In this document: positions 1 through 64,000 of the stretch, one piece after another | Layout: every line of letters begins with the position of its first letter | Position numbering within the stretch: position 1 is the first letter of the stretch | From: Corynebacterium marinum DSM 44953 | Lineage (GTDB): Bacteria; Actinomycetota; Actinomycetes; Mycobacteriales; Mycobacteriaceae | NCBI RefSeq assembly: GCF_000835165.1 | Contig: NZ_CP007790.1 | Span: forward strand, 558,001-622,000 | Length of the DNA: 64,000 bases | Direction: 5' to 3' | Made by a program: the position numbers and the translations under genes | Notes under the pieces: generated by a model | Databases searched by the model: none | What the model was told of the DNA's origin: nothing | The model's input: only the letters and a program-made list of their open reading frames with translations

Positions 1-942
1 GATGTCGGACATGTCGAGTTGGATGCCCTCCAGCCGGCAGTTCGAAGGCCCGGTGACCTGCAGGTCATAACCGGGGCCGGAGTCGGCGGCGATGATCTCG
101 ACGTCGCAGCCCATGCGCTCGAGAATGTCGCGGATGACGTCCCCCGGCTGGGTGGTGTCCAGCGGCCAGTGGGGGATGCGGACGGTTCCTCCGGTGACGG
201 CGGCCGCGGCGAGAAAGGGGGTGGCGTTGGAGAGGTCGGGCTCGATCTGCCAGGTTCTGCCCTTGATCGGGCCGGGATGAACCTTCCATATGTTCTCGGA
301 GCAGTCGACCTTCACCCCGGCGAGCCGGAGCATGGCCACGGTCATCTCGATGTGCGGCATGCTCGGCAGCTTGCCGCCGGTGTGGTGGACCGTGATGCCC
401 TTGGTGAAGCGGGGCGCGGCCAGCAGCAGACCGGAGACGAACTGGGAGGAGCCGGATGCGTCGATCTCCACGGCGCCGCCCGCCGGCGCCCCGTCGCCTT
501 CGACCGTGAAGGGGAGGGTGTCGCCCTCGACCTGCACCTCGAGAGCGCGCAGGGCGTCGAGGATGGTGTTCATGGGCCTGGTCCTGGCCTGGGGGTCGCC
601 GTCGAAGACGACGGTGCCGTCGGCCAGGGCGGCGACGGGCGGGACGAAACGCATCACGGTGCCGGCCAGGCCGCACTCGACCTTGCCGCCGTGCAGCGGC
701 CCGGGTTCAATGTGGACCTCCCCGCCGACCTCCCGGACTCCCACGCCGAGGGCGCGCAGCGCGTCCGCCATGAGGGCGGTGTCGCGGGAATGCAGCGCGT
801 TCTCGATCACCGACGGGTAGTCGGCGAGAGCGGCGAGGATGTAGGCACGGTTGGTTATCGACTTGGAGCCGGGGATGTGCTGGGTCCACCGGATGGGTCC
901 GTGAGTAGTGGGCGCGGGCCAGAGGGCGGTCATGTCGTCCAT
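1..942 (-). CDS. aroA: 3-phosphoshikimate 1-carboxyvinyltransferase (EPSP synthase), 3' end outside window
   Basis: Shikimate-pathway enzyme that transfers the enolpyruvyl group of PEP to shikimate-3-phosphate in the cytoplasm. The open frame runs off the left edge, so 314 of about 430 residues are visible. The N-terminal signature [10 protein letters not shown] lies near residue 24 and AGTVMRF, a second EPSPS substrate-binding block, near residue 92. Two in-frame ATGs (942 and 933) are possible. 942 is preferred because a TAGGAT -10 element sits where a leaderless transcript would need it. It is divergent from the SOS-peptidase gene, with only ten bases between the start codons. Family assignment is secure; the C-terminal part cannot be judged here. 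Confidence 0.95.
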
Positions 943-955
943 AATAGATCCTATG
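940..955. promoter_or_regulatory. abutting face-to-face -10 elements of aroA and the SRAP peptidase gene
   Basis: The two start codons begin at 942 (minus strand) and 953 (plus strand). On the minus strand TAGGAT occupies 953-948, six bases before the aroA ATG. On the plus strand TAATAG occupies 942-947, six bases before the peptidase ATG. Both spacings fit leaderless transcription starting on the A of ATG. The two hexamers abut without a gap, so polymerase binding should be mutually exclusive. This is inferred from sequence alone. Confidence 0.5.
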
Positions 956-1621
956 TGTGGACGTTTCGTTCTCTTCACCACCGACGAGTCCCTGCTCGCC
1001 CATGTCGGAGGCCTGCCCGGGGTCTCCGAAGTCCATGCGCCGCAGGGCACTCCCGGGCCCCGCTACAACATTGCGCCGACGCAGATCGTGCCCGTGGTGC
1101 GTATCGACGGCCCCGTGGCCCGCGTCGAACCTGCCCGGTGGGGGCTGCTGCCGCACTGGAAGAAGGACGACTCGGGTCCGCCGCTGTTCAACGCCCGAGG
1201 GGAGACCATCGCGACCAAGCCGAGTTTCCGGGACGCCTTCAAGCATCAGCGCGGCCTCATCCCCATGGACGGCTACTACGAGTGGCACGACGACGGCGGC
1301 GGCAAGGTGCCGCACTTCGTCAGCCTGGGGGAGGGGCGGATCATGTGGGCCGCGGCGCTCTGGGCGACGGGGCTCGGCCGGTTGTCTGCGACGATCGTCA
1401 CCACCGATTCCGCCGGCCCCCTGGCCTGGCTGCACGACCGGTTGCCGCGTTTCCTCGCAGAGGAGGAGATCGAACAGTGGACGACGGGTACGCCCGAACA
1501 GGCCGCGGAGCTGCTCCACCCCACGCCGTTGGATTACCTCGAACACCTCACCGTCCGTCCCGCGGACAGGTCCGTCGGCAACGTGCGCAACGACTACCCC
1601 GAGCTGATATCCGAGAACTGA
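953..1621 (+). CDS. SOS response-associated peptidase / abasic-site DNA-protein crosslink protein (SRAP, YedK/HMCES family)
   Basis: 222-residue SRAP domain protein. In this family Cys2, exposed after removal of Met1, forms a thiazolidine crosslink with abasic sites in single-stranded DNA at forks. The start at 953 was chosen because it gives MCGRFVLF, with Cys2 exactly in place; upstream in-frame ATGs would bury it. Other family marks are visible: YNIAPTQ near residue 37, the ARGETI block, GYYEW with the catalytic Glu near residue 105, and the WLHDRLP block with the active-site His. The 3' end overlaps the convergent deacylase gene by 28 bases. Function is known for the family and inferred here. 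Confidence 0.93.
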
Positions 1622-2076
1622 GCGGACGTCAGCCGCGCCAACTGGAGCGGGGGCAGTGCGATGTCCAGTCCCCGGCGCCCGCCGGAGACGTACACCACGG
1701 GCTGTTTCTCGACGCCCGCGTCAATCACCGTGCGCAGCGCCGTCTTCTGGCCCAGCGGGGAGATGCCTCCCGGGACATACCCGGTGGCGCGTCGAGCCTT
1801 GGCAGGATCGGCCATCGTCACCGAGCGCACTTCCAGGGCCGCGGCCGCCTTCTTCAGCGACAGGCGGCCGGACACCGGAACACAGCACACGGCCAGCCCG
1901 CGGCCTGTGTCCACCACCAGGGTTTTCAGTATCAGCTCCGGGGGAACGTCCAGTGCCGCGGCGGCGTGGTCGCCGAAGTGGTCGCGGCCCGGGTCGAAGC
2001 GGTGGAGCTGGTGGGGGACCGCGGCGTCGAGAAGCACGCGCACAGCGTTGGTCGGGGCGGAAGGTCGTCGGCTCAC
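1594..2076 (-). CDS. ybaK: Cys-tRNA(Pro)/Cys-tRNA(Cys) deacylase, YbaK/EbsC family
   Basis: 160-residue trans-editing enzyme of the YbaK group, which hydrolyses mischarged Cys-tRNA(Pro) in the cytoplasm. The conserved lysine block is seen in ELILKTLVVD, together with a central VPGGISPLGQK stretch typical of YbaK proteins (GGxSPLGxK) and the C-terminal VYVSGGRRGLDIAL block. Length matches the family. It is convergent with the SRAP gene, sharing 28 bases at the 3' ends, and divergent from sigH with about 48 bases between starts. The start at 2076 (MSRRPSAPTNAV) is the first ATG before the conserved part and leaves the short leader typical of the family. Confidence 0.93.
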   Translation of the reverse strand: MSRRPSAPTNAVRVLLDAAVPHQLHRFDPGRDHFGDHAAAALDVPPELILKTLVVDTGRGLAVCCVPVSGRLSLKKAAAALEVRSVTMADPAKARRATGYVPGGISPLGQKTALRTVIDAGVEKQPVVYVSGGRRGLDIALPPLQLARLTSAQFSDISSG

Positions 2077-2124
2077 TCATCTACAATGGACCGGAATTGA
2101 TCCGGACCACAAGGAAAGGTGCCG

Positions 2125-2733
2125 ATGTCGGACATCGAGCTCGCCTCCCGTTTCGAGGAGGAGGCACTGCCCCTGCTCGACCAGCTCTACGGCGGTGCCC
2201 TGCGCATGACGCGCAACCCCGCTGACGCAGAGGATCTTGTGCAGGAGACCTACCTTAAAGCGTTCAAGGCCTTCGATTCCTACCGGCCGGGGACCAACCT
2301 CAAGGCCTGGCTGTACCGGATCATGACGAACACCTACATCAACGTCTACCGGAAGCGCCAGCGTCAACCCGTGCAGGCGCCGACCGAGGTGATCAGCGAC
2401 TACCAGCTGTACACCACCAGTTCGCACGACTCCACGGGGCTGGAATCGGCTGAGGTCGCCGCGCTGAAGAACATGCCGGACGGCAAGATCGCCGAGGCCA
2501 TGAACCAGTTGTCCGAGGACTACCGCATGGTCGTCTACTACGCGGACGTCGAGGGCCTGGCCTACAAGGAGATAGCCGAAATCATGGGCACTCCCATCGG
2601 CACGGTGATGAGCCGCCTGCACCGGGGAAGAAAACAGCTGCGCCAGTTGTTGAAAGGGGTGGCACATGAACAGGGGATCGGTCTCAACCACCCCGACATG
2701 GACATCACTACCCGGGAAGAGAGCAAGAAGTGA
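2125..2733 (+). CDS. sigH: ECF RNA polymerase sigma factor SigH (RpoE-like)
   Basis: 202-residue ECF sigma factor; the actinobacterial SigH/SigR group controls the thiol-oxidative and heat stress response. Region 2 is in the N-terminal half ([18 protein letters not shown], then [20 protein letters not shown] for region 2.4). Region 4 is in the C-terminal half, with the helix-turn-helix around [23 protein letters not shown] 2125 is chosen over GTG 2119 because AAGGAAAG at 2111-2118 is then at good distance. The stop overlaps the anti-sigma start by four bases (GTGA), which implies translational coupling of sigma and anti-sigma. In C. glutamicum sigH is likewise followed by rshA and a whc gene. 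Confidence 0.95.
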
Positions 2734-2987
2734 AGGAAACCTGCGGATACAGCTGCGACGAGATTCAGGCCCAGCTCTGCACGCTCCTGGACCCCGGCAC
2801 TTCCCCGGAGCAGGCGCGCGCGCTGTTGGACTCCATCGCCGAGTGCCCCACATGCTACGGCCGGCTGGAGTCGGAGCGTGAGATCCGGGCGATCCTGCAG
2901 CGCTGCTGCACCGCGGAGGCCGCGGCACCGGCGAGCCTGCGCCAGCGGATCTCCATGCAGATCAGGGTGACCCGCTTCCAGGGTTAG
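2730..2987 (+). CDS. rshA: zinc-associated anti-sigma factor RshA/RsrA-like, lacking histidine
   Basis: 85-residue protein starting at GTG 2730 inside the sigH stop. Position, size and cysteine content identify it as the redox-sensing anti-sigma factor of SigH (RsrA/RshA, ZAS family), in which a zinc-thiol centre binds sigma until oxidised. Cysteines are at 5, 9, 17, 39, 42, 59 and 60; Cys39 and Cys42 form the CPTC pair of the ZAS motif. The family motif is H-x3-C-x2-C. Here the His position is Ser35 and the whole protein contains no histidine, so the zinc ligand set must differ (an extra N-terminal Cys is available). A rho-independent terminator follows. Confidence 0.85.
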
Positions 2988-3008
2988 GCGGGTGCAGGGC
3001 AGAAAAAA

Positions 3009-3045
3009 CCGCCGACCGGGCATGTGCTCGGTCGGCGGTCTTTTC
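3009..3045 (+). terminator. terminator after sigH-rshA
   Basis: Perfect 10-bp stem CCGCCGACCG (3009-3018) with CGGTCGGCGG (3029-3038), a ten-base loop, then TCTTTT. An A-run at 3003-3008 makes it also usable by the bL37 transcript coming from the other strand. Confidence 0.9.
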
Positions 3046-3064
3046 GCCGCTTCATGCTCCTGAT

Positions 3065-3139
3065 TTAGGAGTTCGGGCGCTTACCGTGGTTCGCGCTCTT
3101 CTTGCGACGGGCACGACGCTTGCTACCACGCTTGCTCAT
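3065..3139 (-). CDS. 50S ribosomal protein bL37
   Basis: A 24-codon gene starting MSKRGSKRRARRKK and ending HGKRPNS. This tiny, very basic protein matches the actinobacterial large-subunit protein bL37 known from mycobacterial ribosome structures (same length and the same C-terminal NHGKRPN block). A strong ribosome binding site (AAGGAG) lies just upstream on the minus strand near 3149. It sits between the sigH operon terminator and the WhiB gene, as is common in the order. Its small size explains why gene finders often miss it. Confidence 0.88.
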   Translation of the reverse strand: MSKRGSKRRARRKKSANHGKRPNS

Positions 3140-3229
3140 GTGATTCTCCTTGGGTGAGGTGGTTGTAAACTTCCGTCAACTGTAGCGCTCGTGCCCGCCG
3201 GCGAGAAAATTGGGTCTGATCCGACCGTT

Positions 3230-3493
3230 CTAAACTGCGACGCGGGTGCGGCCGCGGCCACGGGAGTTGCGGCGCTTGAGGGCGCGTCGCTCGTCCTCGG
3301 ACATGCCGCCCCAGACGCCGGCGTCCTGGCCGGTTTCGAGGGCCCACTTGAGGCACTGGGAGGTGACGGGGCAGCGGTTGCAGACGATCTTGGCCTTGGC
3401 GATCTGGGTGAGGGCAGGGCCGGAGTTGCCGACGGGGAAGAAGAGTTCCGGATCCTCGTCGCGGCAGATTGCTTCGTGGCGCCAATCAGACAT
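3230..3493 (-). CDS. whcE: WhiB-family iron-sulfur transcriptional regulator (WhiB1/WhcE type)
   Basis: 87-residue WhiB protein. The four cluster-binding cysteines are at 10, 38, 41 and 47 (CRDED, then VCNRCPVTSQC), followed by the GVWGG turn near residue 59 and a basic C-terminal tail (KRRNSRGRGRTR) that binds DNA. WhiB proteins carry a [4Fe-4S] cluster that reacts with oxygen or NO and usually partner the principal sigma factor. Location next to sigH-rshA matches whcE of C. glutamicum and whiB1 of mycobacteria. RBS GGAGA lies just before the ATG at 3493. A long upstream region carries a CRP/GlxR-type palindrome. Confidence 0.92.
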   Translation of the reverse strand: MSDWRHEAICRDEDPELFFPVGNSGPALTQIAKAKIVCNRCPVTSQCLKWALETGQDAGVWGGMSEDERRALKRRNSRGRGRTRVAV

Positions 3494-3748
3494 GGGTAAG
3501 TCTCCTTAATAAGTGAAATGAAGCGCGGGCGTAGAAATGCGCACCAGATGAGGCCGGTGAACTCGACCTTCGAAGAAAAGTGCAGGCGCTACGGTGTCGG
3601 GCCGGGGCTCTGTAAGCCCTTACCTCGGTTCACGTGGCGTTAACCCTCTGATGGCTCGGGGTTAAGGACCGCTTAATTTGCCGGTCGTTTTTGCTACTTG
3701 AAGATAATGACACGTGAACACGGAGTGCGCTAGAGGTAAACCTTGATT

Positions 3749-3764
3749 TGTGAGTGAACTCACA
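3749..3764. promoter_or_regulatory. CRP/GlxR-type operator in the gap upstream of the WhiB gene
   Basis: TGTGAGTGAACTCACA is a perfect match to the GlxR/CRP consensus TGTGA-N6-TCACA. It lies in the 479-base gap 3494-3972, about 255 bases upstream of the WhiB start and 209 bases upstream of the divergent membrane-protein gene. Nothing that looks like a gene is visible in the rest of the gap, which is AT-richer than its surroundings. Mycobacterial whiB1 is known to be CRP-regulated, so WhiB is the likelier target; this is inference. Confidence 0.75.
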
Positions 3765-3972
3765 TGATTGTATGCAATGTTAACCTTGTAAAGTGTCCTG
3801 TGTCACTGTTTGTGTTCTTTTCATCAAAGCCTGTGACCTGCCGAAACAGCCATTTCCCCTGATACACGGCACTGCTCCAAACGCAAAATCTCCTGGAGCT
3901 CCTGCGAGGAGGTCGCCCTCCGTCTCGCAGGCCAAGATGAACAGCAAACCCTCCCGTATAGACTCATGAGCC

Positions 3973-4404
3973 GTGACCGACGTGAATCCCCGCCCCCAGC
4001 CGCCCGCCCAGATCCGGTGGGCAGGCCTCATCGCCATCGCGCAATCGGTGATCGCCTTTGCCTTCGCCGGTTTCCTGGTGTTCCGTGACATCACCGGCGC
4101 GGAAGAGCGTTCCCTGGTGTCCGACAGCGCGAACATCGCCTGGGTCGGCACCGGGACGGCCGTCTTCATGGCGATCATCTTCGGAACCGTGGCCGTCGGC
4201 GCCGTCTCCATGATCCGCGGGCACAAGTGGGGGCGTGGCCCGATCGTGCTCCTGGAGATCATTCTGCTGGGCGTCGCCTACTTCATGTTCACCGGCGGTG
4301 CTTGGGCCATGGGCGTGGCCACCGCGGTCTCCGCGGTCGCGGCGCTGGCGCTGCTGTTCAACCGCCGCGCCTTCGAGTGGGCGGAGGAAACCTACCGCTC
4401 CTAG
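3973..4404 (+). CDS. conserved four-helix membrane protein of unknown function
   Basis: 143 residues from GTG 3973. After a short proline-rich cytoplasmic leader (PRPQPPAQIRW) there are four hydrophobic segments at about residues 15-38, 53-75, 88-103 and 105-122. The second is preceded by a short external loop and the fourth by a very short turn. The C-terminus is charged (RRAFEWAEETYRS). I recognise the type, small actinobacterial integral membrane proteins found beside the whiB1-rhlE region, but no function. Its 3' end overlaps the convergent beta-propeller gene by four bases. Confidence 0.8.
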   Translation: MTDVNPRPQPPAQIRWAGLIAIAQSVIAFAFAGFLVFRDITGAEERSLVSDSANIAWVGTGTAVFMAIIFGTVAVGAVSMIRGHKWGRGPIVLLEIILLGVAYFMFTGGAWAMGVATAVSAVAALALLFNRRAFEWAEETYRS

Positions 4405-5612
4405 GTTAGCCCGACGGTCTGGCCGCCGCGTTTCTCCACGACCGTCGCCCCCGCCACCCCCAGCGTCACCATCCCGTCGTAGCCCCCGCGGTCGACCGGG
4501 ATGGTTTTCTCCGTTTCCCCGGTGTCCCAGTCGACCACCGCGATTCCCTCGCTCGTGGGCGCGAGCAGCCGCCCCCCGACGGCCACGCCGGTTCCTGCGG
4601 CGTCCTCGACCACCTGCCGGACCTCCAGGTCGTCCGGGCCGAGGAGGTAGAGGCGCTCGCCGTCGAAGAACGACACGTGGTGCGGAAGATCTGCGGTGAC
4701 CGGCGCGAAAGGGAGGGTGCGGCCGTCGCCGTCGCCGGAGGCCGCGGGAACCGTCACACGCCCCGCTTCCCGGCCGTCGGCCAGATAGGTGACCAGTTCG
4801 CCGTCATCGTACACCGCGGCCGCTGCCTGGCTGACGGCCACGAGGCGGGCCCCCGGACCGGACAGCTCCACGTCCGCGAGGACCTCGGGGCTGCGGGACT
4901 CCTCGGGGGTGGTTTCCTGGAACCGGAGCCAGGTGCCCTGCCCGTCCGGGCAGACTTCCGTGACCGCGAGGTGCTCCGTGCGGGTGAGCGCCGAGGTGAT
5001 GCGGCAGCCCGGGTGCGGCTGCAGATGCGGTTCCTGCACGCCCTCCACTTCGCCGTATTCGACGGTACGCACCAGATCGGAGCGCCACAGCTCCAGCCGT
5101 TCAGCGCCGACCGTGCCGATCCGGTCGTTGGAGGCGACGGCCACCACCTCGTCCGGGGAAATCGAACTCCGGGTTGCCGTGTATTGGCCTGAGTCGGCGT
5201 CGAGCGAGACGACATCGCCGCACCCGTTCGCCGCCCGCCAGGTGGTGACCACCCGCCCCCACGCCGCGCCCAGGGAGCACAGATCGAGGTCGCGGCGGTA
5301 GGTCCACACCGTTTCCCCCGCCGGATCGGAGGCGGTGACGGTGCGGTCGGCGTAGGTGACCACGAGACCGTCGACGATGACGGGGCGGTGGACGCCGGGC
5401 AGGGGTGCGTCGTCAAGCGACCAGGCGGGGCTGAGTGAATCCGGCACGGTGTCCAGGACCGGGGCGGCGGTGAACTCGCCGGCCGCGGGGGTGAGCTCGG
5501 AGCCCCGGATCGGCGAGGTGAGCCACACCCCGGCGACCGCGGCGAGGGAGACTGCCGTGACGGCGGCGGTGGCGACGAGGTCGCCGCGGGTTCTGCGCAG
5601 CGGCCGGGCCAT
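4401..5612 (-). CDS. membrane-anchored beta-propeller-like protein (Rv3212-type conserved hypothetical)
   Basis: 403 residues. Start at ATG 5612 gives MARPLRRTRGDL followed at once by one transmembrane segment (about residues 12-32), so the rest should be outside the membrane. The body contains repeated WTYRRD, VVSLDADSG and VVDWDTGE blocks, spaced like the blades of a PQQ/WD-type propeller. The stop and start with the upstream helicase gene overlap by one base (TGATG), so it is co-translated with rhlE. The same gene pair is found in mycobacteria (Rv3211-Rv3212). No enzymatic motif is visible; a binding or scaffolding role outside the cell is only a guess. Confidence 0.8.
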   Translation of the reverse strand: MARPLRRTRGDLVATAAVTAVSLAAVAGVWLTSPIRGSELTPAAGEFTAAPVLDTVPDSLSPAWSLDDAPLPGVHRPVIVDGLVVTYADRTVTASDPAGETVWTYRRDLDLCSLGAAWGRVVTTWRAANGCGDVVSLDADSGQYTATRSSISPDEVVAVASNDRIGTVGAERLELWRSDLVRTVEYGEVEGVQEPHLQPHPGCRITSALTRTEHLAVTEVCPDGQGTWLRFQETTPEESRSPEVLADVELSGPGARLVAVSQAAAAVYDDGELVTYLADGREAGRVTVPAASGDGDGRTLPFAPVTADLPHHVSFFDGERLYLLGPDDLEVRQVVEDAAGTGVAVGGRLLAPTSEGIAVVDWDTGETEKTIPVDRGGYDGMVTLGVAGATVVEKRGGQTVGLT

Positions 5613-6922
5613 CAGTGGCGGGACTTTCCCCGGGCAGGGCGCGGAGCACGGCTCCGGACCGCGGCGGCCGCGCCGCCGAACACCCGGCGCGGCTTGCCCA
5701 CCGATTCCTGGGCGCCCTCGGGAATGGACAGCGCGCCGAAGAGCTCGGGGGAAGTGGAGAACCACTGCGGCGGCTCCGGGGTGCCGAGGCCGAGCTCCTC
5801 GTCGATCAACTTCCACTTCGGCAGTTCGTCGTAGCCCACGAGGGTCACCGCGGTGCCGGAGTGCCCGGCTCGGCCCGTGCGGCCGATGCGGTGGACGTAG
5901 GTCATCGGATCGTCCGGGGTCTGGTAGTTGATGACGTGCGTGACGTCGTCGATGTCGATGCCGCGGGCGGCGACGTCGGTTGCCACGAGGATGTCGATCG
6001 TGCCGTCGCGGAACGCCGCGAGCGACTTCTCGCGCGCAGGCTGGCCCATGTCGCCGTGCACCGACCCGACCGCGAAACCGCGCCCGGCCAGGTCCGTGGC
6101 CACATCGGCCGCGGTGCGCTTGGTGCGGGCGAAGACGATGGTCCTGCCCCGGCCCTGCGCCTGGAGAATCCGGGCGGTGACGGCGGCTTTGTCCATCCGG
6201 TGCGCCTGGAAGACGACCTGGTTCGTGGTGGAGTGGGTGTGGGCGGCGCCCACCTCCTCGGCGCGGATGTGCACGGGCTGATGGAGGAAGCTGCGCGCGA
6301 GCGTGATGATGGGACCCGGCATCGTCGCGGAGAACAGCATCGTCTGGTGTTCGTGCTCCAGGGCGGTGAGAATCTTCTCGATGTCGGGCAGGAAACCCAG
6401 GTCCAGCATCTCGTCGGCCTCGTCGAGCACGAGGACCGCCACACGGTCCAGCTGGAGGTCGCCGCGCTGGTAGAGGTCGATGAGACGTCCCGGGGTGCCC
6501 ACGACGACGTCGACGCCCGCCTTGAGGGCGTCGAGCTGCTCCTCGTAGGGCCGTCCGCCGTAGATCGTGGTCAACCGGACCGGCAGCCTGGCCGCGGCGC
6601 GCCGGAGATCCTCTCCGACCTGCACCGCGAGTTCGCGGGTGGGGACGATGACGAGGGCGCGGGGCGTGCCGTCGAGTTCCTCGACATCCGCGGCGTCGAA
6701 GACGCGGTCGAGGAGGGGGACGCCGAAACCGAGGGTCTTACCCATTCCGGTGCGGGCCTGGCCGATCAGGTCGGTGCCGTCGAGGGCGAGCGGCAGCGTG
6801 AGCTCCTGGATGGCGAAGGTCCGGGTGATGCCCTCGGCGGCGAGCGCCTCGCAGATCTCCTCGGCCACACCCAGTTCAGCGAAGGTGGGGGAGGCCGGCT
6901 TGGACGGGGTAGGTGCAGACAC
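5612..6922 (-). CDS. rhlE: DEAD/DEAH-box ATP-dependent RNA helicase RhlE-like
   Basis: 436-residue superfamily 2 RNA helicase. All core motifs can be read in order: Q-motif region (FAIQELTLPLAL), motif I ARTGMGKT near residue 57, PTRELAVQV, TPGRL, DEAD near residue 180, SAT, then the second RecA domain with ATDVAARGIDID and HRIGRTGRAG. A basic C-terminal tail (RSRAPRPARGKSRH) is typical for RNA contacts. Start is GTG 6922, followed by SAPTPSKPA. It is divergent from the DUF3107 gene with 38 bases between starts, and overlaps the downstream propeller gene by one base. Confidence 0.92.
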   Translation of the reverse strand: MSAPTPSKPASPTFAELGVAEEICEALAAEGITRTFAIQELTLPLALDGTDLIGQARTGMGKTLGFGVPLLDRVFDAADVEELDGTPRALVIVPTRELAVQVGEDLRRAAARLPVRLTTIYGGRPYEEQLDALKAGVDVVVGTPGRLIDLYQRGDLQLDRVAVLVLDEADEMLDLGFLPDIEKILTALEHEHQTMLFSATMPGPIITLARSFLHQPVHIRAEEVGAAHTHSTTNQVVFQAHRMDKAAVTARILQAQGRGRTIVFARTKRTAADVATDLAGRGFAVGSVHGDMGQPAREKSLAAFRDGTIDILVATDVAARGIDIDDVTHVINYQTPDDPMTYVHRIGRTGRAGHSGTAVTLVGYDELPKWKLIDEELGLGTPEPPQWFSTSPELFGALSIPEGAQESVGKPRRVFGGAAAAVRSRAPRPARGKSRH

Positions 6923-6960
6923 AACTTAGATACTATCGGCACCCGTCTATGATGGGGTCC

Positions 6961-7188
6961 ATGGATATCAAGATCGGATTCGCAGATTCCCCGCGTGAGC
7001 TCGTCATCACCACCGACACCGACCAGAATGAGGTGGCAGAGCAGGTCGCACAGGCGCTGGACAACGATGCCGCGACCCTCAAGCTGACCAACGACAAGGG
7101 CGTCCGCTACATCGTCCGCGCACGCCAGATCGCCTACGTGGAACTCGGCACCACCACCCAGCGCTCCGTCGGTTTCGCCGGCGCCTGA
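6961..7188 (+). CDS. DUF3107 family protein
   Basis: 75-residue small acidic protein starting MDIKIGFADSPREL. Start 6961 is chosen because TATGAT at 6948-6953 would place transcription near the ATG (leaderless), and because the conserved family sequence begins at this Met. The family is actinobacterial, always short, and commonly sits between rhlE and the DUF3152 gene. The fold is unknown to me and no catalytic motif is present; the central part (VAEQVAQALDNDAATLKLTN) looks helical, followed by beta strands. Function unknown. Confidence 0.85.
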   Translation: MDIKIGFADSPRELVITTDTDQNEVAEQVAQALDNDAATLKLTNDKGVRYIVRARQIAYVELGTTTQRSVGFAGA

Positions 7189-7245
7189 CCGCAGCGTCCG
7201 ACCGCAACATCCGCACCACGTCCCCGAAAGACACCTCAACCCTCC

Positions 7246-8172
7246 ATGAGTCCTGGTTCCCGCGAGGCCGCACTGGCCCGTTACGCCCGTGAACTGGGAT
7301 GGCGCGCCTACGCCATCCCGGTGCTCGTCGTCATCACCGTCTGGGTGCTCGTCGACGTGTTCAGCGCACCCGCAGACCGGGGCGCACAGGACTCCGGCAG
7401 CGTCAACTCCACCGCACAGTCGACGGATCGCGGCGATGCCACGGACACCGCCGGCACGGACGGCGGCCGCCGCCCCGGCCCGGACCCGGCGGACTCCCCC
7501 CGGCAGCAGCTGGCGGTCGACCAGCTGCCGCCCGGCGGCCCCTACGCAGAACAGGGCGGGGGAACCTACCGGGTGGTGGGCGCCCCGGGTCTGGCCGCCG
7601 GTGAAGGGGCGGAGCAGGTGGTGCGTTTCGTCGTCGAGGTCGAGGACGGCGTGGACACCTCCGGCTCCGGGGGCGACGACGCCCTGTCGGCGATGATCGA
7701 CGCCACCCTGGCCAACCCCAAGAGCTGGATCAATGACCCCGCCTTCCGCTTCGAGCACGTCGGCCCCGGGGACGATCCGGACATGCGCATCCAGCTCACC
7801 AGCGTGGGCACCACCCGGGAGGTGTGCGGCGGCCGTGATCTCGAGATGGAGACCAGCTGCCACATCCGCGTCGACGGCGAGAGCCGGGTCATCATCAACG
7901 AGTCCCGCTGGGTGCGCGGCGCCGCCCCCTTCAACGGCGACCTCGGCTCCTACCGGCAGTACCTGATCAACCACGAGGTCGGGCACGGCCTCGGCTTCGC
8001 CGAGCATGAGGCGTGCAGCGCGGAGGGGGAACTCGCGCCGATCATGATGCAGCAGACCCTGTCCCTCAACAACGCCGAGCTGTACACCTTCAGCCCGGAG
8101 GAGGTCTATCCGGATGAGAACGTCACCTGCCAGTACAACCCCTGGCCGTACCCGCGGCCCGCGGTGCTCTAA
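7246..8172 (+). CDS. DUF3152 protein, membrane-anchored putative zinc metalloprotease
   Basis: 308 residues. A cytoplasmic leader is followed by one transmembrane helix (about residues 23-38, AIPVLVVITVWVLVDVF), then a low-complexity linker rich in Gly, Asp and Pro (to about residue 90) and a globular extracytoplasmic domain. The domain contains NHEVGHGLGFAEHEAC near residue 243, i.e. HExxHxxGxxxH, which is the metzincin zinc-binding signature, supporting peptidase activity although the family is officially of unknown function. Cysteines CGGRDLEMETSC may form a disulfide outside the cell. It lies in a conserved series of genes preceding adnAB. Confidence 0.85.
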   Translation: MSPGSREAALARYARELGWRAYAIPVLVVITVWVLVDVFSAPADRGAQDSGSVNSTAQSTDRGDATDTAGTDGGRRPGPDPADSPRQQLAVDQLPPGGPYAEQGGGTYRVVGAPGLAAGEGAEQVVRFVVEVEDGVDTSGSGGDDALSAMIDATLANPKSWINDPAFRFEHVGPGDDPDMRIQLTSVGTTREVCGGRDLEMETSCHIRVDGESRVIINESRWVRGAAPFNGDLGSYRQYLINHEVGHGLGFAEHEACSAEGELAPIMMQQTLSLNNAELYTFSPEEVYPDENVTCQYNPWPYPRPAVL

Positions 8173-8196
8173 CCTCCACCGGTCGAGCGGGCGACG

Positions 8197-8958
8197 ATGA
8201 TCCAGGAGACCGTCCCCGCCCACGTCGTCGCCGCATTCCAGGGCGAGGTCGGCCTGCCGGAACCGGCCGGCCACGCCTGGGACAACGGCTGGCGGGTCGG
8301 ATCCGTCGTGTACTCCCGCGCCAGCGGCGTGGCCGCCGGATGGTCCGCGAAACTGCGCGGCACCCTCCAGATCGACGGGGTGCGCCTCGCGCGGCCGGTC
8401 CGCTCCACCGACGGCCGGTTCGTCGTCGCCGGCTGGAAGGCCTCCACCTGGATCGACGGCGACCTGTCGCGCCGGGTGGATGAGACGGTCCTGGTCGCGC
8501 TGCGCCTGGCCGACGCGCTGGCGGAGCAGCCCGCCCCGCCGGAGCCCGAGCAGGCGGATCTTTTCGTGCTGGCGGACCATCGGGCGTGGGAGGAGACCTC
8601 GCCCGAGTACCGGCCTGTCGCCGGACCGATGCAGGTCGGTCACGCCGACCTGCTGACCTGCACCCTCTACCACGGCTCGCAGGCCCCGGTGGTGACGGAT
8701 CTGGTGCCTTTCTCCGTGCCGCGCCCGCGCGGTTACACGGCGGCCCTGGTCATCGTCGACGGACTCATCGCCGGAGCCGTGGACGACGGCATTCTCGACA
8801 GATTCCGTCATCTTCCCGACCTCGACCAGCTGTTACTGCGCGCCGTGAGCTACCGTCGCCACGTCAACGATCTGCATCCGCACTCGTCCTCGAACGCCCG
8901 TGCCCACATCCGGAGGGTGGAGGATCTGCTCGTGTCGAGGCTTGCTGACACAATCTAG
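8197..8958 (+). CDS. conserved actinobacterial hypothetical (TIGR02569-like)
   Basis: 253 residues starting MIQETVPAHVVAAFQGEVGL. The protein has alternating strand and helix character with many Trp and Asp residues and no signal peptide, so it should be cytoplasmic. The sequence VRLARPVRSTDGRFVVAGWKASTWIDG resembles the actinobacterial TIGR02569 family, which is found next to the adnA-adnB genes in mycolic-acid bacteria. Only three bases separate its stop from the adnA ATG, so it is probably co-transcribed with the helicase-nuclease genes. No catalytic motif is recognised. Confidence 0.75.
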   Translation: MIQETVPAHVVAAFQGEVGLPEPAGHAWDNGWRVGSVVYSRASGVAAGWSAKLRGTLQIDGVRLARPVRSTDGRFVVAGWKASTWIDGDLSRRVDETVLVALRLADALAEQPAPPEPEQADLFVLADHRAWEETSPEYRPVAGPMQVGHADLLTCTLYHGSQAPVVTDLVPFSVPRPRGYTAALVIVDGLIAGAVDDGILDRFRHLPDLDQLLLRAVSYRRHVNDLHPHSSSNARAHIRRVEDLLVSRLADTI

Positions 8959-8961
8959 GGC

Positions 8962-11900
8962 ATGACCTCTCTGCCCCCGATTCCCGTCGTCCGGCTCACC
9001 GCGCGGGACAAGAACCTGCCCCGGCGCACCTGGGACGCGGATCTGCCCGCTTCCGGGGTCTGGCGGGTCACCGGCCCGGCGGGGTCGGGTGTGACCAGCC
9101 TGCTCATCGACACCGTCCTGGCCCGCATCGACGCAGGCGAGGACCCCACCGGGATCCTCGTCGTCGCAGCCTCCAAGGAGACCGGGGCGATCATCCGCCG
9201 CGAGCTCACGGACCGTCTCTCCGGCACCGACTTCGCCTCCGAGGCCCCGCTTGTGCGCTCCGTGCACTCCCTGGCCTTCGCGCTGCTCCGCGACGCCTCC
9301 GAGGAGCCGGTGCGCCTGATGACGGGCGCGGAGCAGGACGCGGTCATCCGCGAACTGCTTGCCGGTCACGCAGAGGAGGGCCGCGGCACCTGGCCGGACG
9401 AGCACCGCCCGGCGTTGACCTTCGTGGGTTTTGCCCGGCAGCTGCGCGACTTCCTTCTGCGCGCCGCGGAACGCGGGTTGTCGCCGGAGGACCTGGAGGA
9501 ACTCGGGCGCACCCACGGGCGCCCCATCTGGACCGCGGCCGGCGGCTTCCTGCGGGAGTACGAACAGACCATGTCCCTGTCCTCGGCCTCCAGCTACACC
9601 AGCTACTCCGCTTCCGAGCTGGTCGCCGCCGCCCTCGAGAAGCCTTTGGCCTCCCGCTGGCACACCCTCGTCGTCGACGATGCTCAGCACCTGGATCCGA
9701 CGTCGGCTGAACTGGTGCGTAGGCTCATCCCCGGCACGGACCTCGTGGTGGTCGGCGGCGATCCCGAGCAGTCGATCTTCCGGTTCCGGGGTGCCTCGCC
9801 AGCGTTCCTCACGGAGCTGCCCGTCGACCATGAGATCGTGCTTACCGGCAGCCTGCGGACCCCGGAGCGGGAGGTGGTCGTCGTCGATTCCTTCCCCACG
9901 CAGAACGCGCTCATCGCCGACCGCCTCCGCCGGGCGCACCTGCTGGCGGGCGTCCCCTGGTCCGACATGGCCGTGGTGGTCCGCTCCACCGGCCAGATCG
10001 CCCCCGTCCGCCGGGCGCTGCTGGCCGCCGGCGTCCCCGTGCACATCAGCCCCACCGACGTCGTCCTCGCCGAACAACGCATCGTGTCCAATCTGCTGCT
10101 GGGTATCCGTGGGCTGACCGAGGAACTCACCTCCTCCGAACTGCAGGATCTCCTGCTCGGCCCGGTCGGCGGGGCCGATCCGGTGACGTTGCGCCGACTC
10201 ATCCGCGGCCTGCGGCGCTTCGACCCGGCCACCCGGGGCATCGACACCCTCCGCGGCCTGCTCCTCCCGGACGCCGACATGCCCGACTTCGGCGGCCTGC
10301 TCACCGAACGGGAACGGTCCATCCTCGCCCGGATCTGCGGCGTCCTCGAGGCGGGCCGGGCGGCGATGAAGACCGGCAGCGTGGAGGAGATCCTGTGGGC
10401 GGTGTGGTCGGCCACCGGGCTGTCGGACCACCTGCTGGCCTCCGCCCTGCGCGGCGGCGCCGGCGGTTCCCAGGCCGACCGCGACCTGGATGCGGTGATG
10501 TCGCTTTTCGACGCCGCCGGTGACTACGCCGAACGACGCCCCACCGGTTCCATCCGCAGCTTCATCACCCACATCACCGAGCAGGAGCTGCCCACCGGCG
10601 TCCGCGACCGGCGGACCGCTGCCCCGCAGGCCGTCACCCTGCTCACCGCGCACGGCACCGTCGGAGGAGAATGGGGGCACGTCATCGTCGCGGGGGCCCA
10701 GGAGGGGGACTGGCCCTCATTGGGCGAGACGGGGTCGATCTTCGACCAGGAGGAGCTGGTCGAGCTTCTCGACGCCGGCGTCGATCCGAACGTCCCCGTC
10801 TCCCGCACCGCCGACCGGCTGAAGGAGGAGCGGCGCCTGTTCCACGTGGCCGTCACGCGCGCCACCGCAACCCTCCTGGTCACCGCCGTGAACTGCCCGG
10901 ACGCGGATGAGCCGACCGAGCCGTCCCGCTTCGTCGATGAGTTCGCCCTCGCCCACGGGCTGGCCCCGCAGCGGTTCTGCGCGGACCCGGCCGGGGAGGC
11001 CGGCGACTACCAGCGGCTGCACGTCCGGCTGCTGTCGGTCCCGGCGCTGCTCGCCGAGCTGCGGCGGACGGCCAGCGACCCGGCCGCCCGCGCCGACGAA
11101 CGCGCCCAGGCCGCCCGCCAGCTCGCCCGCCTGGCGCAGGCGGGTGTCCCGGGCGCGGACCCGGCGGAGTGGTGGACCACCACGGCCCCGTCGACCATGG
11201 AACCCCTGCCGACGGCGCCCGCCCTGTCGCCTTCGCGCATCGAGGGCCTGCTCAACTGCCCGCTGCGGGAGGTCATCCAGCGGCTCGTCGCGGAGGAGGA
11301 CACCCCGGCGGCGCTGACCCGGGGAACGCTCGCGCACGCCTACCTGGAGGCGGTGGGGCGCGGCGTCGACACGCAACAGGCGAAGGACCTGACCCTCGCG
11401 GCGTGGGACCAGGTGCAGAACGACCCGGAGTGGCGGGTGGCCACGGAACGGGAGTCGCTGGCCCGCCTGCTCGACCGCACCAGCCTGTGGCTGACGCAGT
11501 CGCGCAGCCGCATGACCCTGGTGGGCGCAGAACTCGACCTGGACGTCGCGGTGGACGAGGGGGTGCGGATCCGCGGGCGCATGGACCGCCTCGAGGTGGA
11601 CGAGTCCGGCGACCACTGGGTCGTGGACCTCAAGACCGGGGGCCAGGCCGTCTCCCAGCCCGCCGCCCAGCAGCACGTGCAGCTCACCGCCTACCAGCTG
11701 GCGCTGCGCAACGGCGCACTCCACGACGGCCGGGTGACGGACCTGGCGCCGGGGGATGAGGGGCTCCCCGTCGGCGGCGGCGTGCTGGTCTACCCGGGGA
11801 CGAAGACGAAAGACGTGTCCACGCGTGAACAGGCGGCGCACCCCCCGGAGGTTCTCGATGAGTTCGCCTCCCTCCTGCCGGGCCTGGTCCGCGAACTCCG

Positions 11901-12003
11901 GGGGCCGACGCTGACCGCCCGCATCAACGACGGCTGCGAACGCTGCCCCGTCCGCGCCATCTGCCCGCTCCAGCCCGAAGGAAAGGCCACCACCCGTGTC
12001 TGA
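8962..12003 (+). CDS. adnA: AdnA-like subunit of the AdnAB helicase-nuclease, with degenerate ATPase motifs
   Basis: 1013-residue subunit of the mycobacterial-type double-strand break resection machine, the actinobacterial counterpart of RecBCD/AddAB. Visible are a UvrD-like SF1 motor and a C-terminal RecB-type PD-(D/E)xK nuclease (GRMDRLE then WVVDLKTGG). Cysteines for an Fe-S cluster flank the nuclease: LLNCPLRE upstream and CERCPVRAICPLQ at the end. The motor looks crippled: the Walker A loop reads GPAGSGVTS, with Val where Lys is expected (about residue 44), and motif II reads DDAQ instead of DExQ. It overlaps adnB by eight bases, so equal production is expected. Confidence 0.9.
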   Translation: MTSLPPIPVVRLTARDKNLPRRTWDADLPASGVWRVTGPAGSGVTSLLIDTVLARIDAGEDPTGILVVAASKETGAIIRRELTDRLSGTDFASEAPLVRSVHSLAFALLRDASEEPVRLMTGAEQDAVIRELLAGHAEEGRGTWPDEHRPALTFVGFARQLRDFLLRAAERGLSPEDLEELGRTHGRPIWTAAGGFLREYEQTMSLSSASSYTSYSASELVAAALEKPLASRWHTLVVDDAQHLDPTSAELVRRLIPGTDLVVVGGDPEQSIFRFRGASPAFLTELPVDHEIVLTGSLRTPEREVVVVDSFPTQNALIADRLRRAHLLAGVPWSDMAVVVRSTGQIAPVRRALLAAGVPVHISPTDVVLAEQRIVSNLLLGIRGLTEELTSSELQDLLLGPVGGADPVTLRRLIRGLRRFDPATRGIDTLRGLLLPDADMPDFGGLLTERERSILARICGVLEAGRAAMKTGSVEEILWAVWSATGLSDHLLASALRGGAGGSQADRDLDAVMSLFDAAGDYAERRPTGSIRSFITHITEQELPTGVRDRRTAAPQAVTLLTAHGTVGGEWGHVIVAGAQEGDWPSLGETGSIFDQEELVELLDAGVDPNVPVSRTADRLKEERRLFHVAVTRATATLLVTAVNCPDADEPTEPSRFVDEFALAHGLAPQRFCADPAGEAGDYQRLHVRLLSVPALLAELRRTASDPAARADERAQAARQLARLAQAGVPGADPAEWWTTTAPSTMEPLPTAPALSPSRIEGLLNCPLREVIQRLVAEEDTPAALTRGTLAHAYLEAVGRGVDTQQAKDLTLAAWDQVQNDPEWRVATERESLARLLDRTSLWLTQSRSRMTLVGAELDLDVAVDEGVRIRGRMDRLEVDESGDHWVVDLKTGGQAVSQPAAQQHVQLTAYQLALRNGALHDGRVTDLAPGDEGLPVGGGVLVYPGTKTKDVSTREQAAHPPEVLDEFASLLPGLVRELRGPTLTARINDGCERCPVRAICPLQPEGKATTRV

Positions 12004-15000
12004 CATCTCCCCGCTCCTGCTGTCCCGTGTGCTCGGCCAGGAGCACGGCCCCACGCCGCAGCAGGCTGACATCATCGGCGAGGAACCCGGCCCGCTGCTC
12101 GTGGTCGCCGGCGCCGGCGCGGGGAAAACCGAGACAATGGCCTCCCGGGTCGTCTGGCTCATGGCCAACGGCTTCGCCACCCCCGACCAGGTCCTCGGGC
12201 TCACCTTCACCCGCAAGGCCACCCAGCAGCTCGGCCGGCGGATCCGGCAACGTCTGCAGACGCTCGCCGGCACCCCGAAGGTCCGCGACCAGGACCCCAG
12301 CGGCAAGCTGGCCGACCAGCTGGTCAACCAGGCGCCGACAGTGTCCACCTACGACTCTTTCGCGGGCCAGCTCATCCGTGAATACGGCCTGCTCGTGCCG
12401 GTGGAACCCACGGCCCGCATCATCACCGAGGCGGAGCGCTACGCCATCGCCCACGAGGTGGTGACCAACTACCGGGGGCGGCTCACCGCGACCCAGTCCG
12501 TCGGGCACGTCACCGAATCCCTCATCAACCTGGTCGACGAAATGAACAACCAGGTGGTCACGGCGGAGGAGATCGTCAGCGAATCCCGCGCCCTCGTGGA
12601 CACGGTCCCGGACCTGCCCAAGGGCCCGCGCCAGGGCGCCGCCCTCAACAAGAAGGTCCAGGGTTGGCTGGACACCCAGGAGACCCGCCTGGAGTATCTG
12701 CCGCTCGTCGAGTCCCTCCGGAGCGAACTGGACCGCCGCGGGGTGGTCACCTTCAACGAGCAGATGTCGGTCGCCGCGGCGCTGGCCCGTGACAACGCCG
12801 CCGTCGGCGCTGCCCAACGCCGCCGCTTCCGCGTCGTCATGCTCGACGAGTACCAGGACACCTCCCACGCCCAGCGGGTGCTCATGCGCAGCCTGTTCGG
12901 GGCAGAGGAGCCCGGCCTGACCGTCACCGCCGTCGGCGACCCGATGCAGTCGATCTACGGCTGGCGCGGCGCGACGGCCGCAAACCTCGCCGCCTTCACG
13001 GAGGATTTCCCGGTCGACGGCGCGCCCGCCCCGAAGCGGGAGCTGACGGTCTCCTTCCGCAACCCCCCGGAGATCCTCTCCCTGGCCAACGCCGTCTCCG
13101 CGGAAGTGCTGGGCACCGGACCGGACCGGGCGGTCGCGCCGCTGGATCCGCGGGAAGACGCGCCCGCGGGCGAGGTCACGCTGGGCTTCTGGGCCGACCC
13201 GGAGGAGGAGATCGCCTACGTCGCGGACCGCCTGGCCGCTGAGTACCACCTCCGGCAGGAGGCGGGGGACAACTTCGACGCAGCGGTGCTCGTTCGCAAG
13301 AACCGCCATACCGGCCCCATCGCCGAGGCCCTGGCGGAACGCGGCGTGCCCTACGAGGTGGTGGGGCTCAGCGGCCTGCTCCACGAACCCGAGGTCGCGG
13401 ACGTCGTGGCCGTGGCCACCATGCTCATCCGCCCGGCCGACACCGCCGCGGCCCTGCGCGTCCTCACCGGCCCGATGGTGGGGCTCGGCCTGGCGGACCT
13501 GGTGGCCCTCGGGCAGCGGGCCCGCAACCTCACCGGCCGTCCCGACCGTGTCATCCACCCCGGGGAGCCCCTGGAGCGCCTGGTCTCCCAGCTGGCGGAA
13601 CTGACCGCCGACCCGCCCGAGCAGATCAGCGGACTCACCGACGCCATCGCGGACCTCGGCGAGCGCTCCCGCTACTCCCCGGACGGCGTGCGCCGCCTGG
13701 AGAAGCTCTCCGCGCGGCTGCGCCGTCTGCGCACCCTGAGCCTGGGCAAGTCCCTGCCCGATCTGTTCGCCGACATCGAGCAGGCCTTCGGCGTGCGCAC
13801 CGAGGTGCTCGCCCGCCGCTCCGACGCCGGCGCCGTCCACCTGGACCGGCTCGCCGAGCACGTCGCCGGTTTCGCCGGGGATTCGCTCAGCGCGCTGCTG
13901 GACTACTTCCGGTTGGCGGCGGACCACGAGAAGGGCCTCGCCGCCGGCGAGGTCACCCACCGCGGCGACCGGGTGCAGATCCTCACCTCCCACAAGGCCA
14001 AGGGACTGGAATGGAAGATGGTGTGCGTCCTCCACACCGACTCCGGCACGTGGTCGGCGAAGGCCTCGACCTTCCTCACCAACATCACCCGGGTGCCGGA
14101 CCCGGAGTTCGGCGCGCTGGCGGCCGATGACCGCAAGGAGTTCGAGGACCTGGCCGCCGCATACATCGACGGCCGACGGGCCGCCGAGGCGGAGGAGGCC
14201 ACCCGGCTGTTCTACGTCGCCATCACCCGTTCCGAGCGCACCCTCCTGGTGACCGGCTCCGCCCAGACCGCGAAGGCTCAACCCTACGAGCACCTGGAAC
14301 GCCTTCGCGCCCTCGTGCCCGAGGAAGCCGTGGTGGCCTGGGAGGTGGCGCAGGACAGCGGCAACGAACAGGAGAAACAGGGGAAACTTCCTCCGGAGGG
14401 GACCTTCCCCGATCTCCACCCCGACCCCCACGCGCAGGCCGGCGCGGAGCTGGTGCGCGCGGCGATGGCGGAACTGCCGCCCGCTGCCGCCGGCGAGACC
14501 TATGAGTTCTGGGAGGCGGAGACGAGCGCTCTCATCGCGGAGCACGAGGCGATGCTGGCCCCGGTGGTCGAGGTGGAGCTGCCCGGTGAGCTCACCGCCA
14601 CCGACCTGGTGGCGCTGCGGCAGGACCCCGTGCAGTTCGCCCGCCGCCAGCGCCGCCCGGTGCCCTTCCGGCCGAACCAGTACGCCAAGCGGGGCACCGC
14701 CTTCCACGAATGGCTGGAAGACCGGTTCGGGGGCGGCTCGCTGCTGGACGAGGAGCAGCTGCCGGGCATCGACGAGGAGGTCGTCCACGCGGAGGATCTG
14801 GCGAGGCTCAAGGAGTCCTTCCTCGCCAGCGAATGGTCGGAGCGCACGCCGGCCTTCGTGGAGCAGCCCTTCGAGGTGTCGATCGGCGGAGTCGTCGTGC
14901 GTGGGCGGATGGACGCTGTGTTCCGCGACCCCGGGAATCCGGAGGGTTGGCTCATCGTCGACTGGAAGACGGGACGCCCGCCGAGAGGTCCCGAGCGTCG

Positions 15001-15178
15001 CGCCGCCATCATCCAGCTCGCGGTATACCGGGAGGCGTGGCGGCGCATCATCGGCGACGCGCCGGTCCGCGCGGCGTTCCACTACGTCGGCTGGAACGAG
15101 ACCCTGGAGCCGCGCGACCTGCCCGGAGCAGACGACCTCGTGGCGCTGCTGGCGCACGCCACGGCCGGCAACCAGTAG
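11996..15178 (+). CDS. adnB: AdnB-like ATP-dependent helicase-nuclease subunit
   Basis: 1060-residue partner of AdnA. The SF1A motor is intact: GAGAGKTETMASRV (Walker A, about residue 40), motif Ia FTRKATQQLG, DEYQDTSHAQR (motif II), GDPMQSIYGWRGA (motif III) and the C-terminal helicase motifs ILTSHKAKGLEWKMV and FYVAITRSERTLLV. A RecB-like nuclease ends the protein (GRMDAVFRDP then IVDWKTG, with Q and Y residues after it). Start is GTG 11996 inside the adnA reading frame. In the characterised mycobacterial enzyme AdnB is the leading motor, which fits the loss of Walker Lys seen in its partner here. Confidence 0.93.
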   Translation: MSDISPLLLSRVLGQEHGPTPQQADIIGEEPGPLLVVAGAGAGKTETMASRVVWLMANGFATPDQVLGLTFTRKATQQLGRRIRQRLQTLAGTPKVRDQDPSGKLADQLVNQAPTVSTYDSFAGQLIREYGLLVPVEPTARIITEAERYAIAHEVVTNYRGRLTATQSVGHVTESLINLVDEMNNQVVTAEEIVSESRALVDTVPDLPKGPRQGAALNKKVQGWLDTQETRLEYLPLVESLRSELDRRGVVTFNEQMSVAAALARDNAAVGAAQRRRFRVVMLDEYQDTSHAQRVLMRSLFGAEEPGLTVTAVGDPMQSIYGWRGATAANLAAFTEDFPVDGAPAPKRELTVSFRNPPEILSLANAVSAEVLGTGPDRAVAPLDPREDAPAGEVTLGFWADPEEEIAYVADRLAAEYHLRQEAGDNFDAAVLVRKNRHTGPIAEALAERGVPYEVVGLSGLLHEPEVADVVAVATMLIRPADTAAALRVLTGPMVGLGLADLVALGQRARNLTGRPDRVIHPGEPLERLVSQLAELTADPPEQISGLTDAIADLGERSRYSPDGVRRLEKLSARLRRLRTLSLGKSLPDLFADIEQAFGVRTEVLARRSDAGAVHLDRLAEHVAGFAGDSLSALLDYFRLAADHEKGLAAGEVTHRGDRVQILTSHKAKGLEWKMVCVLHTDSGTWSAKASTFLTNITRVPDPEFGALAADDRKEFEDLAAAYIDGRRAAEAEEATRLFYVAITRSERTLLVTGSAQTAKAQPYEHLERLRALVPEEAVVAWEVAQDSGNEQEKQGKLPPEGTFPDLHPDPHAQAGAELVRAAMAELPPAAAGETYEFWEAETSALIAEHEAMLAPVVEVELPGELTATDLVALRQDPVQFARRQRRPVPFRPNQYAKRGTAFHEWLEDRFGGGSLLDEEQLPGIDEEVVHAEDLARLKESFLASEWSERTPAFVEQPFEVSIGGVVVRGRMDAVFRDPGNPEGWLIVDWKTGRPPRGPERRAAIIQLAVYREAWRRIIGDAPVRAAFHYVGWNETLEPRDLPGADDLVALLAHATAGNQ

Positions 15179-15226
15179 AGTCTGTCAACAGTAAACTTCA
15201 GACGAGACGGCAGGAAGGGGCCAGGA

Positions 15227-16303
15227 ATGCGCAACCGCATCCGGGAACGATTCCGCGGCGACACGGAGCTCAGTCAGCTGCCGGATCACGCGCTGCTCGG
15301 GATCATCAACATCCCGGGGGCCATCGCGGCGAGCCCGTGGTCGCTCATCGGGCGGCGGGTGCTCTACGCGTTCCTCCTGCTGTTCGTCGTGGCGTTCATC
15401 GTCTACGTGGACAAGGACGGCTACACCGAGCACCTGACCTTCATCGACGCCTTCTATTACTCGGCGGTGTCCCTGTCCACCACCGGGTACGGCGACATCA
15501 CCCCGGTGACCCAGTCGGCGCGGCTGATCAACATCGTGATCATCACGCCGATCCGTATCGCCTTCGTTATTCTCCTGGTCGGCACGACGCTGTCGGTGCT
15601 GACGGAGAATTCCCGCAAGACCCTGCAGATCCAGCGTTGGAGGAAGACCGTGCGCAACCACACCATCGTCATCGGCTACGGCACCAAGGGGCGTTCTGCC
15701 GTCTCGGCGCTGCTCGCCGACGGCGTGCCGCCCACCCAGATCGTCGTGGTCGACACCGACAAGTCGGTCCTCTCCCGCGCCGAGAACCAGGGCCTGGTCA
15801 CGGTGTACGGCTCCGGCACGAAAGCGGACGTGCTCAAGATCGCCGGCGTCACCCGCGCCCGGTCGGTGGTGGTGGCCCCGAGCTCCGACGACACGGCCGT
15901 TCTGGTCACCTTGTCGGTGCGTGAGCTCGCACCCTCGGCGATGATCGTGGCCAGCGTGCGCGAATCGGAGAACCAGCACCTGCTGGAGCAGTCCGGCGCC
16001 GACTCTGTGGTCATTTCCTCGGAGACGGCGGGCCGGCTGCTGGGGCTGGCCACGGTCACGCCCACCGTCGTGGAGATGATGGAGGACCTCCTCAGCCCCG
16101 ACGAGGGCTTCTCCGTCGCCGAACGCCCGATCGGGGAGGACGAGGTGGGCGCCAACCCCCGGCACCTCGCCGACATCGTGCTCGGCCTCGTGCGATCGGG
16201 CGAGCTCTACCGCATTGACAGCCCCGAGGCCGAGACAGTCGAACCCGGCGACCGTCTGCTGTACATCCGCCGCGTCACCGGGGAGGACGTGAAGCGTCCG
16301 TGA
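15227..16303 (+). CDS. cglK: potassium channel with RCK/TrkA-N domain (CglK-like)
   Basis: 358 residues. Two transmembrane helices (about residues 43-62 and 98-120) flank a pore loop with the K+ filter TTGYGD at about residue 86. A cytoplasmic RCK domain follows: its Rossmann start reads VIGYGTKGRSAV and a nucleotide-type Asp follows at VVVDTDKS. A C-terminal RCK-C part completes the protein. This is a homotetrameric channel of the type shown in C. glutamicum (CglK) to be needed for pH and K+ homeostasis. It is followed by nudC with a four-base overlap (GTGA), as in mycobacterial Rv3200c-Rv3199c. Confidence 0.92.
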   Translation: MRNRIRERFRGDTELSQLPDHALLGIINIPGAIAASPWSLIGRRVLYAFLLLFVVAFIVYVDKDGYTEHLTFIDAFYYSAVSLSTTGYGDITPVTQSARLINIVIITPIRIAFVILLVGTTLSVLTENSRKTLQIQRWRKTVRNHTIVIGYGTKGRSAVSALLADGVPPTQIVVVDTDKSVLSRAENQGLVTVYGSGTKADVLKIAGVTRARSVVVAPSSDDTAVLVTLSVRELAPSAMIVASVRESENQHLLEQSGADSVVISSETAGRLLGLATVTPTVVEMMEDLLSPDEGFSVAERPIGEDEVGANPRHLADIVLGLVRSGELYRIDSPEAETVEPGDRLLYIRRVTGEDVKRP

Positions 16304-17046
16304 CGCGTTTTCTGGCCATCGGCCCCGCCGGTGAGGTCCCCGTCTCCGCGGCCGGCGAACCGCTCTACTTTCCGGCGCCCCCGCACCCCGGGCCGCTCCA
16401 CACCGTCGCCGTCAGCCCGGACCTCATCGCGCTGGGTGTGTCCGCGGAGGCGGCGGCGGCGCTGGCTGAGGCGGCCGGCGGCCGCCTGGAAGACCCGCGC
16501 CACTTCGGCCGCGACCGGGAGGTCTCCCGTGCGGTCGCTCTGCTGCGCCACCGCGGCCAGATCAGTTTCGACCCCGTCGACGGCACCCCGGTGACGTTCG
16601 CCGCGGACGGGGTCGTGGCCGTGGGCGGCCAGGGTCGACGTATCTTCCCGCGGGTGGACCCGGCAGTGATCGGCCTGGTGGAACTGGCAGGCCAGGAGCG
16701 TATCCTCCTGGCGCGCAACGCGAATCGGGGACAGTATTTCTCCCTCATCGCCGGCTATGTCGACGCGGGGGAGAACCTGGAGGAGGCCTTCATCCGCGAG
16801 GTCCGGGAGGAGACCGGCCGCCGGATCTCCGGCGTCACCTACTGGGGCAGCCAGCCGTGGGCCCCCAGCGGTTCACTCATGGTCGGGTTCACGGCCCTGA
16901 CGCGGGACGAACACCCGGTCGGCCGGACAGACGGGGAACTCGTGGAGATCCGCTGGGTGTCCCGCCCGGAACTGGGGGGCCTACCCCTGGCCCGCCCCGG
17001 TTCGATCGCGCATGCGATGATCACGGAATGGAGGAACGCCCGGTGA
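16300..17046 (+). CDS. nudC: NAD(+)/NADH diphosphatase NudC-like Nudix hydrolase
   Basis: 248 residues. The Nudix box is clear around residues 150-172: GYVDAGENLEEAFIREV followed by REETG, matching Gx5Ex7REUxEEx. Downstream comes the NudC-type stretch SQPWAPSGSLMVGF, which in NADH pyrophosphatases is the SQPWPFPxS signature. The four-Cys zinc finger of E. coli NudC is not seen, which is usual for the actinobacterial branch. The enzyme cleaves NAD(H), and NAD caps of RNA in some relatives. Start is GTG 16300 overlapping the K+ channel stop, and the stop overlaps the uvrD2 start. Confidence 0.9.
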   Translation: MTRFLAIGPAGEVPVSAAGEPLYFPAPPHPGPLHTVAVSPDLIALGVSAEAAAALAEAAGGRLEDPRHFGRDREVSRAVALLRHRGQISFDPVDGTPVTFAADGVVAVGGQGRRIFPRVDPAVIGLVELAGQERILLARNANRGQYFSLIAGYVDAGENLEEAFIREVREETGRRISGVTYWGSQPWAPSGSLMVGFTALTRDEHPVGRTDGELVEIRWVSRPELGGLPLARPGSIAHAMITEWRNAR

Positions 17047-19088
17047 TCGACCTGAATGAACTGGACGACGACCAGCGAGTCGCCGCCACCGCGCCCCGCG
17101 GCCCGGTGTGCATCCTCGCCGGCGCGGGGACGGGCAAGACCCGCACCATCACCTACCGGATCGCCCACCTCATCAACCAGGGCTTCGTCAGCCCCAACCG
17201 GGTGCTCGCGGTGACCTTCACCTCGCGTGCGGCCGGCGAGATGCGCCACCGCCTGGGGCTCATGGGCGTCGGCGGGGTGCAGGCGCGGACCTTCCACGCC
17301 GCCGCGCGCCGGCAGCTGTCGTATTTCTGGCCGCAGGTCGCCGGCTCCCTGCCGTGGCGCCTGGTGGACAACAAGTTCCCCCTCGTCGGCCGCGCGGCCC
17401 GCGGCGTGGGCGTCGAGTCGACCACGGAGAACGTCCGCGACCTCCTCGGTGAGATCGAGTGGGCCAAGGCGACGCTGATCACCCCGGACCAGTATCCGGC
17501 GCGCATCGAGAACACCGACCGCACCCCGCCCGTCCCGGCGGAGAAGGTCGCCGAGGTCTACCGCCGCTACGAGGCGGCCAAGACCACGGAGGAGGGCATG
17601 CTCCTGGACTTCGACGACCTGCTCCTCCACGTTGCCGCCGCCCTGGAGAACGCCCCGGGTGTGGCGGACGAGTTCCGCGAGCAGTACCGCACCTTCGTCG
17701 TCGACGAGTACCAGGACGTCACCCCCCTCCAGCAGCGCGTGCTCGACGCCTGGCTGGGGGACCGGGACGATCTCACCGTCGTCGGCGACGCCAACCAGAC
17801 CATCTACTCATTCACCGGCGCAACCCCCGCGTTCCTGCTGGATTTCCCCCGGACGTACGAGAACGCGACCGTCGTCAAGCTCCAGCGCGACTACCGCTCC
17901 ACCCCGCAGGTCACCGCGCTGGCCAACACGGTGATCGGCCGGGCCACGGGCAGGGTCGCGGGCACGCGCCTGGAGCTGCAGGGAATGCGGCCGGACGGGC
18001 CCGTGCCGACCTTCAACGCCTACGACGACGAGCCGACGGAGGCCCGCGAGGTGGCCGGGCAGATCCTCACCCTCCTCGACCGCGGGGTCCCCGCCAGCGA
18101 GATAGCGGTGCTCTACCGCATCAACGCCCAGTCGCAGGCCTTCGAGCAGGCGCTCGCCGACGCCGGAATCATCTACCAGGTCCGCGGCGGAGAAGGCTTC
18201 TTCAAGCGGGCGGAGATCCGCCAGGCACTCAGTGAACTGGTCCGCGTGGCGCAACGCACCGACCTGCCCGACGACCCGGTGGCGGTCACCCGCGCGGCCC
18301 TGGCCCCCTTCGGTCTGACCCCCACCGAACCGGAGGGCGCGCAGGCGCGGGAACGCTGGCAGTCGCTGGCCGCGCTGGTCGACCTCATCGAGGAACTCAT
18401 CCGGGCCACCCCGGACCTGGACCTGACCGGGGTGCTGCGGGCCCTGCGCCAACGCGCCGATTCGAAGCATCCGCCCACCATGGAGGGCGTGACGCTGGCC
18501 AGCCTGCACGCGGCCAAGGGCCTGGAGTGGGACGCGGTGTTCCTCGTCGGCCTGGTGGAGAATACGCTGCCGATCTCGCACGCCATCAAGGCGGGCAACC
18601 ACCAGATCGAGGAGGAACGCCGCCTCTTCTACGTCGGCATCACCCGTGCGAGGGAACACCTCCACCTCTCCTGGTCCCTGGCACGGCAGGAGGGCGGGCG
18701 GAAGTCGCGGACCCGCTCGCGTTTCCTCGACGGGATCGTCGCCGAACTGGAGATCGAGAAAGTTCCCGCCCGCACCGTCCGGCCGAAGCGCTGCCGGGTC
18801 TGCGGCGGGGAGCTGGCCACGCCCGCCGAGAAGGTCGTCGGCAGGCACGAGGACTGCCCCTCGGGCGCGGACGGGGAGGTCTTCGAGACCCTGCGGGCCT
18901 GGCGTGCCGAAGCCGCCCGCGAAGCCGGCGTGCCCGCCTACATCGTCTTCTCCGACGCCACACTCATGGCCCTGGCAGAGACGCTCCCGGCCAGCCGCGC
19001 CGAGCTTCTCGACGTCCCCGGCGTGGGGCCCGTCAAGGTCGAGCGTTACGGCGCGCAGTTGCTGGCTGTTCTGTCGGCTTTCCGCTGA
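17043..19088 (+). CDS. uvrD2: ATP-dependent DNA helicase UvrD2
   Basis: 681-residue SF1A 3'-5' helicase. Motifs in order: AGAGTGKTRTITYR (Walker A), FTSRAAGEM, VVDEYQDVTPLQQR, GDANQTIYSFTGA, TLASLHAAKGLEWDAVF and YVGITRAREHLHLSW. The C-terminus has the tetracysteine module CRVCGGEL...HEDCPSG and an HRDC domain (last 70 residues), the architecture of mycobacterial UvrD2. GTG 17043 is preferred over ATG 17028 because GGAGGA at 17030-17035 is then a properly spaced RBS. It lies close downstream of adnAB, so three SF1 helicases are grouped. Its 3' end overlaps the convergent cyclodehydratase-like gene by 56 bases. Confidence 0.92.
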   Translation: MIDLNELDDDQRVAATAPRGPVCILAGAGTGKTRTITYRIAHLINQGFVSPNRVLAVTFTSRAAGEMRHRLGLMGVGGVQARTFHAAARRQLSYFWPQVAGSLPWRLVDNKFPLVGRAARGVGVESTTENVRDLLGEIEWAKATLITPDQYPARIENTDRTPPVPAEKVAEVYRRYEAAKTTEEGMLLDFDDLLLHVAAALENAPGVADEFREQYRTFVVDEYQDVTPLQQRVLDAWLGDRDDLTVVGDANQTIYSFTGATPAFLLDFPRTYENATVVKLQRDYRSTPQVTALANTVIGRATGRVAGTRLELQGMRPDGPVPTFNAYDDEPTEAREVAGQILTLLDRGVPASEIAVLYRINAQSQAFEQALADAGIIYQVRGGEGFFKRAEIRQALSELVRVAQRTDLPDDPVAVTRAALAPFGLTPTEPEGAQARERWQSLAALVDLIEELIRATPDLDLTGVLRALRQRADSKHPPTMEGVTLASLHAAKGLEWDAVFLVGLVENTLPISHAIKAGNHQIEEERRLFYVGITRAREHLHLSWSLARQEGGRKSRTRSRFLDGIVAELEIEKVPARTVRPKRCRVCGGELATPAEKVVGRHEDCPSGADGEVFETLRAWRAEAAREAGVPAYIVFSDATLMALAETLPASRAELLDVPGVGPVKVERYGAQLLAVLSAFR

Positions 19089-19905
19089 AGCTGAAGCACA
19101 CCGGGCACCGCGGGTGCACCGACATGGCCTCCCGGTGCAGCCCCGACCAGGGGTCCACGGAGATGACCGCGCCGGGTTGGAGCCCCATGGGCGAGTACCC
19201 CGGCGGGGGAGGGCACCCGGCGAGTTCCGCGATGACCGCCGAGGCCTGCGCCGCGGTGGCGGCCAGCACTGCGGGATCGGGCCGGGCGGGTCCGCCGGGA
19301 AGCTGCGTGACCACGCGGTGCCAGAACCCGTCCGCGTCGGTGCGGTGCAGATCGGCGCAGAGGGGGCAGGGGCCCTCTGCGTCGATACGCAGCGGCCCGA
19401 TGACCCCGCGGTGGTCGACCACGGCGCAGCTCGTCCAGGTCCGGGCGAAGCGGGTGAGCATCGGCGCCGTCGCCCGGGAATGGGCCAGTCGGTCCACCAG
19501 CACCACGGGTGCGTCGACCCTGGCGGCGGCCAGGTACGCGAACTCTGATTCGCCGCGGATGGGGGAGCGGACCCGGATTCCCGTCAGGGAGAGCAGCTCC
19601 GTGATCGACTGCGCCAGCCGCCCGCGGCCGAGGAGGATCACCTCCCGCTCTTCGCAGGGAACGAGGATGCGGTAGGCCACGAGATCATCGATGAGGCTGT
19701 GGGCGGCCGCCGGGCCGAGTCCGGCGGCGACGAGCCCGTCCACGAGTTCGGATCGTTCACGGGGGCCGCGCGCCGACAGGAGGGTGGCCAGGAGCATGGG
19801 GGCGTGCGGGGTTTCGATGATCCCGGCGCGGGTGGCGTCCAGGCCGAACTGGAGGGCATCACGCCCCCGCAGGAACACGTGGACCCCGGCCGCCAGCTCG
19901 AACAT
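19033..19905 (-). CDS. orphan cyclodehydratase-like / ThiF-type zinc protein
   Basis: 290 residues from ATG 19905, chosen because AGGGGGG lies nine bases upstream. The middle has a Rossmann-like stretch (EVILLGRGRLAQSITELL), the C-terminal half has a probable zinc site made of GPCPLCADLHR and HPRCPVC, and DADGFW follows the first pair. This resembles the TIGR03882 bacteriocin-biosynthesis cyclodehydratase-domain proteins that many actinobacteria carry as stand-alone genes (Rv3196-type neighbourhood). No precursor peptide or partner dehydrogenase gene is next to it, so a RiPP role cannot be claimed. It overlaps uvrD2 tail-to-tail by 56 bases, unusually long for convergent genes. Confidence 0.7.
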   Translation of the reverse strand: MFELAAGVHVFLRGRDALQFGLDATRAGIIETPHAPMLLATLLSARGPRERSELVDGLVAAGLGPAAAHSLIDDLVAYRILVPCEEREVILLGRGRLAQSITELLSLTGIRVRSPIRGESEFAYLAAARVDAPVVLVDRLAHSRATAPMLTRFARTWTSCAVVDHRGVIGPLRIDAEGPCPLCADLHRTDADGFWHRVVTQLPGGPARPDPAVLAATAAQASAVIAELAGCPPPPGYSPMGLQPGAVISVDPWSGLHREAMSVHPRCPVCFSFSGKPTEQPATARRNARP

Positions 19906-19952
19906 GATGCATCCCCCCTGCATCCAGTTGAGCACAGATACAATCCCGTGTC

Positions 19953-20444
19953 ATGCCGTCCGAGATCGAGGTCATCCGTTCCCCCCGCCGACAACGCACC
20001 GTACAGGCCCGCATCGTGGGCGAGAAGGTCGTGGTGCGGATCCCCGCCCGGATGACGGTGGCGGAGGAGGAGAAGGCCGTGGCCGATATCGTGGCGAAGC
20101 TGCGGCGCAAGGCCACGTCCACCCGCACGTCCGACGAGGACCTGCTGGACCGGGCCGCACAGCTCAACCGGGAGCTTCTCGACGCCCGCGCCACCGTCCG
20201 CTCGATCCGCTGGGTGGCCAACCAGAACACCCGGTGGGGGTCCTGCACCACGTCCTCCGGTGACATCCGCATCACGGACCGGCTCCGGAACGTCCCCGAT
20301 TATGTGCTGGATGCGGTGCTCGTCCACGAGCTGGTGCACACCTTCATCCCGGGGCACGGGCCGGACTTCTGGGAGTGGGCGGACCGCGCGCCTAAGGCGG
20401 AGCGCGCGAAGGGGTATCTCGAGGCGTACCAGCGCTTCTCCTGA
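19953..20444 (+). CDS. YgjP-like M48-type metallopeptidase
   Basis: 163 residues. The C-terminal half carries the zinc site VHELVHTFIPGHGPDFW: HExxH plus a third His and the FW pair characteristic of the YgjP/WLM-related group. Upstream come WGSCTTSSGDIRI and the block RLRNVPDYVLDAVLVHEL, both standard in the family. There is no signal peptide or membrane segment, so it is a soluble cytoplasmic minigluzincin, probably a peptidase. TACAAT at 19939-19944 lies just before the ATG and points to a near-leaderless transcript. Divergent from the cyclodehydratase-like gene, 47 bases apart. Confidence 0.85.
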   Translation: MPSEIEVIRSPRRQRTVQARIVGEKVVVRIPARMTVAEEEKAVADIVAKLRRKATSTRTSDEDLLDRAAQLNRELLDARATVRSIRWVANQNTRWGSCTTSSGDIRITDRLRNVPDYVLDAVLVHELVHTFIPGHGPDFWEWADRAPKAERAKGYLEAYQRFS

Positions 20445-20468
20445 GACGCGGGCCGGGCCGGACGGGGT

Positions 20469-20521
20469 AGAAGTGCAGTGAAAGTGAAACTTTGCACTAC
20501 TTCTGCAAGTTGTTTTAGGCT
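20469..20521 (+). promoter_or_regulatory. imperfect inverted repeat and promoter upstream of the MmpL gene
   Basis: AGAAGTgcAGTGAAAGT (from 20470) reappears inverted as ACTTTGCACTACTTCT (to 20504), giving an imperfect palindrome over about 20469-20507. It overlaps a plausible promoter: TTGCAC 20492-20497, an 18-base gap, then TAGGCT 20516-20521. A TetR-family gene lies at the end of the same transcription unit, so this is the natural operator candidate. There is no binding evidence. Confidence 0.5.
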
Positions 20522-20587
20522 GTCGGATGTTCGGCGTGGTTTTTCCGCGCCCCATGTCCCGCCCCACCCCGAAGGATCTCCCACCAC

Positions 20588-22963
20588 ATGGCCATATTCC
20601 TGTACAAGCTCGGTAGCCTGGCCTACCGGAAGAAATGGCCGTTCCTGGCCTTCTGGCTGATACTGATGATCGCGATCGGCACCCTGGCCGGCGCCTTCGC
20701 GAAGTCCCCGTCCACCAGCTTCACCATCCCCGGCCTCGACTCCGTGGTCACCATGGAGAAGATGCAGGAGCGCTTCCCGGGAGCCGAGGACGCCACCACC
20801 ACCGCGTCGGGCACCATCGTCGTCCAGGCCCCCGAAGGCGGGACGCTGACCGACCCGGCGGTGCTGGCCGAGGTCAACGAAATGCTCGGCGAGGTCCGGG
20901 CGACCGGTGTGCTCGCCGATTCCGAGACGATCGTCGACCCGGTCATGGCGTCCCAGGGACTGCAGGCGCAGATGGTCCCGCAGCTCGAGGCGCAGGGCAC
21001 CCCGCCCGAGAAGATCGCCGCCGACCTCGCTGCGGTCAGTCCGCTGAGCGGGGATGAGACCACCGGCGTCATCGCCGTGAACTTCGATGCGGCGACCGTG
21101 GGCGACATCGCGGCCGAGGACGTCGACGCGGTCACCGCCATCCTCGAGGACTACGACGAGGGTGATCTGAAAGTGGCCTACAACGGCAACGCCTTCGGCG
21201 CGGCCGCCGCCGAGATCAACATGACCTCCGAGGTGGTCGGCCTGCTGGTCGCCGCCGTCGTGCTGATGGTCACCTTCGGTTCCTTGGTCGCCGCCGGCAT
21301 GCCGCTGATCTCCGCGGTCATCGGCGTGGCCATCGGCATCCTGGGCGTGCAGCTGACCACCGCTTTCTCCGACGACATCAACGAGATGACGCCGGTCCTG
21401 GCCTCCATGATCGGCCTGGCAGTGGGCATCGACTACGCCCTGTTCATCGTCTCCCGTTTCCGCAACGAGCTGATCAAGGCGGCGGGCGGCAACGACATGG
21501 AACCGAAGGACCTGGCGGAGAAGCTGCGGGGCATGAGTGTGGCCACCCGGGCGCACGCCATGGGCAAGGCGACGGGTACCGCCGGTTCCGCCGTCATCTT
21601 CGCGGGCCTCACCGTGCTCATCGCCCTGGTCGCGCTGTCCATCATCAACATCCCCTTCCTGACGGCCATGGCACTGGCTGCGGCGGCCACCGTGGTCGTC
21701 GCCGTGCTCGTGGCACTGTCCTTCCTCCCCGCCCTGGTCGGGCTTTTCGGCACCCGCGTCTTCGCCGGCCGCCTGATCGGAGTGAAGGCCCCCGACCCGG
21801 AGGACGAGTCCCCGACCATGGGACTGCGCTGGGTGCGCCGTGTGCGCAAGCGCCCGGTCGCGCACCTGATCGTCGGCGTCCTGTTCCTCGGTCTGCTGGC
21901 CATCCCGGCCGTGAACATGCGCCTGGCGATGCCCACGGACGGCACCGCCAGCCCCGGCACCCCGCCGCGCATCGCGCACGAGATGATCGACGACGCCTTC
22001 GGCCCGGGCCGCAACGCCCCGATGCTCGCCGTGGTGGACACCATCGACGTGGCGGCCGAGGAGCGCCCGGCTGCCCTGGCCGCGGCAATCCAGGAGTTCG
22101 TCTCCACCGACGGCGTGGTCAACGCCCAGGTGGCCGCCACCACCGAGAACCTGGACACGGCCCAGGTCCTCATCACCCCGGAGTACAGCGCCACCGATCC
22201 GCAGACCTCCGAAACCCTGCAGGCCCTGCGGGACGCGGAGACCGGCTTCGCCGACGCGACGGGGGCCAGCTACGGCATCACCGGTGTCACCCCGATCTTC
22301 GACGACATCTCCGACCGGCTGCAGGACGTGCTGCTGCCCTACATCGCCATCGTGCTGGTCCTGGCGTTCCTCATCCTGCTGCTGGTCTTCCGCTCGATCT
22401 GGGTGCCGTTGATCGCGGCCCTGGGCTTCGGCCTGTCGGTCGCCGCCACCTTCGGCGTCACCGTGGCCATCTTCCAGGAGGGTTGGCTCGGCATCATCGA
22501 CGACCCGCAGCCGCTGCTGAGCTTCCTGCCGATCATGCTCATCGGCCTGGTCTTCGGCCTGGCCATGGACTACCAGCTCTTCCTGGTCACCCGCATGCGC
22601 GAAGGCTGGGCACACGGCAAGACCCCGGGCAATGCCACCGCCAACGGCTTCAAGCACGGTGCCCGCGTGGTCACCGCCGCCGCGCTGATCATGATCTCCG
22701 TCTTCGCGGCGTTCATGGCGCAGGAGATGGTGTTCATCAAGACCATGGGCTTCGCGCTGGCCGTCGCCGTGCTTTTCGATGCCTTCGTCGTCCGCATGAT
22801 GATCATCCCGGCCACCATGTTCCTGCTCGACGAACGCGCCTGGTGGCTCCCGGCATGGCTGGACCGGATCCTGCCGAAGGTCGATGTCGAGGGCGAGGGC
22901 ATCAGCCACATCACCGTCGAGAACGCCGAGGCGCCGGCTCTGGAGCCCGCCGCCTCCCGCTAG
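20588..22963 (+). CDS. MMPL-family (RND) transporter
   Basis: 791 residues with about twelve transmembrane helices in the RND 1+5+1+5 layout and two extracytoplasmic domains (about residues 40-190 and 440-560). The two proton-relay Asp-Tyr pairs of MmpL proteins are present: VGIDYALFIVSRFRNE in the first half and LAMDYQLFLVTRMREG in the second. Family members export lipids (trehalose monomycolate by MmpL3) or small molecules. This one lacks a long C-terminal domain and is paired with a TetR gene, which suggests an efflux or envelope-lipid pump rather than the essential MmpL3 role. A palindromic operator candidate lies upstream. Confidence 0.9.
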   Translation: MAIFLYKLGSLAYRKKWPFLAFWLILMIAIGTLAGAFAKSPSTSFTIPGLDSVVTMEKMQERFPGAEDATTTASGTIVVQAPEGGTLTDPAVLAEVNEMLGEVRATGVLADSETIVDPVMASQGLQAQMVPQLEAQGTPPEKIAADLAAVSPLSGDETTGVIAVNFDAATVGDIAAEDVDAVTAILEDYDEGDLKVAYNGNAFGAAAAEINMTSEVVGLLVAAVVLMVTFGSLVAAGMPLISAVIGVAIGILGVQLTTAFSDDINEMTPVLASMIGLAVGIDYALFIVSRFRNELIKAAGGNDMEPKDLAEKLRGMSVATRAHAMGKATGTAGSAVIFAGLTVLIALVALSIINIPFLTAMALAAAATVVVAVLVALSFLPALVGLFGTRVFAGRLIGVKAPDPEDESPTMGLRWVRRVRKRPVAHLIVGVLFLGLLAIPAVNMRLAMPTDGTASPGTPPRIAHEMIDDAFGPGRNAPMLAVVDTIDVAAEERPAALAAAIQEFVSTDGVVNAQVAATTENLDTAQVLITPEYSATDPQTSETLQALRDAETGFADATGASYGITGVTPIFDDISDRLQDVLLPYIAIVLVLAFLILLLVFRSIWVPLIAALGFGLSVAATFGVTVAIFQEGWLGIIDDPQPLLSFLPIMLIGLVFGLAMDYQLFLVTRMREGWAHGKTPGNATANGFKHGARVVTAAALIMISVFAAFMAQEMVFIKTMGFALAVAVLFDAFVVRMMIIPATMFLLDERAWWLPAWLDRILPKVDVEGEGISHITVENAEAPALEPAASR

Positions 22964-22974
22964 GCTGGAAGACC

Positions 22975-23568
22975 ATGTCCAGTCTTCGGGAAACCAAGAA
23001 GGCTGCCACCCGCGCCACCCTGGCGCGGGCCGCCGCCCAGATCGCCCTCGACCACGGGGCGGAGGGGCTCACCGTGGCCGCCGTGTCCGAGGCCGCAGGG
23101 TTTTCGCCCCGCACCTTCCACAACTATTTCGACGACATGGTCGAGGCGTTGGTGGAGTTCATCACCGACCGTGTCTCCTCCCTCACCGGGCTGCTCAACG
23201 AGATCCCGGCCGACACCGGACTGTTCGAGGCCGTGGAGGAGATCGTGGTCGACGGGTTGCTGCAGGACCGGGTCGGGGCCGGGGAACTCGATTCCTTCGC
23301 CGCCCTGTTCCGCATCGGCGGAATTCTGCAGACGCTGACTGGTGCGGATGCGCGACCCCAGTTCACCCGGCACCTGCAGCCGGTGTTCGACACGGTCCAC
23401 CCCCGGGCGTCCGGCCTGGACGACTTCGAGTCCCACGTCGCCGTCAACGTCGCGGTGGCTGTGTCGACCACGGCCCTGGAGACCTACTACGCGCTGCCGG
23501 AACCCCGTGACCCGGCCGTGGGGGAGAGCCTCATCCGCCGGGCCTTCTCGCTGGTGCGCCTGACATAG
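22975..23568 (+). CDS. TetR/AcrR-family transcriptional regulator
   Basis: 197 residues starting MSSLRETKKAATRATL. The N-terminal DNA-binding domain is clear: ALDHGAEGLTVAAVSEAAGF followed by SPRTFHNYFDD, the usual helix-turn-helix of TetR proteins (residues about 25-60). The C-terminal ligand domain is all-helical and not assignable. It begins 11 bases after the MmpL stop, so it is probably cotranscribed and controls the pump by binding the palindrome ahead of the operon; this is inferred from position. A bidirectional terminator follows at once. Confidence 0.9.
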   Translation: MSSLRETKKAATRATLARAAAQIALDHGAEGLTVAAVSEAAGFSPRTFHNYFDDMVEALVEFITDRVSSLTGLLNEIPADTGLFEAVEEIVVDGLLQDRVGAGELDSFAALFRIGGILQTLTGADARPQFTRHLQPVFDTVHPRASGLDDFESHVAVNVAVAVSTTALETYYALPEPRDPAVGESLIRRAFSLVRLT

Positions 23569-23613
23569 AAACAGCTGCACCCCCGGCCTGAATGCCAGGG
23601 GTGCAGCTGTTTC
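23568..23613. terminator. bidirectional terminator between tetR and the zincin-like gene
   Basis: A 16-bp perfect stem: GAAACAGCTGCACCCC (23568-23583) and GGGGTGCAGCTGTTTC (23598-23613), 14-base loop. It starts at the last base of the tetR stop codon and serves two convergent genes. Confidence 0.85.
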
Positions 23614-23630
23614 GGTGTTACAGGCCGCGG

Positions 23631-25019
23631 CTACCTGCCGACGTCGTCCCCGCCGGAGTTCTTGTCCCCGTCGTCCTGCCCGTCCTGCTCACGCAGCAAT
23701 TCCTCGAGCTTGGCGAACTCGCGGTCGAACTCGTCGCTCTCCCCCTCGTCGAGGAGGCTGTCGATGAAGTCGGCGGAGTTGTCCAGGTGCTCGGCGGAGG
23801 GCAGGAGATCGGGGTGATCCCAGACCCCGTCGCGGCGCTTCTGTCCGACGGCGACGTCCACGCGGCGCCACAGCTCCACGGCCTCGGCGACCTTCGGGGC
23901 GGCGAGCTCGATACCGACGATCTTGGCGAAGGCCTGCTCCGCGGAGCCTCCGGTGGCACGGCGCCGACGCCATGCCTCGGTCATCTTGCCGGTGGAGGGG
24001 ATACGCTCACCCATTGCATTGGTGACCACGTACTCCACCCAACCCTCGACGAGCGCGAGGAGCGTCTCCAGCCGGGATACGGCCTGGGCGTTGCGCGAGC
24101 TGATGCGGGGAGAGAGGTCCATGCCCTGCAGGCGCTGCATAGCGTCCTGGATGGCGGCCGGATCACCGGACTCGAGGTTGAGTTCGCGGGTGGCCTCCTC
24201 GATGTGGGAGGTGTCGATGACCAGACCCGCCGCGTACTCCTCCACGGAGGAGACCAGGCGCTCCACCAGCCACGGCACGTGATGGTAGAGGCGCTGGCGG
24301 GCGGATTCGCGGGCCGCGATGTAGACCATCAGCTCCTGGCCCGGCACCTCCAGCTCGCCGCCGGCGGCGGTGATGTTCGCGGGCAGGAGGGCGGTGACGT
24401 CGGTCGGGGCGACGGGCAGTCCGAAATCGGAGCCCGTCAACGCCTGCTTCGCCAGGTCGCCGAGAGCATTGCCCAGCTGCATGCCGAAGTTCATGCCCGA
24501 CATCTGGTTCATCATCTGCAGCATCGGGCCGACCATCTCCCGCGCCTCCTCCGGGAGGGAGGCCAGCTGCGCCTCGTTCATGTGCTCCGCGACAGGGGTG
24601 ACCAACCGCTTCCACATGGGCAGGGTCTGGGTCAGCCAGTCTTCCGCGTTCCAGGCCACGACCCGCCCGCCGGCGGTGGGCAGCTCCGTGGTCTCGTCCA
24701 ACCACAGCTCAGCGAGCCGGACCGCTTCCTCTACCGCGGAGGTGTCCTGGTCGCGTACGGGAGCGGCCTGGCCGATCTGCTGCCGCGCGATCCGCTCGGC
24801 CAACGTGTAGTTGACGGGGCCCTGACCCTCCGGGGAGTTCATTGAGGAACCCATCCCGGAGAGCATCTGGCCGAACTGGCTGAGCATGTCGCCCAGCCCG
24901 CCGGATCCGTCCGCCCCGCCGAAGCCGAACGGGCCGAACGGATTCTGTTCGCGACGCGACTTGTCGTCGTCGTCATCGTCGCCTGGTCCGAAGTTGAAGC
25001 CGAATCCGCCTGTATTCAT
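23631..25019 (-). CDS. zincin-like (DUF2342 / zinc-dependent metalloprotease family) protein
   Basis: 462 residues from ATG 25019, where the conserved MNTGGFGFNFG start lies; an upstream extension of the open frame is rich in Arg and not conserved-looking. After a Gly/Asp/Phe-rich low-complexity leader (residues 1-60) the protein is mostly helical with a conserved PVAPTDVTALLPANI region. Where relatives carry a HExxH-like helix this protein reads YIAARESARQRLYHHVPW, so the classical zinc motif is not intact and activity is doubtful. The C-terminus is highly acidic (DSLLDEGESDEFDREF). Divergent from the PDZ/Lon-type gene, as in mycobacteria (Rv3195-Rv3194c). Confidence 0.85.
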   Translation of the reverse strand: MNTGGFGFNFGPGDDDDDDKSRREQNPFGPFGFGGADGSGGLGDMLSQFGQMLSGMGSSMNSPEGQGPVNYTLAERIARQQIGQAAPVRDQDTSAVEEAVRLAELWLDETTELPTAGGRVVAWNAEDWLTQTLPMWKRLVTPVAEHMNEAQLASLPEEAREMVGPMLQMMNQMSGMNFGMQLGNALGDLAKQALTGSDFGLPVAPTDVTALLPANITAAGGELEVPGQELMVYIAARESARQRLYHHVPWLVERLVSSVEEYAAGLVIDTSHIEEATRELNLESGDPAAIQDAMQRLQGMDLSPRISSRNAQAVSRLETLLALVEGWVEYVVTNAMGERIPSTGKMTEAWRRRRATGGSAEQAFAKIVGIELAAPKVAEAVELWRRVDVAVGQKRRDGVWDHPDLLPSAEHLDNSADFIDSLLDEGESDEFDREFAKLEELLREQDGQDDGDKNSGGDDVGR

Positions 25020-25101
25020 GCGTCCCAATCTACCGGCCCACCCGCGCCCGGGGCCATGACGTGAACAACGCTGACAGCGAACACAGGTACCCTGATACAC
25101 C

Positions 25102-26178
25102 GTGAATGCAACGCCAACCCGTGCCAGCCGTCGAATCCGGACCCTTGTGTGGGGCGCCGTGCCGGTGGTGGCACTCACCGCACTGGTGTCCGTGGACCGT
25201 ATCCCGGGCACGAACATCTCCTTGACCGTGCCTTATGCGGCGGAGGGGCCAGGCCCGATGTTCGATACCCTCGGGGAGGTCGACGGTGTACCCGTCGTCG
25301 AGATCGACGGCGCCCCCGTCGACGGGACCGCCGGGGAACTGCGCATGACCACCGTTTCGGTGCGCTCCAACATGACGCTGGCACAGGCGCTGGGGAGGTG
25401 GCTGACCACCGACGACACGCTCGTCCCCGTCGAGCAGGTGTTCCCGCCGGACCTCAGCCCCGAAGAGATCGACCAGCTCAACCAGCAGTCTTTCACCTCC
25501 TCGGAGGCAGCGGCCACCGTCGCCGCGATGAATCACCTCGGCCGGCCCGTGGAGATCGTGGTGGTCGACGTCCTGGCGGACTCCGCCGCCAGCGGCCGCA
25601 TCGAGGCGAAGGACGTCATCGTGGGCGTGGACGGCAACGGCGTCGACAAGCCGGGACAGGTCCAGGAGTTCGTGCGCGGGAAGCAGCCGGGTGACCGGAT
25701 CACCCTCGAGCTGCAGCGGGGCGACCGCCAGGTCACGGAAGTGATCGAGCTGGGCGCCAACCCCCAGGACAAGAAGATCCCCATGCTGGGCGTGCTCATG
25801 GGCTCCCAGCCGACCGACGGCGTCGACGTCACCTTCAACCTCCAGGACATCGGTGGTCCGAGCGCGGGCATGATCTTCTCGCTGGCCGTGATCGACAAGC
25901 TCTCCGACGGGCAGCTCAACGCCGGCCGGAACGTCGCCGGAACCGGCACCATCGCGGAGGACGGGACAGTCGGACCGATCGGCGGAATCGACCACAAGGT
26001 GCGCGCCGCGTCGGCGGAGGGGGTCGAACTCTTCCTGGCTCCCGCCGCCAACTGCGCGGAGGCGGTCACCGGCGACAAGGACGGCGACATGGTCATCGCC
26101 AAGGTGAACACCCTGGATGAGGCGATCACGGCGATGGCGGACTTCGGCGCCGGCCGAGACGTCGCCGCCTGCTCTTAG
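25102..26178 (+). CDS. PDZ and Lon-type serine protease domain protein (YlbL/Rv3194c family)
   Basis: 358 residues from GTG 25102. One N-terminal transmembrane anchor (about residues 14-32) is followed by an extracytoplasmic region, a PDZ domain (VVDVLADSAASGRIEAKDVIVG, about residues 150-220) and a Lon (S16) proteolytic domain. The catalytic dyad is present: Ser in GGPSAGMIFSLAV (about residue 254) and Lys in GGIDHKVRAA (about residue 299). The family is a membrane-bound, ATP-independent Lon-like protease. TACCCT at 25088-25093 is a plausible -10 for a leaderless start. Its stop overlaps the convergent lipoprotein gene by four bases. Confidence 0.92.
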   Translation: MNATPTRASRRIRTLVWGAVPVVALTALVSVDRIPGTNISLTVPYAAEGPGPMFDTLGEVDGVPVVEIDGAPVDGTAGELRMTTVSVRSNMTLAQALGRWLTTDDTLVPVEQVFPPDLSPEEIDQLNQQSFTSSEAAATVAAMNHLGRPVEIVVVDVLADSAASGRIEAKDVIVGVDGNGVDKPGQVQEFVRGKQPGDRITLELQRGDRQVTEVIELGANPQDKKIPMLGVLMGSQPTDGVDVTFNLQDIGGPSAGMIFSLAVIDKLSDGQLNAGRNVAGTGTIAEDGTVGPIGGIDHKVRAASAEGVELFLAPAANCAEAVTGDKDGDMVIAKVNTLDEAITAMADFGAGRDVAACS

Positions 26179-26876
26179 TTGCCGGATTCCCTGGATTCCC
26201 CGGCGGTCTCGCTCTCGGCGGGCTCCGCGGGGTCCTCGGTGGCCGGCCGGTCGACCAGGCCCAGCTCGTAGATCCGCTCCTCGGGGTCGACCCGGTCTGA
26301 GGAAACCATCTGCTGCATGACCAGGCCCTGGTCATTGTCCACGACCGTGATCACCGCGGTCGTGCCCAACGTCGACCAGCCCACTACCCGTCGGCCGGTG
26401 TCCTCCATGACCCGGGAGCTGCGGAGCTCCGTTATCAACTGGGTCGTCGAGGCGGCCTTCGACATCGAGTCGAAGAACTGGAACTGGCCCACCTCCCGGC
26501 CGGAGCACTCCCAGGCATTGTCGATGCCGCTGGAGTTGCAGGAGTCGAACTCCCCGAACAGGGACGCCGGCGCGATCGACCCGAAGATCTCCCGCACCTC
26601 GGCGACATCCTCCGGCAGACCCCCGCTGCTCTTCGACGTCTCCGGGACGGCCTCCGACGTCCGGGACGGCGGCGGTGTTGTCGTCGTGGTTGCTGTCACC
26701 GTGACCGAGGTGGCCGGTGCAGCGGAGCTCGGTGCAGCGGCGGGGGAGGATTCCCCGGTGGACTGCGGCGGGGCATCCTGCCCGGGCGGATCCTCAGTGG
26801 CGCACGCCGACAGTCCGACACTGAGCAGCACCGCCGCGGAGACGGCGGTCAGGCGGGCGGGGCGTGGAAGTCGCAC
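26175..26876 (-). CDS. putative lipoprotein of unknown function
   Basis: 233 residues. The signal peptide ends in a lipobox (VGLSACATEDPP, Cys24), so the mature protein should be lipid-anchored outside the membrane. A Ser/Ala/Thr/Pro linker (residues 30-75, with VTVTATTTTTPPPS) precedes a globular domain of about 110 residues with one probable disulfide (FDSCNSS...WECSGRE). The tail is acidic and Glu/Ser-rich (EDPAEPAESETAGESRESG). No family is recognised. Convergent with the PDZ/Lon-type protease gene and separated by 38 bases from the next minus-strand gene. Confidence 0.8.
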   Translation of the reverse strand: MRLPRPARLTAVSAAVLLSVGLSACATEDPPGQDAPPQSTGESSPAAAPSSAAPATSVTVTATTTTTPPPSRTSEAVPETSKSSGGLPEDVAEVREIFGSIAPASLFGEFDSCNSSGIDNAWECSGREVGQFQFFDSMSKAASTTQLITELRSSRVMEDTGRRVVGWSTLGTTAVITVVDNDQGLVMQQMVSSDRVDPEERIYELGLVDRPATEDPAEPAESETAGESRESGN

Positions 26877-26914
26877 GTGGTACAGGCTCCTTGAAAGTGA
26901 CGGTTCCGATCAGT

Positions 26915-27463
26915 CTAGTCGAGGAGTTCCGGGTCCTGCTCAAGTCCGTAGCGCAGCGCCTGCAGCACTCCGGGAGCGACCTCCGGGCCGCCCCGCAGGT
27001 CGATCTTGTCCTCCGCGAACGGGCCGGACTCCTCGATCTCCTCCGGAGTCGGCCGCAGCTGCAGGAGCGTCAGTTCGACACCCTCCGGGCGCAGCACGCC
27101 GGAGAACAGGCGGGCGGGACGGGCCGGGGCGTCGGCAAGCGACGATTCCCGGAACATGATCTCCTGGGCCAGCACGACGCCCTCGATCTCGGCGGGCCAG
27201 GCCAACCGGGAGAGGTAATCGCCCAGCTCATCCGAACCCGGCAAGATGTGCTCCGGCAGCTCCTGGACCACCAGGGTCAGGGGGGCGGCGTCGTCCGGAT
27301 CGGCGAGCTGATCGCTGATCAACAGCGTGGGGACCAGTGCAAACAGGGTCGGCGCCGCGTCCCACCCTTCGGAGTGGACGAACTCGACGGCCTCGAGCAT
27401 GGCCTTATTGAGCGCGGGGGTGTTGAACTCGGAATGCGTCACTATCAATCCTTCGTTGGTCAC
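26915..27463 (-). CDS. PPA1309-family conserved protein
   Basis: 182 residues, soluble and acidic, starting MTNEGLIVTHSEFNTPALNKAM. The pattern AVEFVHSEGWDAAPTLFALVPT with LSRLAWPAEIEGVVLAQEI is the conserved core of the actinobacterial PPA1309 family, which habitually lies next to and divergent from the UPF0182 membrane-protein gene, as here (74 bases between starts). No catalytic residues are known to me for the family. Function unknown. Confidence 0.85.
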   Translation of the reverse strand: MTNEGLIVTHSEFNTPALNKAMLEAVEFVHSEGWDAAPTLFALVPTLLISDQLADPDDAAPLTLVVQELPEHILPGSDELGDYLSRLAWPAEIEGVVLAQEIMFRESSLADAPARPARLFSGVLRPEGVELTLLQLRPTPEEIEESGPFAEDKIDLRGGPEVAPGVLQALRYGLEQDPELLD

Positions 27464-27536
27464 GCGGGGGTGAACTTCTCTAGGCTAAGGACAGTACACC
27501 GGCACAAAACTACACATGAATGCTTAGGAGAAGGAC

Positions 27537-30515
27537 TTGGCCACCGGCCTCTCGCAACCCTCCCCGTCCATTAACCGGCCACCTCGGGTGCTGAGCTGGA
27601 TCATCGGCATTATCGCCGCGCTGTTCATCCTGGCCCCCCTCGCGGTCGGTTTCTACACCGACTGGCTCTGGTTCGGTGAAGTCGACTTCCGCGGAGTCTT
27701 CACCAAGGTGCTGCTCGTCCGCATCGCCCTCTTCTTCGTGTTCGCTCTCGTAGCGGGCTTCGTCGTATGGCTCGCAGGCTTCTTCACCTGGCGCAACCGT
27801 CCGGACAGCCTCGAAAACGTGGATCTGAACTCGCCGGTCCACCAGTACCGGCAGGCACTGGACAAATCTGTCCGCGGCCTGCTGATCGGCATCCCCGTGA
27901 TTGTCGGCGTCTTCGCCGGTTTCATCGGCCAGGGCACCTGGCGCACCGTGATGATGTTCCTCAACGCCGAACCATTCGGGCAGACCGACGCGCAGTTCGG
28001 CCATGACCTCGGTTTCTATGCCTTCACCCTGCCGCTGCTGCGCCTGCTCGTGGACACCTTCTCCATGCTGCTTGTCGTCGCCTTCATCATCGGGCTGGTC
28101 GGGCACTACCTGCTGGGCAGCATCCGGATCGGCAACCAGGCAATGGGAATCAAGGGCCACATCTCCCGCGGCGCCCGCGTCCAGCTCGCCATCACCGGCG
28201 GCCTGTGGATGCTGCTCCAGGTGGCCTCCTACTTCCTGGACCGCTACACCCTCCTCTACGCCAGCCAGGAGACCTTCACCGGCGCCAGCTACACCGACAT
28301 CAACGCCGTGCTGCCGGCCAAGATCATCCTCATGATCATCGCGGCCTTCGTCGCGGTGGCGTTCTTCTCCGCCATCGTGCTCAAGGATCTGCGTATCCCC
28401 GCGCTCGGCGTGGTGCTCCTGCTGCTGTCCTCCTTCGTCATCGGCGTCGCCTGGCCGCTGCTCATGGAGCGCTTCTCCGTCCAGCCGAACCGTGTGGCCA
28501 AGGAGTCGGAGTACATCGCCCGCAATATCGAGGCCACCCGCCACTCCTACGGTCTGACGGATGACCAGGTCACGTACCTGGACAACTGGGGGTCCGCCGG
28601 GGCCTCCGACGACGACGTCGCAGCCGACGAGGCGACCATCTCCAACATCCGTCTGCTGGACCCGGAGATCCTCGCCCCGACCTTCACCCAGATGCAGCAG
28701 CTGCGCAACTTCTACGGCTTCCCCGAGACCCTCAACGTCGACCGCTACCAGGTGGACGGCGAGCTGCGCGACTTCGTCGTCGCCGCCCGCGAGCTCGACC
28801 CGAACGCCCTGCGGGAGAACCAGCGCGACTGGATCAACCGCCACACCGTGTACACCCACGGCAACGGCTTCATCGCGGCGCAGGCCAACACCGTCGACGA
28901 GGCGGCGCAGGACGCCGGCTCCACCCGCGGCGGTTTCCCGGTCTTCACCGTCTCCGACCTGCAGAGCAACGCCGCTCGCGAGGCCTCGGAGGAGGCTGAG
29001 GAACTGGGCATCAAGGTCGATCAGCCGCGCATCTACTACGGCCCCGTGATCGCCAGCTCCACCGACGGCGCGGACTACGCCATCGTCGGCGACAACGGTT
29101 CCGACCCGGTCGAGTACGACACCGACAACTCCTTCTTCACCTACGACGGTTCCGGCGGCGTGGACGTGGGCAACATGATCAACCGTGCCGCCTTCGCCCT
29201 GCGCTACCAGGAGATGAACCTGGTCCTCTCCGACCGGGTCCACGGCGACTCGAAGATCATTTTCGAGCGCGACCCGCGTGCCCGCGTCGAGAAGGTCGCA
29301 CCCTGGCTGACCACCGACTCCAAGACCTACCCCGCCGTCATCGACGGCCGGATCAAGTGGATCGTCGACGGATACACCACCCTGAGCGCCCTGCCCTACT
29401 CTGAGCAGACCTCCCTGACGGAGACCACCGTCGACGCCCTCAACCCCGACGGGACCAACCAGCGGCTGATCACCGATGAGGTCGGTTACATCCGCAACTC
29501 GGTCAAGGCCACCGTCGACGCCTACGACGGCACCGTCGAGCTCTACGAGTTCGACACCGAGGACCCGGTGCTCAAGGTGTGGCAGGGTATCTTCCCCGAC
29601 ACGGTCAACCCGGAGAGTGAGATTTCCGAGGAGCTGCGCCAGCACATGCGCTACCCCGAGGACATGTTCAAGGTCCAGCGCGAACTGCTCGCCCGCTACC
29701 ACGTCTCCGACCCGGGCGTGTTCTTCACCAACGACGCCTTCTGGTCCGTCCCCGGTGACCCGACCGCACCCGAGGGCCGTCAGGAACTCAACCAGCCTCC
29801 GTACTATGTCGTCGCCTCCGACCCGGAGACCCAGGAGTCCAGCTTCCAGCTGATCACCCCGTACCGCGGCCTCAACCGCGAGTTCCTTTCCGCGCACATG
29901 ACGGTCAGCTCCGACCCGGAGACCTACGGCAAGATGACCGTCCGAGTCCTGCCGACCAACACCCAGACCCAGGGCCCCAAGCAGGCGCAGGATGCCATGA
30001 TGTCCTCCGACCAGGTGGCCCGGGACCGCACGCTCTGGGAGGGCTCCAACGACCTCCACAACGGCAACCTGCTCACCCTGCCGGTGGGCGGCGGCGAGAT
30101 CCTCTACGTCGAGCCGATCTACTCGCAGCGCAAGAACCAGGAGTCCGCGTTCCCCAAGCTGCTGCGCGTGCTCGTGTCCTACAAGGGGCGCGTCGGTTAC
30201 GCTCCGACCATCTCCGAGTCCCTCGCACAGGTGGGCATCGACCCGCGTGCCGCCCAGGACATCGCCGGTACCCCGACGGCCCCGACTACCCCGGCCGAGC
30301 CGGAGACCGGGGAGGAAGGACAAACCCCGGAGGAGGATACTCCGACGCCGCCGGCAACCGCCGCAGGCACCGAGGGTGAGGCCATCGAGCGCATCAACGA
30401 GGCCCTGAGCAACCTCGAGACCGCCCAGAACGGCTCCTTCGAGGAGTACGGCAAGGCTCTTGATGAGCTGGACCGTGCCGTCGAGGAGTACCAGTCGCTC
30501 ACCGCAGGTAACTAA
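27537..30515 (+). CDS. UPF0182 family large membrane protein (Rv3193c-like)
   Basis: 992 residues from TTG 27537, supported by AGGAGAAGG at 27526-27534. Seven or so transmembrane segments occupy the first 320 residues (e.g. SWIIGIIAALFILAPLAVGF). A long extracytoplasmic domain follows, with repeated YNEMNL/RYQEMN-type and RYPEDMFKVQRELL blocks that mark the family. The last 90 residues are a Pro/Thr/Glu-rich linker plus a helical hairpin (INEALSNLETAQNG). The gene is conserved across actinobacteria and its role is undefined. A strong hairpin follows that also carries the next promoter. Confidence 0.9.
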   Translation: MATGLSQPSPSINRPPRVLSWIIGIIAALFILAPLAVGFYTDWLWFGEVDFRGVFTKVLLVRIALFFVFALVAGFVVWLAGFFTWRNRPDSLENVDLNSPVHQYRQALDKSVRGLLIGIPVIVGVFAGFIGQGTWRTVMMFLNAEPFGQTDAQFGHDLGFYAFTLPLLRLLVDTFSMLLVVAFIIGLVGHYLLGSIRIGNQAMGIKGHISRGARVQLAITGGLWMLLQVASYFLDRYTLLYASQETFTGASYTDINAVLPAKIILMIIAAFVAVAFFSAIVLKDLRIPALGVVLLLLSSFVIGVAWPLLMERFSVQPNRVAKESEYIARNIEATRHSYGLTDDQVTYLDNWGSAGASDDDVAADEATISNIRLLDPEILAPTFTQMQQLRNFYGFPETLNVDRYQVDGELRDFVVAARELDPNALRENQRDWINRHTVYTHGNGFIAAQANTVDEAAQDAGSTRGGFPVFTVSDLQSNAAREASEEAEELGIKVDQPRIYYGPVIASSTDGADYAIVGDNGSDPVEYDTDNSFFTYDGSGGVDVGNMINRAAFALRYQEMNLVLSDRVHGDSKIIFERDPRARVEKVAPWLTTDSKTYPAVIDGRIKWIVDGYTTLSALPYSEQTSLTETTVDALNPDGTNQRLITDEVGYIRNSVKATVDAYDGTVELYEFDTEDPVLKVWQGIFPDTVNPESEISEELRQHMRYPEDMFKVQRELLARYHVSDPGVFFTNDAFWSVPGDPTAPEGRQELNQPPYYVVASDPETQESSFQLITPYRGLNREFLSAHMTVSSDPETYGKMTVRVLPTNTQTQGPKQAQDAMMSSDQVARDRTLWEGSNDLHNGNLLTLPVGGGEILYVEPIYSQRKNQESAFPKLLRVLVSYKGRVGYAPTISESLAQVGIDPRAAQDIAGTPTAPTTPAEPETGEEGQTPEEDTPTPPATAAGTEGEAIERINEALSNLETAQNGSFEEYGKALDELDRAVEEYQSLTAGN

Positions 30516-30525
30516 AACCATCTCT

Positions 30526-30555
30526 GGCCGGGGGATTTGCGAGGATCCCCCGGCC
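30526..30555 (+). terminator. hairpin after the UPF0182 gene
   Basis: An 11-bp perfect stem GGCCGGGGGAT (30526-30536) / ATCCCCCGGCC (30545-30555) with loop TTGCGAGG. No U-run follows, so it would be a non-canonical terminator. Its loop contains the -35 hexamer of the tRNA promoter. Confidence 0.65.
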
Positions 30556-30566
30556 GTGGGTATAGT
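30537..30566 (+). promoter_or_regulatory. promoter of the first initiator tRNA gene
   Basis: TTGCGA 30537-30542 and TATAGT 30561-30566 with an 18-base spacer. The same -10 in a similar context (GTGGGTATAGTT, GTGGGTTATAGTTT) precedes the second initiator tRNA gene. Confidence 0.6.
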
Positions 30567-30616
30567 TCTACATCTGCAGCAGACAATGTTGCACGGTGTA
30601 AGTGAATGGCACCCGT

Positions 30617-30693
<77 letters not shown>

Positions 30694-30702
30694 CTTCACA
30701 CA

Positions 30703-30736
30703 GAAACCCCCTGGACCAGCTGGTCCAGGGGGTTTC
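30703..30736. terminator. bidirectional terminator between tRNA-fMet copy 1 and ilvD
   Basis: GAAACCCCCTGGACCA (30703-30718) pairs perfectly with TGGTCCAGGGGGTTTC (30721-30736); T-rich on the plus strand and A-rich before it, so it serves both convergent genes. Confidence 0.88.
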
Positions 30737-30747
30737 TTCGTGCCCGG

Positions 30748-32478
30748 TCAGGCCGTGACAGCGCCGACCGACGCAGACTGGACCAGCTTGGCGTACTTGC
30801 CCAGCACGCCGTGCAGCCGCGGGTTCTCCGGGATCTGCCACCCGGCCTTTCTCCGGGTCATCTCCTCATCCGTGATATCGACGTCGATGGTGCGCTCCGG
30901 GATGTTCACCCTGATCGGGTCGCCGTCCCGCAGGAAGGCGATCGGGCCCCCGTCGACGGCCTCGGGGGCGACGTGGCCGATGCACAGCCCGGTGGATCCG
31001 CCCGAGAAACGGCCGTCGGTGATCAGCAGGACGTCCTTGCCGATGCCGGCACCCTTGATGGCGCCGGTGATGGCCAGCATCTCGCGCATGCCCGGCCCGC
31101 CCTTCGGGCCCTCGTAGCGGATCACCACGACGTCGCCCTTCTTCAGCTCGCCGTTGAGGACCGCATCCATCGCGGGCTGCTCACGGTCGAAGACGCGGGC
31201 GGTGCCCTCGAAGACCTCGGCGTCGAAGCCCGCAGTCTTGACGACGGCGCCCTCCGGCGCGAGGGAGCCACGGAGGACGCTCAGGCCGCCGGTGGCGTGG
31301 AGCGGGTTGTCCAGGGCGCGGAGAATCTTCCCGTCCGGGTCGGGGGTGCGCACGTCGGCGAGGTTCTCGGCGACGGTGCGGCCGGTGACCGTCAGGCAGT
31401 CGCCGTTGAGTAGGCCGGCGTCGAGCAGTGCCTTCATGACGACGGGGATCCCGCCGATCCGGAAGACGTCGGCCATGACATACCTGCCGAAGGGCTTGAG
31501 GTCGCCGAGGTGCGGGACCTTGTCTGCGACTGAGTTGAAGTCGTCGAGATCCAGGTCGACGCCCGCCTCGTGGGCGATGGCCAGCAGGTGGAGCACGGCG
31601 TTGGTGGAACCGCCGAGCGCCATGACCACAGCGACGGCGTTGAGCAGTGAATCACGGGTGATGATGTCGCGGGCACGGATGCCGCGGCGCAGCAGTTCGA
31701 CCACGGCCTCGCCCGACCGGCGGGCGTGGACGGTGCGGTCGCGGTGGACGGCCGGGGGAGCGGCGGACCCCGGCAGCGACATGCCCATCGCCTCCGCGGC
31801 CGAGGCCATCGTGTTGGCGGTGTACATGCCGCCGCAGGCTCCCTCGCCGGGGCAGATGGCGCGTTCGATGACGTCCACCTTCTCCTGCGAGAGCTTCCCG
31901 GCGCGGCAGGCGCCGACGGCCTCGAATGCGTCGATGAGGGTCACCTCCTGCTCGGTGCCGTCCGCGAAACGGGCGGTGCCGGGCATTGTGGAGCCGTTGT
32001 AGAGGAACACGCTCGAGAGGTTGAGCCGGGCGGCTGCCATGAGCATGCCGGGGATGGACTTGTCGCAGCCGGCCAGCAGGACCGAGCCGTCGAGACGCTC
32101 GGCGCTCATGACCGTCTCCACCGAGTCGGTGATCACTTCGCGGGACACCAGGGAATAGTGCATGCCCTCGTGTCCCATGGAAATGCCGTCGGAAACGGAG
32201 ATGGTGCCGAACTCCAGCGGGTAGCCGCCGGCGGCGTGCACGCCCTCCTTCGCGAAACCGGCCAGCTTCTTCAGGGTGAGGTTGCAGGGGGTGATCTCGT
32301 TCCAGGAGGAGGCCACGCCGATCTGCGGCTTGGCCCAGTCGTCGTCGCCCATGCCCACCGCGCGGAGCATGCCGCGGGAGGCGGTACTCTCCAGTCCGTC
32401 GGTGACGTCGCGGGAGCGGGGTTTGATGTCCACGGAGGTGCCGTGGTTGTCCTTGCGGTCGTCTGTGGGTTTCGTCAT
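30748..32478 (-). CDS. ilvD: dihydroxy-acid dehydratase
   Basis: 576 residues, full-length for the family. It dehydrates dihydroxy-isovalerate and dihydroxy-methylvalerate in valine, isoleucine and pantothenate synthesis. The iron-sulfur cysteines are visible: [12 protein letters not shown] near residue 66, [13 protein letters not shown] near 136, and [12 protein letters not shown] near 209; the block [19 protein letters not shown] is near residue 493. It lies alone on the minus strand between two identical plus-strand initiator tRNA genes, so any recombination between those repeats would remove or duplicate ilvD. Confidence 0.95.
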
Positions 32479-32567
32479 GTCTCGAGTCTAGGCACGTGCG
32501 CGCTGCGGGGGCCGGAGATCGGGGCCAGCCGGCCGCGGCCGCAGGGAAAGCCATGTGAACAGCGCAT

Positions 32568-32597
32568 TTGGGTTATCCGTGAGTGGTGGGTTATAGT
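32568..32597 (+). promoter_or_regulatory. promoter of the second initiator tRNA gene
   Basis: TTGGGT 32568-32573, an 18-base spacer, then TATAGT 32592-32597. Same spacing and same -10 as the promoter of copy 1. It lies in the gap upstream of ilvD, divergent to it. Confidence 0.6.
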
Positions 32598-32661
32598 TTC
32601 ACATGTCGTCAGGGCGAGATTAACAGTCTTGTGTTGGCGCGGTGAAGTGAATATCACCCGA

Positions 32662-32738
<77 letters not shown>

Positions 32739-32745
32739 ATTCACA

Positions 32746-32780
32746 CGAGACCCCCGGATCCTCAGGATCCGGGGGTCTCG
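32746..32780 (+). terminator. terminator after tRNA-fMet copy 2
   Basis: CGAGACCCCCGGATCC (32746-32761) pairs perfectly with GGATCCGGGGGTCTCG (32765-32780) over a three-base loop. Only a short T-poor tail follows. Confidence 0.8.
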
Positions 32781-32938
32781 TCGTTCGTGGGGTGCCCGGT
32801 ATTGTCCCGGCACCCCCCGTGCCCGGTGGCCCGGTAACCGTTCGGACACGACATTCATGTGCACCTGCCGACCCGGAGCGGGCGTGACATGATGTCTGGG
32901 TATTCGTTTGAGCATCACCAGAAGGGGCACCACCTCAC

Positions 32939-34144
32939 ATGCGACGGCACTCCCGCGTTAGAAGCATCCTGACCGCGACCATGGCGACGGGTGCGGTGAT
33001 GCTGGCGGCGCCCGCTTTCGCCGGCGCCCAGGCCCCGGCCGTCCCCGCCGCGCCGGTGGCGGGCGCCTCCTCGGAGGTTGCGGCGGAGGTGCCGGTGAAC
33101 CAGGTGGAGGTTGTCTCCGCCGACGTGGTGAACCACATCCGCGGCCAGCTGGCTAAGTTTGGCGTGCAGACCCCTGCGCCGGACACGGCCCTGACCGACG
33201 CGGTGGATAACGCGATTGTCGCGCATGTGCCGAACACACGGCTGCGCCAGACCGTAATCGACGAAGGTGCGTCGGAGACTCCCGCCGGGACGACCCGTGC
33301 CGAGTACGCCGACCCGGCGGATGTGCCGTCGGAGACACCCGTGGAGATCACCGACGACATCCGCGAGCGGTTCGTCCAGGAGGAGGCCGTTCCGCTGGAC
33401 CCCAACTACCGCTGGATGAATGACCCGGTGTCCAAGGTGATGGCGGGCAAGCCCCTTGAGGAGTGGATCCTGCACCGGGTGCCGGGTTCCTGGTTCGACG
33501 CACCGCGGATCCCGGAGGAGTCGATGGTGGTGCAGAACCAGGACGCGTCGTTGTACGGTCCGGGCACGCCGATCTACCTGGGCGAGAACATGATGTGCAC
33601 GCTCGGCGCGGCGGGCACGGATGCGCAGGGCCGGAAGGTCGGTATCACCGCCGGTCACTGCGGTCAGCCGGGCGACGAGGTCTGGTCCGCAGACTCCTGG
33701 CAGGTGGGCCCCACCGGCACGGTGGTGGCGAGCAACCAGCTGCACGACTACTCGGTCATCGAGCTGGGGGCGGACGCTCAGATCTCCCGCACCTACAACG
33801 GCGTGACCGTCAACAGCGTCGGGGGACCGGTCGCCCCGGGCGACATCCTCTGCAAGCAGGGGGTGGCCACCGGCCACACCTGCGGAAATGTGTGGGCGGC
33901 CGACGACCAGGTGCAGATTTCCCAGCTGTGCGCGATGGTCGGCGACTCTGGCGCACCGGTGCTGGCAGGTGACCGCCTGGTCGGCATGGTCTCCGGCGGC
34001 GTCCTCCCGGACCAGCGTCTCTCCTGCCAGACGCCCCTGCAGGGGCAGCTGTTCATGCCGACCGCCTCGCAGACCATGGACTCAGTCCTCGCGGACGTCG
34101 ACGCCCGCGGGGGCGTCGGCGCCGGCTTCCGACTGGCCGACTAG
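32939..34144 (+). CDS. secreted trypsin-like serine protease (S1 family)
   Basis: 401 residues. A classical signal peptide (RRHSRVRSILTATMATGAVM then cleavage near AFAGA, about residue 30) directs export. A propeptide-like region (residues 30-200, Ala/Val/Pro/Glu-rich) precedes the catalytic domain. The triad is visible: His in VGITAGHCGQPG (about residue 239), Asp in LHDYSVIELGAD (about 271) and Ser in VGDSGAPVLAGD (about 339). Two Cys pairs fit disulfides. The 200-base region before it holds only the tRNA terminator and a probable RBS (AGAAGGGG near 32921). An autoprocessed extracellular protease is the expected role. Confidence 0.9.
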   Translation: MRRHSRVRSILTATMATGAVMLAAPAFAGAQAPAVPAAPVAGASSEVAAEVPVNQVEVVSADVVNHIRGQLAKFGVQTPAPDTALTDAVDNAIVAHVPNTRLRQTVIDEGASETPAGTTRAEYADPADVPSETPVEITDDIRERFVQEEAVPLDPNYRWMNDPVSKVMAGKPLEEWILHRVPGSWFDAPRIPEESMVVQNQDASLYGPGTPIYLGENMMCTLGAAGTDAQGRKVGITAGHCGQPGDEVWSADSWQVGPTGTVVASNQLHDYSVIELGADAQISRTYNGVTVNSVGGPVAPGDILCKQGVATGHTCGNVWAADDQVQISQLCAMVGDSGAPVLAGDRLVGMVSGGVLPDQRLSCQTPLQGQLFMPTASQTMDSVLADVDARGGVGAGFRLAD

Positions 34145-34168
34145 CGTCGGGCTCGAATTACGGTTTCT

Positions 34169-34966
34169 TCAGCCCTCGCCGCGCAACGCGGCGAGGGTTT
34201 CGTCGTGCAGCAGGCCGTTGGTGGCCACCGCGTCTCCGCCGTGCGGGCCGTCCTCGCCGGCGAGCGAGGTGAAGCGGCCGCCGGCTTCGGAGACCAGGAT
34301 GGACAGCGCGGCCAGGTCCCAGAGGGAAACCTCGGGCTCGGCGGCGATGTCCACCGCGCCCTCCGCCACCAGGCAGTAGGAGAAGAAGTCTCCGTAGCCG
34401 CGCAGGCGCCAGGTGGCGTCGGACAGGGCGATGAAGTTCTCGCGCAGGTCGCGTGCAGCCCAACCCTCGAGGGAGGAGAAGGCCAGGGAGGCGTCGGCAA
34501 GCGAGGAGACGCCGGAGACGCCGAGCTTCTTCGGGGAACCGCCGTTGAAGGTGCGCCACGCGCCGGACTCCTCGGCGGCGTGCCAGCGGCGTGCCAGCGC
34601 CGGGGCGGAGATGACGCCCACGACGGGGTGCCCGTCGACGAGCAGGGAGATCAGGGTCGCCCACACGGGCACGCCGCGGACGAAGTTCTTGGTGCCGTCG
34701 ATCGGGTCGATGACCCACTGGCGTCCCTCGGGGGTGGCTTCACCGCCGAACTCCTCGCCCAGGATGGCGTCGGAGGGGCGGGCCTCGGCGAGCTTCGCGC
34801 GCAGGGCCTCCTCGCAGGTGAGATCAGCGTCGGAGACGGGCGTCATGTCAGGCTTCGAGGTGACGTTGAGGTCGGTGGCCTCGAAGCGCTCGATGGTCAG
34901 GGCGTCCGCGATATCCGCGAGTTCGAGGGCGAGGGCAAGGTCATCGGCGTACGTGCTCATGCTCAC
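34169..34966 (-). CDS. hisN: histidinol-phosphatase HisN (inositol monophosphatase fold)
   Basis: 265 residues. Metal-binding motifs of the IMPase superfamily are present: GEEF (about residue 70), [12 protein letters not shown] (about 84-95) and the C-terminal [15 protein letters not shown]. In corynebacteria the histidinol-phosphatase of histidine synthesis belongs to this fold and is encoded just before an inositol-phosphatase-like gene and prfB, which is the arrangement here; without the context it could be any IMPase-type enzyme. GTG 34966 overlaps the upstream stop (GTGA); ATG 34960 is an alternative start. Confidence 0.85.
34173..34200 (+). terminator. hairpin ending the serine protease transcript
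   Basis: CCCTCGCCGCG (34173-34183) pairs with CGCGGCGAGGG (34187-34197) followed by TTT. It lies inside the last codons of the convergent hisN gene. Confidence 0.6.
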
Positions 34967-35817
34967 ATACTAGCCAGCGCGGCGGCGGCCTGGTCCACTG
35001 CGCGAGCGTTGCCCGCCACACACCACGTGACCCCGCCGGCCTCAACCTTCACGCCCACCCCGCCAGCACCTTCGACCAGGGCTTTTCCAGGCAGCCAGTC
35101 CCAGTCGGCGACGGAATGCTGCATCCACACACCCATTGATCCGTCCGCGACGGAAGCCAGGTCGACGGAACCGGCGCCGAGCATCCGCAGCGTCGCGAAC
35201 TCGTTGACCACACGGATCCAGGCGTCCCGGCGCTCCGGCTGCCCCAGCGAAGTGGGGTGCAGGTAGGTGGCCAGGCAGAGCTGGTTCGCGTCCGTCTGCG
35301 GGAGCTTCCCGACGCCCCGGCCGTCCCGCGTCGTCGGGATCTCCGGGCCGCCGAACCAGGTGTAGCCCATGGCCGGGCGGTGCACGGCACCGAGGATCAG
35401 GCGGGACGGGTCGGCGGGGTCTCCTTCGGCCAGCGCCAGGGCGGAGCACCAGTAGTCCGAACCCGCGGTGAAGTTGTAGGTGCCGTCGACCGGGTCGACC
35501 ACCCAGGTGCGGCCGGAGGTCGAGGGCTGGTCGGTGCCCTCTTCGCCGACGATCCCGTCCTCGGGACGCAGTAGCCGGAGTGCACCGGCGATGAACTCCT
35601 CGGCCGCATGGTCCGCCTCGGTCACCACGTCGGAGACCGAGCTCTTGAGGTTGGTGGACACCCCCTGCTCGCGCATCCGCCAGGCCAGGCGGCCGGCGTT
35701 GTACACGAGTGCCTGAGCGAGGTGCTCGTCCGAATCCTGGTCGTGGGCGATGGCGAAGGTCTTCGTGATCGCGGCGATCATCTCTTCGAGGCTTGCGGCG
35801 GGATGCTGATTGGTCAT
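34963..35817 (-). CDS. inositol monophosphatase family protein
   Basis: 284 residues if ATG 35817 ([14 protein letters not shown]) is used; an earlier ATG at 35832 adds five residues. IMPase-fold motifs are GEEG (near residue 90), [12 protein letters not shown] (near 104-115) and [15 protein letters not shown] near residue 240. It is the second IMPase-like gene in tandem with hisN, stop and start overlapping by four bases, so the two form one operon. Likely substrates are sugar or inositol phosphates (inositol is needed for mycothiol and phosphatidylinositol in this order), but specificity cannot be read from sequence. Divergent from prfB. Confidence 0.85.
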
Positions 35818-35940
35818 GGGCCTATTGTGCACCGGCCGGGTGCCGGCTTCCGGACGAGGGGCGTACTCGCCGGTGGGTCACGGCGCGAAAGCGGGCGGGG
35901 AGGCCGGGGCGTGCGCGGGAGGCAAGTAGACTGTCGGGTT

Positions 35941-37044
35941 ATGCGACCGGAAATCTCTGCTGCACTTGAAGACCTGGACTCCACCCTCACCACGATCGAG
36001 AAGGTGATGGACCCGGAGGAGATGTCCGCGCGTGTCCGTGAGCTCGAGCAGCAGGCCTCGGATCCGGGGTTGTGGGACGACCCGGACCATGCCCAGCAGG
36101 TCACCTCCGAGCTCTCCGCTGTGCAGGGCAAGCTGCGCAAGATCGAGGATCTCCGGCAGCGGCTGAACGATCTGCCGATCATGTACGAGCTTTCCGAGGA
36201 GGAGGGCGACGGCGACGAGGTCGTCGACGAGGAGCTTGCCGACCTCAGCGAGCAGATCGAGGCCCTCGAGGTCACCACCATGCTCTCGGGGGCGTACGAC
36301 CAGCGCGAGGCCGTGATCAACATCCGTTCCGGCGCGGGCGGCGTCGACGCCGCCGACTGGGCGGAGATGCTCATGCGCATGTACACCCGCTGGGCGGAGA
36401 AGAACGGCCACAAGGTCGACGTGTACGACATCTCCTACGCGGAGGAAGCCGGCATCAAGTCGGCGACCTTCGTGGTGCACGGCGAGTACATGTACGGGCA
36501 GCTCTCGGTGGAGCAGGGAGCCCACCGCCTGGTGCGCATCAGCCCCTTCGACAACCAGGGCCGCCGCCAGACCTCCTTCGCCGAGGTGGAGGTCCTGCCG
36601 GTGGTGGAGAAGGTCGACTCCATCGATATCCCGGACAACGACGTCCGCGTGGACGTCTACCGTTCCTCCGGCCCGGGCGGCCAGTCCGTGAACACCACCG
36701 ACTCGGCGGTGCGCCTCACCCACATCCCGACGGGCATCGTGGTCACGTGCCAGAACGAGAAGTCCCAGATCCAGAACAAGGCCTCCGCCATGCGCGTTCT
36801 GCAGGCCAAACTGCTGGAGAAGAAACGCCAGGAGGAGCGCGCCGAGATGGATGCGCTCGGCGCCGGCGGCCAGGCGTCCTGGGGCAACCAGATGCGTTCC
36901 TACGTGCTGCACCCGTACCAGATGGTCAAGGACCTGCGCACCAACTACGAGGTCAACGACCCGTCGAAGGTGCTCGACGGCGAGATCGACGGTTTCCTGG
37001 AGGCCGGTATCCGTTGGCGCATGGCGGAGGCGCAGGCGCAGTAG
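35941..37044 (+). CDS. prfB: peptide chain release factor 2
   Basis: 367 residues from ATG 35941. RF2 recognises UGA and UAA and triggers peptide release; the catalytic GGQ is in [16 protein letters not shown] near residue 242, and the codon-recognition tripeptide SPF is in [12 protein letters not shown] near residue 200 (the RF2 version of RF1's PxT). The frame is continuous through the N-terminus, so there is no in-frame UGA and no programmed +1 frameshift as in E. coli, usual for actinobacteria. It precedes ftsE by 95 bases in the conserved order prfB-ftsE-ftsX-smpB. Confidence 0.95.
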
Positions 37045-37139
37045 CGCCGCCCGGCAAAATCATGGCACATTCGTGGCACCTGCCTGGGGCCTTGCCGGGA
37101 GGGGCCATCCGTCCCGTCCGGTTGGCTACAGTGTGACGG

Positions 37140-37829
37140 GTGATCACCTTTGATTCCGTGACCAAGGTCTACCGGACCTCGACGCGCCCGGCCCTGGACA
37201 ACGTCTCGCTCCATATCGACAAGGGCGAGTTCGTGTTCCTCATCGGACCGTCCGGGTCAGGAAAATCCACGTTCCTCCAGCTGCTCATCCGGGAAGAGAA
37301 TGTCACCTCCGGCGACATCCGTTTCTCCGATTTCCATGTCAACCAGCTCCGTGGGGGGCAGATCAGCCAGTTGCGGCAGCGGATCGGCTACGTGTTCCAG
37401 GATTTCCGTCTCCTGCCCAAGCTGAATGTCCACGACAACGTGGCTTTCGCGCTGGAGGTGATCGGGAAGAAGCGCCATCAGATCGAGAAGGCCGTGCCGG
37501 AGGCGCTGGAGATGGTCGGTCTGGCGTCGAAGGCGGACCGCATGCCCAACGAACTCTCCGGCGGCGAGCAGCAGCGCGTCGCCGTGGCTCGGGCGGTGAT
37601 CAACCGTCCGCTTCTCCTGCTCGCCGACGAGCCCACCGGCAACCTCGACCCCGAGACCTCCGACGACATCATGTCCCTGCTCAGCCAGATCAACCGCGGT
37701 GGCACGACGGTGGTCATGTCCACTCACAACTCCCGGGCGGTCGACGACATGCGCAGGCGCGTCATCGAGCTCAACCTGGGCAGGCTCGTCCGCGATGACG
37801 CGCACGGCGTCTACGGCGAATCCCGTTAG
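37140..37829 (+). CDS. ftsE: cell division ATP-binding protein FtsE
   Basis: 229 residues from GTG 37140. ABC ATPase with Walker [10 protein letters not shown] (about residue 38), Q-loop [10 protein letters not shown], signature [14 protein letters not shown] and Walker [16 protein letters not shown]. With FtsX it forms the cytoplasmic motor that activates periplasmic peptidoglycan hydrolases (RipC in mycobacteria) at the division site. The GTG directly follows a short gap without a strong RBS. ftsX starts 27 bases after its stop, with GAAGAAGGAG as RBS. Confidence 0.95.
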
Positions 37830-37856
37830 CCGACGAGGAAGAAGGAGCACACACTG

Positions 37857-38759
37857 ATGAACACCGGATTCGTCCTCCGCGAGGCTTTCCGCGGCCTGGG
37901 CCGCAACTTCACCATGACCGTCGCCCTGGTCATCACCACCGCCATCTCCCTGGCTCTGCTCGCCACGGGATTCCTGGTGACCCAGATGACCGAGGACACC
38001 AAGGACATCTACCTCGACCGCGTCGAGGTGATGATCCAGCTCGACGAGGAGATCTCGGCGAACGACGCCGACTGCTCCTCGGCGGCCTGCCTCGAGGTGC
38101 GCGAGCTTCTCGACGGCGCCGAGGGGGTCGACTCCGTCACCTACCGCTCGCGTGAGCAGTCCTATGAACGCTTCGTCGAGGTCTTCCAGGACAGCGACCC
38201 GCAATTGGTCGCCGAAACCTCGCCCGATGCGCTGCCGGCCGCCCTGCACGTGCGGTTGAGCGACCCGCTGGACCAGTCCCCGCTGGAACCGGTGCGTGAG
38301 TTGCCGCAGGTGGACACCGTCGTCGACCAGGTCGACGATCTCCGCGGAGCCACCGAGAACCTCGACGCCGTGCGTAACGCCACCTTCCTCGTCGCCGCAG
38401 TGCAGGCCGTCGCCGCGGTCTTCCTCATCGCGAACATGGTGCAGATTGCGGCGTTCTCGCGGCGGGACGAGATCTCCATCATGCGCATGGTCGGTGCCTC
38501 CCGCTGGTTTACGCAGGCACCTTTCGTGCTGGAGGCGGTCATCGCCACGGTCATCGGCGCGGCCCTCGCCACCGCGGGGCTCTTCCTGGGTAAGCAGTTC
38601 GTCATCGACAAGGCGCTGCGTGGCCTCTACGAATCCCAGCTCATCGCCCCGGTGACAAACGACGACATCTGGCTGGTCGCGCCGGTCGTCGCCGTGATCG
38701 GAGTCACGTTCTCCGCCATCACGGCGCAGGTCGCGCTGCGCACTTATGTGAGAAAGTAG
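37857..38759 (+). CDS. ftsX: cell division protein FtsX
   Basis: 300 residues, permease-like partner of FtsE. Four transmembrane helices are seen (about residues 21-43, 172-195, 220-245 and 270-292). The large extracellular loop between the first and second (residues 45-170) contains two close Cys (DADCSSAACLE), as in actinobacterial FtsX proteins that regulate wall hydrolases. The cytoplasmic stretch FSRRDEISIMRMVGASRWF is the FtsX/MacB-type coupling segment. Operon: ftsE upstream and two small membrane proteins directly downstream. Confidence 0.95.
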   Translation: MNTGFVLREAFRGLGRNFTMTVALVITTAISLALLATGFLVTQMTEDTKDIYLDRVEVMIQLDEEISANDADCSSAACLEVRELLDGAEGVDSVTYRSREQSYERFVEVFQDSDPQLVAETSPDALPAALHVRLSDPLDQSPLEPVRELPQVDTVVDQVDDLRGATENLDAVRNATFLVAAVQAVAAVFLIANMVQIAAFSRRDEISIMRMVGASRWFTQAPFVLEAVIATVIGAALATAGLFLGKQFVIDKALRGLYESQLIAPVTNDDIWLVAPVVAVIGVTFSAITAQVALRTYVRK

Positions 38760-38763
38760 ACGA

Positions 38764-39429
38764 ATGACCTGGACCCTGGCACTTGCCGTCACCCCCTCCG
38801 GAATCGGGGCCGCGAAAAATGGCGCGAACGACGTCCCGGAGACCACCGGATACTTCCCGGAGATGGACCGTGCGGTGAGATTTTCCGCCGGGGGCGAGTC
38901 CACGACCAGTCCGGAAAAGACCGTGCTGGTCGTCGAAGCCGGTATTCAGCCGCAACAACTCCGATGGTTCCTCGGGGAGCTGATCATCGAGGGGGTCCCC
39001 GCCGAGACCGTCCAGGTGCGTAGCGACGTCGAGGTGCTCACCGCCGCCTTCGGCGGCCCGGTCCTGCTCGTCGACGCAGACAACGAGACCATGGTCCTCC
39101 CGTCCGGCACCGGCGGGGAGCCTCTGCACGCGGGCCGCGCCGGGGAGATCGTCGCCGACACTGGCGCGCAACTGCTGCTCGTCGGCCACGGGGACATCCG
39201 CGGCAAGATGCTGGCGGCCTTCCGGGATCTCGGTCCGGTCGAGCTGGACCGCCCGGGCGTCGCCAGGTTGGCGCTGGAGAACCCCGTCACCGGATCTCTG
39301 GTTTCCCTCGATCCCGCGCAGGACCCCGTGGAGGTCGCGAGCCGGGCCACGAACAGGAGTGTCGCGGGTTACGCGACGATTATCGTGGTCGCACTCGCAG
39401 TCATACTCGCACTGTCCTTCTTCTTCTGA
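38764..39429 (+). CDS. tail-anchored protein of unknown function, paralogue A
   Basis: 221 residues beginning MTWTLALAVTPSGIGAA. A soluble cytoplasmic domain of about 195 residues ends in one hydrophobic helix at the extreme C-terminus (YATIIVVALAVILALSFFF), so it should be tail-anchored. The next gene encodes a clear paralogue: the starts MTWTLALAVTPSG and MTWSLGLSVGPGG match, and the core VRSDVEVLTAAFGGPVLLVDAD matches LRTDVEVLHALTGRRVLLIDAD. It begins four bases after the ftsX stop, so it is probably made with the division proteins. No known family is recognised. Confidence 0.85.
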   Translation: MTWTLALAVTPSGIGAAKNGANDVPETTGYFPEMDRAVRFSAGGESTTSPEKTVLVVEAGIQPQQLRWFLGELIIEGVPAETVQVRSDVEVLTAAFGGPVLLVDADNETMVLPSGTGGEPLHAGRAGEIVADTGAQLLLVGHGDIRGKMLAAFRDLGPVELDRPGVARLALENPVTGSLVSLDPAQDPVEVASRATNRSVAGYATIIVVALAVILALSFFF

Positions 39430-39431
39430 AG

Positions 39432-40076
39432 ATGACCTGGTCCCTCGGTCTCTCGGTCGGCCCCGGCGGGGTGGGTTCTGCCGTGGGCCTGGCCGGGGGA
39501 GGGGTCCACCTCATCGGGGCGTTCCCCACGATCGCCCGGGCCGTCCACGCCGCCGCGCAGGTGGGCGACGGCGCACCCGCGCGGATTGTGCTCGTGCACC
39601 CCACCGGCGTCACCGTCGGCGAACTCGGCCGCCATCTCGGGAACCTCGCACTGGCCGGAGTCACGGACGATGACGCGCAGCTGCGCACCGACGTCGAGGT
39701 GCTGCACGCGCTGACCGGCCGCCGGGTCCTGCTCATCGACGCCGACCGTGATCTGATCGCCGGCCACCCCGGAAAGACCGAGCCGTTTGACGCTGACAGG
39801 TTGGCCGCGCTCGTCGCAAAGCAACCCTACGAGACGACGGTAGCCCTGACCGGGCACCCGGAGACCAGGGACCGGTACCACGTGGCTGGCCGCGACTACG
39901 CGCCCATGATCGTCGAACGTCCCGCGCTGGCGGCGCTGGCCCTGCAGGTCCCCGCCACCACCGCGTTGGTGAGCACCCCGCGCACTGCCGGGGCGCTGCG
40001 CCGGCGACCGGCTCTTCCCCTCGTCTGGACCGTCGTCCCCATGATCGCGGTGATCCTGCTGCTTCTGCTGTTGTGA
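39432..40076 (+). CDS. tail-anchored protein of unknown function, paralogue B
   Basis: 214 residues starting MTWSLGLSVGPGGVGSAVG. It shares the fold pattern of the preceding protein (a 16-residue N-terminal strand block, the DVEVL motif, the VLLIDAD motif) and likewise ends in a single C-terminal helix (LVWTVVPMIAVILLLLLL). Two bases separate the genes. It shows no catalytic residue pattern; the N-terminal MTWxLxLxVxPxGxG block recalls the beta-hairpin of an actin/Hsp70-like ATPase phosphate loop, but the rest is too short to prove it. It lies 25 bases before smpB. Confidence 0.85.
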   Translation: MTWSLGLSVGPGGVGSAVGLAGGGVHLIGAFPTIARAVHAAAQVGDGAPARIVLVHPTGVTVGELGRHLGNLALAGVTDDDAQLRTDVEVLHALTGRRVLLIDADRDLIAGHPGKTEPFDADRLAALVAKQPYETTVALTGHPETRDRYHVAGRDYAPMIVERPALAALALQVPATTALVSTPRTAGALRRRPALPLVWTVVPMIAVILLLLLL

Positions 40077-40101
40077 CGCGCCGGGTAGCATGGACCGGAC
40101 T

Positions 40102-40590
40102 ATGGGCAAGAAGAAGAAGACACAGGACCGCAGTGTCCTGGCCACCAACCGCCGGGCCCGGCACGACTTCCAGATCCTGGAGACGTTCGAGTGCGGCGTC
40201 ATGCTGGTGGGAACGGAAATCAAGTCCCTGCGCGAGGGCAAGGTGTCCATCGCCGACGCCTTCGCCACCGTCGACGGCGGCGAAGTGTGGCTGCGCAACC
40301 TGCACATTCCCGAGTACTCCATGGGGTCGTGGACGAACCACTCGCCGAAGCGCACCCGCAAGCTCCTGCTGCACCGCCGGGAGATCGACTCCATCATGGG
40401 CAAGGTCCGCGACGGCAACCGGACCCTCATCCCGCTGCAGCTCTATCTCAAGGACGGCCGCGTGAAGTTGGAGCTCGGCCTGGCGCAGGGCAAGCAGGAC
40501 TACGACAAGCGCCAGGACATCAAACGCCGCACCGAGGAACGCGAGGTCACCCGCGAGCTCGGCCGCCGCGTGAAGGGCATCAAGGGTTGA
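40102..40590 (+). CDS. smpB: SsrA-binding protein SmpB
   Basis: 162 residues from ATG 40102 (MGKKKKTQDRSVLATNRRARHDF); an in-frame ATG at 40090 is less likely because the SmpB conserved start is MGKK. Marks of the family are the GVMLVGTEIKSLREGKVSI barrel segment and the C-terminal helix RRTEEREVTRELGRRVKGIKG that occupies the mRNA channel. SmpB delivers tmRNA to stalled ribosomes. The tmRNA gene itself lies 400 bases downstream, with only the DUF488 gene between. Confidence 0.96.
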   Translation: MGKKKKTQDRSVLATNRRARHDFQILETFECGVMLVGTEIKSLREGKVSIADAFATVDGGEVWLRNLHIPEYSMGSWTNHSPKRTRKLLLHRREIDSIMGKVRDGNRTLIPLQLYLKDGRVKLELGLAQGKQDYDKRQDIKRRTEEREVTRELGRRVKGIKG

Positions 40591-40946
40591 TCCGGGCGGT
40601 CAAGCTGCACGACGTCCGGCGGGGCGAAGCCGCCGCGCAGGGCAGGGCAGTGCTGGTCGACCGGCTGTGGCCCCGCGGGGTGGCCAAGGAAGACCTGGAC
40701 TGCGAGTGGCTCAAGGATGCCGCCCCGTCCCCGGAGTTGCGCCGATGGTTCAACCATGACCCGGCCCGGTGGGAGGAATTCCGCCGCAGGTACCGCGCGG
40801 AACTGGCGGAGGGGAATGCGGACGTGGAGAGGATGGTCGGATGGGCTGACACCGATGTCACCCTCCTCTACGGCGCCGCCGACCGTGAACACAACCACGC
40901 AATCGTGCTCGCAGAATGGTTGACGGAACAGGCGGCAAAGCGTTAA
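40587..40946 (+). CDS. DUF488 family protein
   Basis: 119 residues from TTG 40587, which overlaps the smpB stop (TTGA), so translation is coupled. The family block VLVDRLWPRGVAKEDLDCEWLKDAAPSPELRRWF is read at residues 20-55, with DPARWEEFRRRYRAEL following. The fold is known but function is not; many bacteria keep it near stress genes. The last codons contain the promoter of ssrA. Confidence 0.85.
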   Translation: MIRAVKLHDVRRGEAAAQGRAVLVDRLWPRGVAKEDLDCEWLKDAAPSPELRRWFNHDPARWEEFRRRYRAELAEGNADVERMVGWADTDVTLLYGAADREHNHAIVLAEWLTEQAAKR

Positions 40947-40949
40947 GAT
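40920..40949 (+). promoter_or_regulatory. promoter of ssrA
   Basis: TTGACG 40920-40925, 18-base spacer, TAAGAT 40944-40949, near consensus. It lies in the last codons of the DUF488 gene and would start a precursor about 40 bases ahead of the mature tmRNA 5' end. Confidence 0.75.
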
Positions 40950-40992
40950 GAACCATCCTGCGGACAGATTGCACAATCCCGCCGCAGAGTAC

Positions 40993-41365
40993 GGGGCTGA
41001 TTTGGTTTCGACTTCGTATATTGAGCCAGGGGAAGCGTGCCGGTGCAGGCTGAGGACCACCGTAAGCGTCGCAGCAAACCTATAAGCGCCGAGAACACTC
41101 AGCGCGACTACGCCCTCGCTGCCTAAGTAGCGACCGCGTGTCTGTCAGACCGGACTTGCCTCTGATCCGGACCCTGGCATCGACAAGGAGGCTTGCCTTC
41201 CGGCCGCGTCAGCGGGACCGGACGGGACACCCACCGCTGACTGGGCCCATCATCCGGGACGAGTTCGTCCGAGCCGGAGGGCCGAGTAGAGATCTGGCGC
41301 GAACTGCGCACGGAGAAGCCCTGGCGAGGTAACGGAGGACCCGGGTTCAATTCCCGGCAGCTCCA
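40993..41365 (+). ncRNA. ssrA: transfer-messenger RNA (ssrA)
   Basis: The alanyl-tRNA-like acceptor is GGGGCTG (40993-40999) with CAGCTCC (41358-41364), including the G3-U70 pair that alanyl-tRNA synthetase needs. The tag frame is 41088-41126, encoding AENTQRDYALAA then TAA, the corynebacterial type of degradation tag ending in LAA. The discriminator A is 41365, followed by CTA rather than CCA, so the CCA end must be added enzymatically. The 3' end was supplied by an integrated element: the 16 bases 41351-41366 recur at 52526-52541. With SmpB encoded just upstream, the trans-translation pair is complete. Confidence 0.95.
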
Positions 41366-41366
41366 C
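41351..41366 (+). repeat. attachment site repeat, left (attL core)
   Basis: TTCCCGGCAGCTCCAC, the 3' end of the T-arm and acceptor of tmRNA, identical to 52526-52541. Outside these 16 bases the two copies diverge at once (TAACAG here, CGAAGA on the right), which defines the crossover core. Confidence 0.9.
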
Positions 41367-41377
41367 TAACAGCATTT

Positions 41378-41406
41378 CCCCTGGTCGTTACTGACCGGGG
41401 GTTTTG
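41378..41406 (+). terminator. terminator after the reconstituted ssrA
   Basis: CCCCTGGTC (from 41378) pairs with GACCGGGG (to about 41399) and is followed by a GTTTTGTTG tail. It belongs to the element and replaces the original ssrA terminator, now displaced to 52544-52590. Confidence 0.7.
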
Positions 41407-41481
41407 TTGTATCTGTGCTGGTAGTGCCAACAATAGGACATTGCCACTATGTGCCACAAGGGGCCATGAGTACACTTAGGT

Positions 41482-41502
41482 ATTGCACGTAGATTGCACG
41501 CG
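41482..41502 (+). repeat. integrase/excisionase arm-type repeat, left
   Basis: ATTGCACGT at 41482-41490 and ATTGCACG at 41493-41500 with a two-base gap, then CG. The right end carries the same pair at 52446-52464 in the same orientation. It lies in the gap between ssrA and the integrase start. Confidence 0.7.
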
Positions 41503-41532
41503 TGCAGCAGCTCCAGCACCTAGGAGAACCCC

Positions 41533-42819
41533 ATGGCAACGACACGGCAGCGCACCCGGCGCGGGTTCGGGGCTATCCGCCGCCTACCATCGGGCCGCTA
41601 CCAGGCGACCTATCAAGGGCCCGACGGGGCGCGACACAAGGCCCTGAACACGTTCGCCGCCAAGGTAGACGCCGAAGGGTGGTTATCGGCAGAACAACGC
41701 CTCATCGACCTGGAGACATGGACCCCACCGGCGGTGCGACGGGAACAGGCCGCACAGGACGCGACCACCGTAGGGGAGTGGTTGGAGCAGTTTCACACCA
41801 ACCTGGAGCACCGCCCCACCCCGCCGCGGGCCTCCACCATGCAGAACTACCGGCGAGTCACCCGTAACCGGATCACCGCCCCCCTTCCCCCCGGCGACGA
41901 CGTACCGGACGTTACCCGCCTGTCCTCCCTGCCCCTGGTGAAGTTGACGAAGGGCGACGTCTACCGCTGGTGGGACGGAGTGCAACGGGCCTATCCTGAC
42001 GCCCATACGATCAACCAACAGGCCTACAAGCGCTTACGTGCGGGATGTGCCGAGGCCGTACGCCGGGAGATGCTACCCACCAACCCTGTAGAGGTCCCCG
42101 AGGCCGGTAGACGGGTCAAGACGAACGAGAAGTACCTACCATCGGATGAGGAGCTACAGGCCATTCTGGAGGCCGTCCCGGCGCGCTATAAGGTGCTCAC
42201 GTCCCTCATGCTGTTCCACGGGCTCCGCATCGGTGAGGCTATCGCCCTGGAGCGCCGTCACGTGGCCGTGGAATGGCTTCCCGTGCCCTATATGCCGCGG
42301 GTGACGGTGACAGTGGAGCAGAACGCCCAACGGCTCACGGGCGATGATGGGCGTGTGTTCATGCACGTCCAGCCCCCGAAGTCTGACGCAGGCTACCGGG
42401 AGGTACCAATCATGGCTAACCACGTGCCCCTGTTTCTGAGCCACCTGGACGAGCACGTACCCGGCGCGCCCACGACGGTGGAGACGTGGCAGGGGCCGCG
42501 GAAGATGACGCTACTGACCGCCACCCGCACCGGGGGGCTGGTCATGGATACGTCCTACCGGTCGGTGCTGGAACGCGCCGAGATCCGCGCCGGGGTCACC
42601 ACCGAGATCGACCCCCACTGTGGACGGAACTGGTTGATTACCCGCCTCGCCGAGCAGGGGGCACACCTCAAGGAAATTGGCCGACTACTGGGTCAGGCTG
42701 ATGTGGCGACGATCCTCGATGTGTACATGAAAGTTCGCGCCGGGCGCACCACGGCGTTGATGGATCGAGTGAACGCATCGGTCATGCCCGCCGCGACGAC
42801 CGGGAAGACAGAGCAGTGA
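41533..42819 (+). CDS. int: tyrosine-type site-specific integrase
   Basis: 428 residues. An N-terminal arm-binding/SAM-like half (residues 1-190) precedes the catalytic domain. Catalytic residues can be read: Arg in LFHGLRIGEAIAL (about residue 233), Lys in PPKSDAGYREVPI (about 285), HxxR in DPHCGRNWLITRL (about 358-361), Gln in LLGQADVATI at the usual second His position, and the nucleophile Tyr in LDVYMKV (about 397). The Gln for His change is tolerated in many integrases. It lies at the left end beside attL. Codon use (CTA leucines, GGG glycines) differs from neighbouring core genes. RBS AGGAG lies at about 41523-41527. Confidence 0.95.
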   Translation: MATTRQRTRRGFGAIRRLPSGRYQATYQGPDGARHKALNTFAAKVDAEGWLSAEQRLIDLETWTPPAVRREQAAQDATTVGEWLEQFHTNLEHRPTPPRASTMQNYRRVTRNRITAPLPPGDDVPDVTRLSSLPLVKLTKGDVYRWWDGVQRAYPDAHTINQQAYKRLRAGCAEAVRREMLPTNPVEVPEAGRRVKTNEKYLPSDEELQAILEAVPARYKVLTSLMLFHGLRIGEAIALERRHVAVEWLPVPYMPRVTVTVEQNAQRLTGDDGRVFMHVQPPKSDAGYREVPIMANHVPLFLSHLDEHVPGAPTTVETWQGPRKMTLLTATRTGGLVMDTSYRSVLERAEIRAGVTTEIDPHCGRNWLITRLAEQGAHLKEIGRLLGQADVATILDVYMKVRAGRTTALMDRVNASVMPAATTGKTEQ

Positions 42820-43433
42820 ACACACCTGAGCGGAAAGACCGGTACTTTGAGCCGCTACAGCAAGAGTTAGGAACGCGGGATGAACGGTACCGCGCCGCGG
42901 TAAGCCGTGAACACCACCGCCTCGATGCCACCCTCCGCGACGGTGAGGGGGAGGTATCCGGCAAGTGGTTCGCGGGTGCCCTGGAGCCGGGAACATACCG
43001 GTGGGTGACGGTCCACCACGACGACGGGAAGGCGGTGGGTACGTTCTACCTGCATACCGTTGACGGGGAGCTACAGGGGATGTGGTTGGCGCGGGTACGG
43101 AAGGGACTACCCTACAGCCCGTTCGACTCGGTGGGGGAGGCGTTCTACCCGTCGAATCTGGGGACCCCTGAGCAGCCCTACCCGGATGGGTTCACGGAGT
43201 ACGTGATCCCGGATGAGTTCGGTTCCCAAGGGATGAAGGGTGTACGCCCGACGTTGGTACGGCAGGAACCGGACCCGGCGCGCCGTCATGACGTGCGGTG
43301 GCGGTTCCCGGCCAAGGGCGGCGGATGGGTGGTCCGGTCGTCGAAGTTGGCCCCCGCCCTAGTGAAGGTACGGGACGCTGGTCAGCAACACGTGAGCCTG
43401 AGTGTTCTCCAGCAGGGAGTAGCCAGACCGTGA
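42816..43433 (+). CDS. island protein of unknown function
   Basis: 205 residues starting MNTPERKDRYFEPLQQEL, overlapping the integrase stop by four bases (GTGA). It is soluble, without membrane segments. The middle is strand-rich with repeated GTFYLHTVDGELQGMW and GKWFAGALEPGTYRW motifs; a helical charged start and a basic end (RWRFPAKGGGWVVRSSKL) flank it. No family is recognised. Because it is translationally coupled to int, it may be a recombination or maintenance factor; nothing in its sequence proves this. It is not an obvious helix-turn-helix repressor. Confidence 0.75.
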   Translation: MNTPERKDRYFEPLQQELGTRDERYRAAVSREHHRLDATLRDGEGEVSGKWFAGALEPGTYRWVTVHHDDGKAVGTFYLHTVDGELQGMWLARVRKGLPYSPFDSVGEAFYPSNLGTPEQPYPDGFTEYVIPDEFGSQGMKGVRPTLVRQEPDPARRHDVRWRFPAKGGGWVVRSSKLAPALVKVRDAGQQHVSLSVLQQGVARP

Positions 43434-43611
43434 GGTAACGCCGTGTACTCATAGGCCCCGTGCGGCCATGGGTGTATGATTGTGGTAATAGCCGGATGAT
43501 CCAACGACCGGCTCGTGTGCTCCAACTCGCGGAGGCGCGGCGTCACTGCTCGAATAACTCCGGGCGGTCGCGCCAGCGTGCCTTAACCGCTGGAGATAGA
43601 GACACACCCCC
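43434..43611 (+). promoter_or_regulatory. intergenic region with a promoter ahead of the excisionase-like gene
   Basis: 178 bases without a gene. TATGAT (43475-43480, preceded by GGTG) is a good -10, and GCCGG...CCGGC (43491-43512) forms a small inverted repeat just after it. GGAGAT near 43592 is the RBS of the following gene. A control region between the integration and replication modules is the likely role. Confidence 0.45.
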
Positions 43612-43821
43612 ATGGCTACTCAGCCAACCACCACCTCCCAGGCCTACGAGACTCTGGCACAGGTGTCAGAACGTACCGGCCTCGGTTCCCGTACCATCCG
43701 CCGCTACGTCGCGGAAGGAAAGTTGGTTGCCTACCGGGCCGGTAGGAACCTCCGGTTCAAGCCCCAGGACGTCGACGCCATGTTCACTCGAACCGACGGG
43801 TTCGGGGGCGATCGAGCATGA
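43612..43821 (+). CDS. xis: excisionase-family helix-turn-helix DNA-binding protein
   Basis: 69 residues. The winged-helix signature is ETLAQVSERTGLGSRTIRRYVAEGKLVAYRAGRNLRFKP compressed into residues 13-50, typical of the excisionase (Xis/MerR-like) family; the tail (DVDAMFTRTDGF) is short. In integrative elements such proteins either direct excision by bending att DNA or regulate the next genes. It overlaps the following gene by four bases (ATGA), so it heads the replication operon. Its exact target is not known; the ATTGCACG arm repeats are candidates. Confidence 0.85.
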   Translation: MATQPTTTSQAYETLAQVSERTGLGSRTIRRYVAEGKLVAYRAGRNLRFKPQDVDAMFTRTDGFGGDRA

Positions 43822-44378
43822 ACGACAGGAAAACCCCCGCGCCGGGAAACACGGGGGCAAACATCGAGCACAGGGCTGCCTTCACCCCCAATTCTACCAG
43901 CAGGGAGCTGGAAGCCGCATTCCTCCGGGCCCTCCTCGGCCTCCCAGCGCGCCGGGTCTTGACCGTCCTCAACGGCCTGGAGCCGGACGACATCCACCAC
44001 CCTCACCATAGGCTCATCCTTGATGCCGTCGCCCGGTGCGCGAGGAAACAGATCAACGACCGTGACGGGAACCAGCCGGTGCCCCCGACTGCCATGCAGC
44101 TCGACCTGACGCGCGCCGGGACCCTCGACCACCCCGACGTCCGCGCCGTCCTCCTCGACGTCACCGCCGGGGTCAACCCGGTGCCCGACTGTTGGGTGAT
44201 CGACCTCGCCGCTGAACTTCGTCTCTACCGTCTGCGCCGCGCCCTGACGACCGTGGGGGAGTCCCTGATCTCAGCCGCCCATGGCGGCACCGACGAACTC
44301 ACCCGCGCCCTAGCCCACCTCCTCGCACTGCTCGGCCTCGCCCGGCGCGCCGGGATCGACATGGAGGTGGACCGATGA
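43818..44378 (+). CDS. DnaB N-terminal-domain-like protein of the island replication operon
   Basis: 186 residues. After a polar leader, residues 30-90 (SRELEAAFLRALLGLPARR followed by DDIHHPHHRLILDAVARCA) match the helical N-terminal domain of replicative helicases (DnaB-N), the part that contacts primase, but no ATPase domain follows in this chain. The ATPase is encoded by the next gene, with a four-base overlap. The two chains together therefore resemble a split DnaB/RepA replication unit. This is inference from domain layout. No membrane or signal segments. Confidence 0.75.
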   Translation: MNDRKTPAPGNTGANIEHRAAFTPNSTSRELEAAFLRALLGLPARRVLTVLNGLEPDDIHHPHHRLILDAVARCARKQINDRDGNQPVPPTAMQLDLTRAGTLDHPDVRAVLLDVTAGVNPVPDCWVIDLAAELRLYRLRRALTTVGESLISAAHGGTDELTRALAHLLALLGLARRAGIDMEVDR

Positions 44379-45931
44379 ACGCTGACTACCTCACCTCCCC
44401 GGAACACTCCGCGGGCCGTCGAATCACCCTTGAGTCCTTCGCAGGCATGGACTGGGATGTAGCGACATGGGCATGGGAGCCGGAGTTCGACGGACAACCC
44501 CACGGCGCTATTCCCGTGGGATCTCTGTCTATCTTCGCTGGCCGTCCTGCCGCCGGTAAATCGTCTGCCGGTCGTTACTTCGCCGCGCAAGTCAGCCGGG
44601 GTACTCTCCCCGGTTGCTGGGAAGGCACCCCGCACGGTGTCGCCTACATCGCCGGGGAAGAGTCACTGAAGTACAACGTCATCCCCAGCCTGATCGCCGC
44701 CGGTGCGGACATGGAAAAGGTCTTCCGACCGCACGTCACCTTCACCGCACCGGATGGGGTGACCGAGGTTGTCGCCCTGGTCCCGGAGAAGGACATGCGG
44801 GAGCTCACCGACCAGCTGAAGGCGATGGGCACGAAACTGGTCATTGTTGACCCGCTGATGGAGTACATGGGCGACGGCTCCGACATCTACAAGAACAACG
44901 AGGTCCGCGCGAAAGTCAGGCCGTGGTCCAAACTTGCCGAGGATATTGACGGCGTGGTCATTGCGATCATGCACCTGAACAAGTCCGGTAACGGTGACGT
45001 AGTGGCCGGCATCAACGGATCTTCCGCTTTCGGCGAAGTCGCCCGGTCTGTCTTCGGTTTCGCGAAAGACCCGGAGAGCGAAGACCTCGACCGGGTCATG
45101 AGCCAGGAAAAGAACTCGATCGGCGCTGAGGGCGCGGCATGGGTGTACCGGATTGAGGGGAAGGCGATCACCAACTCCGAGGGAAAGACCGGAGAGTTCG
45201 GAACCTTTGTCATGGTCGGTGACTCTGACCGGACCGTGGGTGAAGTCCTCCGAGACTCATCCTTCGGTTCCGGTGGGGACGGAGTGGGTGGGGTGAAGTC
45301 CTTCGTCCTGGATCTGCTCAAGGATGAAGGCGGTGTCGCCCCGGCCTCGACGATCAAGAGTGGCGTCACTGAGGCCGGCTACTCGTGGAAGACGGTTCAG
45401 AACAACCGGGGGAAGTGGGGAATCGCCACCCGCAAGTCTGAATCCGGTTGGGTGTGGGAGCTGGAATCAGCGGGGAAGGCTGCACCCTCCCTGTATGTAT
45501 CCAAGATCCCGGAAGGTGATGAAGGTCCTTACGCGCGGGATCCCGGGACCTTGGGATCTTCAAAGGTCACGGGTATAAATCAAGATCCCGACGGGGCAAG
45601 ATCCCAAGATCCCGCACATATAGGCGCGCCGGGATCTTCCCCGAAACCGGGGGTCTTCTCTCAGCCGGAACTCTCGGGTGACACCGAGCTGGAGGACATC
45701 GTTATCGGGTGCTTTCCTGCTGAGTGCCCCATGAGTTTGCAGACCGTTGAACAGTCTGTCCCGCCGGAGCACCGCGACCAGGTCGCTGAAATTCTCACTC
45801 AGTTGGTCGCCGACGGCCGGGTCATCCAAGATGTCGGCGGCCGCTATCTCCGCAATTTTCCTCCGGCCCTCGTTGCCACGGGAGAGGTCGAGGATCGCGG
45901 AGATATCACCTCCTCCCCGGAGGCAGACTGA
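44375..45931 (+). CDS. AAA/RepA-DnaB type ATPase, island replication protein
   Basis: 518 residues. A RecA-like ATPase core (residues 40-290) has Walker A FAGRPAAGKSSAGRYF (about residue 62), an acidic VAYIAGEES strand, Walker B KLVIVDPLMEYMGDG (about 155), and the HLNKSGNGDVVAGINGSSAF segment typical of RepA-like hexameric helicases. After it come a winged-helix-like part (residues 305-355), a Pro/Gly/Asp-rich linker and a second small helical domain (SLQTVEQSVPPEHRDQV). The linker's DNA is the AAGATCCC repeat cluster. It is expected to unwind the element's origin. The stop overlaps the next start by one base (TGATG). Confidence 0.85.
   Translation: MNADYLTSPEHSAGRRITLESFAGMDWDVATWAWEPEFDGQPHGAIPVGSLSIFAGRPAAGKSSAGRYFAAQVSRGTLPGCWEGTPHGVAYIAGEESLKYNVIPSLIAAGADMEKVFRPHVTFTAPDGVTEVVALVPEKDMRELTDQLKAMGTKLVIVDPLMEYMGDGSDIYKNNEVRAKVRPWSKLAEDIDGVVIAIMHLNKSGNGDVVAGINGSSAFGEVARSVFGFAKDPESEDLDRVMSQEKNSIGAEGAAWVYRIEGKAITNSEGKTGEFGTFVMVGDSDRTVGEVLRDSSFGSGGDGVGGVKSFVLDLLKDEGGVAPASTIKSGVTEAGYSWKTVQNNRGKWGIATRKSESGWVWELESAGKAAPSLYVSKIPEGDEGPYARDPGTLGSSKVTGINQDPDGARSQDPAHIGAPGSSPKPGVFSQPELSGDTELEDIVIGCFPAECPMSLQTVEQSVPPEHRDQVAEILTQLVADGRVIQDVGGRYLRNFPPALVATGEVEDRGDITSSPEAD
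45503..45638. repeat. cluster of AAGATCCC repeats (putative iterons/origin) inside the ATPase gene
   Basis: Four direct copies of AAGATCCC at 45503-45510, 45582-45589, 45598-45605 and 45606-45613 (the last two abutting), two inverted copies GGGATCTT at 45553-45560 and 45631-45638, and the palindrome GGGATCCC at 45537-45544, all within 136 bp. Two AT-rich patches (GGTATAAAT at 45572-45580, CACATATA at 45615-45622) lie among them. An 8-mer would occur by chance far less than once in such a stretch. Repeats of this kind in a rep gene resemble the lambda origin within gene O. Confidence 0.6.
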
Positions 45932-46122
45932 TGACCGTCTACGGCTACCACTGCGCCGAGTATCACGACCGCCGGAACTCTGTCTGGGGGATCACGAGCC
46001 GACATCGGAGACCTGGAAGTGGATACCCGGATGGGAGGGGTACTACTTCGTCAGTATCCACGGGCGGGTGATGGTGACTGTCTCGCCGATTTTGCGCAGG
46101 TGTACGCTGCTGGTGGATATGG
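45931..46122 (+). pseudogene. remnant of a NUMOD4/HNH-type endonuclease gene
   Basis: From the ATG at 45931 the frame gives MTVYGYHCAEYHDRRNSVWG and stops after 46 codons. In the next frame the sequence continues as SETWKWIPGWEGYYFVSIHG, the NUMOD4 motif (W-x-IPGxEGYYxVSxxGRV) found at the start of phage HNH endonucleases. The motif then runs into the 3' end of hsdR, so the HNH domain is missing. A frameshift plus truncation is the simplest reading; the first part may instead be a separate tiny gene. Confidence 0.6.
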
Positions 46123-49100
46123 TTACCTCATGGCGCGGAGCGCGTCGGGGTTGATGACGTCGCCGAAGCGCTGGATGAGCCCGTCGATGGCATCGGCAAC
46201 GTCCTGCTTGGCCGCCTGACGGTCGTTGCCCGGGGAGAAGAGGCTCATCTTCGGCAGGAGCTCGGCTAGAGCAGTGCCCTCAGCATCGACGGTGCCGATC
46301 TGAAAGCACTTGGCGACGAACCCATGGGCGTTCGGGGTTTTGAGCCGGTGGGCTGCGACCATGGCGCGGATCTCGCCCTCGGCCTTCTCATGCAGATAGT
46401 CGACCAGGCTATCGTCGTATCCGGTGCCGTTGACCTGGTCGAGGAACTCGAGGATCAGATCGCGCTTAGGGCGCAGGTGCGGCGATGCATCGATGAGTCG
46501 GCGGACTTCTTGCTGCTCATCGTCGTCGATCTCGCCGTCGCGTCCACGTTCCTTCTCGATGAGCGCGTTGATGTAGTCGAGGGTCACGGCGATGTGTCGG
46601 ACCAGCTCGATCTCGAACTCAAGGTCCGCGGAGATGTCGACGTCGGTCTCGCCGCCGTCGCCGGACTCGGCCTCGCGCTCCTCCCTGCGACGGTCACGGA
46701 TCTCCAGGTAGCGGGAGATGTAGTCGGCGAAGTCGTACTCGTCCAGCGGGTTGTCCTCGTCGAAGGCTTCAAAGGACGTCAGGACGTTGTGGTGGCGCAG
46801 AAGCGCGGAGAAGGTCTCGACGAACAGCTGCTCGGCTGCCTCGCCGTAGACGGACGCTCCCGGTGCCGCGATGGCCTGCAGCTGATCCAGATATGTCAGG
46901 TACTCGGCCAGCAGCTCCTTGTAGGGGCGGACGACGGAGACATTGGTAGCGACGTCACCGTCGCCGAACATCGTCAGTGCCGCGTCTGTCTGCTCGGATA
47001 GGTCGCGGTAGGTGACGATCATGCCCGCGTCCTTGATGGGGTTGAGGATGCGGTTAGTGCGCGAGAACGCCTGGATGAGGCCATGGTCGCGGAGATTCTT
47101 GTCGACGAACAGGGTATTGAGGGCCGGGGCGTCGAAGCCGGTGAGGAAGATGTTGACGACGATGACGAGGTCGATCTCACGGTTGCGGATGCGTTCGGAG
47201 AGGTTCTTGTAGTAGTTGTCGTAGCCGCTGGTTGTAGCCTGGAAAGACGAGCCGAACATGGCGTTGTAGTCGGCGACTGCGGCGGCAAAGTCGGCGCGGT
47301 CGTCAGCGTTCATGGAGTCGACGTCGAAGCTGTCGTCCTCGATCGCGCCGGCTGCGGTGTCCACGGTCTCTTGGCGCTGAGTCTGAGAATAGATCACGCC
47401 CACCTTAATAGGGTTGACCAGTTCCTCCTGCTGCTTGGCAAACTCGTGGTAGTAGGCGCGAGCAGCGGGGATACTGGCGGTCGCTAGCAGCGCGTTGAAG
47501 CCGTCGACGCGACGGCTTTCGCGGGTCGTCTCGCCCGTGGCGAGGTCACGGAAGCTCAAGTTGTGGACATAGCTCTTGCCGCGCTTGGTGTAGCGGGCGA
47601 AGTTGTCGAGGATGTGCTTCGTGACGAGCGTAATCCGCTCGGGCGCCAGCAGTGCGCTCTCGCGGTCGATGGACTTGATCTCGGGGTTGTTCTGGACCTC
47701 CTCGTGCATCGTCGAGTGCGCGTCGATCTTGAACTTGAGGACGTTACGGTCCCTAATGGCGTCGACGATGGTGTACGTGTGCAGACGTTGGCCGAAGACG
47801 TAGTCGGTGGTGAAGACGCGGCCAGAGACGTCCTTGCGGGCGATCTCCTTGAAGATGGGGGTGCCGGTGAAGCCGAAGCTGTGGCGCCGCTTGAAGTACC
47901 GGGCGATGGATTCGTGCATGGACCCGAACTGTGAGCGGTGGCACTCGTCGAAGATCAGCACTACGTGGCCGGGGTAGCGGGCGTTCTTCGTCTTGCCGGA
48001 GATGTAGGTGTTTAGCTTCTGGATGGTTGTGACGATGATCTTGGACTTCTCATCCTCGTCTTCCAGCTGCTCACCCAGGATCTTCGTGGAGGTGTTGGAG
48101 GAGACGGAACCCTTCTGGAAGCGTTCGTATTCCTTGATGGTCTGGTAGTCGAGGTCCTGGCGGTCGACGGCGAAGATGACCTTCTCGATGCCGGGCAGGT
48201 CGGCGGCGAGCAGCGCGGCTTTGAAGCTGGTCAGCGTCTTGCCTGAGCCGGTCGTGTGCCAGATGTAGCCGCCGGCGTCGGTGGTGCCGAGGAGCTTGGT
48301 GTTGCTGGTGGCACGGATCCTGTCAAGGATGCGCTCGGTGGCGGCAATCTGATAGGGCCGCATGACCAGCAGGTTCTCGCTCGTGTCAAAGATGCAGTAA
48401 CGGGTCAGGATGCGCAGGAGCGTGGCCTTGACCATGAAGGTCTGTGAGAAGTCGAGGAGGTCGAGAATGACCCGGTTCCTGGCGTCGGCCCAGTAGGACG
48501 TGAACGCGAAGGATTTGTCCGCTTGCTGGGAGCGAGTCTTTGCAGAGGCGCTGTTGGCGCGCACGGCCAGGTCACGGGTGGTGTTGGAGTAGTACCGTGT
48601 GTCAGTGCCATTGGAGATGACAAACAGTTGCGCGTAGCCAAAGAGCTTGGTGCCTGCCTGGAAGGACTGCTGGTAGCGGCTGATCTGCGTGAAGGCCTCT
48701 TTGAGGCTCACGCCGCGACGTTTAAGCTCGATGTGGACCATCGGCAGGCCGTTGACCAGCACCGTGACGTCATATCGCTGATTCCTGTTGTCTGCGGTGG
48801 TGGTCCGGTACTGGTTGGTCACCTGCAACCGGTTGGACATGAGGTTGCGCTTGTCGATGAGTTTGACGTTGACCTGCGTGTCGTCGTCGCGGGTGATAGT
48901 CACCACGGGGTCGTCCTGCTGGATAAGGGCGGTCCGCTTGGCCTGGGTCATCGTCGGGTTGGCGAGGTGGACGTGGAAGATCTGAGTCCATTCGTCGGCG
49001 GTGTAGACGGTGTGGTTGAGCGCCTCCAGCTGGGCCTTGAGGTTGTCGAGCAGTTCCGCCTCGCTGCGGATGGTGGCTTTGGTGTAGCCGACCTGGGTTA

Positions 49101-49260
49101 GCGAATCCATGAACAGCGCCTCCAGCTCGGCCTCGGACTGCTTGCCCGTGGGCCTCGGCCGTGATTGGTCAGCCTCGTACTCCGCGAGGACGGTGCTGTA
49201 GTCAGACTCAGCGACGTTGTCGGTCGCCTGGCGGGGCTGCTGGGACGGCGTGCTGTTCAT
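46123..49260 (-). CDS. hsdR: type I restriction endonuclease subunit R
   Basis: 1045 residues. The N-terminal nuclease domain contains RYDVTVLVNGLPMVHIELKRRG (Asp, Glu-Leu-Lys of the PD-(D/E)xK site, about residues 164-185). The SF2 translocase follows: HTTGSGKTLTSFKAALL (Walker A), IFDECHRSQFG (motif II), FTGTPIF (motif III), then the second motor with QAFSRTNRILN (motif VI). A helical C-terminus contacts the methylase. HsdR cleaves DNA remotely after ATP-driven translocation when the site is unmethylated. It starts 21 bases after the hsdS stop and closes the module; the stop abuts the broken HNH remnant. Confidence 0.95.
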   Translation of the reverse strand: MNSTPSQQPRQATDNVAESDYSTVLAEYEADQSRPRPTGKQSEAELEALFMDSLTQVGYTKATIRSEAELLDNLKAQLEALNHTVYTADEWTQIFHVHLANPTMTQAKRTALIQQDDPVVTITRDDDTQVNVKLIDKRNLMSNRLQVTNQYRTTTADNRNQRYDVTVLVNGLPMVHIELKRRGVSLKEAFTQISRYQQSFQAGTKLFGYAQLFVISNGTDTRYYSNTTRDLAVRANSASAKTRSQQADKSFAFTSYWADARNRVILDLLDFSQTFMVKATLLRILTRYCIFDTSENLLVMRPYQIAATERILDRIRATSNTKLLGTTDAGGYIWHTTGSGKTLTSFKAALLAADLPGIEKVIFAVDRQDLDYQTIKEYERFQKGSVSSNTSTKILGEQLEDEDEKSKIIVTTIQKLNTYISGKTKNARYPGHVVLIFDECHRSQFGSMHESIARYFKRRHSFGFTGTPIFKEIARKDVSGRVFTTDYVFGQRLHTYTIVDAIRDRNVLKFKIDAHSTMHEEVQNNPEIKSIDRESALLAPERITLVTKHILDNFARYTKRGKSYVHNLSFRDLATGETTRESRRVDGFNALLATASIPAARAYYHEFAKQQEELVNPIKVGVIYSQTQRQETVDTAAGAIEDDSFDVDSMNADDRADFAAAVADYNAMFGSSFQATTSGYDNYYKNLSERIRNREIDLVIVVNIFLTGFDAPALNTLFVDKNLRDHGLIQAFSRTNRILNPIKDAGMIVTYRDLSEQTDAALTMFGDGDVATNVSVVRPYKELLAEYLTYLDQLQAIAAPGASVYGEAAEQLFVETFSALLRHHNVLTSFEAFDEDNPLDEYDFADYISRYLEIRDRRREEREAESGDGGETDVDISADLEFEIELVRHIAVTLDYINALIEKERGRDGEIDDDEQQEVRRLIDASPHLRPKRDLILEFLDQVNGTGYDDSLVDYLHEKAEGEIRAMVAAHRLKTPNAHGFVAKCFQIGTVDAEGTALAELLPKMSLFSPGNDRQAAKQDVADAIDGLIQRFGDVINPDALRAMR

Positions 49261-49281
49261 GGTCTCGGCACCTCTGGTCGG

Positions 49282-49881
49282 CTACTCGGCTACGGGGAAG
49301 GTCAGTAGCTGGTCTCGATAGTATTCGAGCTGCTGGAGGCGCAGGTCGAGCTCGCGGCGCAGATTGGTGGTGTAGTCGGTGAACATGTCGAGAATGGCGA
49401 CAATCTGTTCCTGGACATCGGGATGCGGGAGTGGGACCTCGAAGTGAGAGTACGTCTGTATCCATTGACGTTGGTGTTGGGTTGGCTGATAGGGGATTGT
49501 TTGCATTACCCAATAGACATAGCGGAGGTTGACATCGTCAGTTTGGGGTAAGAGCATCTTCATTGCCGACGACTTAACCTTGAACGGGAAATCAACCCAA
49601 TGGAAGTTTGTGGTGAAGTCATCGAAGATGATCGTGGGATTGCTAGACGAAGCGTCGAATATCCCATCGGTTTCGTTGGTGTAGCCGAGGAGGAATCCTT
49701 TTCCGGGGCTAAGCACTGGGGTGGGTGCTGAAGGATCATAGGCTGCGGACTTCACCTGGTATCTTCCGGGCTGGACGTGCTTAAGTAGTTCCAGTAGAGG
49801 AACCGTAGGCACCCCTTCTAGACAACGTTCTTCGAGTAATTCTCTGATAGCTGGCACCGGGTAAGAGTCATACTTACTCAT
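49282..49881 (-). CDS. hsdS: half-length type I specificity subunit S (single target-recognition domain)
   Basis: 199 residues, about half of the usual 380-450. There is one target-recognition domain (LLELLKHVQPGRYQVKSAAY through VKSSAMKMLLPQ) and one conserved coiled-coil repeat (VQEQIVAILDMFTDYTTNLR with RLQQLEYYRDQLL at the end). A normal HsdS has two of each. ATG 49881 is internal to the hsdM 3' end, overlapping by eight bases. GC content is visibly lower here than in flanking genes, usual for exchanged recognition domains. Either it dimerises, as half-S subunits are known to do, giving a palindromic split target, or the other half was lost. No second half is seen nearby. Confidence 0.9.
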   Translation of the reverse strand: MSKYDSYPVPAIRELLEERCLEGVPTVPLLELLKHVQPGRYQVKSAAYDPSAPTPVLSPGKGFLLGYTNETDGIFDASSSNPTIIFDDFTTNFHWVDFPFKVKSSAMKMLLPQTDDVNLRYVYWVMQTIPYQPTQHQRQWIQTYSHFEVPLPHPDVQEQIVAILDMFTDYTTNLRRELDLRLQQLEYYRDQLLTFPVAE

Positions 49882-51460
49882 TGATAGTTGCCTCCTCGCC
49901 CTGGATGAACGCGTTGATGCGCTCGCGCAAGTCGGCCTGCACGATCTCCAGATCCGCGAGCTCGGCGTTGACGGCATCGATGTCGAGGGCCTCGCGGGTG
50001 TCTTCCCTTTTCACGTAGGTTGACACCGACAGATTGTAGTCGTTAGCAATGATTTCTTCGTTGTCGACTACTCGGACGAAGTGGTCCACGTCAGCGCGGT
50101 TGACGACGGCCTTGACGATGCTGTCCTGGTTCGCTTTGCTGAGGCGGTTCTTGGCTCCAACCTTCTCGCACCTGTCGCTGGCGTCGACAAACACCACGGT
50201 GTTGTCTGGCTTAGACTTCTTGAGCACCAGAATGGCCGTCCTGATGGTGACGCCGTAGAAAAGGTTCGGCGGCAGCTGGATGACGGCATCGACGACGCCT
50301 GAGTCGATCAGGTACGTGCGAATCGCGATCTCACCCTTGCTATTGATGCGGTGGAGCACGCCCGGGTAGGAGACGATGGCGGCAGCGCCGGTGTCCTTGA
50401 GCCAGTGCAGGATGTGCATGACAAAGGCGAGGTCGGAGTTGGCTCTGGGGGCCAGCTCACCGGCCGGGGAGAACCGGGGATCGTTAATGAGCACCGGATC
50501 CGAGTTGCCTGGCCATGACGTCGAGTACGGCGGGTTGGAAACAATGGCGTCGAAGGGCTGCTCGTCCCAGTGGTAGGGCTTGGTCAGCGTGTTGCCGTTG
50601 TAGATGTCAAAGCGTTCGTAGCCGATTCCGTGCAGGATCATGTTCATGCGGGCGAGGTTGTATGTCGTCAGGTTGAGCTCCTGGCCGAAGTAGGACACGT
50701 CCTTATTGTCCGCGAGCTTGGCGAATTTGAGCAGGAGGGAACCGGAGCCGCAGGCTGGGTCGTAGACGCGCTCAACGGTGTCACGACCGATCATGGTGAG
50801 GCGGGCGACGACGTTAGACACCTCGGGTGGTGTGAAGTACTCGCCGCCGGAGCGGCCCGCGTCGGAGGCGAACATTCCCATGAGGTACTCGTAGATGTCG
50901 CCGAACTGGTCAATCTCGGATTCCCCGAAGCGGCCGAGGTCCAGCTTGGAGATGTTCTTCATGAGCCCACGGAGGCTGGCGACACGGTCCGTTGTGTCGC
51001 GTCCCAACTTGGGTGAGTTGGTGTCGATGTCGCTAAAGAGGCCCTCGAAGTCCTCCTCGCTGCCTGTGCCGACAGTCGATGCCTCGATGCCGGCGAAGAT
51101 GTTGGCGAGATCGACGTTGAGGTTGGGATTCTGTTCGTCCTTCGGGCGATCGTAGTCGACCAAGTTCTCGAAGAGCTTGCTCGGCGGGATGAAGTAGCCG
51201 AGCTCCTGGACGAGGGGCTCGCGAGCGAATTCGGCGGCATCGTCATCCATGGTGACGTAGTCGAAGCCGGTCTCGCCGGCCTGGGCCTGGTTGTCGTTGA
51301 TGTAGTCCGTGATGCGCTCGGAGATGTAGCGGTAGAAAAGGATGCCCAGGACGTAGCCCTTGAGATCCCAGCCATCGACCTGACCGCGAACCTCGTCCGC
51401 GATAGTCTCAAGTTGTTTGTGTAGTGCTGTTGTCTGGTCTGCCACCGTTGTCGGACTCAT
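49874..51460 (-). CDS. hsdM: type I restriction-modification DNA methyltransferase subunit M
   Basis: 528 residues. The N-terminal helical domain (residues 1-160) starts TVADQTTALHKQLETIADEV. The N6-adenine methylase domain has motif I YDPACGSGSLLLKF (about residue 238) and motif IV SNPPYSTSW (about 310). Such subunits methylate adenine in each half of the bipartite target when combined with HsdS. The ATG at 51460 is preceded by GGGAGACGG on the minus strand. A -10 element is present at 51507-51502. Gene order M-S-R with overlaps indicates one operon, read against the direction of the island genes. Confidence 0.96.
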   Translation of the reverse strand: MSPTTVADQTTALHKQLETIADEVRGQVDGWDLKGYVLGILFYRYISERITDYINDNQAQAGETGFDYVTMDDDAAEFAREPLVQELGYFIPPSKLFENLVDYDRPKDEQNPNLNVDLANIFAGIEASTVGTGSEEDFEGLFSDIDTNSPKLGRDTTDRVASLRGLMKNISKLDLGRFGESEIDQFGDIYEYLMGMFASDAGRSGGEYFTPPEVSNVVARLTMIGRDTVERVYDPACGSGSLLLKFAKLADNKDVSYFGQELNLTTYNLARMNMILHGIGYERFDIYNGNTLTKPYHWDEQPFDAIVSNPPYSTSWPGNSDPVLINDPRFSPAGELAPRANSDLAFVMHILHWLKDTGAAAIVSYPGVLHRINSKGEIAIRTYLIDSGVVDAVIQLPPNLFYGVTIRTAILVLKKSKPDNTVVFVDASDRCEKVGAKNRLSKANQDSIVKAVVNRADVDHFVRVVDNEEIIANDYNLSVSTYVKREDTREALDIDAVNAELADLEIVQADLRERINAFIQGEEATINE

Positions 51461-51501
51461 ACCGTCTCCCAGTTCTGCGTGAAGCTACAGGTAAATGGCA
51501 A

Positions 51502-51507
51502 ATTGTA
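51502..51507 (-). promoter_or_regulatory. -10 element of the hsd operon
   Basis: TACAAT on the minus strand (51507-51502) in an AT-rich patch, about 42 bases before the hsdM ATG. The -35 region is not convincing. This patch sits within the 350-base gap 51461-51810 that also holds an acetyltransferase-like remnant. Confidence 0.5.
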
Positions 51508-51546
51508 ACATATTTGAGACATAGCCGGGTATTGAAATGCGTGCTG

Positions 51547-51711
51547 TTACTCGAGCGGGGACACGTACATCGGCCGATGGTGTTCTGGGGTGCTGACACA
51601 TGTCCATCCCAGCGATTCCCAGAACCGGTCCGAGCCTTCGGGCAGTGCAATGAGCTGACGGTCGGGGTACTGGTCCACGACCCATCCGAGCCCGGCGCGC
51701 CCAGGCCGCCC
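51547..51711 (-). pseudogene. possible GNAT acetyltransferase C-terminal remnant
   Basis: An open stretch of about 55 codons without a start codon, ending at TAA 51549-51547. It reads GLGWVVDQYPDRQLIALPEG then SDRFWESLGW near the end, resembling the last beta strands of GNAT acetyltransferases (xFWxxLGW). A stop precedes it in frame. It lies at the right edge of the restriction module, so it may be debris from the insertion. The assignment rests on a short match and is tentative. Confidence 0.35.
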
Positions 51712-51810
51712 CGGTCACCGGTCGGAACGAGGAGATGGCACCCCCGTCCCCTACGCTGACCGTTAGATGGAAACACCAAACACACGGACCCAAAACCCCT
51801 GGAGGCCACC

Positions 51811-52335
51811 GTGAACAACCAGACCGCCGCCACCGCGATCCAGCGTGCCGACCGCCGCGCCCAGGCCGTGCATCTTCGCCGGGAAGGCCTGACCCTGAGG
51901 GAAGTAGCCGATAGGCTCGGAGTGAGCGTCTACACCGCATGGAACGACATCCAGACCGCCGTCCGTGACATCCCGAAGGAGGAGGCGGACCTGTTGCGTC
52001 AGCAGGAAGCCGACCGCCTCGACAACCTCCAGCGCGCCGTGTGGGATGACGCGATCGCCGGGGATCTTCACGCCGTGGATCGCGTGTTGAAGATCATCGA
52101 GCGACGGTGCCGTCTATTAGGTCTTGATGCCCCGACCCGGATCGAGTACCCGGCCGCTGATCTCGACTTGGACGCTGCGGTGCGGGACCTCGTCGCCGCG
52201 GCCCGTGGAAAGACCGTCGAGGGCGGTGGATGGGCGGTGGATGTGGTGGCCGGGGCACTGGAGCGTGGCTCCGGGAGGGGTCGGGATGAGGACTTCATCG
52301 ACTACACCGCCGACGAACTCAAAGGGGAGGACTAG
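51811..52335 (+). CDS. phage terminase small-subunit-like helix-turn-helix protein
   Basis: 174 residues. A helix-turn-helix at residues 18-42 reads LRREGLTLREVADRLGVSVY, a typical phage terminase/sigma-like DNA-recognition unit. Long helices follow, with EEADLLRQQEADRLDNLQRAV and VDRVLKIIERRCRLLGLDAP; this RVLKIxERRxxLLGLD signature is common in small terminase subunits of actinophages and prophages. An acidic tail ends it (DEDFIDYTADELKGED). A small terminase without a large terminase suits a satellite that redirects a helper phage's packaging. The RBS is weak; a -10 may lie near TACGCT (51751). Confidence 0.75.
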   Translation: MNNQTAATAIQRADRRAQAVHLRREGLTLREVADRLGVSVYTAWNDIQTAVRDIPKEEADLLRQQEADRLDNLQRAVWDDAIAGDLHAVDRVLKIIERRCRLLGLDAPTRIEYPAADLDLDAAVRDLVAAARGKTVEGGGWAVDVVAGALERGSGRGRDEDFIDYTADELKGED

Positions 52336-52338
52336 CCG

Positions 52339-52440
52339 ATGGGATTGTTCACCACCCCGGATCACCCACGGCGGGGCCATAACCCGGCGCGCCGGGGTAC
52401 GGGTTGGGTGGGGCGGCACTCATGGCGGGTGCCCCCTTAG
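52339..52440 (+). CDS. small hypothetical island protein
   Basis: 33 codons from ATG 52339, starting MGLFTTPDHPRRGHNPARRG and ending at TAG 52440. It has a very good ribosome binding site (AAAGGGGAGG, 52321-52330) and begins three bases after the preceding stop, which argues for translation. It is basic and Arg-rich, with no known family. Could also be a non-functional reading. Confidence 0.4.
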   Translation: MGLFTTPDHPRRGHNPARRGTGWVGRHSWRVPP

Positions 52441-52445
52441 CCTTT

Positions 52446-52466
52446 ATTGCACGTGTATTGCACGCG
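52446..52466 (+). repeat. integrase/excisionase arm-type repeat, right
   Basis: ATTGCACGT 52446-52454 and ATTGCACG 52457-52464 with a two-base gap, then CG, matching the pair at 41482-41502. It is about 60 bases inside attR; the rest of the 85 bases up to attR holds no gene. Confidence 0.7.
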
Positions 52467-52525
52467 GTGGGGAATTGGGCTACTTCCACATGGTTTTACC
52501 TGCGTCGTTACTGCTTTGAGGTGAG

Positions 52526-52541
52526 TTCCCGGCAGCTCCAC
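52526..52541 (+). repeat. attachment site repeat, right (attR core)
   Basis: TTCCCGGCAGCTCCAC, identical to 41351-41366. It is followed by CGAAGAGG and the original ssrA terminator, showing that this copy is the displaced host ssrA 3' end. Confidence 0.9.
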
Positions 52542-52543
52542 CG

Positions 52544-52590
52544 AAGAGGGAAACCCCAGACCATCACTGGTCTGGGGTTTTCCTCTTTTA
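52544..52590 (+). terminator. original ssrA terminator, displaced by the element
   Basis: AGAGGGAAACCCCAGACCA (from 52546) pairs with TGGTCTGGGGTTTTCCTCT (to about 52588) with a short loop, followed by T-rich sequence. It also ends the convergent deaminase-like transcript. Confidence 0.85.
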
Positions 52591-52977
52591 CACTGCCGGT
52601 GTCACCCAGTAGTCGAGGTGAACGTCCTTGAGCCTCTTCCACGTCGGGGTCGTGGGATCGTCCGGGTGTGCCACGGCGACCATGACGCCCGGACCGTGGA
52701 TCGCGAGACGCTCCCGGCAGACCCCGCAGGGGTTGAGAACCAGGTACCGGCCGTCAGGGTGCCGAGCCAGGCAGATTGACGCCACGAGGCGCTGGCCCAT
52801 GCGGTAGGCGGCGCAGAAAGGCTCGGTCTCATGGCACAACTCCACACCGGCGTTGAGGACCTCGGGGGCGGTGCCGACCAGCACGGTGTCGTCGGCAAGC
52901 AGCATCGCCGCGGCGCCCGGAAAGCCCTCAGCGGCGGGGAAACCCGATTCGATGGAGGCCTGGCATTCATCAAAAAG
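52588..52977 (-). CDS. cytidine-deaminase-like protein with no visible start codon
   Basis: About 129 residues of recognisable homology, from LFDECQASIESGFPAAEGFP to the C-terminal LDYWVTPAV. The zinc site is clear: GVELCHETEPFCAAYR (His-Ala/Thr-Glu) and LNPCGVCRERLAIHG (Cys pair). The conserved part begins inside a hairpin with a T-run (52971-53001, minus strand), and there is no ATG, GTG or TTG in frame just upstream. The nearest start inside the domain is ATG 52905; the far one at 53118 lies within the divergent gene. So it is either 5'-truncated or started unusually. Coordinates give the conserved portion, not a proven gene. Confidence 0.6.
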   Translation of the reverse strand, partial: LFDECQASIESGFPAAEGFPGAAAMLLADDTVLVGTAPEVLNAGVELCHETEPFCAAYRMGQRLVASICLARHPDGRYLVLNPCGVCRERLAIHGPGVMVAVAHPDDPTTPTWKRLKDVHLDYWVTPAV

Positions 52978-53001
52978 CCCGGGCCCAGAGGGCTCGGGCT
53001 T
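52971..53001 (-). terminator. hairpin with T-run at the 5' edge of the deaminase-like frame
   Basis: On the minus strand AAGCCCGAGCC (53001-52991) pairs with GGCCCGGGCTT (52985-52975) over a short loop, followed by TTTTTG. A terminator pointing into the deaminase gene is odd and implies an upstream gene that is no longer there. Confidence 0.6.
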
Positions 53002-53039
53002 CCCCGGCGCAACGTCGGTTGCGGTGTTAAGTTCTGGAC

Positions 53040-53561
53040 ATGCAGAAGCCTTTCGAGGATCTGTCCCGGGAGTTTGCCGCGTCCATCGCCGATGTGGTGG
53101 ACGCCCACGCCGGGACATTCGACGGGCAAAAGGTCACGGGGCTGGCGCTGTGCCCCGCCGATGACCACCTGGTGCCGTACCTGGGTGTGGTGTTCGCCGG
53201 GGACACGGATGACCCGGACGCCCCGATCGAAGAGGTCTATGGCCAGTGGAGCCCGGAGGAATCCGGGGAGGAGATCAGCAACGAGCGCCTGGATGCTGCC
53301 AGCAACAGCACCAATGATCTCGCGTCGGCCTGGCCGGAGGAGGGCTGGGCCAGCTTCGGCCCGCTGCTCCGCCAGGCTCTGGTGGAGGCCCTCGGTGCCC
53401 CGGCGGTGCGGGAGGCACTCACTCGCAACGGGTGGGACCCGTTCCTGTACCTGTTCCTGGCGGGTGAAGGTGTGGTGGATGGGGAATCGCTGCCCGTGCT
53501 CAACCCCGGTCGCCAGGCGGATCCGGATTACCGGGCGCTTGAGCGCCTGACGGGCGTCTAA
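53040..53561 (+). CDS. hypothetical protein, DUF4303-like
   Basis: 173 residues, acidic, starting MQKPFEDLSREFAASIADVV. It has a strand-rich middle (VTGLALCPADDHLVPYLGVVF) followed by WSPEESGEEISNERLDAASN and long helices. The pattern somewhat recalls the DUF4303 family, but I cannot confirm it. No signal peptide or membrane segment. The start ATG lies 39 bases from the hairpin at the edge of the deaminase-like frame, and a large inverted repeat lies 18 bases after its stop. Confidence 0.7.
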   Translation: MQKPFEDLSREFAASIADVVDAHAGTFDGQKVTGLALCPADDHLVPYLGVVFAGDTDDPDAPIEEVYGQWSPEESGEEISNERLDAASNSTNDLASAWPEEGWASFGPLLRQALVEALGAPAVREALTRNGWDPFLYLFLAGEGVVDGESLPVLNPGRQADPDYRALERLTGV

Positions 53562-53579
53562 TTACCGGCACCGGGCACA

Positions 53580-53656
53580 CGGACTGCGCAAGAGTAGTAA
53601 AGATCAGGGTTTACGGGGCCCGAATTCGGACCATCTTCACTACTCTTGCGCAGTCC
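53580..53656. repeat. 25-bp near-perfect inverted repeat with 27-base loop
   Basis: CGGACTGCGCAAGAGTAGT (53580-53598) then A, AAGAT is mirrored by ATCTT, C, ACTACTCTTGCGCAGTCCG (ending 53656): 24 of 25 pairs match. The loop contains GGGGCCCGAATTCGG. No U-tract follows on either strand, so it is not an ordinary terminator, although it lies between convergent genes. It may be a REP-type element, a mobile-element relic or a structured RNA end. Confidence 0.7.
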
Positions 53657-53697
53657 GCGCCCCTGATCACTCAGGGACGCGGCGGGTGGTGCCACTA

Positions 53698-53729
53698 CTC
53701 CCGGTGCCCAAGGGGTGCGGCACCGGGAG
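53698..53729 (-). terminator. hairpin after the sugar ABC operon
   Basis: CTCCCGGTGCC (53698-53708) pairs with GGCACCGGGAG (53719-53729). It lies just after the stop of the last permease gene on the minus strand and lacks a U-run. Nothing else is visible in the 53657-53737 spacer. Confidence 0.5.
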
Positions 53730-53737
53730 CGGACGGG

Positions 53738-54634
53738 CTATCCCTTCACCGCACCGGTGATGCCGGAGACGATGTAGCGCTGCAGGATGATGAACAGCAG
53801 CACGACGGGGGCGGCGGCGATGACGGCGCCGGCGGTGAACACGCCCCAGTTCTCGCCGAACTGGACGGAGACGAACTGGTAGAGGCCGACGGCCAGGGTC
53901 CACTTCTGGGGATCCTGCAGGACGATCTGCGCCATGAGGAAGTCGGAGAAGCTGGCCACGAAGGCGAGCATGCCGACGACCACGAGGGACGGGGTGATCA
54001 GGGGCAGGACGATGCGCCAGTAGACCTGGGCGTGGGAGGCGCCGTCGATGACGGCGGCCTTGTCGATCTCGGTGGGCACGGTGTTGAAGAAGCCGAACAT
54101 GAGGAAGGTGTTCGAGCCGAGTGAGCCGCCGAGGTAGATGAGGATCAGTCCGGGCAGGGAGTTCAGGCCCAGCCAGGGGTAGACGGACTTGATGGAGAAC
54201 ATGAGCAGGAAGATCGCGACGAAGGCGAGCAGCTGCGGGAACATCTGCACGATGAGCAGGGCGATGAGGCCGGGGCGGCGGGCCTTGAAGCGGTAGCGCG
54301 AGAAGGCGAACGCCGCCGCGGCACCCATGAGGACGGTGCCGATGGCCGTCACGGAGGAGACGATCATCGAGTTGATGAACCAGCGCATGTAGGGGTGCTG
54401 TTCGTCGGTGAGCAGGTTCTGGTAGTTCTCCGGTCCGATGGACTGGAAGAGCTGGTTGGATCCGGTCAGGGTGCCCTCGGAGGACAGGGACGCGGAGACC
54501 ACGTAGAGGACGGGGAACAGGGCGTAGACAATGATGAGCCACGCCACGATGTGGCGCCATCCGCCCCGCTTGAACTGCAGCCAGGGAGAGCGGCGGTTGA
54601 CCTCGAAGTCGGTGTCGGTGACCTGTGTGGACAT
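53738..54634 (-). CDS. sugar ABC transporter permease, MalG/MusG-like
   Basis: 298 residues with six transmembrane helices. The cytoplasmic EAA loop is EIDKAAVIDGASHAQVYWRIVLPL, typical of carbohydrate-uptake-1 permeases. With the MalF-type partner directly upstream (one-base overlap at 54634) it should form the channel of a maltose/maltodextrin importer. C. glutamicum's maltose system is MusEFGK; gene order here is K-E-F-G, all on the minus strand. The substrate is inferred from the MalF-type partner and not proven. A hairpin follows. Confidence 0.88.
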   Translation of the reverse strand: MSTQVTDTDFEVNRRSPWLQFKRGGWRHIVAWLIIVYALFPVLYVVSASLSSEGTLTGSNQLFQSIGPENYQNLLTDEQHPYMRWFINSMIVSSVTAIGTVLMGAAAAFAFSRYRFKARRPGLIALLIVQMFPQLLAFVAIFLLMFSIKSVYPWLGLNSLPGLILIYLGGSLGSNTFLMFGFFNTVPTEIDKAAVIDGASHAQVYWRIVLPLITPSLVVVGMLAFVASFSDFLMAQIVLQDPQKWTLAVGLYQFVSVQFGENWGVFTAGAVIAAAPVVLLFIILQRYIVSGITGAVKG

Positions 54635-56214
54635 CAGTCGATCTCCTTCAGGGAATTGGAGCGGATGAGGGTGATGGCGGCGACTACCGCGACCATGATG
54701 AAGATCATCAGGGAGATGGCGGAGGCGACGCCGTACTGGTTCTCACCCGAGGCGAACGCGATCTTGTAGACGAAGCTGATGAGGATGTCCGTCGCGCCGA
54801 CTCCGGTGGGGGAGTCGAGATCGCGGGGTCCGCCACCGGTGAGCAGGTAGATCACGTTGAAGTTGTTGAAGTTCATCGCGAAGCTGGCCACGAGCAGCGG
54901 GCCGACGGCGACCATGAGCAGCGGGAGGGTGATCTTCCGGAACGTGGTCCACGCCCCGGCGCCGTCGATCTTGGCGGCCTTGTACACGTCGTCCGGGATG
55001 GACTGCAGCGCACCGGTGGTGACGAGGAACATGTAGGGGAAGCCCAGCCACAGGTTGACCATGACGGCGGAGAAGCGGGCGAGCCAGGGGTCGCCGAGCC
55101 AGTTGATGTCCGCGCCGCCGAAGAGGATCTGGTTGAAGAAGCCGAAGTCGGTGTTGAGCAGACCGGCCCAGATGAGGATCGACAGGAAGGCGGGGAAGGC
55201 GTACGGCATGATGACCAGCGCGCGGTAGAAGCCGCGGAACTTCATGTTCGGGTCGTTGAACAGCAGCGCCATGAGCAGGCCGGCGAAGAAGGTCAGGGCG
55301 ACGGAGAGGAACGCGAAGACGAACGTCCAGGCGGTGACCTTCATGAAGGGGCCGGCGTAGGTCGAGTCGGCGAAGACCTGCGTGAAGTTGGACAGGCCGA
55401 CGTTGACGCGCCAGCCGGGGAGGAGTTCCTCGCCGGACTCGGAGGCGAAGCTGCCGGTGTCGTTGGGCGTGTAGACGGTGCCGTCGGCGGCGATCATGGC
55501 GTCCTGCGCCTCGTCGTAACGCATCGTCGAGATGTAGGTGGTGGCGGTGCGCGCGTCGTTGGTGCGCACGACGTCGCCCTCGTCGGGGGACAGCACACGG
55601 ACGTCGAGGACCTCCTGCTGGCGGGCCATGGCGTCCTCAGCGGTGAGGACCTCGTAGCCGTCGACGGCGGTGATCTGCCCGTCCTCGACGGTGGCCTCGA
55701 CGGGGGTCAGTTCCTCGCCGGTGGTGGCGGCGAGGACCCGGTCGGCGTCGTCAAGCACGGCGAGGCCGAGGCCGTCATCGCCGGAGATGACGGTGACGGG
55801 GCGGGCCGGGGCGTCGGGAACGGGCTCGTCGTACTTGAGCTCGATCGCCGTGATGGCGTCGTCCTTGGTGGAGTTGTGCCCGTCGCCGTAGTTGGTGAAC
55901 GCGATGCCCGCGGTGTAGATCACCACGAACACCTGGAAGATGAGCAGCATGACGGCTGCCGGGTAGAGGTACTTCCAGGGTCGGGCGCGGCGGTCGTTCC
56001 AGAAGTAGATGACGTTCGCGCCGATGAGGCCCGCCACAAGGAAGACTAGTATGCCCCACTGCCCGGCGAGCCAGGAGGCGGCGATGCCGTAGAAACCGAA
56101 GGCGTTGATGGCCGCCATGATGAGGAGCTTGATCGCCAGACCGGCTCCTGCTTGACGACGCCGCGGGGCCGGCGCCTCATCCGCCACGGGGCGGGAGTCC
56201 AGTGTGGTGGTCAC
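54634..56214 (-). CDS. sugar ABC transporter permease, MalF/MusF-like
   Basis: 526 residues, unusually long for an ABC permease because, like E. coli MalF, it carries a large extracytoplasmic P2-type loop (about residues 115-265, ITAIELKYDEPVPDAP through YTPNDTGSFASES). The EAA loop is VYKAAKIDGAGAWTTFRKITLPLLM near residue 420. Eight transmembrane helices are likely. The P2 loop in maltose systems docks the binding protein, so this points to a maltodextrin rather than a trehalose or glycerol-phosphate system. Start and stop overlap the neighbouring genes by four bases and one base respectively. Confidence 0.88.
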   Translation of the reverse strand: MTTTLDSRPVADEAPAPRRRQAGAGLAIKLLIMAAINAFGFYGIAASWLAGQWGILVFLVAGLIGANVIYFWNDRRARPWKYLYPAAVMLLIFQVFVVIYTAGIAFTNYGDGHNSTKDDAITAIELKYDEPVPDAPARPVTVISGDDGLGLAVLDDADRVLAATTGEELTPVEATVEDGQITAVDGYEVLTAEDAMARQQEVLDVRVLSPDEGDVVRTNDARTATTYISTMRYDEAQDAMIAADGTVYTPNDTGSFASESGEELLPGWRVNVGLSNFTQVFADSTYAGPFMKVTAWTFVFAFLSVALTFFAGLLMALLFNDPNMKFRGFYRALVIMPYAFPAFLSILIWAGLLNTDFGFFNQILFGGADINWLGDPWLARFSAVMVNLWLGFPYMFLVTTGALQSIPDDVYKAAKIDGAGAWTTFRKITLPLLMVAVGPLLVASFAMNFNNFNVIYLLTGGGPRDLDSPTGVGATDILISFVYKIAFASGENQYGVASAISLMIFIMVAVVAAITLIRSNSLKEID

Positions 56215-57473
56215 GATTCAATCGCCCTCTCGATGTTGGTGATCATGGTGTCCCACAGTTGCTCGGGGTCGCCGGCACCGTTGACGATGCCGTTCTGTGT
56301 GATGCCCCAGAAGTTCCACACTGCGCCCATCTGCGGAATGGACGGCATGGGGGCGCCGTCCTCCTGGGCGATGCGGGCGTACTCGGCGAGCACAGGGTCC
56401 CCCATGCTCTCGAGTGCCTCCTTATTGGCGGGGGGACGTTGGTTGCTGGAGAACAGCTCGAGCTGGACCTCGGGCTGCGACAGGTAGTTGAGCGCCAGGT
56501 CCCTCGCCGCGAGCGGGGAGGAGGAGTTGGCGTTGATCATGAAGGAGGACACGCCGACGAACGGGACCGCGGGCTGCCCACCGGCTGAGGGCACGGAGAG
56601 AACCTCGATGTCCATGTCAGCGGCCTGAATGTCCGACAGGTTCCAGGGGCCGGCGATGAAGTAGGGGGATTCGCCGTCGATGAAGGCCTGCTTGGAGATG
56701 TCCGGGGTCATCGTGACGATGAGATCGCGGTTGGCCCCCATCTCGGCGAGGTAATTGGCGAAGGCGTGGCCCCCGTCGCCGCCCATTCCCAGTTCGGCGG
56801 TGTAGGCGCCGTCGGCGTCGCGCTCGAAGACCTCGGCGCCGAAGGAGGACTGGATGGGGTAGAGGTGGTACGGATCACCGGAGGCCTCGGACTGGCTGGT
56901 GGTGAAGGGATACTTCGCGACGCCGGCGTCCATGAGCCGGTGGCCTTCGGCGAGGAGATCGTCGAAGGTTTCCGGGGTGTGATCGGTCATCGCGTTGTTC
57001 CGCAGGAGGGCGACGTTCTCGATGATGAAGGGCACGCCGTAGTAGCGGCCGTCGTACGTGACGGCCTGCAGGGCGATGTCGACGAAGTTGTCCTCCGGGT
57101 CGATGAGGTCGACGGGGGATACGGCACCGTTGTTGACCACCTGGCCGAGCACGTCGTGCGGGGCCACGATGATGTCGGGGCCTTCCCCGGTGGGGACCTG
57201 GGTGAGGAAGTCGGAGAGCATCTGGCCGTTGTAGTTGCGCTGGATGACGCGGATGCTCACACCCGTGTCCTCCTGGAAACGCTCGGCGACCTTCTCCAGG
57301 CCGGGGACCTCGTACTGGGAGGCCCAGATGGTCAGGGGGCGGGGTCTGCCGAGGAGGGCACCGGAGCCGGCGACCTGACCGCCACCGCTGCCGCAGGCGG
57401 TGAGTGCTCCACCCGCGACGAGCAGTCCGGCCGCGCCGAGGAACCGGCGGCGGGAGAATCGGGGGGAGGTCAC
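56211..57473 (-). CDS. sugar ABC transporter substrate-binding lipoprotein, MalE/MusE-like
   Basis: 420 residues. The signal peptide has a twin-arginine-like start and a lipobox: SPRFSRRRFLGAAGLL then GGALTACGSGG (Cys27), so export may use Tat and the protein is lipid-anchored. The mature part has solute-binding-protein family 1 features: LTIWASQYEVPGLEKVAERF, DIIVAPHDVLGQVV, and the hinge region FIDGESPYFIAGPWNL. It should capture maltose or maltodextrins and deliver them to the permease pair. Stop/start overlaps of four bases on both sides make the cluster one operon. Confidence 0.9.
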   Translation of the reverse strand: MTSPRFSRRRFLGAAGLLVAGGALTACGSGGGQVAGSGALLGRPRPLTIWASQYEVPGLEKVAERFQEDTGVSIRVIQRNYNGQMLSDFLTQVPTGEGPDIIVAPHDVLGQVVNNGAVSPVDLIDPEDNFVDIALQAVTYDGRYYGVPFIIENVALLRNNAMTDHTPETFDDLLAEGHRLMDAGVAKYPFTTSQSEASGDPYHLYPIQSSFGAEVFERDADGAYTAELGMGGDGGHAFANYLAEMGANRDLIVTMTPDISKQAFIDGESPYFIAGPWNLSDIQAADMDIEVLSVPSAGGQPAVPFVGVSSFMINANSSSPLAARDLALNYLSQPEVQLELFSSNQRPPANKEALESMGDPVLAEYARIAQEDGAPMPSIPQMGAVWNFWGITQNGIVNGAGDPEQLWDTMITNIERAIES

Positions 57474-58651
57474 TGGGCACGCACCTCATCGGTGCGCAGC
57501 GACTCGCCGGTCTCGCCGTCGAAGAGGTACAGGGACTCGGGCGTGAACCACAGGTCCATGGTGTCGCCGCCGGCCACGCGGGTGGCGTTGGTGAGGCGGG
57601 CGACCAGCTCGCCGCCGAGCTCATCGACGCCGGCCTCGCGGGCGGCGTCGCGGGCGGCGTCGGTGGGCTTCTCCACCTCCGGCGGGGAGAAGTAGACGAA
57701 GCGGTCGGCACCGGTGGACTCGACGAGGCTGAGGTTCGCGGAGATGGTCATGCCCTGGTCGCGCCTCTCCGGGGCGACGAGGTAGGCGTCCTCGAAGGCC
57801 TCCGGACGCAGGCCGAGGATGACGGATTCGGAGGTGGCGCGGGAGGCGGCGTCGACAAGCGACTCCGGGAGGTGGATGTCACCGAAACCGGTGGAAACCA
57901 CGTCTCCGCGCAGGCGACCCGGCATGAAGTTCATCGACGGCGAGCCGATGAAGCTGGCCACGAAGAGGTTGGTGGGGGAGGCGTAGAGCTCGTCGGGGGA
58001 GCCGGCCTGCTGGATGACGCCCTTGCGCATGACCACGACGCGGTCGCCGAGGGTCATGGCCTCGGTCTGGTCGTGGGTGACGTAGACGGTGGTGACACCG
58101 AGGTCCTGCTGGAGGCGGGCGATCTCGGCGCGCATCTGGACGCGGAGCTTCGCGTCGAGGTTGGACAGCGGCTCATCCATGAGGAAGACCTTCGGACGGC
58201 GGACAATGGCGCGGCCCATGGCCACGCGCTGGCGCTGACCGCCCGAAAGCTGCGCGGGCTTGCGGTCGAGGTACTCGTCGAGGCCGAGGGAGGCGGAGAC
58301 CTCCGCGACCTTGTCCTGGATCTCGCTTTTGGGCATGCGGGAGAGCTTGAGCGGGAACTCGATGTTCTCGCGGACCGTCATGTGCGGGTAGAGGGCGTAG
58401 GACTGGAAGACCATGGCGATGTCGCGGTCGCGGGCGGAGAGGTCGTTGACGACCTGGTCGCCGAAACGCAGCTCGCCGCCGGTGATGTCCTCGAGCCCGG
58501 CGATCATGTTGAGCAGCGTGGACTTTCCGCATCCCGACGGCCCGACGAGGATGACGAACTCGCCGTCACGGATGTCGAGGTTGGCGTCGGTGATGGCGTG
58601 GTAGCCGTTGGGGTACAGCTTGTCCACGTGGTCTAGGGTGATGGTGGCCAT
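57470..58651 (-). CDS. sugar ABC transporter ATP-binding protein, MsiK/MusK/UgpC-like
   Basis: 393 residues. ABC core: Walker A VGPSGCGKST (about residue 36), Q-loop VFQSYALYPHMTV, signature LSGGQRQRVAMGRA, Walker B VFLMDEPLSNLD. The C-terminal 130 residues are an OB-fold regulatory domain (SVILGLRPEAFEDAYLV) as in MalK/MsiK. It is the first gene of the operon, reading from 58651. In many actinobacteria one MsiK energises several importers, but here the ATPase is encoded with its own binding protein and permeases. The 160-base region before it has only a weak CRP-like half-site (TGTGATGTACACC near 58731). Confidence 0.92.
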   Translation of the reverse strand: MATITLDHVDKLYPNGYHAITDANLDIRDGEFVILVGPSGCGKSTLLNMIAGLEDITGGELRFGDQVVNDLSARDRDIAMVFQSYALYPHMTVRENIEFPLKLSRMPKSEIQDKVAEVSASLGLDEYLDRKPAQLSGGQRQRVAMGRAIVRRPKVFLMDEPLSNLDAKLRVQMRAEIARLQQDLGVTTVYVTHDQTEAMTLGDRVVVMRKGVIQQAGSPDELYASPTNLFVASFIGSPSMNFMPGRLRGDVVSTGFGDIHLPESLVDAASRATSESVILGLRPEAFEDAYLVAPERRDQGMTISANLSLVESTGADRFVYFSPPEVEKPTDAARDAAREAGVDELGGELVARLTNATRVAGGDTMDLWFTPESLYLFDGETGESLRTDEVRAQ

Positions 58652-58813
58652 TCGATATTCTTTCTGTGGGGGAAGTGCGAACCAATGAGCCCGAGTCTAT
58701 CTGTGAGGACTGGCTATCGGTATTGGTCGATGTGATGTACACCGCAGTGCTTGACGTGTCACCATCGCTCGGTTATGTTGTGGATGCGTCAACAACAAGA
58801 AAAGGGGAACCCA

Positions 58814-59221
58814 ATGTCCTTTATCTCTGATGCCATTCTCCGCGGCGTGACCGGCGCCTTCGTCACCAACGCAGGCGTGGGCAAGATCGGCATGCCCGCC
58901 GAGTACTCCGCCGGCGTCCAGCAGGCCGCCGCCTCCGGTATCCCGGCCCTGGCCAAGCTGCCCTCCGACAAGTTCGGCACCTGGCTCGGCTACGCCGAGA
59001 CCGTCATCGGCGCCTCCCTGCTCGCCCCCTTCGTCCCCAACAAGGTGGCCGGCGCCGCCCTCACCGCCTTCTCCGGCGGTCTGCTCTCCATGTACTTCCG
59101 CAACCCGGAGAATACCGAGGCCGACGGCATCCGCCCGTCCCAGGAGGGTATCGGTCTGGCGAAGGACGTCTTCATGACGGCAATCGGCCTGGCATTGGTC
59201 ACGCAGGGCAAGAAGAACTAG
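58814..59221 (+). CDS. DoxX-like small membrane protein
   Basis: 135 residues from ATG 58814, with AAAAGGGG just upstream as RBS. Four hydrophobic segments alternate with polar turns, and the pattern TWLGYAETVIGASLLAPFVP with TAFSGGLLSMYFRNPENT fits DoxX/DoxD-like integral membrane proteins. A conserved GFVTNAGVGKIGMP-like start (AFVTNAGVGKIGMPAEY) precedes the first helix. Family members are linked to thiol redox in some bacteria, but no role can be claimed. Divergent from the sugar ABC operon; followed by a clear terminator. Confidence 0.75.
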   Translation: MSFISDAILRGVTGAFVTNAGVGKIGMPAEYSAGVQQAAASGIPALAKLPSDKFGTWLGYAETVIGASLLAPFVPNKVAGAALTAFSGGLLSMYFRNPENTEADGIRPSQEGIGLAKDVFMTAIGLALVTQGKKN

Positions 59222-59240
59222 TCGGCGGCCTGTGTCCCGG

Positions 59241-59285
59241 CAATGCCCCGACCAGATCTGAGAGGATCTGGCCGGGGCATTGTTG
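59241..59285 (+). terminator. terminator after the DoxX-like gene
   Basis: CAATGCCCCGACCAGATC (59241-59258) and GATCTGGCCGGGGCATTG (59265-59282) pair with one mismatch, then TTGTGCC. The following gap to 59692 has no gene; it holds the DtxR boxes described separately. Confidence 0.8.
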
Positions 59286-59479
59286 TGCCTGTGGGGCGCA
59301 GTCAATGTGATGGCGGGTAGTGGGGCGGTGCGCCCGCCGTCCGGAGGTGGCGGGCAGGCTAGGGAATGTCCCGAATCTTGCCCGGGGTTGCCGTTCGAAG
59401 CGCAAGGTCAGGGGGTCGGGGAGTGGTGGGGGAATTGCAAATCTGAGGAAGGCTGTGTCTTTCGGCACTGCTCTTTGGG

Positions 59480-59498
59480 TAAGGTGAGCCAAAGCATT
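59480..59498. promoter_or_regulatory. distal DtxR-box-like site
   Basis: TAAGGTGAGCCAAAGCATT matches the DtxR consensus TTAGGTTAGCCTAACCTAA at 12 of 19 positions, mostly in the left half. A further weak match (ATAGGCTTGCCTTACTATG, 59579-59597) lies between it and the proximal box, so there may be three sites in the 410-base gap. Confidence 0.5.
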
Positions 59499-59620
59499 CT
59501 TCCCGGAGCGAGCTGCGAAAACTTTCTCTACCTGCTGGTTTCGGGGTGGGGGAGCGAGGCGGGAAGGATATTCATGAAGATAGGCTTGCCTTACTATGGC
59601 TCCGCTTGTACGGTTTCCGC

Positions 59621-59639
59621 TTAGGGTTCCCTAATCTAA
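59621..59639. promoter_or_regulatory. DtxR-type iron operator upstream of the siderophore ABC operon
   Basis: TTAGGGTTCCCTAATCTAA matches 15 of 19 consensus positions. It lies 54 bases ahead of the binding-protein ATG, where it would cover the promoter, so the operon is expected to be repressed by iron-loaded DtxR. Consensus is known for corynebacteria; occupancy is inferred. Confidence 0.75.
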
Positions 59640-59692
59640 TCCCGCCAGGACGCTGGTCCCCCATTACACGACCGAAGGACACGAAAGACATC

Positions 59693-60709
59693 ATGGCACG
59701 AATCCGTCACTCCCTGATCGCCGCAGTCGCGGCCGCCGGCCTGCTGCTCACCGCCTGCTCGGACGCGGAGAGCACCTCCGCCAACGGCGAATCCGCCGCC
59801 ACCGCGGCGTCGGAATCCGGAACCGTGACCGTCGAGGACAACTTCGGCACCCAGGAGATCGCACTCCCGGTGGAGAAGGTCGCCTCCACCGACAACCGGA
59901 CCTTCGAGATCCTCAACGAGTGGGGCATCGATCTCGTGGCGGCTCCCAAGCAGCTCGTCCCCTTCACCGTCCCGGAGTACAAGGACGATGAGGCCATTCA
60001 GGACCTGGGCACCCACCGCGAGCCCAACCTGGAGATCCTCACCGCCGCGCAGCCGGACCTCATCGTCAACGGCCAGCGCTTCACGCAGCACCGCGACGCC
60101 ATCGTCAAGCTCAATCCAGGGGCCAGCATCGTCGAGTTCGAGCCGCGCGACGGCGAGCCGCTGGACGAGGAGCTCAAGCGCCAGGTGACCGAGCTGGGCA
60201 AGATCTTCGAGAAGGAGGACGAGGCGGGGCAGCTCATCGCCGACTTCGATGCAGCCGTCGAGCGCGCCAAGGCCGCCTACAACCCCGGGCAGACCGTCAT
60301 GGCCATCAACGTCTCCGGCGGCGAAATCGGCTACATCGCCCCCTCCGTCGGCCGCACCTACGGCCCGATCTTCGATCTGGTGGGCCTGACTCCGGCCCTG
60401 GAGGTGGCAGAGTCCAGCGACAATCACCAGGGCGACGACATCTCCGTCGAGGCCATCGCCGAGTCCAACCCGGACTGGCTGCTCGTTCTCGACCGCGACG
60501 GTGGCACCAGCACCCGCGACACCGACGAGTACACCCCGGCGAAGTCGGTCATCGAGGACAACGCCGCGCTGTCCAACGTGTCCGCGATCAAGGAGGGCCG
60601 CGTGGACTTCGCCCCCGAGGACACCTACACCAACGAGTCGATCATCACCTACACCGAGATTCTCAACCAGCTCGCCGACGCCTTCGAGGCCGCCGGAGAA
60701 AACCAGTAA
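59693..60709 (+). CDS. iron-siderophore ABC transporter substrate-binding lipoprotein
   Basis: 338 residues from ATG 59693 with GAAGGAC as RBS. The signal peptide ends at lipobox AAGLLLTACSDAEST (Cys22). The mature protein is a class III siderophore-binding fold: VEKVASTDNRTFEILNEWGI, then LEILTAAQPDLIVNGQRF, and a helix-linked C-lobe (ESNPDWLLVLDRDGG). It resembles the CeuE/FatB group that binds catecholate or mixed siderophores. A C. glutamicum counterpart lies in the same place near smpB (cg0924 region), and FagD of C. pseudotuberculosis is similar in role. DtxR boxes precede it. Confidence 0.9.
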   Translation: MARIRHSLIAAVAAAGLLLTACSDAESTSANGESAATAASESGTVTVEDNFGTQEIALPVEKVASTDNRTFEILNEWGIDLVAAPKQLVPFTVPEYKDDEAIQDLGTHREPNLEILTAAQPDLIVNGQRFTQHRDAIVKLNPGASIVEFEPRDGEPLDEELKRQVTELGKIFEKEDEAGQLIADFDAAVERAKAAYNPGQTVMAINVSGGEIGYIAPSVGRTYGPIFDLVGLTPALEVAESSDNHQGDDISVEAIAESNPDWLLVLDRDGGTSTRDTDEYTPAKSVIEDNAALSNVSAIKEGRVDFAPEDTYTNESIITYTEILNQLADAFEAAGENQ

Positions 60710-60821
60710 CACCAGTTCCCCGGGCAGGTTGAGCCCCGAACAGGCGGGACCCGGCCCCGGGTTCAGGCCGTGAAGGACTCACCTGAGACACTGGGAGAAA
60801 ACAGGCAGGGAAGGAGCGGCG

Positions 60822-61811
60822 ATGACCGCGACACAGTCAGTGGAGCCGCGACAATCGCGGACCCGGACACAGCTTTTCGATTGGCGGCTGCTACTCGGCC
60901 TGGCCATCGTGCTCGCCCTGCTCGCCGTCAGCCTCTTTGTCGGACAGTACAACATCCTCAACGGCGAGGACGGGTGGCGGATGTTCGCCATCACCCGCAT
61001 CCCCCGGACCGTGGCTCTGGTGCTGGCCGGCGCCGCCATGGCGATGTCCGGCCTGGTGATGCAGCTGCTCACCCAGAACCGTTTCGTCGAGCCGAGCACC
61101 ACCGGCACCACCGAGTGGGCGGGGTTGGGCCTGCTGTTCGTCATGTACTTCATCCCGGCCGCCAACATCCTGGAGCGCATGCTGGGGGCCGTGGTGTTCT
61201 CCTTCATCGGCACCATGGTCTTCTTCCTCTTCCTCCGCCGGGTCTCCCTGCGGTCCTCGCTCATCGTGCCGATCATCGGCATCATGCTCGGCGCCGTGGT
61301 CAGCTCCGTCTCCACTTTCTTCGCGCTCCAGACCGACATGCTCCAGAGTCTCGGAGTGTGGTTCGCGGGCTCTTTCACCTCCGTGATGCAGGGACAGTAC
61401 GAGGTGCTGTGGATCGTGCTCCTGGTCGTCATCGCGGTGTTCTTCTTCGCCGACCGGCTCACCGTGGCGGGACTCGGCGAGGAGATCGCCACCAACGTCG
61501 GCCTCAACTACAACCGGATGGTGCTCATCGGCACCGGGCTCATCGCCGTCGCCACGGGCATCGTCACCGTCGTCGTGGGCAGCCTCCCCTTCCTCGGTCT
61601 CATCGTCCCCAACATCGTCTCGATGTTCCGGGGCGACGACCTGCGCTCCAACCTGCCCTGGGTGGTCCTGCTCGGCGTCGGCATCGTCACCGTCTGCGAT
61701 CTCATCGGCCGCACCATCATCGCGCCCTTCGAGATTCCGGTCTCGGTGATCCTCGGCATCGTCGGTGCCGTCGTCTTCGTCACCCTGATTGTGAGGCAGC
61801 GCCGTGGATAA
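60822..61811 (+). CDS. iron-siderophore ABC transporter permease (FecCD family), first subunit
   Basis: 329 residues with about nine to ten transmembrane helices. The FecCD hallmarks are RIPRTVALVLAGAAMAMSGL near the N-terminus and the cytoplasmic coupling loop SLPFLGLIVPNIVSMFRGDD near residue 255. It starts 112 bases after the binding-protein stop, in a spacer with several short GC-rich repeats, and its stop overlaps the second permease start by eight bases. The two different permease chains would form a heterodimeric channel. Confidence 0.9.
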   Translation: MTATQSVEPRQSRTRTQLFDWRLLLGLAIVLALLAVSLFVGQYNILNGEDGWRMFAITRIPRTVALVLAGAAMAMSGLVMQLLTQNRFVEPSTTGTTEWAGLGLLFVMYFIPAANILERMLGAVVFSFIGTMVFFLFLRRVSLRSSLIVPIIGIMLGAVVSSVSTFFALQTDMLQSLGVWFAGSFTSVMQGQYEVLWIVLLVVIAVFFFADRLTVAGLGEEIATNVGLNYNRMVLIGTGLIAVATGIVTVVVGSLPFLGLIVPNIVSMFRGDDLRSNLPWVVLLGVGIVTVCDLIGRTIIAPFEIPVSVILGIVGAVVFVTLIVRQRRG

Positions 61812-62955
61812 GAACCGCTACGTGGACCGGATGGTCGACGAATCACCCGCCGAGGACGTGGACTACTACCTCCGCGACGCGACCACCCCGGAGGCCCGGC
61901 GCTACGAGCGCACCGAGGACCACTGGCCCGGGTACGCCGTCAAACCGCAGTCCAGCCGCAGCGCCGGTGCCTTCCAGACGGCGCGGGCCGCCCGGAAGTA
62001 CTGGATCATCCTGGGCGCCACGCTCACCCTCGGGCTGCTCTTCGCCTTCGGCCTGCTGGCCTGGAACAACCCGCTGCCTTTCGGCTCAGAGGGTTTCTGG
62101 CTCATCGCCGAGCGGCGGGCCGACGCCGTGATCGCCATGGCGATCGTCGCCGTCTGCCAGGCAGTGGCCACCCTCGCCTTCCAGACCGTGACCAACAACC
62201 GAATCATCACCCCGTCGATCATGGGCTTCGAGTCCCTGTACACGGCGATCCACACCACCACGATCTACTTCTTCGGCGCCGCCGGCCTGATCGGCGCGCG
62301 CACCCTCGAGACCTTCGTGGTGCAGCTGGTCCTCATGATCGGTCTCTCCCTCATCCTCTATTCGTGGCTGCTCACCGGCCGGCACGCCAACATGCACGCG
62401 ATGCTGCTCGTGGGCATCATCATCGGCGGCGGCCTGGGTTCGGTGTCCACGTTCATGCAGCGGATGCTCACCCCGAGCGATTTCGACGTGCTCACCGCCC
62501 GACTCTTCGGCTCCGTGAACAACGCTGACCCCGGGTACTACCCGGTGGCCATCCCGCTGTGCCTCACCGCCGCGGTTCTGCTCTACCTCAACTCGCGCCG
62601 CATGAACGTGCTGTCCCTGGGCCGCGACACCGCCACCAACCTGGGACTGAACTACAAGGCCCTGGCGATCGGCAGCCTCGTCCTCATCTCGGTGCTCATG
62701 GCTGTGTCGACCGCCCTGGTCGGGCCCATGACGTTCCTCGGTTTCCTGGTGGCGACCCTTGCCTACCAGTTCGCCGACACCTACGATCACCGCTATCTGT
62801 TCCCCATGGCCGTGGCCATCGCCTTCGTGGTCCTCTCCGGCGCGTACTTCATCATGAACCATATTTTCTACGCGCAGGGAGTCGTCTCCATCATCATCGA
62901 GCTCGTCGGTGGTTCCGTGTTCCTCTTCGTCATCCTCAGAAAGGGCCGACTGTGA
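61804..62955 (+). CDS. iron-siderophore ABC transporter permease (FecCD family), second subunit
   Basis: 383 residues from GTG 61804. Before the first helix (about residue 66) there is an extra hydrophilic leader of about 65 residues (DKNRYVDRMVDESPAEDVDY and further acidic/basic stretches), longer than in common FecCD proteins. Helices follow with FecCD marks: the NRIITPSIMGFESLYTAIH region, NLGLNYKALAIG, and the coupling loop GPMTFLGFLVATLAYQFADT. It overlaps the ATPase gene by four bases. Confidence 0.9.
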   Translation: MDKNRYVDRMVDESPAEDVDYYLRDATTPEARRYERTEDHWPGYAVKPQSSRSAGAFQTARAARKYWIILGATLTLGLLFAFGLLAWNNPLPFGSEGFWLIAERRADAVIAMAIVAVCQAVATLAFQTVTNNRIITPSIMGFESLYTAIHTTTIYFFGAAGLIGARTLETFVVQLVLMIGLSLILYSWLLTGRHANMHAMLLVGIIIGGGLGSVSTFMQRMLTPSDFDVLTARLFGSVNNADPGYYPVAIPLCLTAAVLLYLNSRRMNVLSLGRDTATNLGLNYKALAIGSLVLISVLMAVSTALVGPMTFLGFLVATLAYQFADTYDHRYLFPMAVAIAFVVLSGAYFIMNHIFYAQGVVSIIIELVGGSVFLFVILRKGRL

Positions 62956-63707
62956 TCACTCTGACCAACGTCCGCAAGGAGTACAACAGCGACGTCGCCA
63001 TCGGTCCGGTGAATCTGGAGATCCCGGCCGGCGGCATCACCGCCCTCGTCGGACCCAACGGTGCCGGCAAGTCGACGCTGCTCACCATGATCGGCCGACT
63101 CCTCGGCATGGACTCGGGCGACATCAAGGTCGCCCAGTACGACATCACCACCACCAAGTCGAAGGACCTGGCCAAGATCCTGTCCATCCTGCGCCAGGAG
63201 AACCACTTCATCACCAAGCTGACGGTCCGCCAGCTCGTCGGTTTCGGCCGCTTCCCTTACTCCCACGGTCGTCTGACCAAGGAGGACGAGGAGATCATCT
63301 CCCGCTACATCGACTTCCTCCACCTCACCGACCTGGAGGACCGCTACCTGGATCAGCTTTCCGGCGGCCAACGGCAGCGCGCGTACGTGGCGATGGTGCT
63401 TTCCCAGGAAACGGACTACGTGCTTCTCGACGAGCCGCTCAACAACCTCGACATCGCACACTCCGTCCAGATGATGAAGCATCTGCAGTCCGCCGCCCGC
63501 GAGTTCGGCCGCACCATCATCGTGGTGCTGCACGACATCAACTTCGCCGCCCGGTACGCCGACTACATCTGCGCCGTCAAAGCCGGGCAGATCGTCGAGT
63601 TCGGCACGCCGTGGGAAGTGATGCGGGACGACATTCTCACCGACATCTTCAACACCCCGGTCCAGGTTCTCGAGGGGCCGAACGGACCGCTGGCCGTCTA
63701 CCACTAG
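62952..63707 (+). CDS. iron-siderophore ABC transporter ATP-binding protein
   Basis: 251 residues from GTG 62952 (MITLTNVRKEYN). Walker A LVGPNGAGKSTLL (about residue 35), Q-loop LRQENHFITKLTV, signature LSGGQRQRAYVAMVL, Walker B DYVLLDEPLNNLD and the switch His in IIVVLHDINFAAR. This is a FepC-type ATPase, and the operon (binding protein, two permeases, ATPase) is complete for uptake of an iron-siderophore across the membrane. The stop codon directly joins the next gene's ATG (63708), without a gap. Confidence 0.93.
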   Translation: MITLTNVRKEYNSDVAIGPVNLEIPAGGITALVGPNGAGKSTLLTMIGRLLGMDSGDIKVAQYDITTTKSKDLAKILSILRQENHFITKLTVRQLVGFGRFPYSHGRLTKEDEEIISRYIDFLHLTDLEDRYLDQLSGGQRQRAYVAMVLSQETDYVLLDEPLNNLDIAHSVQMMKHLQSAAREFGRTIIVVLHDINFAARYADYICAVKAGQIVEFGTPWEVMRDDILTDIFNTPVQVLEGPNGPLAVYH

Positions 63708-64000
63708 ATGGCCGCCCGGCTGGACCGCCACCAGATCGCCCTCTACTTCGCGGCGATCGTTCTCGGCCTGCTTATCGACGCCCCTTCGCTCCGCGTGCTG
63801 GTCACGCCGGTGCTGGGGGCGTTGCTGTTTCTCACGTTCCTCTCGGTCCCGCTGGCCCGGGTGCGCGTCAACGCGCGTTTCCTCCTGGCGCTCGCCCTGC
63901 TCAACGGGGCAGTTGTGCCTGTGGTGGCGGGAGTCCTCTCCGCCCCGCTGCGTGACGATGCCGTCGTCCACGCCGCCGTGCTCCTCGTCCTCCTGGCCCC
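63708..64000 (+). CDS. ArsB/bile acid:sodium symporter-like transporter, 5' part only
   Basis: 97 residues visible; the gene continues beyond the window. It starts MAARLDRHQIALYFAAIVLG and shows alternating helices ending in LFLTFLSVPLARVRVN and NGAVVPVVAGVLSAPL. This N-terminal pattern fits the bile-acid:sodium symporter/arsenical pump superfamily (ACR3-like), in which the VLGALLFLTFLSV-type helix is conserved. The ATG follows the ATPase stop directly, so it is cotranscribed with the siderophore system. Its role there is unknown; both a symporter and an efflux role remain open. Confidence 0.7.
   Translation, partial: MAARLDRHQIALYFAAIVLGLLIDAPSLRVLVTPVLGALLFLTFLSVPLARVRVNARFLLALALLNGAVVPVVAGVLSAPLRDDAVVHAAVLLVLLA

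What the first reader, a model, noticed from the sequence alone, without database searches (positions are those of the whole stretch)
45503..45638. Cluster of AAGATCCC repeats inside the Rep ATPase gene: a candidate origin
Six copies of one 8-mer (four direct, two inverted), plus a GGGATCCC palindrome and AT-rich patches, occur in 136 bp inside the linker of the ATPase gene. This resembles iterons embedded in a rep gene, as in phage lambda's O gene. The encoded linker is low-complexity (Pro/Gly/Asp), as if kept for the DNA sequence rather than the protein.
Basis: seen in the sequence. Interest (0 to 1): 0.75.

Follow-up and report, generated by a model that had tools for sequence, protein, structure and literature searches.

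The report
Swappable replication origin inside initiator gene
A short stretch of repeated DNA inside the replication gene of a mobile element is probably its start site for copying, and many related elements carry the same arrangement with a different repeat that tends to match the DNA-binding part of their own replication protein.

Summary
Six AAGATCCC copies lie in 136 bp (57 in the 2.73-Mb genome), in all three reading frames and on both strands. The gene encodes a RecA-fold AAA_25 ATPase, a winged helix (wHTH1), a disordered linker that holds the repeats, and a second winged helix. Many relatives carry an array of a different 7/8-mer right after the wHTH1 codons, whether that DNA is linker or lies beyond the stop: 15 of 20 Corynebacterium loci, 24 of 34 held-out loci from named genomes, 31 of 69 viral ones. 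Repeat sequence tracks wHTH1, not the ATPase (partial r 0.57 versus 0.02; 62 loci). One genome holds two copies of the gene that are over 90% alike except for one patch: wHTH1 plus array. Best reading: an iteron origin read by wHTH1 and exchanged with it as one cassette. It works like a SaPI/PICI island origin, but on a RecA-type ATPase, and 37 of 62 arrays lie wholly inside the gene, as in phage lambda O. Binding and replication are untested, and many homologs, including mycobacteriophage ones, show no array there.

The parts
44375..45931 (+). rep ATPase gene, 518 aa: RecA-fold AAA_25 ATPase + wHTH1 + linker + wHTH2
   Evidence: Pfam AAA_25 E 1.3e-17; PHROG primase/polymerase family E 3.6e-74; AF2 model mean pLDDT 81; Foldseek best E about 1e-9 to RecA/RadA, TM-score by query length 0.33 or less
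44432..45244 (+). ATPase domain (residues 20-290)
45245..45463 (+). wHTH1 (residues about 291-363), proposed reader of the repeats
   Evidence: AF2 model; covariation with repeat sequence; cassette swap
45476..45679 (+). linker codons 368-435, modelled as disordered
   Evidence: pLDDT about 33
45503..45657 (.). iteron array, proposed origin core
   Evidence: six exact and two one-mismatch copies
45503..45510 (+). iteron AAGATCCC, reading frame 0 (KIP)
45545..45552 (-). one-mismatch iteron AAGGTCCC
45553..45560 (-). iteron
45561..45573 (+). weak counterpart (CAAAGGTCACGGG) of the GCAGGTCAGA core of relatives, next to the inverted iteron
   Evidence: read by eye; core statistics in relatives. 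The window has no match with one mismatch or fewer
45582..45589 (+). iteron
45598..45605 (+). iteron, tandem pair with the next at 8-bp spacing
45606..45613 (+). iteron
45631..45638 (-). iteron
45650..45657 (-). one-mismatch iteron
45683..45853 (+). wHTH2 (residues 437-493), absent in several relatives that still have arrays
   Evidence: alignment
43818..44378 (+). separate DnaB N-terminal-domain-like protein, 186 aa
   Evidence: PHROG DnaB-like helicase E 4e-7
41533..42819 (+). tyrosine integrase of the element
   Evidence: Pfam Phage_integrase E 2e-10
41351..41366 (+). att-like repeat at the 3' end of the tmRNA gene (TTCCCGGCAGCTCCAC)
52526..52541 (+). second att-like repeat; the element is about 11.2 kb
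51811..52335 (+). HTH_23 protein, 174 aa, resembling a small terminase subunit (my inference from the sequence)
   Evidence: Pfam HTH_23 E 5e-8; PHROG phrog_645, which that library labels RNase E

Best explanation
The repeats are iterons of the element's replication origin, embedded in the linker of its own initiator gene. The RecA-type ATPase binds them through wHTH1, which is encoded just upstream. Subunits assemble on two oppositely oriented iteron groups with 8-9 bp steps, melt the short stretch between them, and load as a helicase. The DnaB-N protein, or in relatives a fused Prim-Pol or Toprim domain, supplies the link to priming. wHTH1 and iterons must match, so they are inherited and exchanged as one cassette, which lets near-identical replicons differ in specificity. 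Shown: array, position, covariation, swap. Inferred: binding, melting, loading, origin function.
For: Array statistics. Arrays at the same position with other repeats: at most 1 of 200 shuffles in 15/20 Corynebacterium, 24/34 held-out named-genome and 31/69 held-out viral loci. Controls at 0/100 shuffles: 0/20, 2/34, 0/69 inside the ATPase; 0/20, 0/34, 2/69 just before; 1/20, 4/33, 1/67 one kb downstream. Array independent of coding: of 62 arrays 37 lie wholly inside the gene, 20 wholly after the stop, 5 straddle it; 57 use both strands. 33 of 37 coding arrays use two or more frame/strand combinations. Repeat tracks wHTH1, not ATPase. Cassette swap. The same 8-mer sits beside an ATPase only 22% identical (56/251) whose wHTH1 also reads SWKT..N.R..WGI (L042). 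The gapless AAGATCCC tandem occurs in 2 of 242 genomes, both times at these genes.
Against: No experiment. 5 of 20 Corynebacterium, 10 of 34 named-genome and 38 of 69 viral loci miss the shuffle threshold; two mycobacteriophage homologs (L076, L077), a Streptomyces plasmid (L078) and L045 have no array there. L124 has the CAAGGGAG repeat with a wHTH1 unlike the others that have it (scores 0.08-0.31), so the match is not one-to-one. The window has only a weak core and weak A+T richness. pCG2 has a second candidate rep gene (my reading, untested). In 4 of 37 coding arrays all exact copies are in one frame and strand. The permutation tests do not fully correct for shared ancestry; with 29 dereplicated loci r falls to 0.33 (0 of 5000 permutations).
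Confidence: 0.83

Rival explanations
1. The array is bound by the ATPase's wHTH1 but serves autoregulation, copy control or partition (a centromere), and the origin is elsewhere.
For: Nothing here measures replication. [quoted passage not shown]
Against: The arrays follow the DNA-binding domain of a helicase-like ATPase, in relatives fused to primase domains, and the domain they covary with belongs to that protein. Two opposed groups beside the initiator resemble published island origins.
Confidence: 0.1
2. The repeats serve packaging or interference with a helper phage.
For: The element has an integrase, att-like repeats and a possibly terminase-like gene; no structural gene was recognised among the proteins scanned.
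Against: Arrays occur also beside homologs in plasmid pCG2 and on viral contigs, and repeat sequence follows the ATPase's wHTH1.
Confidence: 0.03
3. A low-complexity protein linker that happens to be repetitive, kept for protein reasons.
For: In 4 of 37 coding arrays all exact copies are in one frame and strand; linkers are low in complexity.
Against: All three frames and both strands in the window; 20 of 62 arrays lie wholly after the stop.
Confidence: 0.02
4. Chance clustering of a common word.
For: None beyond a count at about chance frequency elsewhere.
Against: P about 3e-19 per stretch and recurrence of arrays at the same place in relatives.
Confidence: 0.005

Closest known systems
SaPI/PICI rep-ori modules and SCCmec Cch2 (PMC7581432, PMC6092414; passages read)
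   Same: Helicase-initiator with a C-terminal DNA-binding domain; short iterons directly 3' of its coding region; in PICIs two iteron sets around a central stretch; integrated element
   Different: RecA-fold AAA_25 ATPase instead of the D5/DUF927-type helicases; array often inside the gene and followed by a second winged helix; the central stretch is not clearly A+T-rich in the window and holds a conserved 10-mer in some relatives
Phage lambda O / ori-lambda (PMC7466680; passages read)
   Same: Iterons in the middle of the initiator gene, after the DNA-binding domain (domain order recalled)
   Different: O is not an ATPase and works with P and host DnaB (recalled); here the initiator is itself a helicase-like ATPase, and iteron sequence varies with wHTH1 across relatives
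C. glutamicum plasmid pCG2 Prim-Pol/AAA_25 gene (L005)
   Same: 44% identical ATPase part followed by a repeat cluster
   Different: Prim-Pol fusion; array entirely after the stop; different repeat (ACATACAT)

Membership tests
Iteron-type replication origin | multiple short repeats clustered beyond chance near the initiator gene | tested here: met
Iteron-type replication origin | specific binding of the initiator to the repeats | not testable with these tools
   only indirect: covariation and swap
Iteron-type replication origin | A+T-rich unwinding region beside the iterons | tested here: inconclusive
   at most 60% A+T in the 20-bp windows examined
Iteron-type replication origin | required in cis for autonomous replication | not testable with these tools
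   needs a bench assay
SaPI/PICI-type rep-ori | origin immediately 3' of the initiator gene | tested here: not met
   array lies inside the gene in the window, though wholly after the stop in 20 of 62 arrays
SaPI/PICI-type rep-ori | two iteron sets flanking an A+T-rich region | tested here: inconclusive
   copies in both orientations are present; A+T richness weak
SaPI/PICI-type rep-ori | Rep of the D5/DUF927 helicase families | tested here: not met
   AAA_25, RecA-like fold
Lambda O-type embedded origin | iterons inside the initiator's coding sequence | tested here: met
   (that the gene is the initiator is inferred)
Lambda O-type embedded origin | initiator is a lambda O homolog without ATPase domain | tested here: not met
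   AAA_25 ATPase
Phage satellite (PICI-like element) | integrase, att sites, own replication module, no capsid genes, small terminase | tested here: inconclusive
   integrase, att-like repeats and replication genes present; the terminase assignment is my inference and absence of structural genes was only partly examined

The most novel reading that the evidence does not exclude
AAA_25 initiators of actinobacterial phages, satellites and plasmids carry a specificity cassette, wHTH1 plus an adjacent iteron origin often written into the same gene, that recombines as a unit between otherwise near-identical replicons. It creates new compatibility groups, and its repeat is largely predictable from the recognition helix.
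Probability: 0.7. Interest if true: 0.8.

Novelty: new variant of a known kind. Interest (0 to 1): 0.72.

Why it matters
It points to a probable origin in many actinobacterial mobile elements. It gives a natural data set (62 loci) for how a winged helix chooses its DNA site. It also suggests how closely related replicons come to coexist in one genome: by exchanging recognition domain and origin together.

Tried and rejected
Single-protein scans of genome and viral contigs found no relatives; an alignment query did. A first held-out run failed to map the wHTH1 end for many loci because of an alignment option; one search replaced it and no count is used. A head-to-tail AAGATCCC pattern in viral contigs found four stretches, each with one pair and no third copy within 1 kb; by eye, none of the ORFs of at least 100 aa listed near the pairs looked like this ATPase. 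Eleven looser AAGATCCC pairs in ten other Corynebacterium genomes have at most two copies in 200 bp. GATC (Dam) sites as the point: rejected, since relatives use words without GATC. DnaB-N relatives: of 10 loci fetched, six have a cluster of five or more copies within about 300 bp 3' of the partner gene (L066, L068, L069, L071, L073, and L074 on its minus strand), L072 has one just before the partner gene, and L067, L070 and L075 have none.

Full report
WHAT IS THERE. The window has 8 copies where 1.43 are expected (0 of 100 shuffles reach 8). The genome has 57, of which 51 lie outside the cluster; at that density six in 136 bp has P of about 3e-19 per stretch. Two one-mismatch copies widen the array to 45503-45657. 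The exact copies encode KIP, LGSS, QDP, ARS, QDP and PGSS: all three reading frames and both strands, so the DNA word, not a peptide, is what repeats.

CONTEXT. The gene (44375-45931) is part of an element of about 11.2 kb bounded by a 16-bp repeat whose left copy is the 3' end of the tmRNA gene. It carries an integrase, a DnaB-N-like protein, the ATPase, a type I restriction-modification set and an HTH_23 protein. The host genus is Corynebacterium: locus L029, from a genome that the tool calls 'same genus', encodes a 510-aa protein that matches at 100% identity the one of L097, titled C. variabile. The AF2 model has an ATPase (residues 20-290), wHTH1 (291-363), a disordered linker (368-435) and wHTH2 (437-493), mean pLDDT 81. 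Foldseek places the core with RecA/RadA. The exact copies lie in codons 377-422.

RELATIVES. In 242 Corynebacterium genomes 19 have a homolog at E<=0.001, the window's own included, with 22 places besides the window's. I fetched 19 of those 22 places (the three left out are partial: two in G145, one in G211), one from another family (L045) and plasmid pCG2 (L005), and aligned them with the window: 22 genes. They share a wHTH1 that ends near an invariant W, and then diverge. In the 300 bp after that point 14 of 22 have an 8-mer count that none of 200 shuffles reaches, two more reach 1 of 200 and one 3 of 200; L032, L033 and L034 stand out only for 7-mers (0-2 of 200); L039 and L045 show nothing. 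The words differ: AAGGTACC, AAGATCAC, AAGATTCC, TAGGTCCC, CAACATCC, CAGTTGGG, TCGTGCCA, TGTCGCAA, TAGGGACA and others. In the closest relative (L026, ATPase 156/260 identical) the gene stops soon after wHTH1 and the array lies after the stop. In L042 (ATPase only 56/251 identical, wHTH1 24/70) the word is again AAGATCCC, seven copies straddling the stop, in a layout close to the window's.

HELD-OUT TEST. With the alignment as query I fetched 41 loci from named genomes and 80 from IMG/VR. I dropped 7 and 7 duplicates, and 4 viral loci whose sequence ended too early. Using 350 bp and at most 1 of 200 shuffles as threshold, 24 of 34 named-genome loci and 31 of 69 viral loci are positive; 18 and 23 are also reached by at most 1% of the other windows of their own locus. 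The Corynebacterium set gives 15 and 14 of 20. At 0 of 200 the counts are 15/20, 23/34 and 30/69. Control stretches, at 0 of 100 shuffles, give 0/20, 2/34 and 0/69 inside the ATPase; 0/20, 0/34 and 2/69 immediately before; 1/20, 4/33 and 1/67 one kb downstream. Negatives are many among the viral loci and include two mycobacteriophage homologs (L076, L077) and a Streptomyces plasmid (L078); phage loci L079 and L080 pass the shuffles but not the own-locus control at 1%.

WHICH DOMAIN READS THE REPEAT. For the 62 of 130 tabulated loci that passed a combined threshold (at most 1 of 200 shuffles and 2% of own windows) I compared repeat profiles with protein similarity. Repeat similarity correlates with wHTH1 (r 0.59) and, given the ATPase, still at 0.57 (0 of 2000 permutations); with the ATPase given wHTH1 it is 0.02. 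Among pairs with ATPase score below 0.25, r is 0.50. Dereplicated to 29 loci, r is 0.33 (0 of 5000 permutations) versus 0.01 for the ATPase. Pairs with ATPase score above 0.5 have mean repeat similarity 0.84 if wHTH1 scores above 0.5 (21 pairs), 0.54 in between (20 pairs) and 0.35 if below 0.3 (114 pairs). Pairs with ATPase below 0.3 go from 0.32 (wHTH1 below 0.1, 762 pairs) to 0.64 (0.3-0.5, 59 pairs) and 0.60 (above 0.5, 12 pairs). Examples: helices like SKDQAKRAKKRLG go with CAAGGGAGCA-type repeats in Williamsia, Tsukamurella and Mycobacterium records; SWKT..N.R..WGI goes with AAGATCCC. Against a simple code: L124 has CAAGGGAG with a dissimilar wHTH1.

THE NATURAL SWAP. One single-contig genome (G235) holds two such loci (L035, L043). 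Over about 7 kb of aligned DNA they are 91% identical across 3273 positions up to base 1495 of the gene, 97% across 2690 positions from base 1868 (L035) or 2006 (L043), and 93% across a further 1049 after an extra 1.4 kb in L043; upstream, similarity ends at about -1767. Within the gene the only unalike stretch is 372 (L035) or 510 bp (L043): wHTH1 and array. Proteins: N part 201/222, ATPase 254/262, wHTH1 20/69, last 85 residues (wHTH2) 74/84. Repeats: AAGATTCC and TCGTGCCA.

LAYOUT. Same-strand neighbours are 8 or 9 bp apart in 72 of 148 cases under 40 bp; 57 of 62 arrays use both strands; 37 arrays are wholly inside the gene, 20 wholly after the stop, 5 straddle it. 33 of 37 coding arrays use two or more frame/strand combinations. 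Several read: one forward copy, an inverted group, then a forward group (window, L029, L042, L081, L112). A core GCAGGTCAGA, at most one mismatch, is in 19 of 62 regions (40 shuffles: mean 2.0, maximum 6; preceding 350 bp: 1), and in 13 of 46 of the L081+ subset (mean 1.5, maximum 4); 14 of the 19 lie within 10 bp of an exact iteron, and two (L037, L090) are far from any. The window has only a weak counterpart.

MECHANISM. Inferred: subunits of the ATPase bind through wHTH1 to opposed groups of iterons, distort the stretch between, and load as a helicase; priming is supplied by DnaB-N here, by Prim-Pol in pCG2, or by Toprim domains in others. Steps of 8-9 bp for a ring- or spiral-forming ATPase are suggestive only.

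COMPARISON. SaPI Rep and SCCmec Cch2 use a C-terminal domain to bind iterons directly downstream of their gene (PMC7581432, passages); PICI origins have two iteron sets flanking an A+T-rich region just 3' of rep (PMC6092414, passages); lambda's origin is in the middle of O (PMC7466680, passages). The present system combines these features on a different, RecA-type ATPase. None of the ten searches of the held library listed a paper that, by title or abstract start, describes it; most subscription papers are not held, so this is weak evidence of novelty. Of the papers listed I read passages of five.

LIMITS. No binding or replication was measured. The permutation tests do not fully remove shared ancestry.

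Noticed in passing
L028, L030, L081, L111, L112, L119, L157 and others; window 45561-45573 (weak): A 10-mer GCAGGTCAGA (either strand, at most one mismatch) recurs in 19 of 62 array regions although the iterons differ; 14 of the 19 lie within 10 bp of an exact iteron; function unknown.
   Followed up: partly
window 46123-51460: Type I restriction-modification genes (hsdR, a short 231-aa candidate hsdS without a Pfam hit, hsdM) as cargo of the element, opposite strand.
   Followed up: partly
window 53580-53657: 25-nt inverted repeat, 96% complementary, 28 nt apart, just outside the element.
   Followed up: no
L066, L068, L069, L071, L073, L074: Relatives of the DnaB-N protein sit beside other ATPases (DUF3631 in L066, VapE-like in L071, no Pfam hit in L068; the rest not scanned) that also have repeat clusters of 5-8 copies just 3' of the gene.
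   Followed up: partly
L033:18685-19164: Tandem repeat in a small ORF (QPGAASS units), away from the replication gene.
   Followed up: no
L005 (pCG2) 2360-2640: Dense repeats, direct and inverted (e.g. TACATGTATGTAAGTG), directly after the Prim-Pol/AAA_25 gene of plasmid pCG2; candidate origin of this gene.
   Followed up: partly
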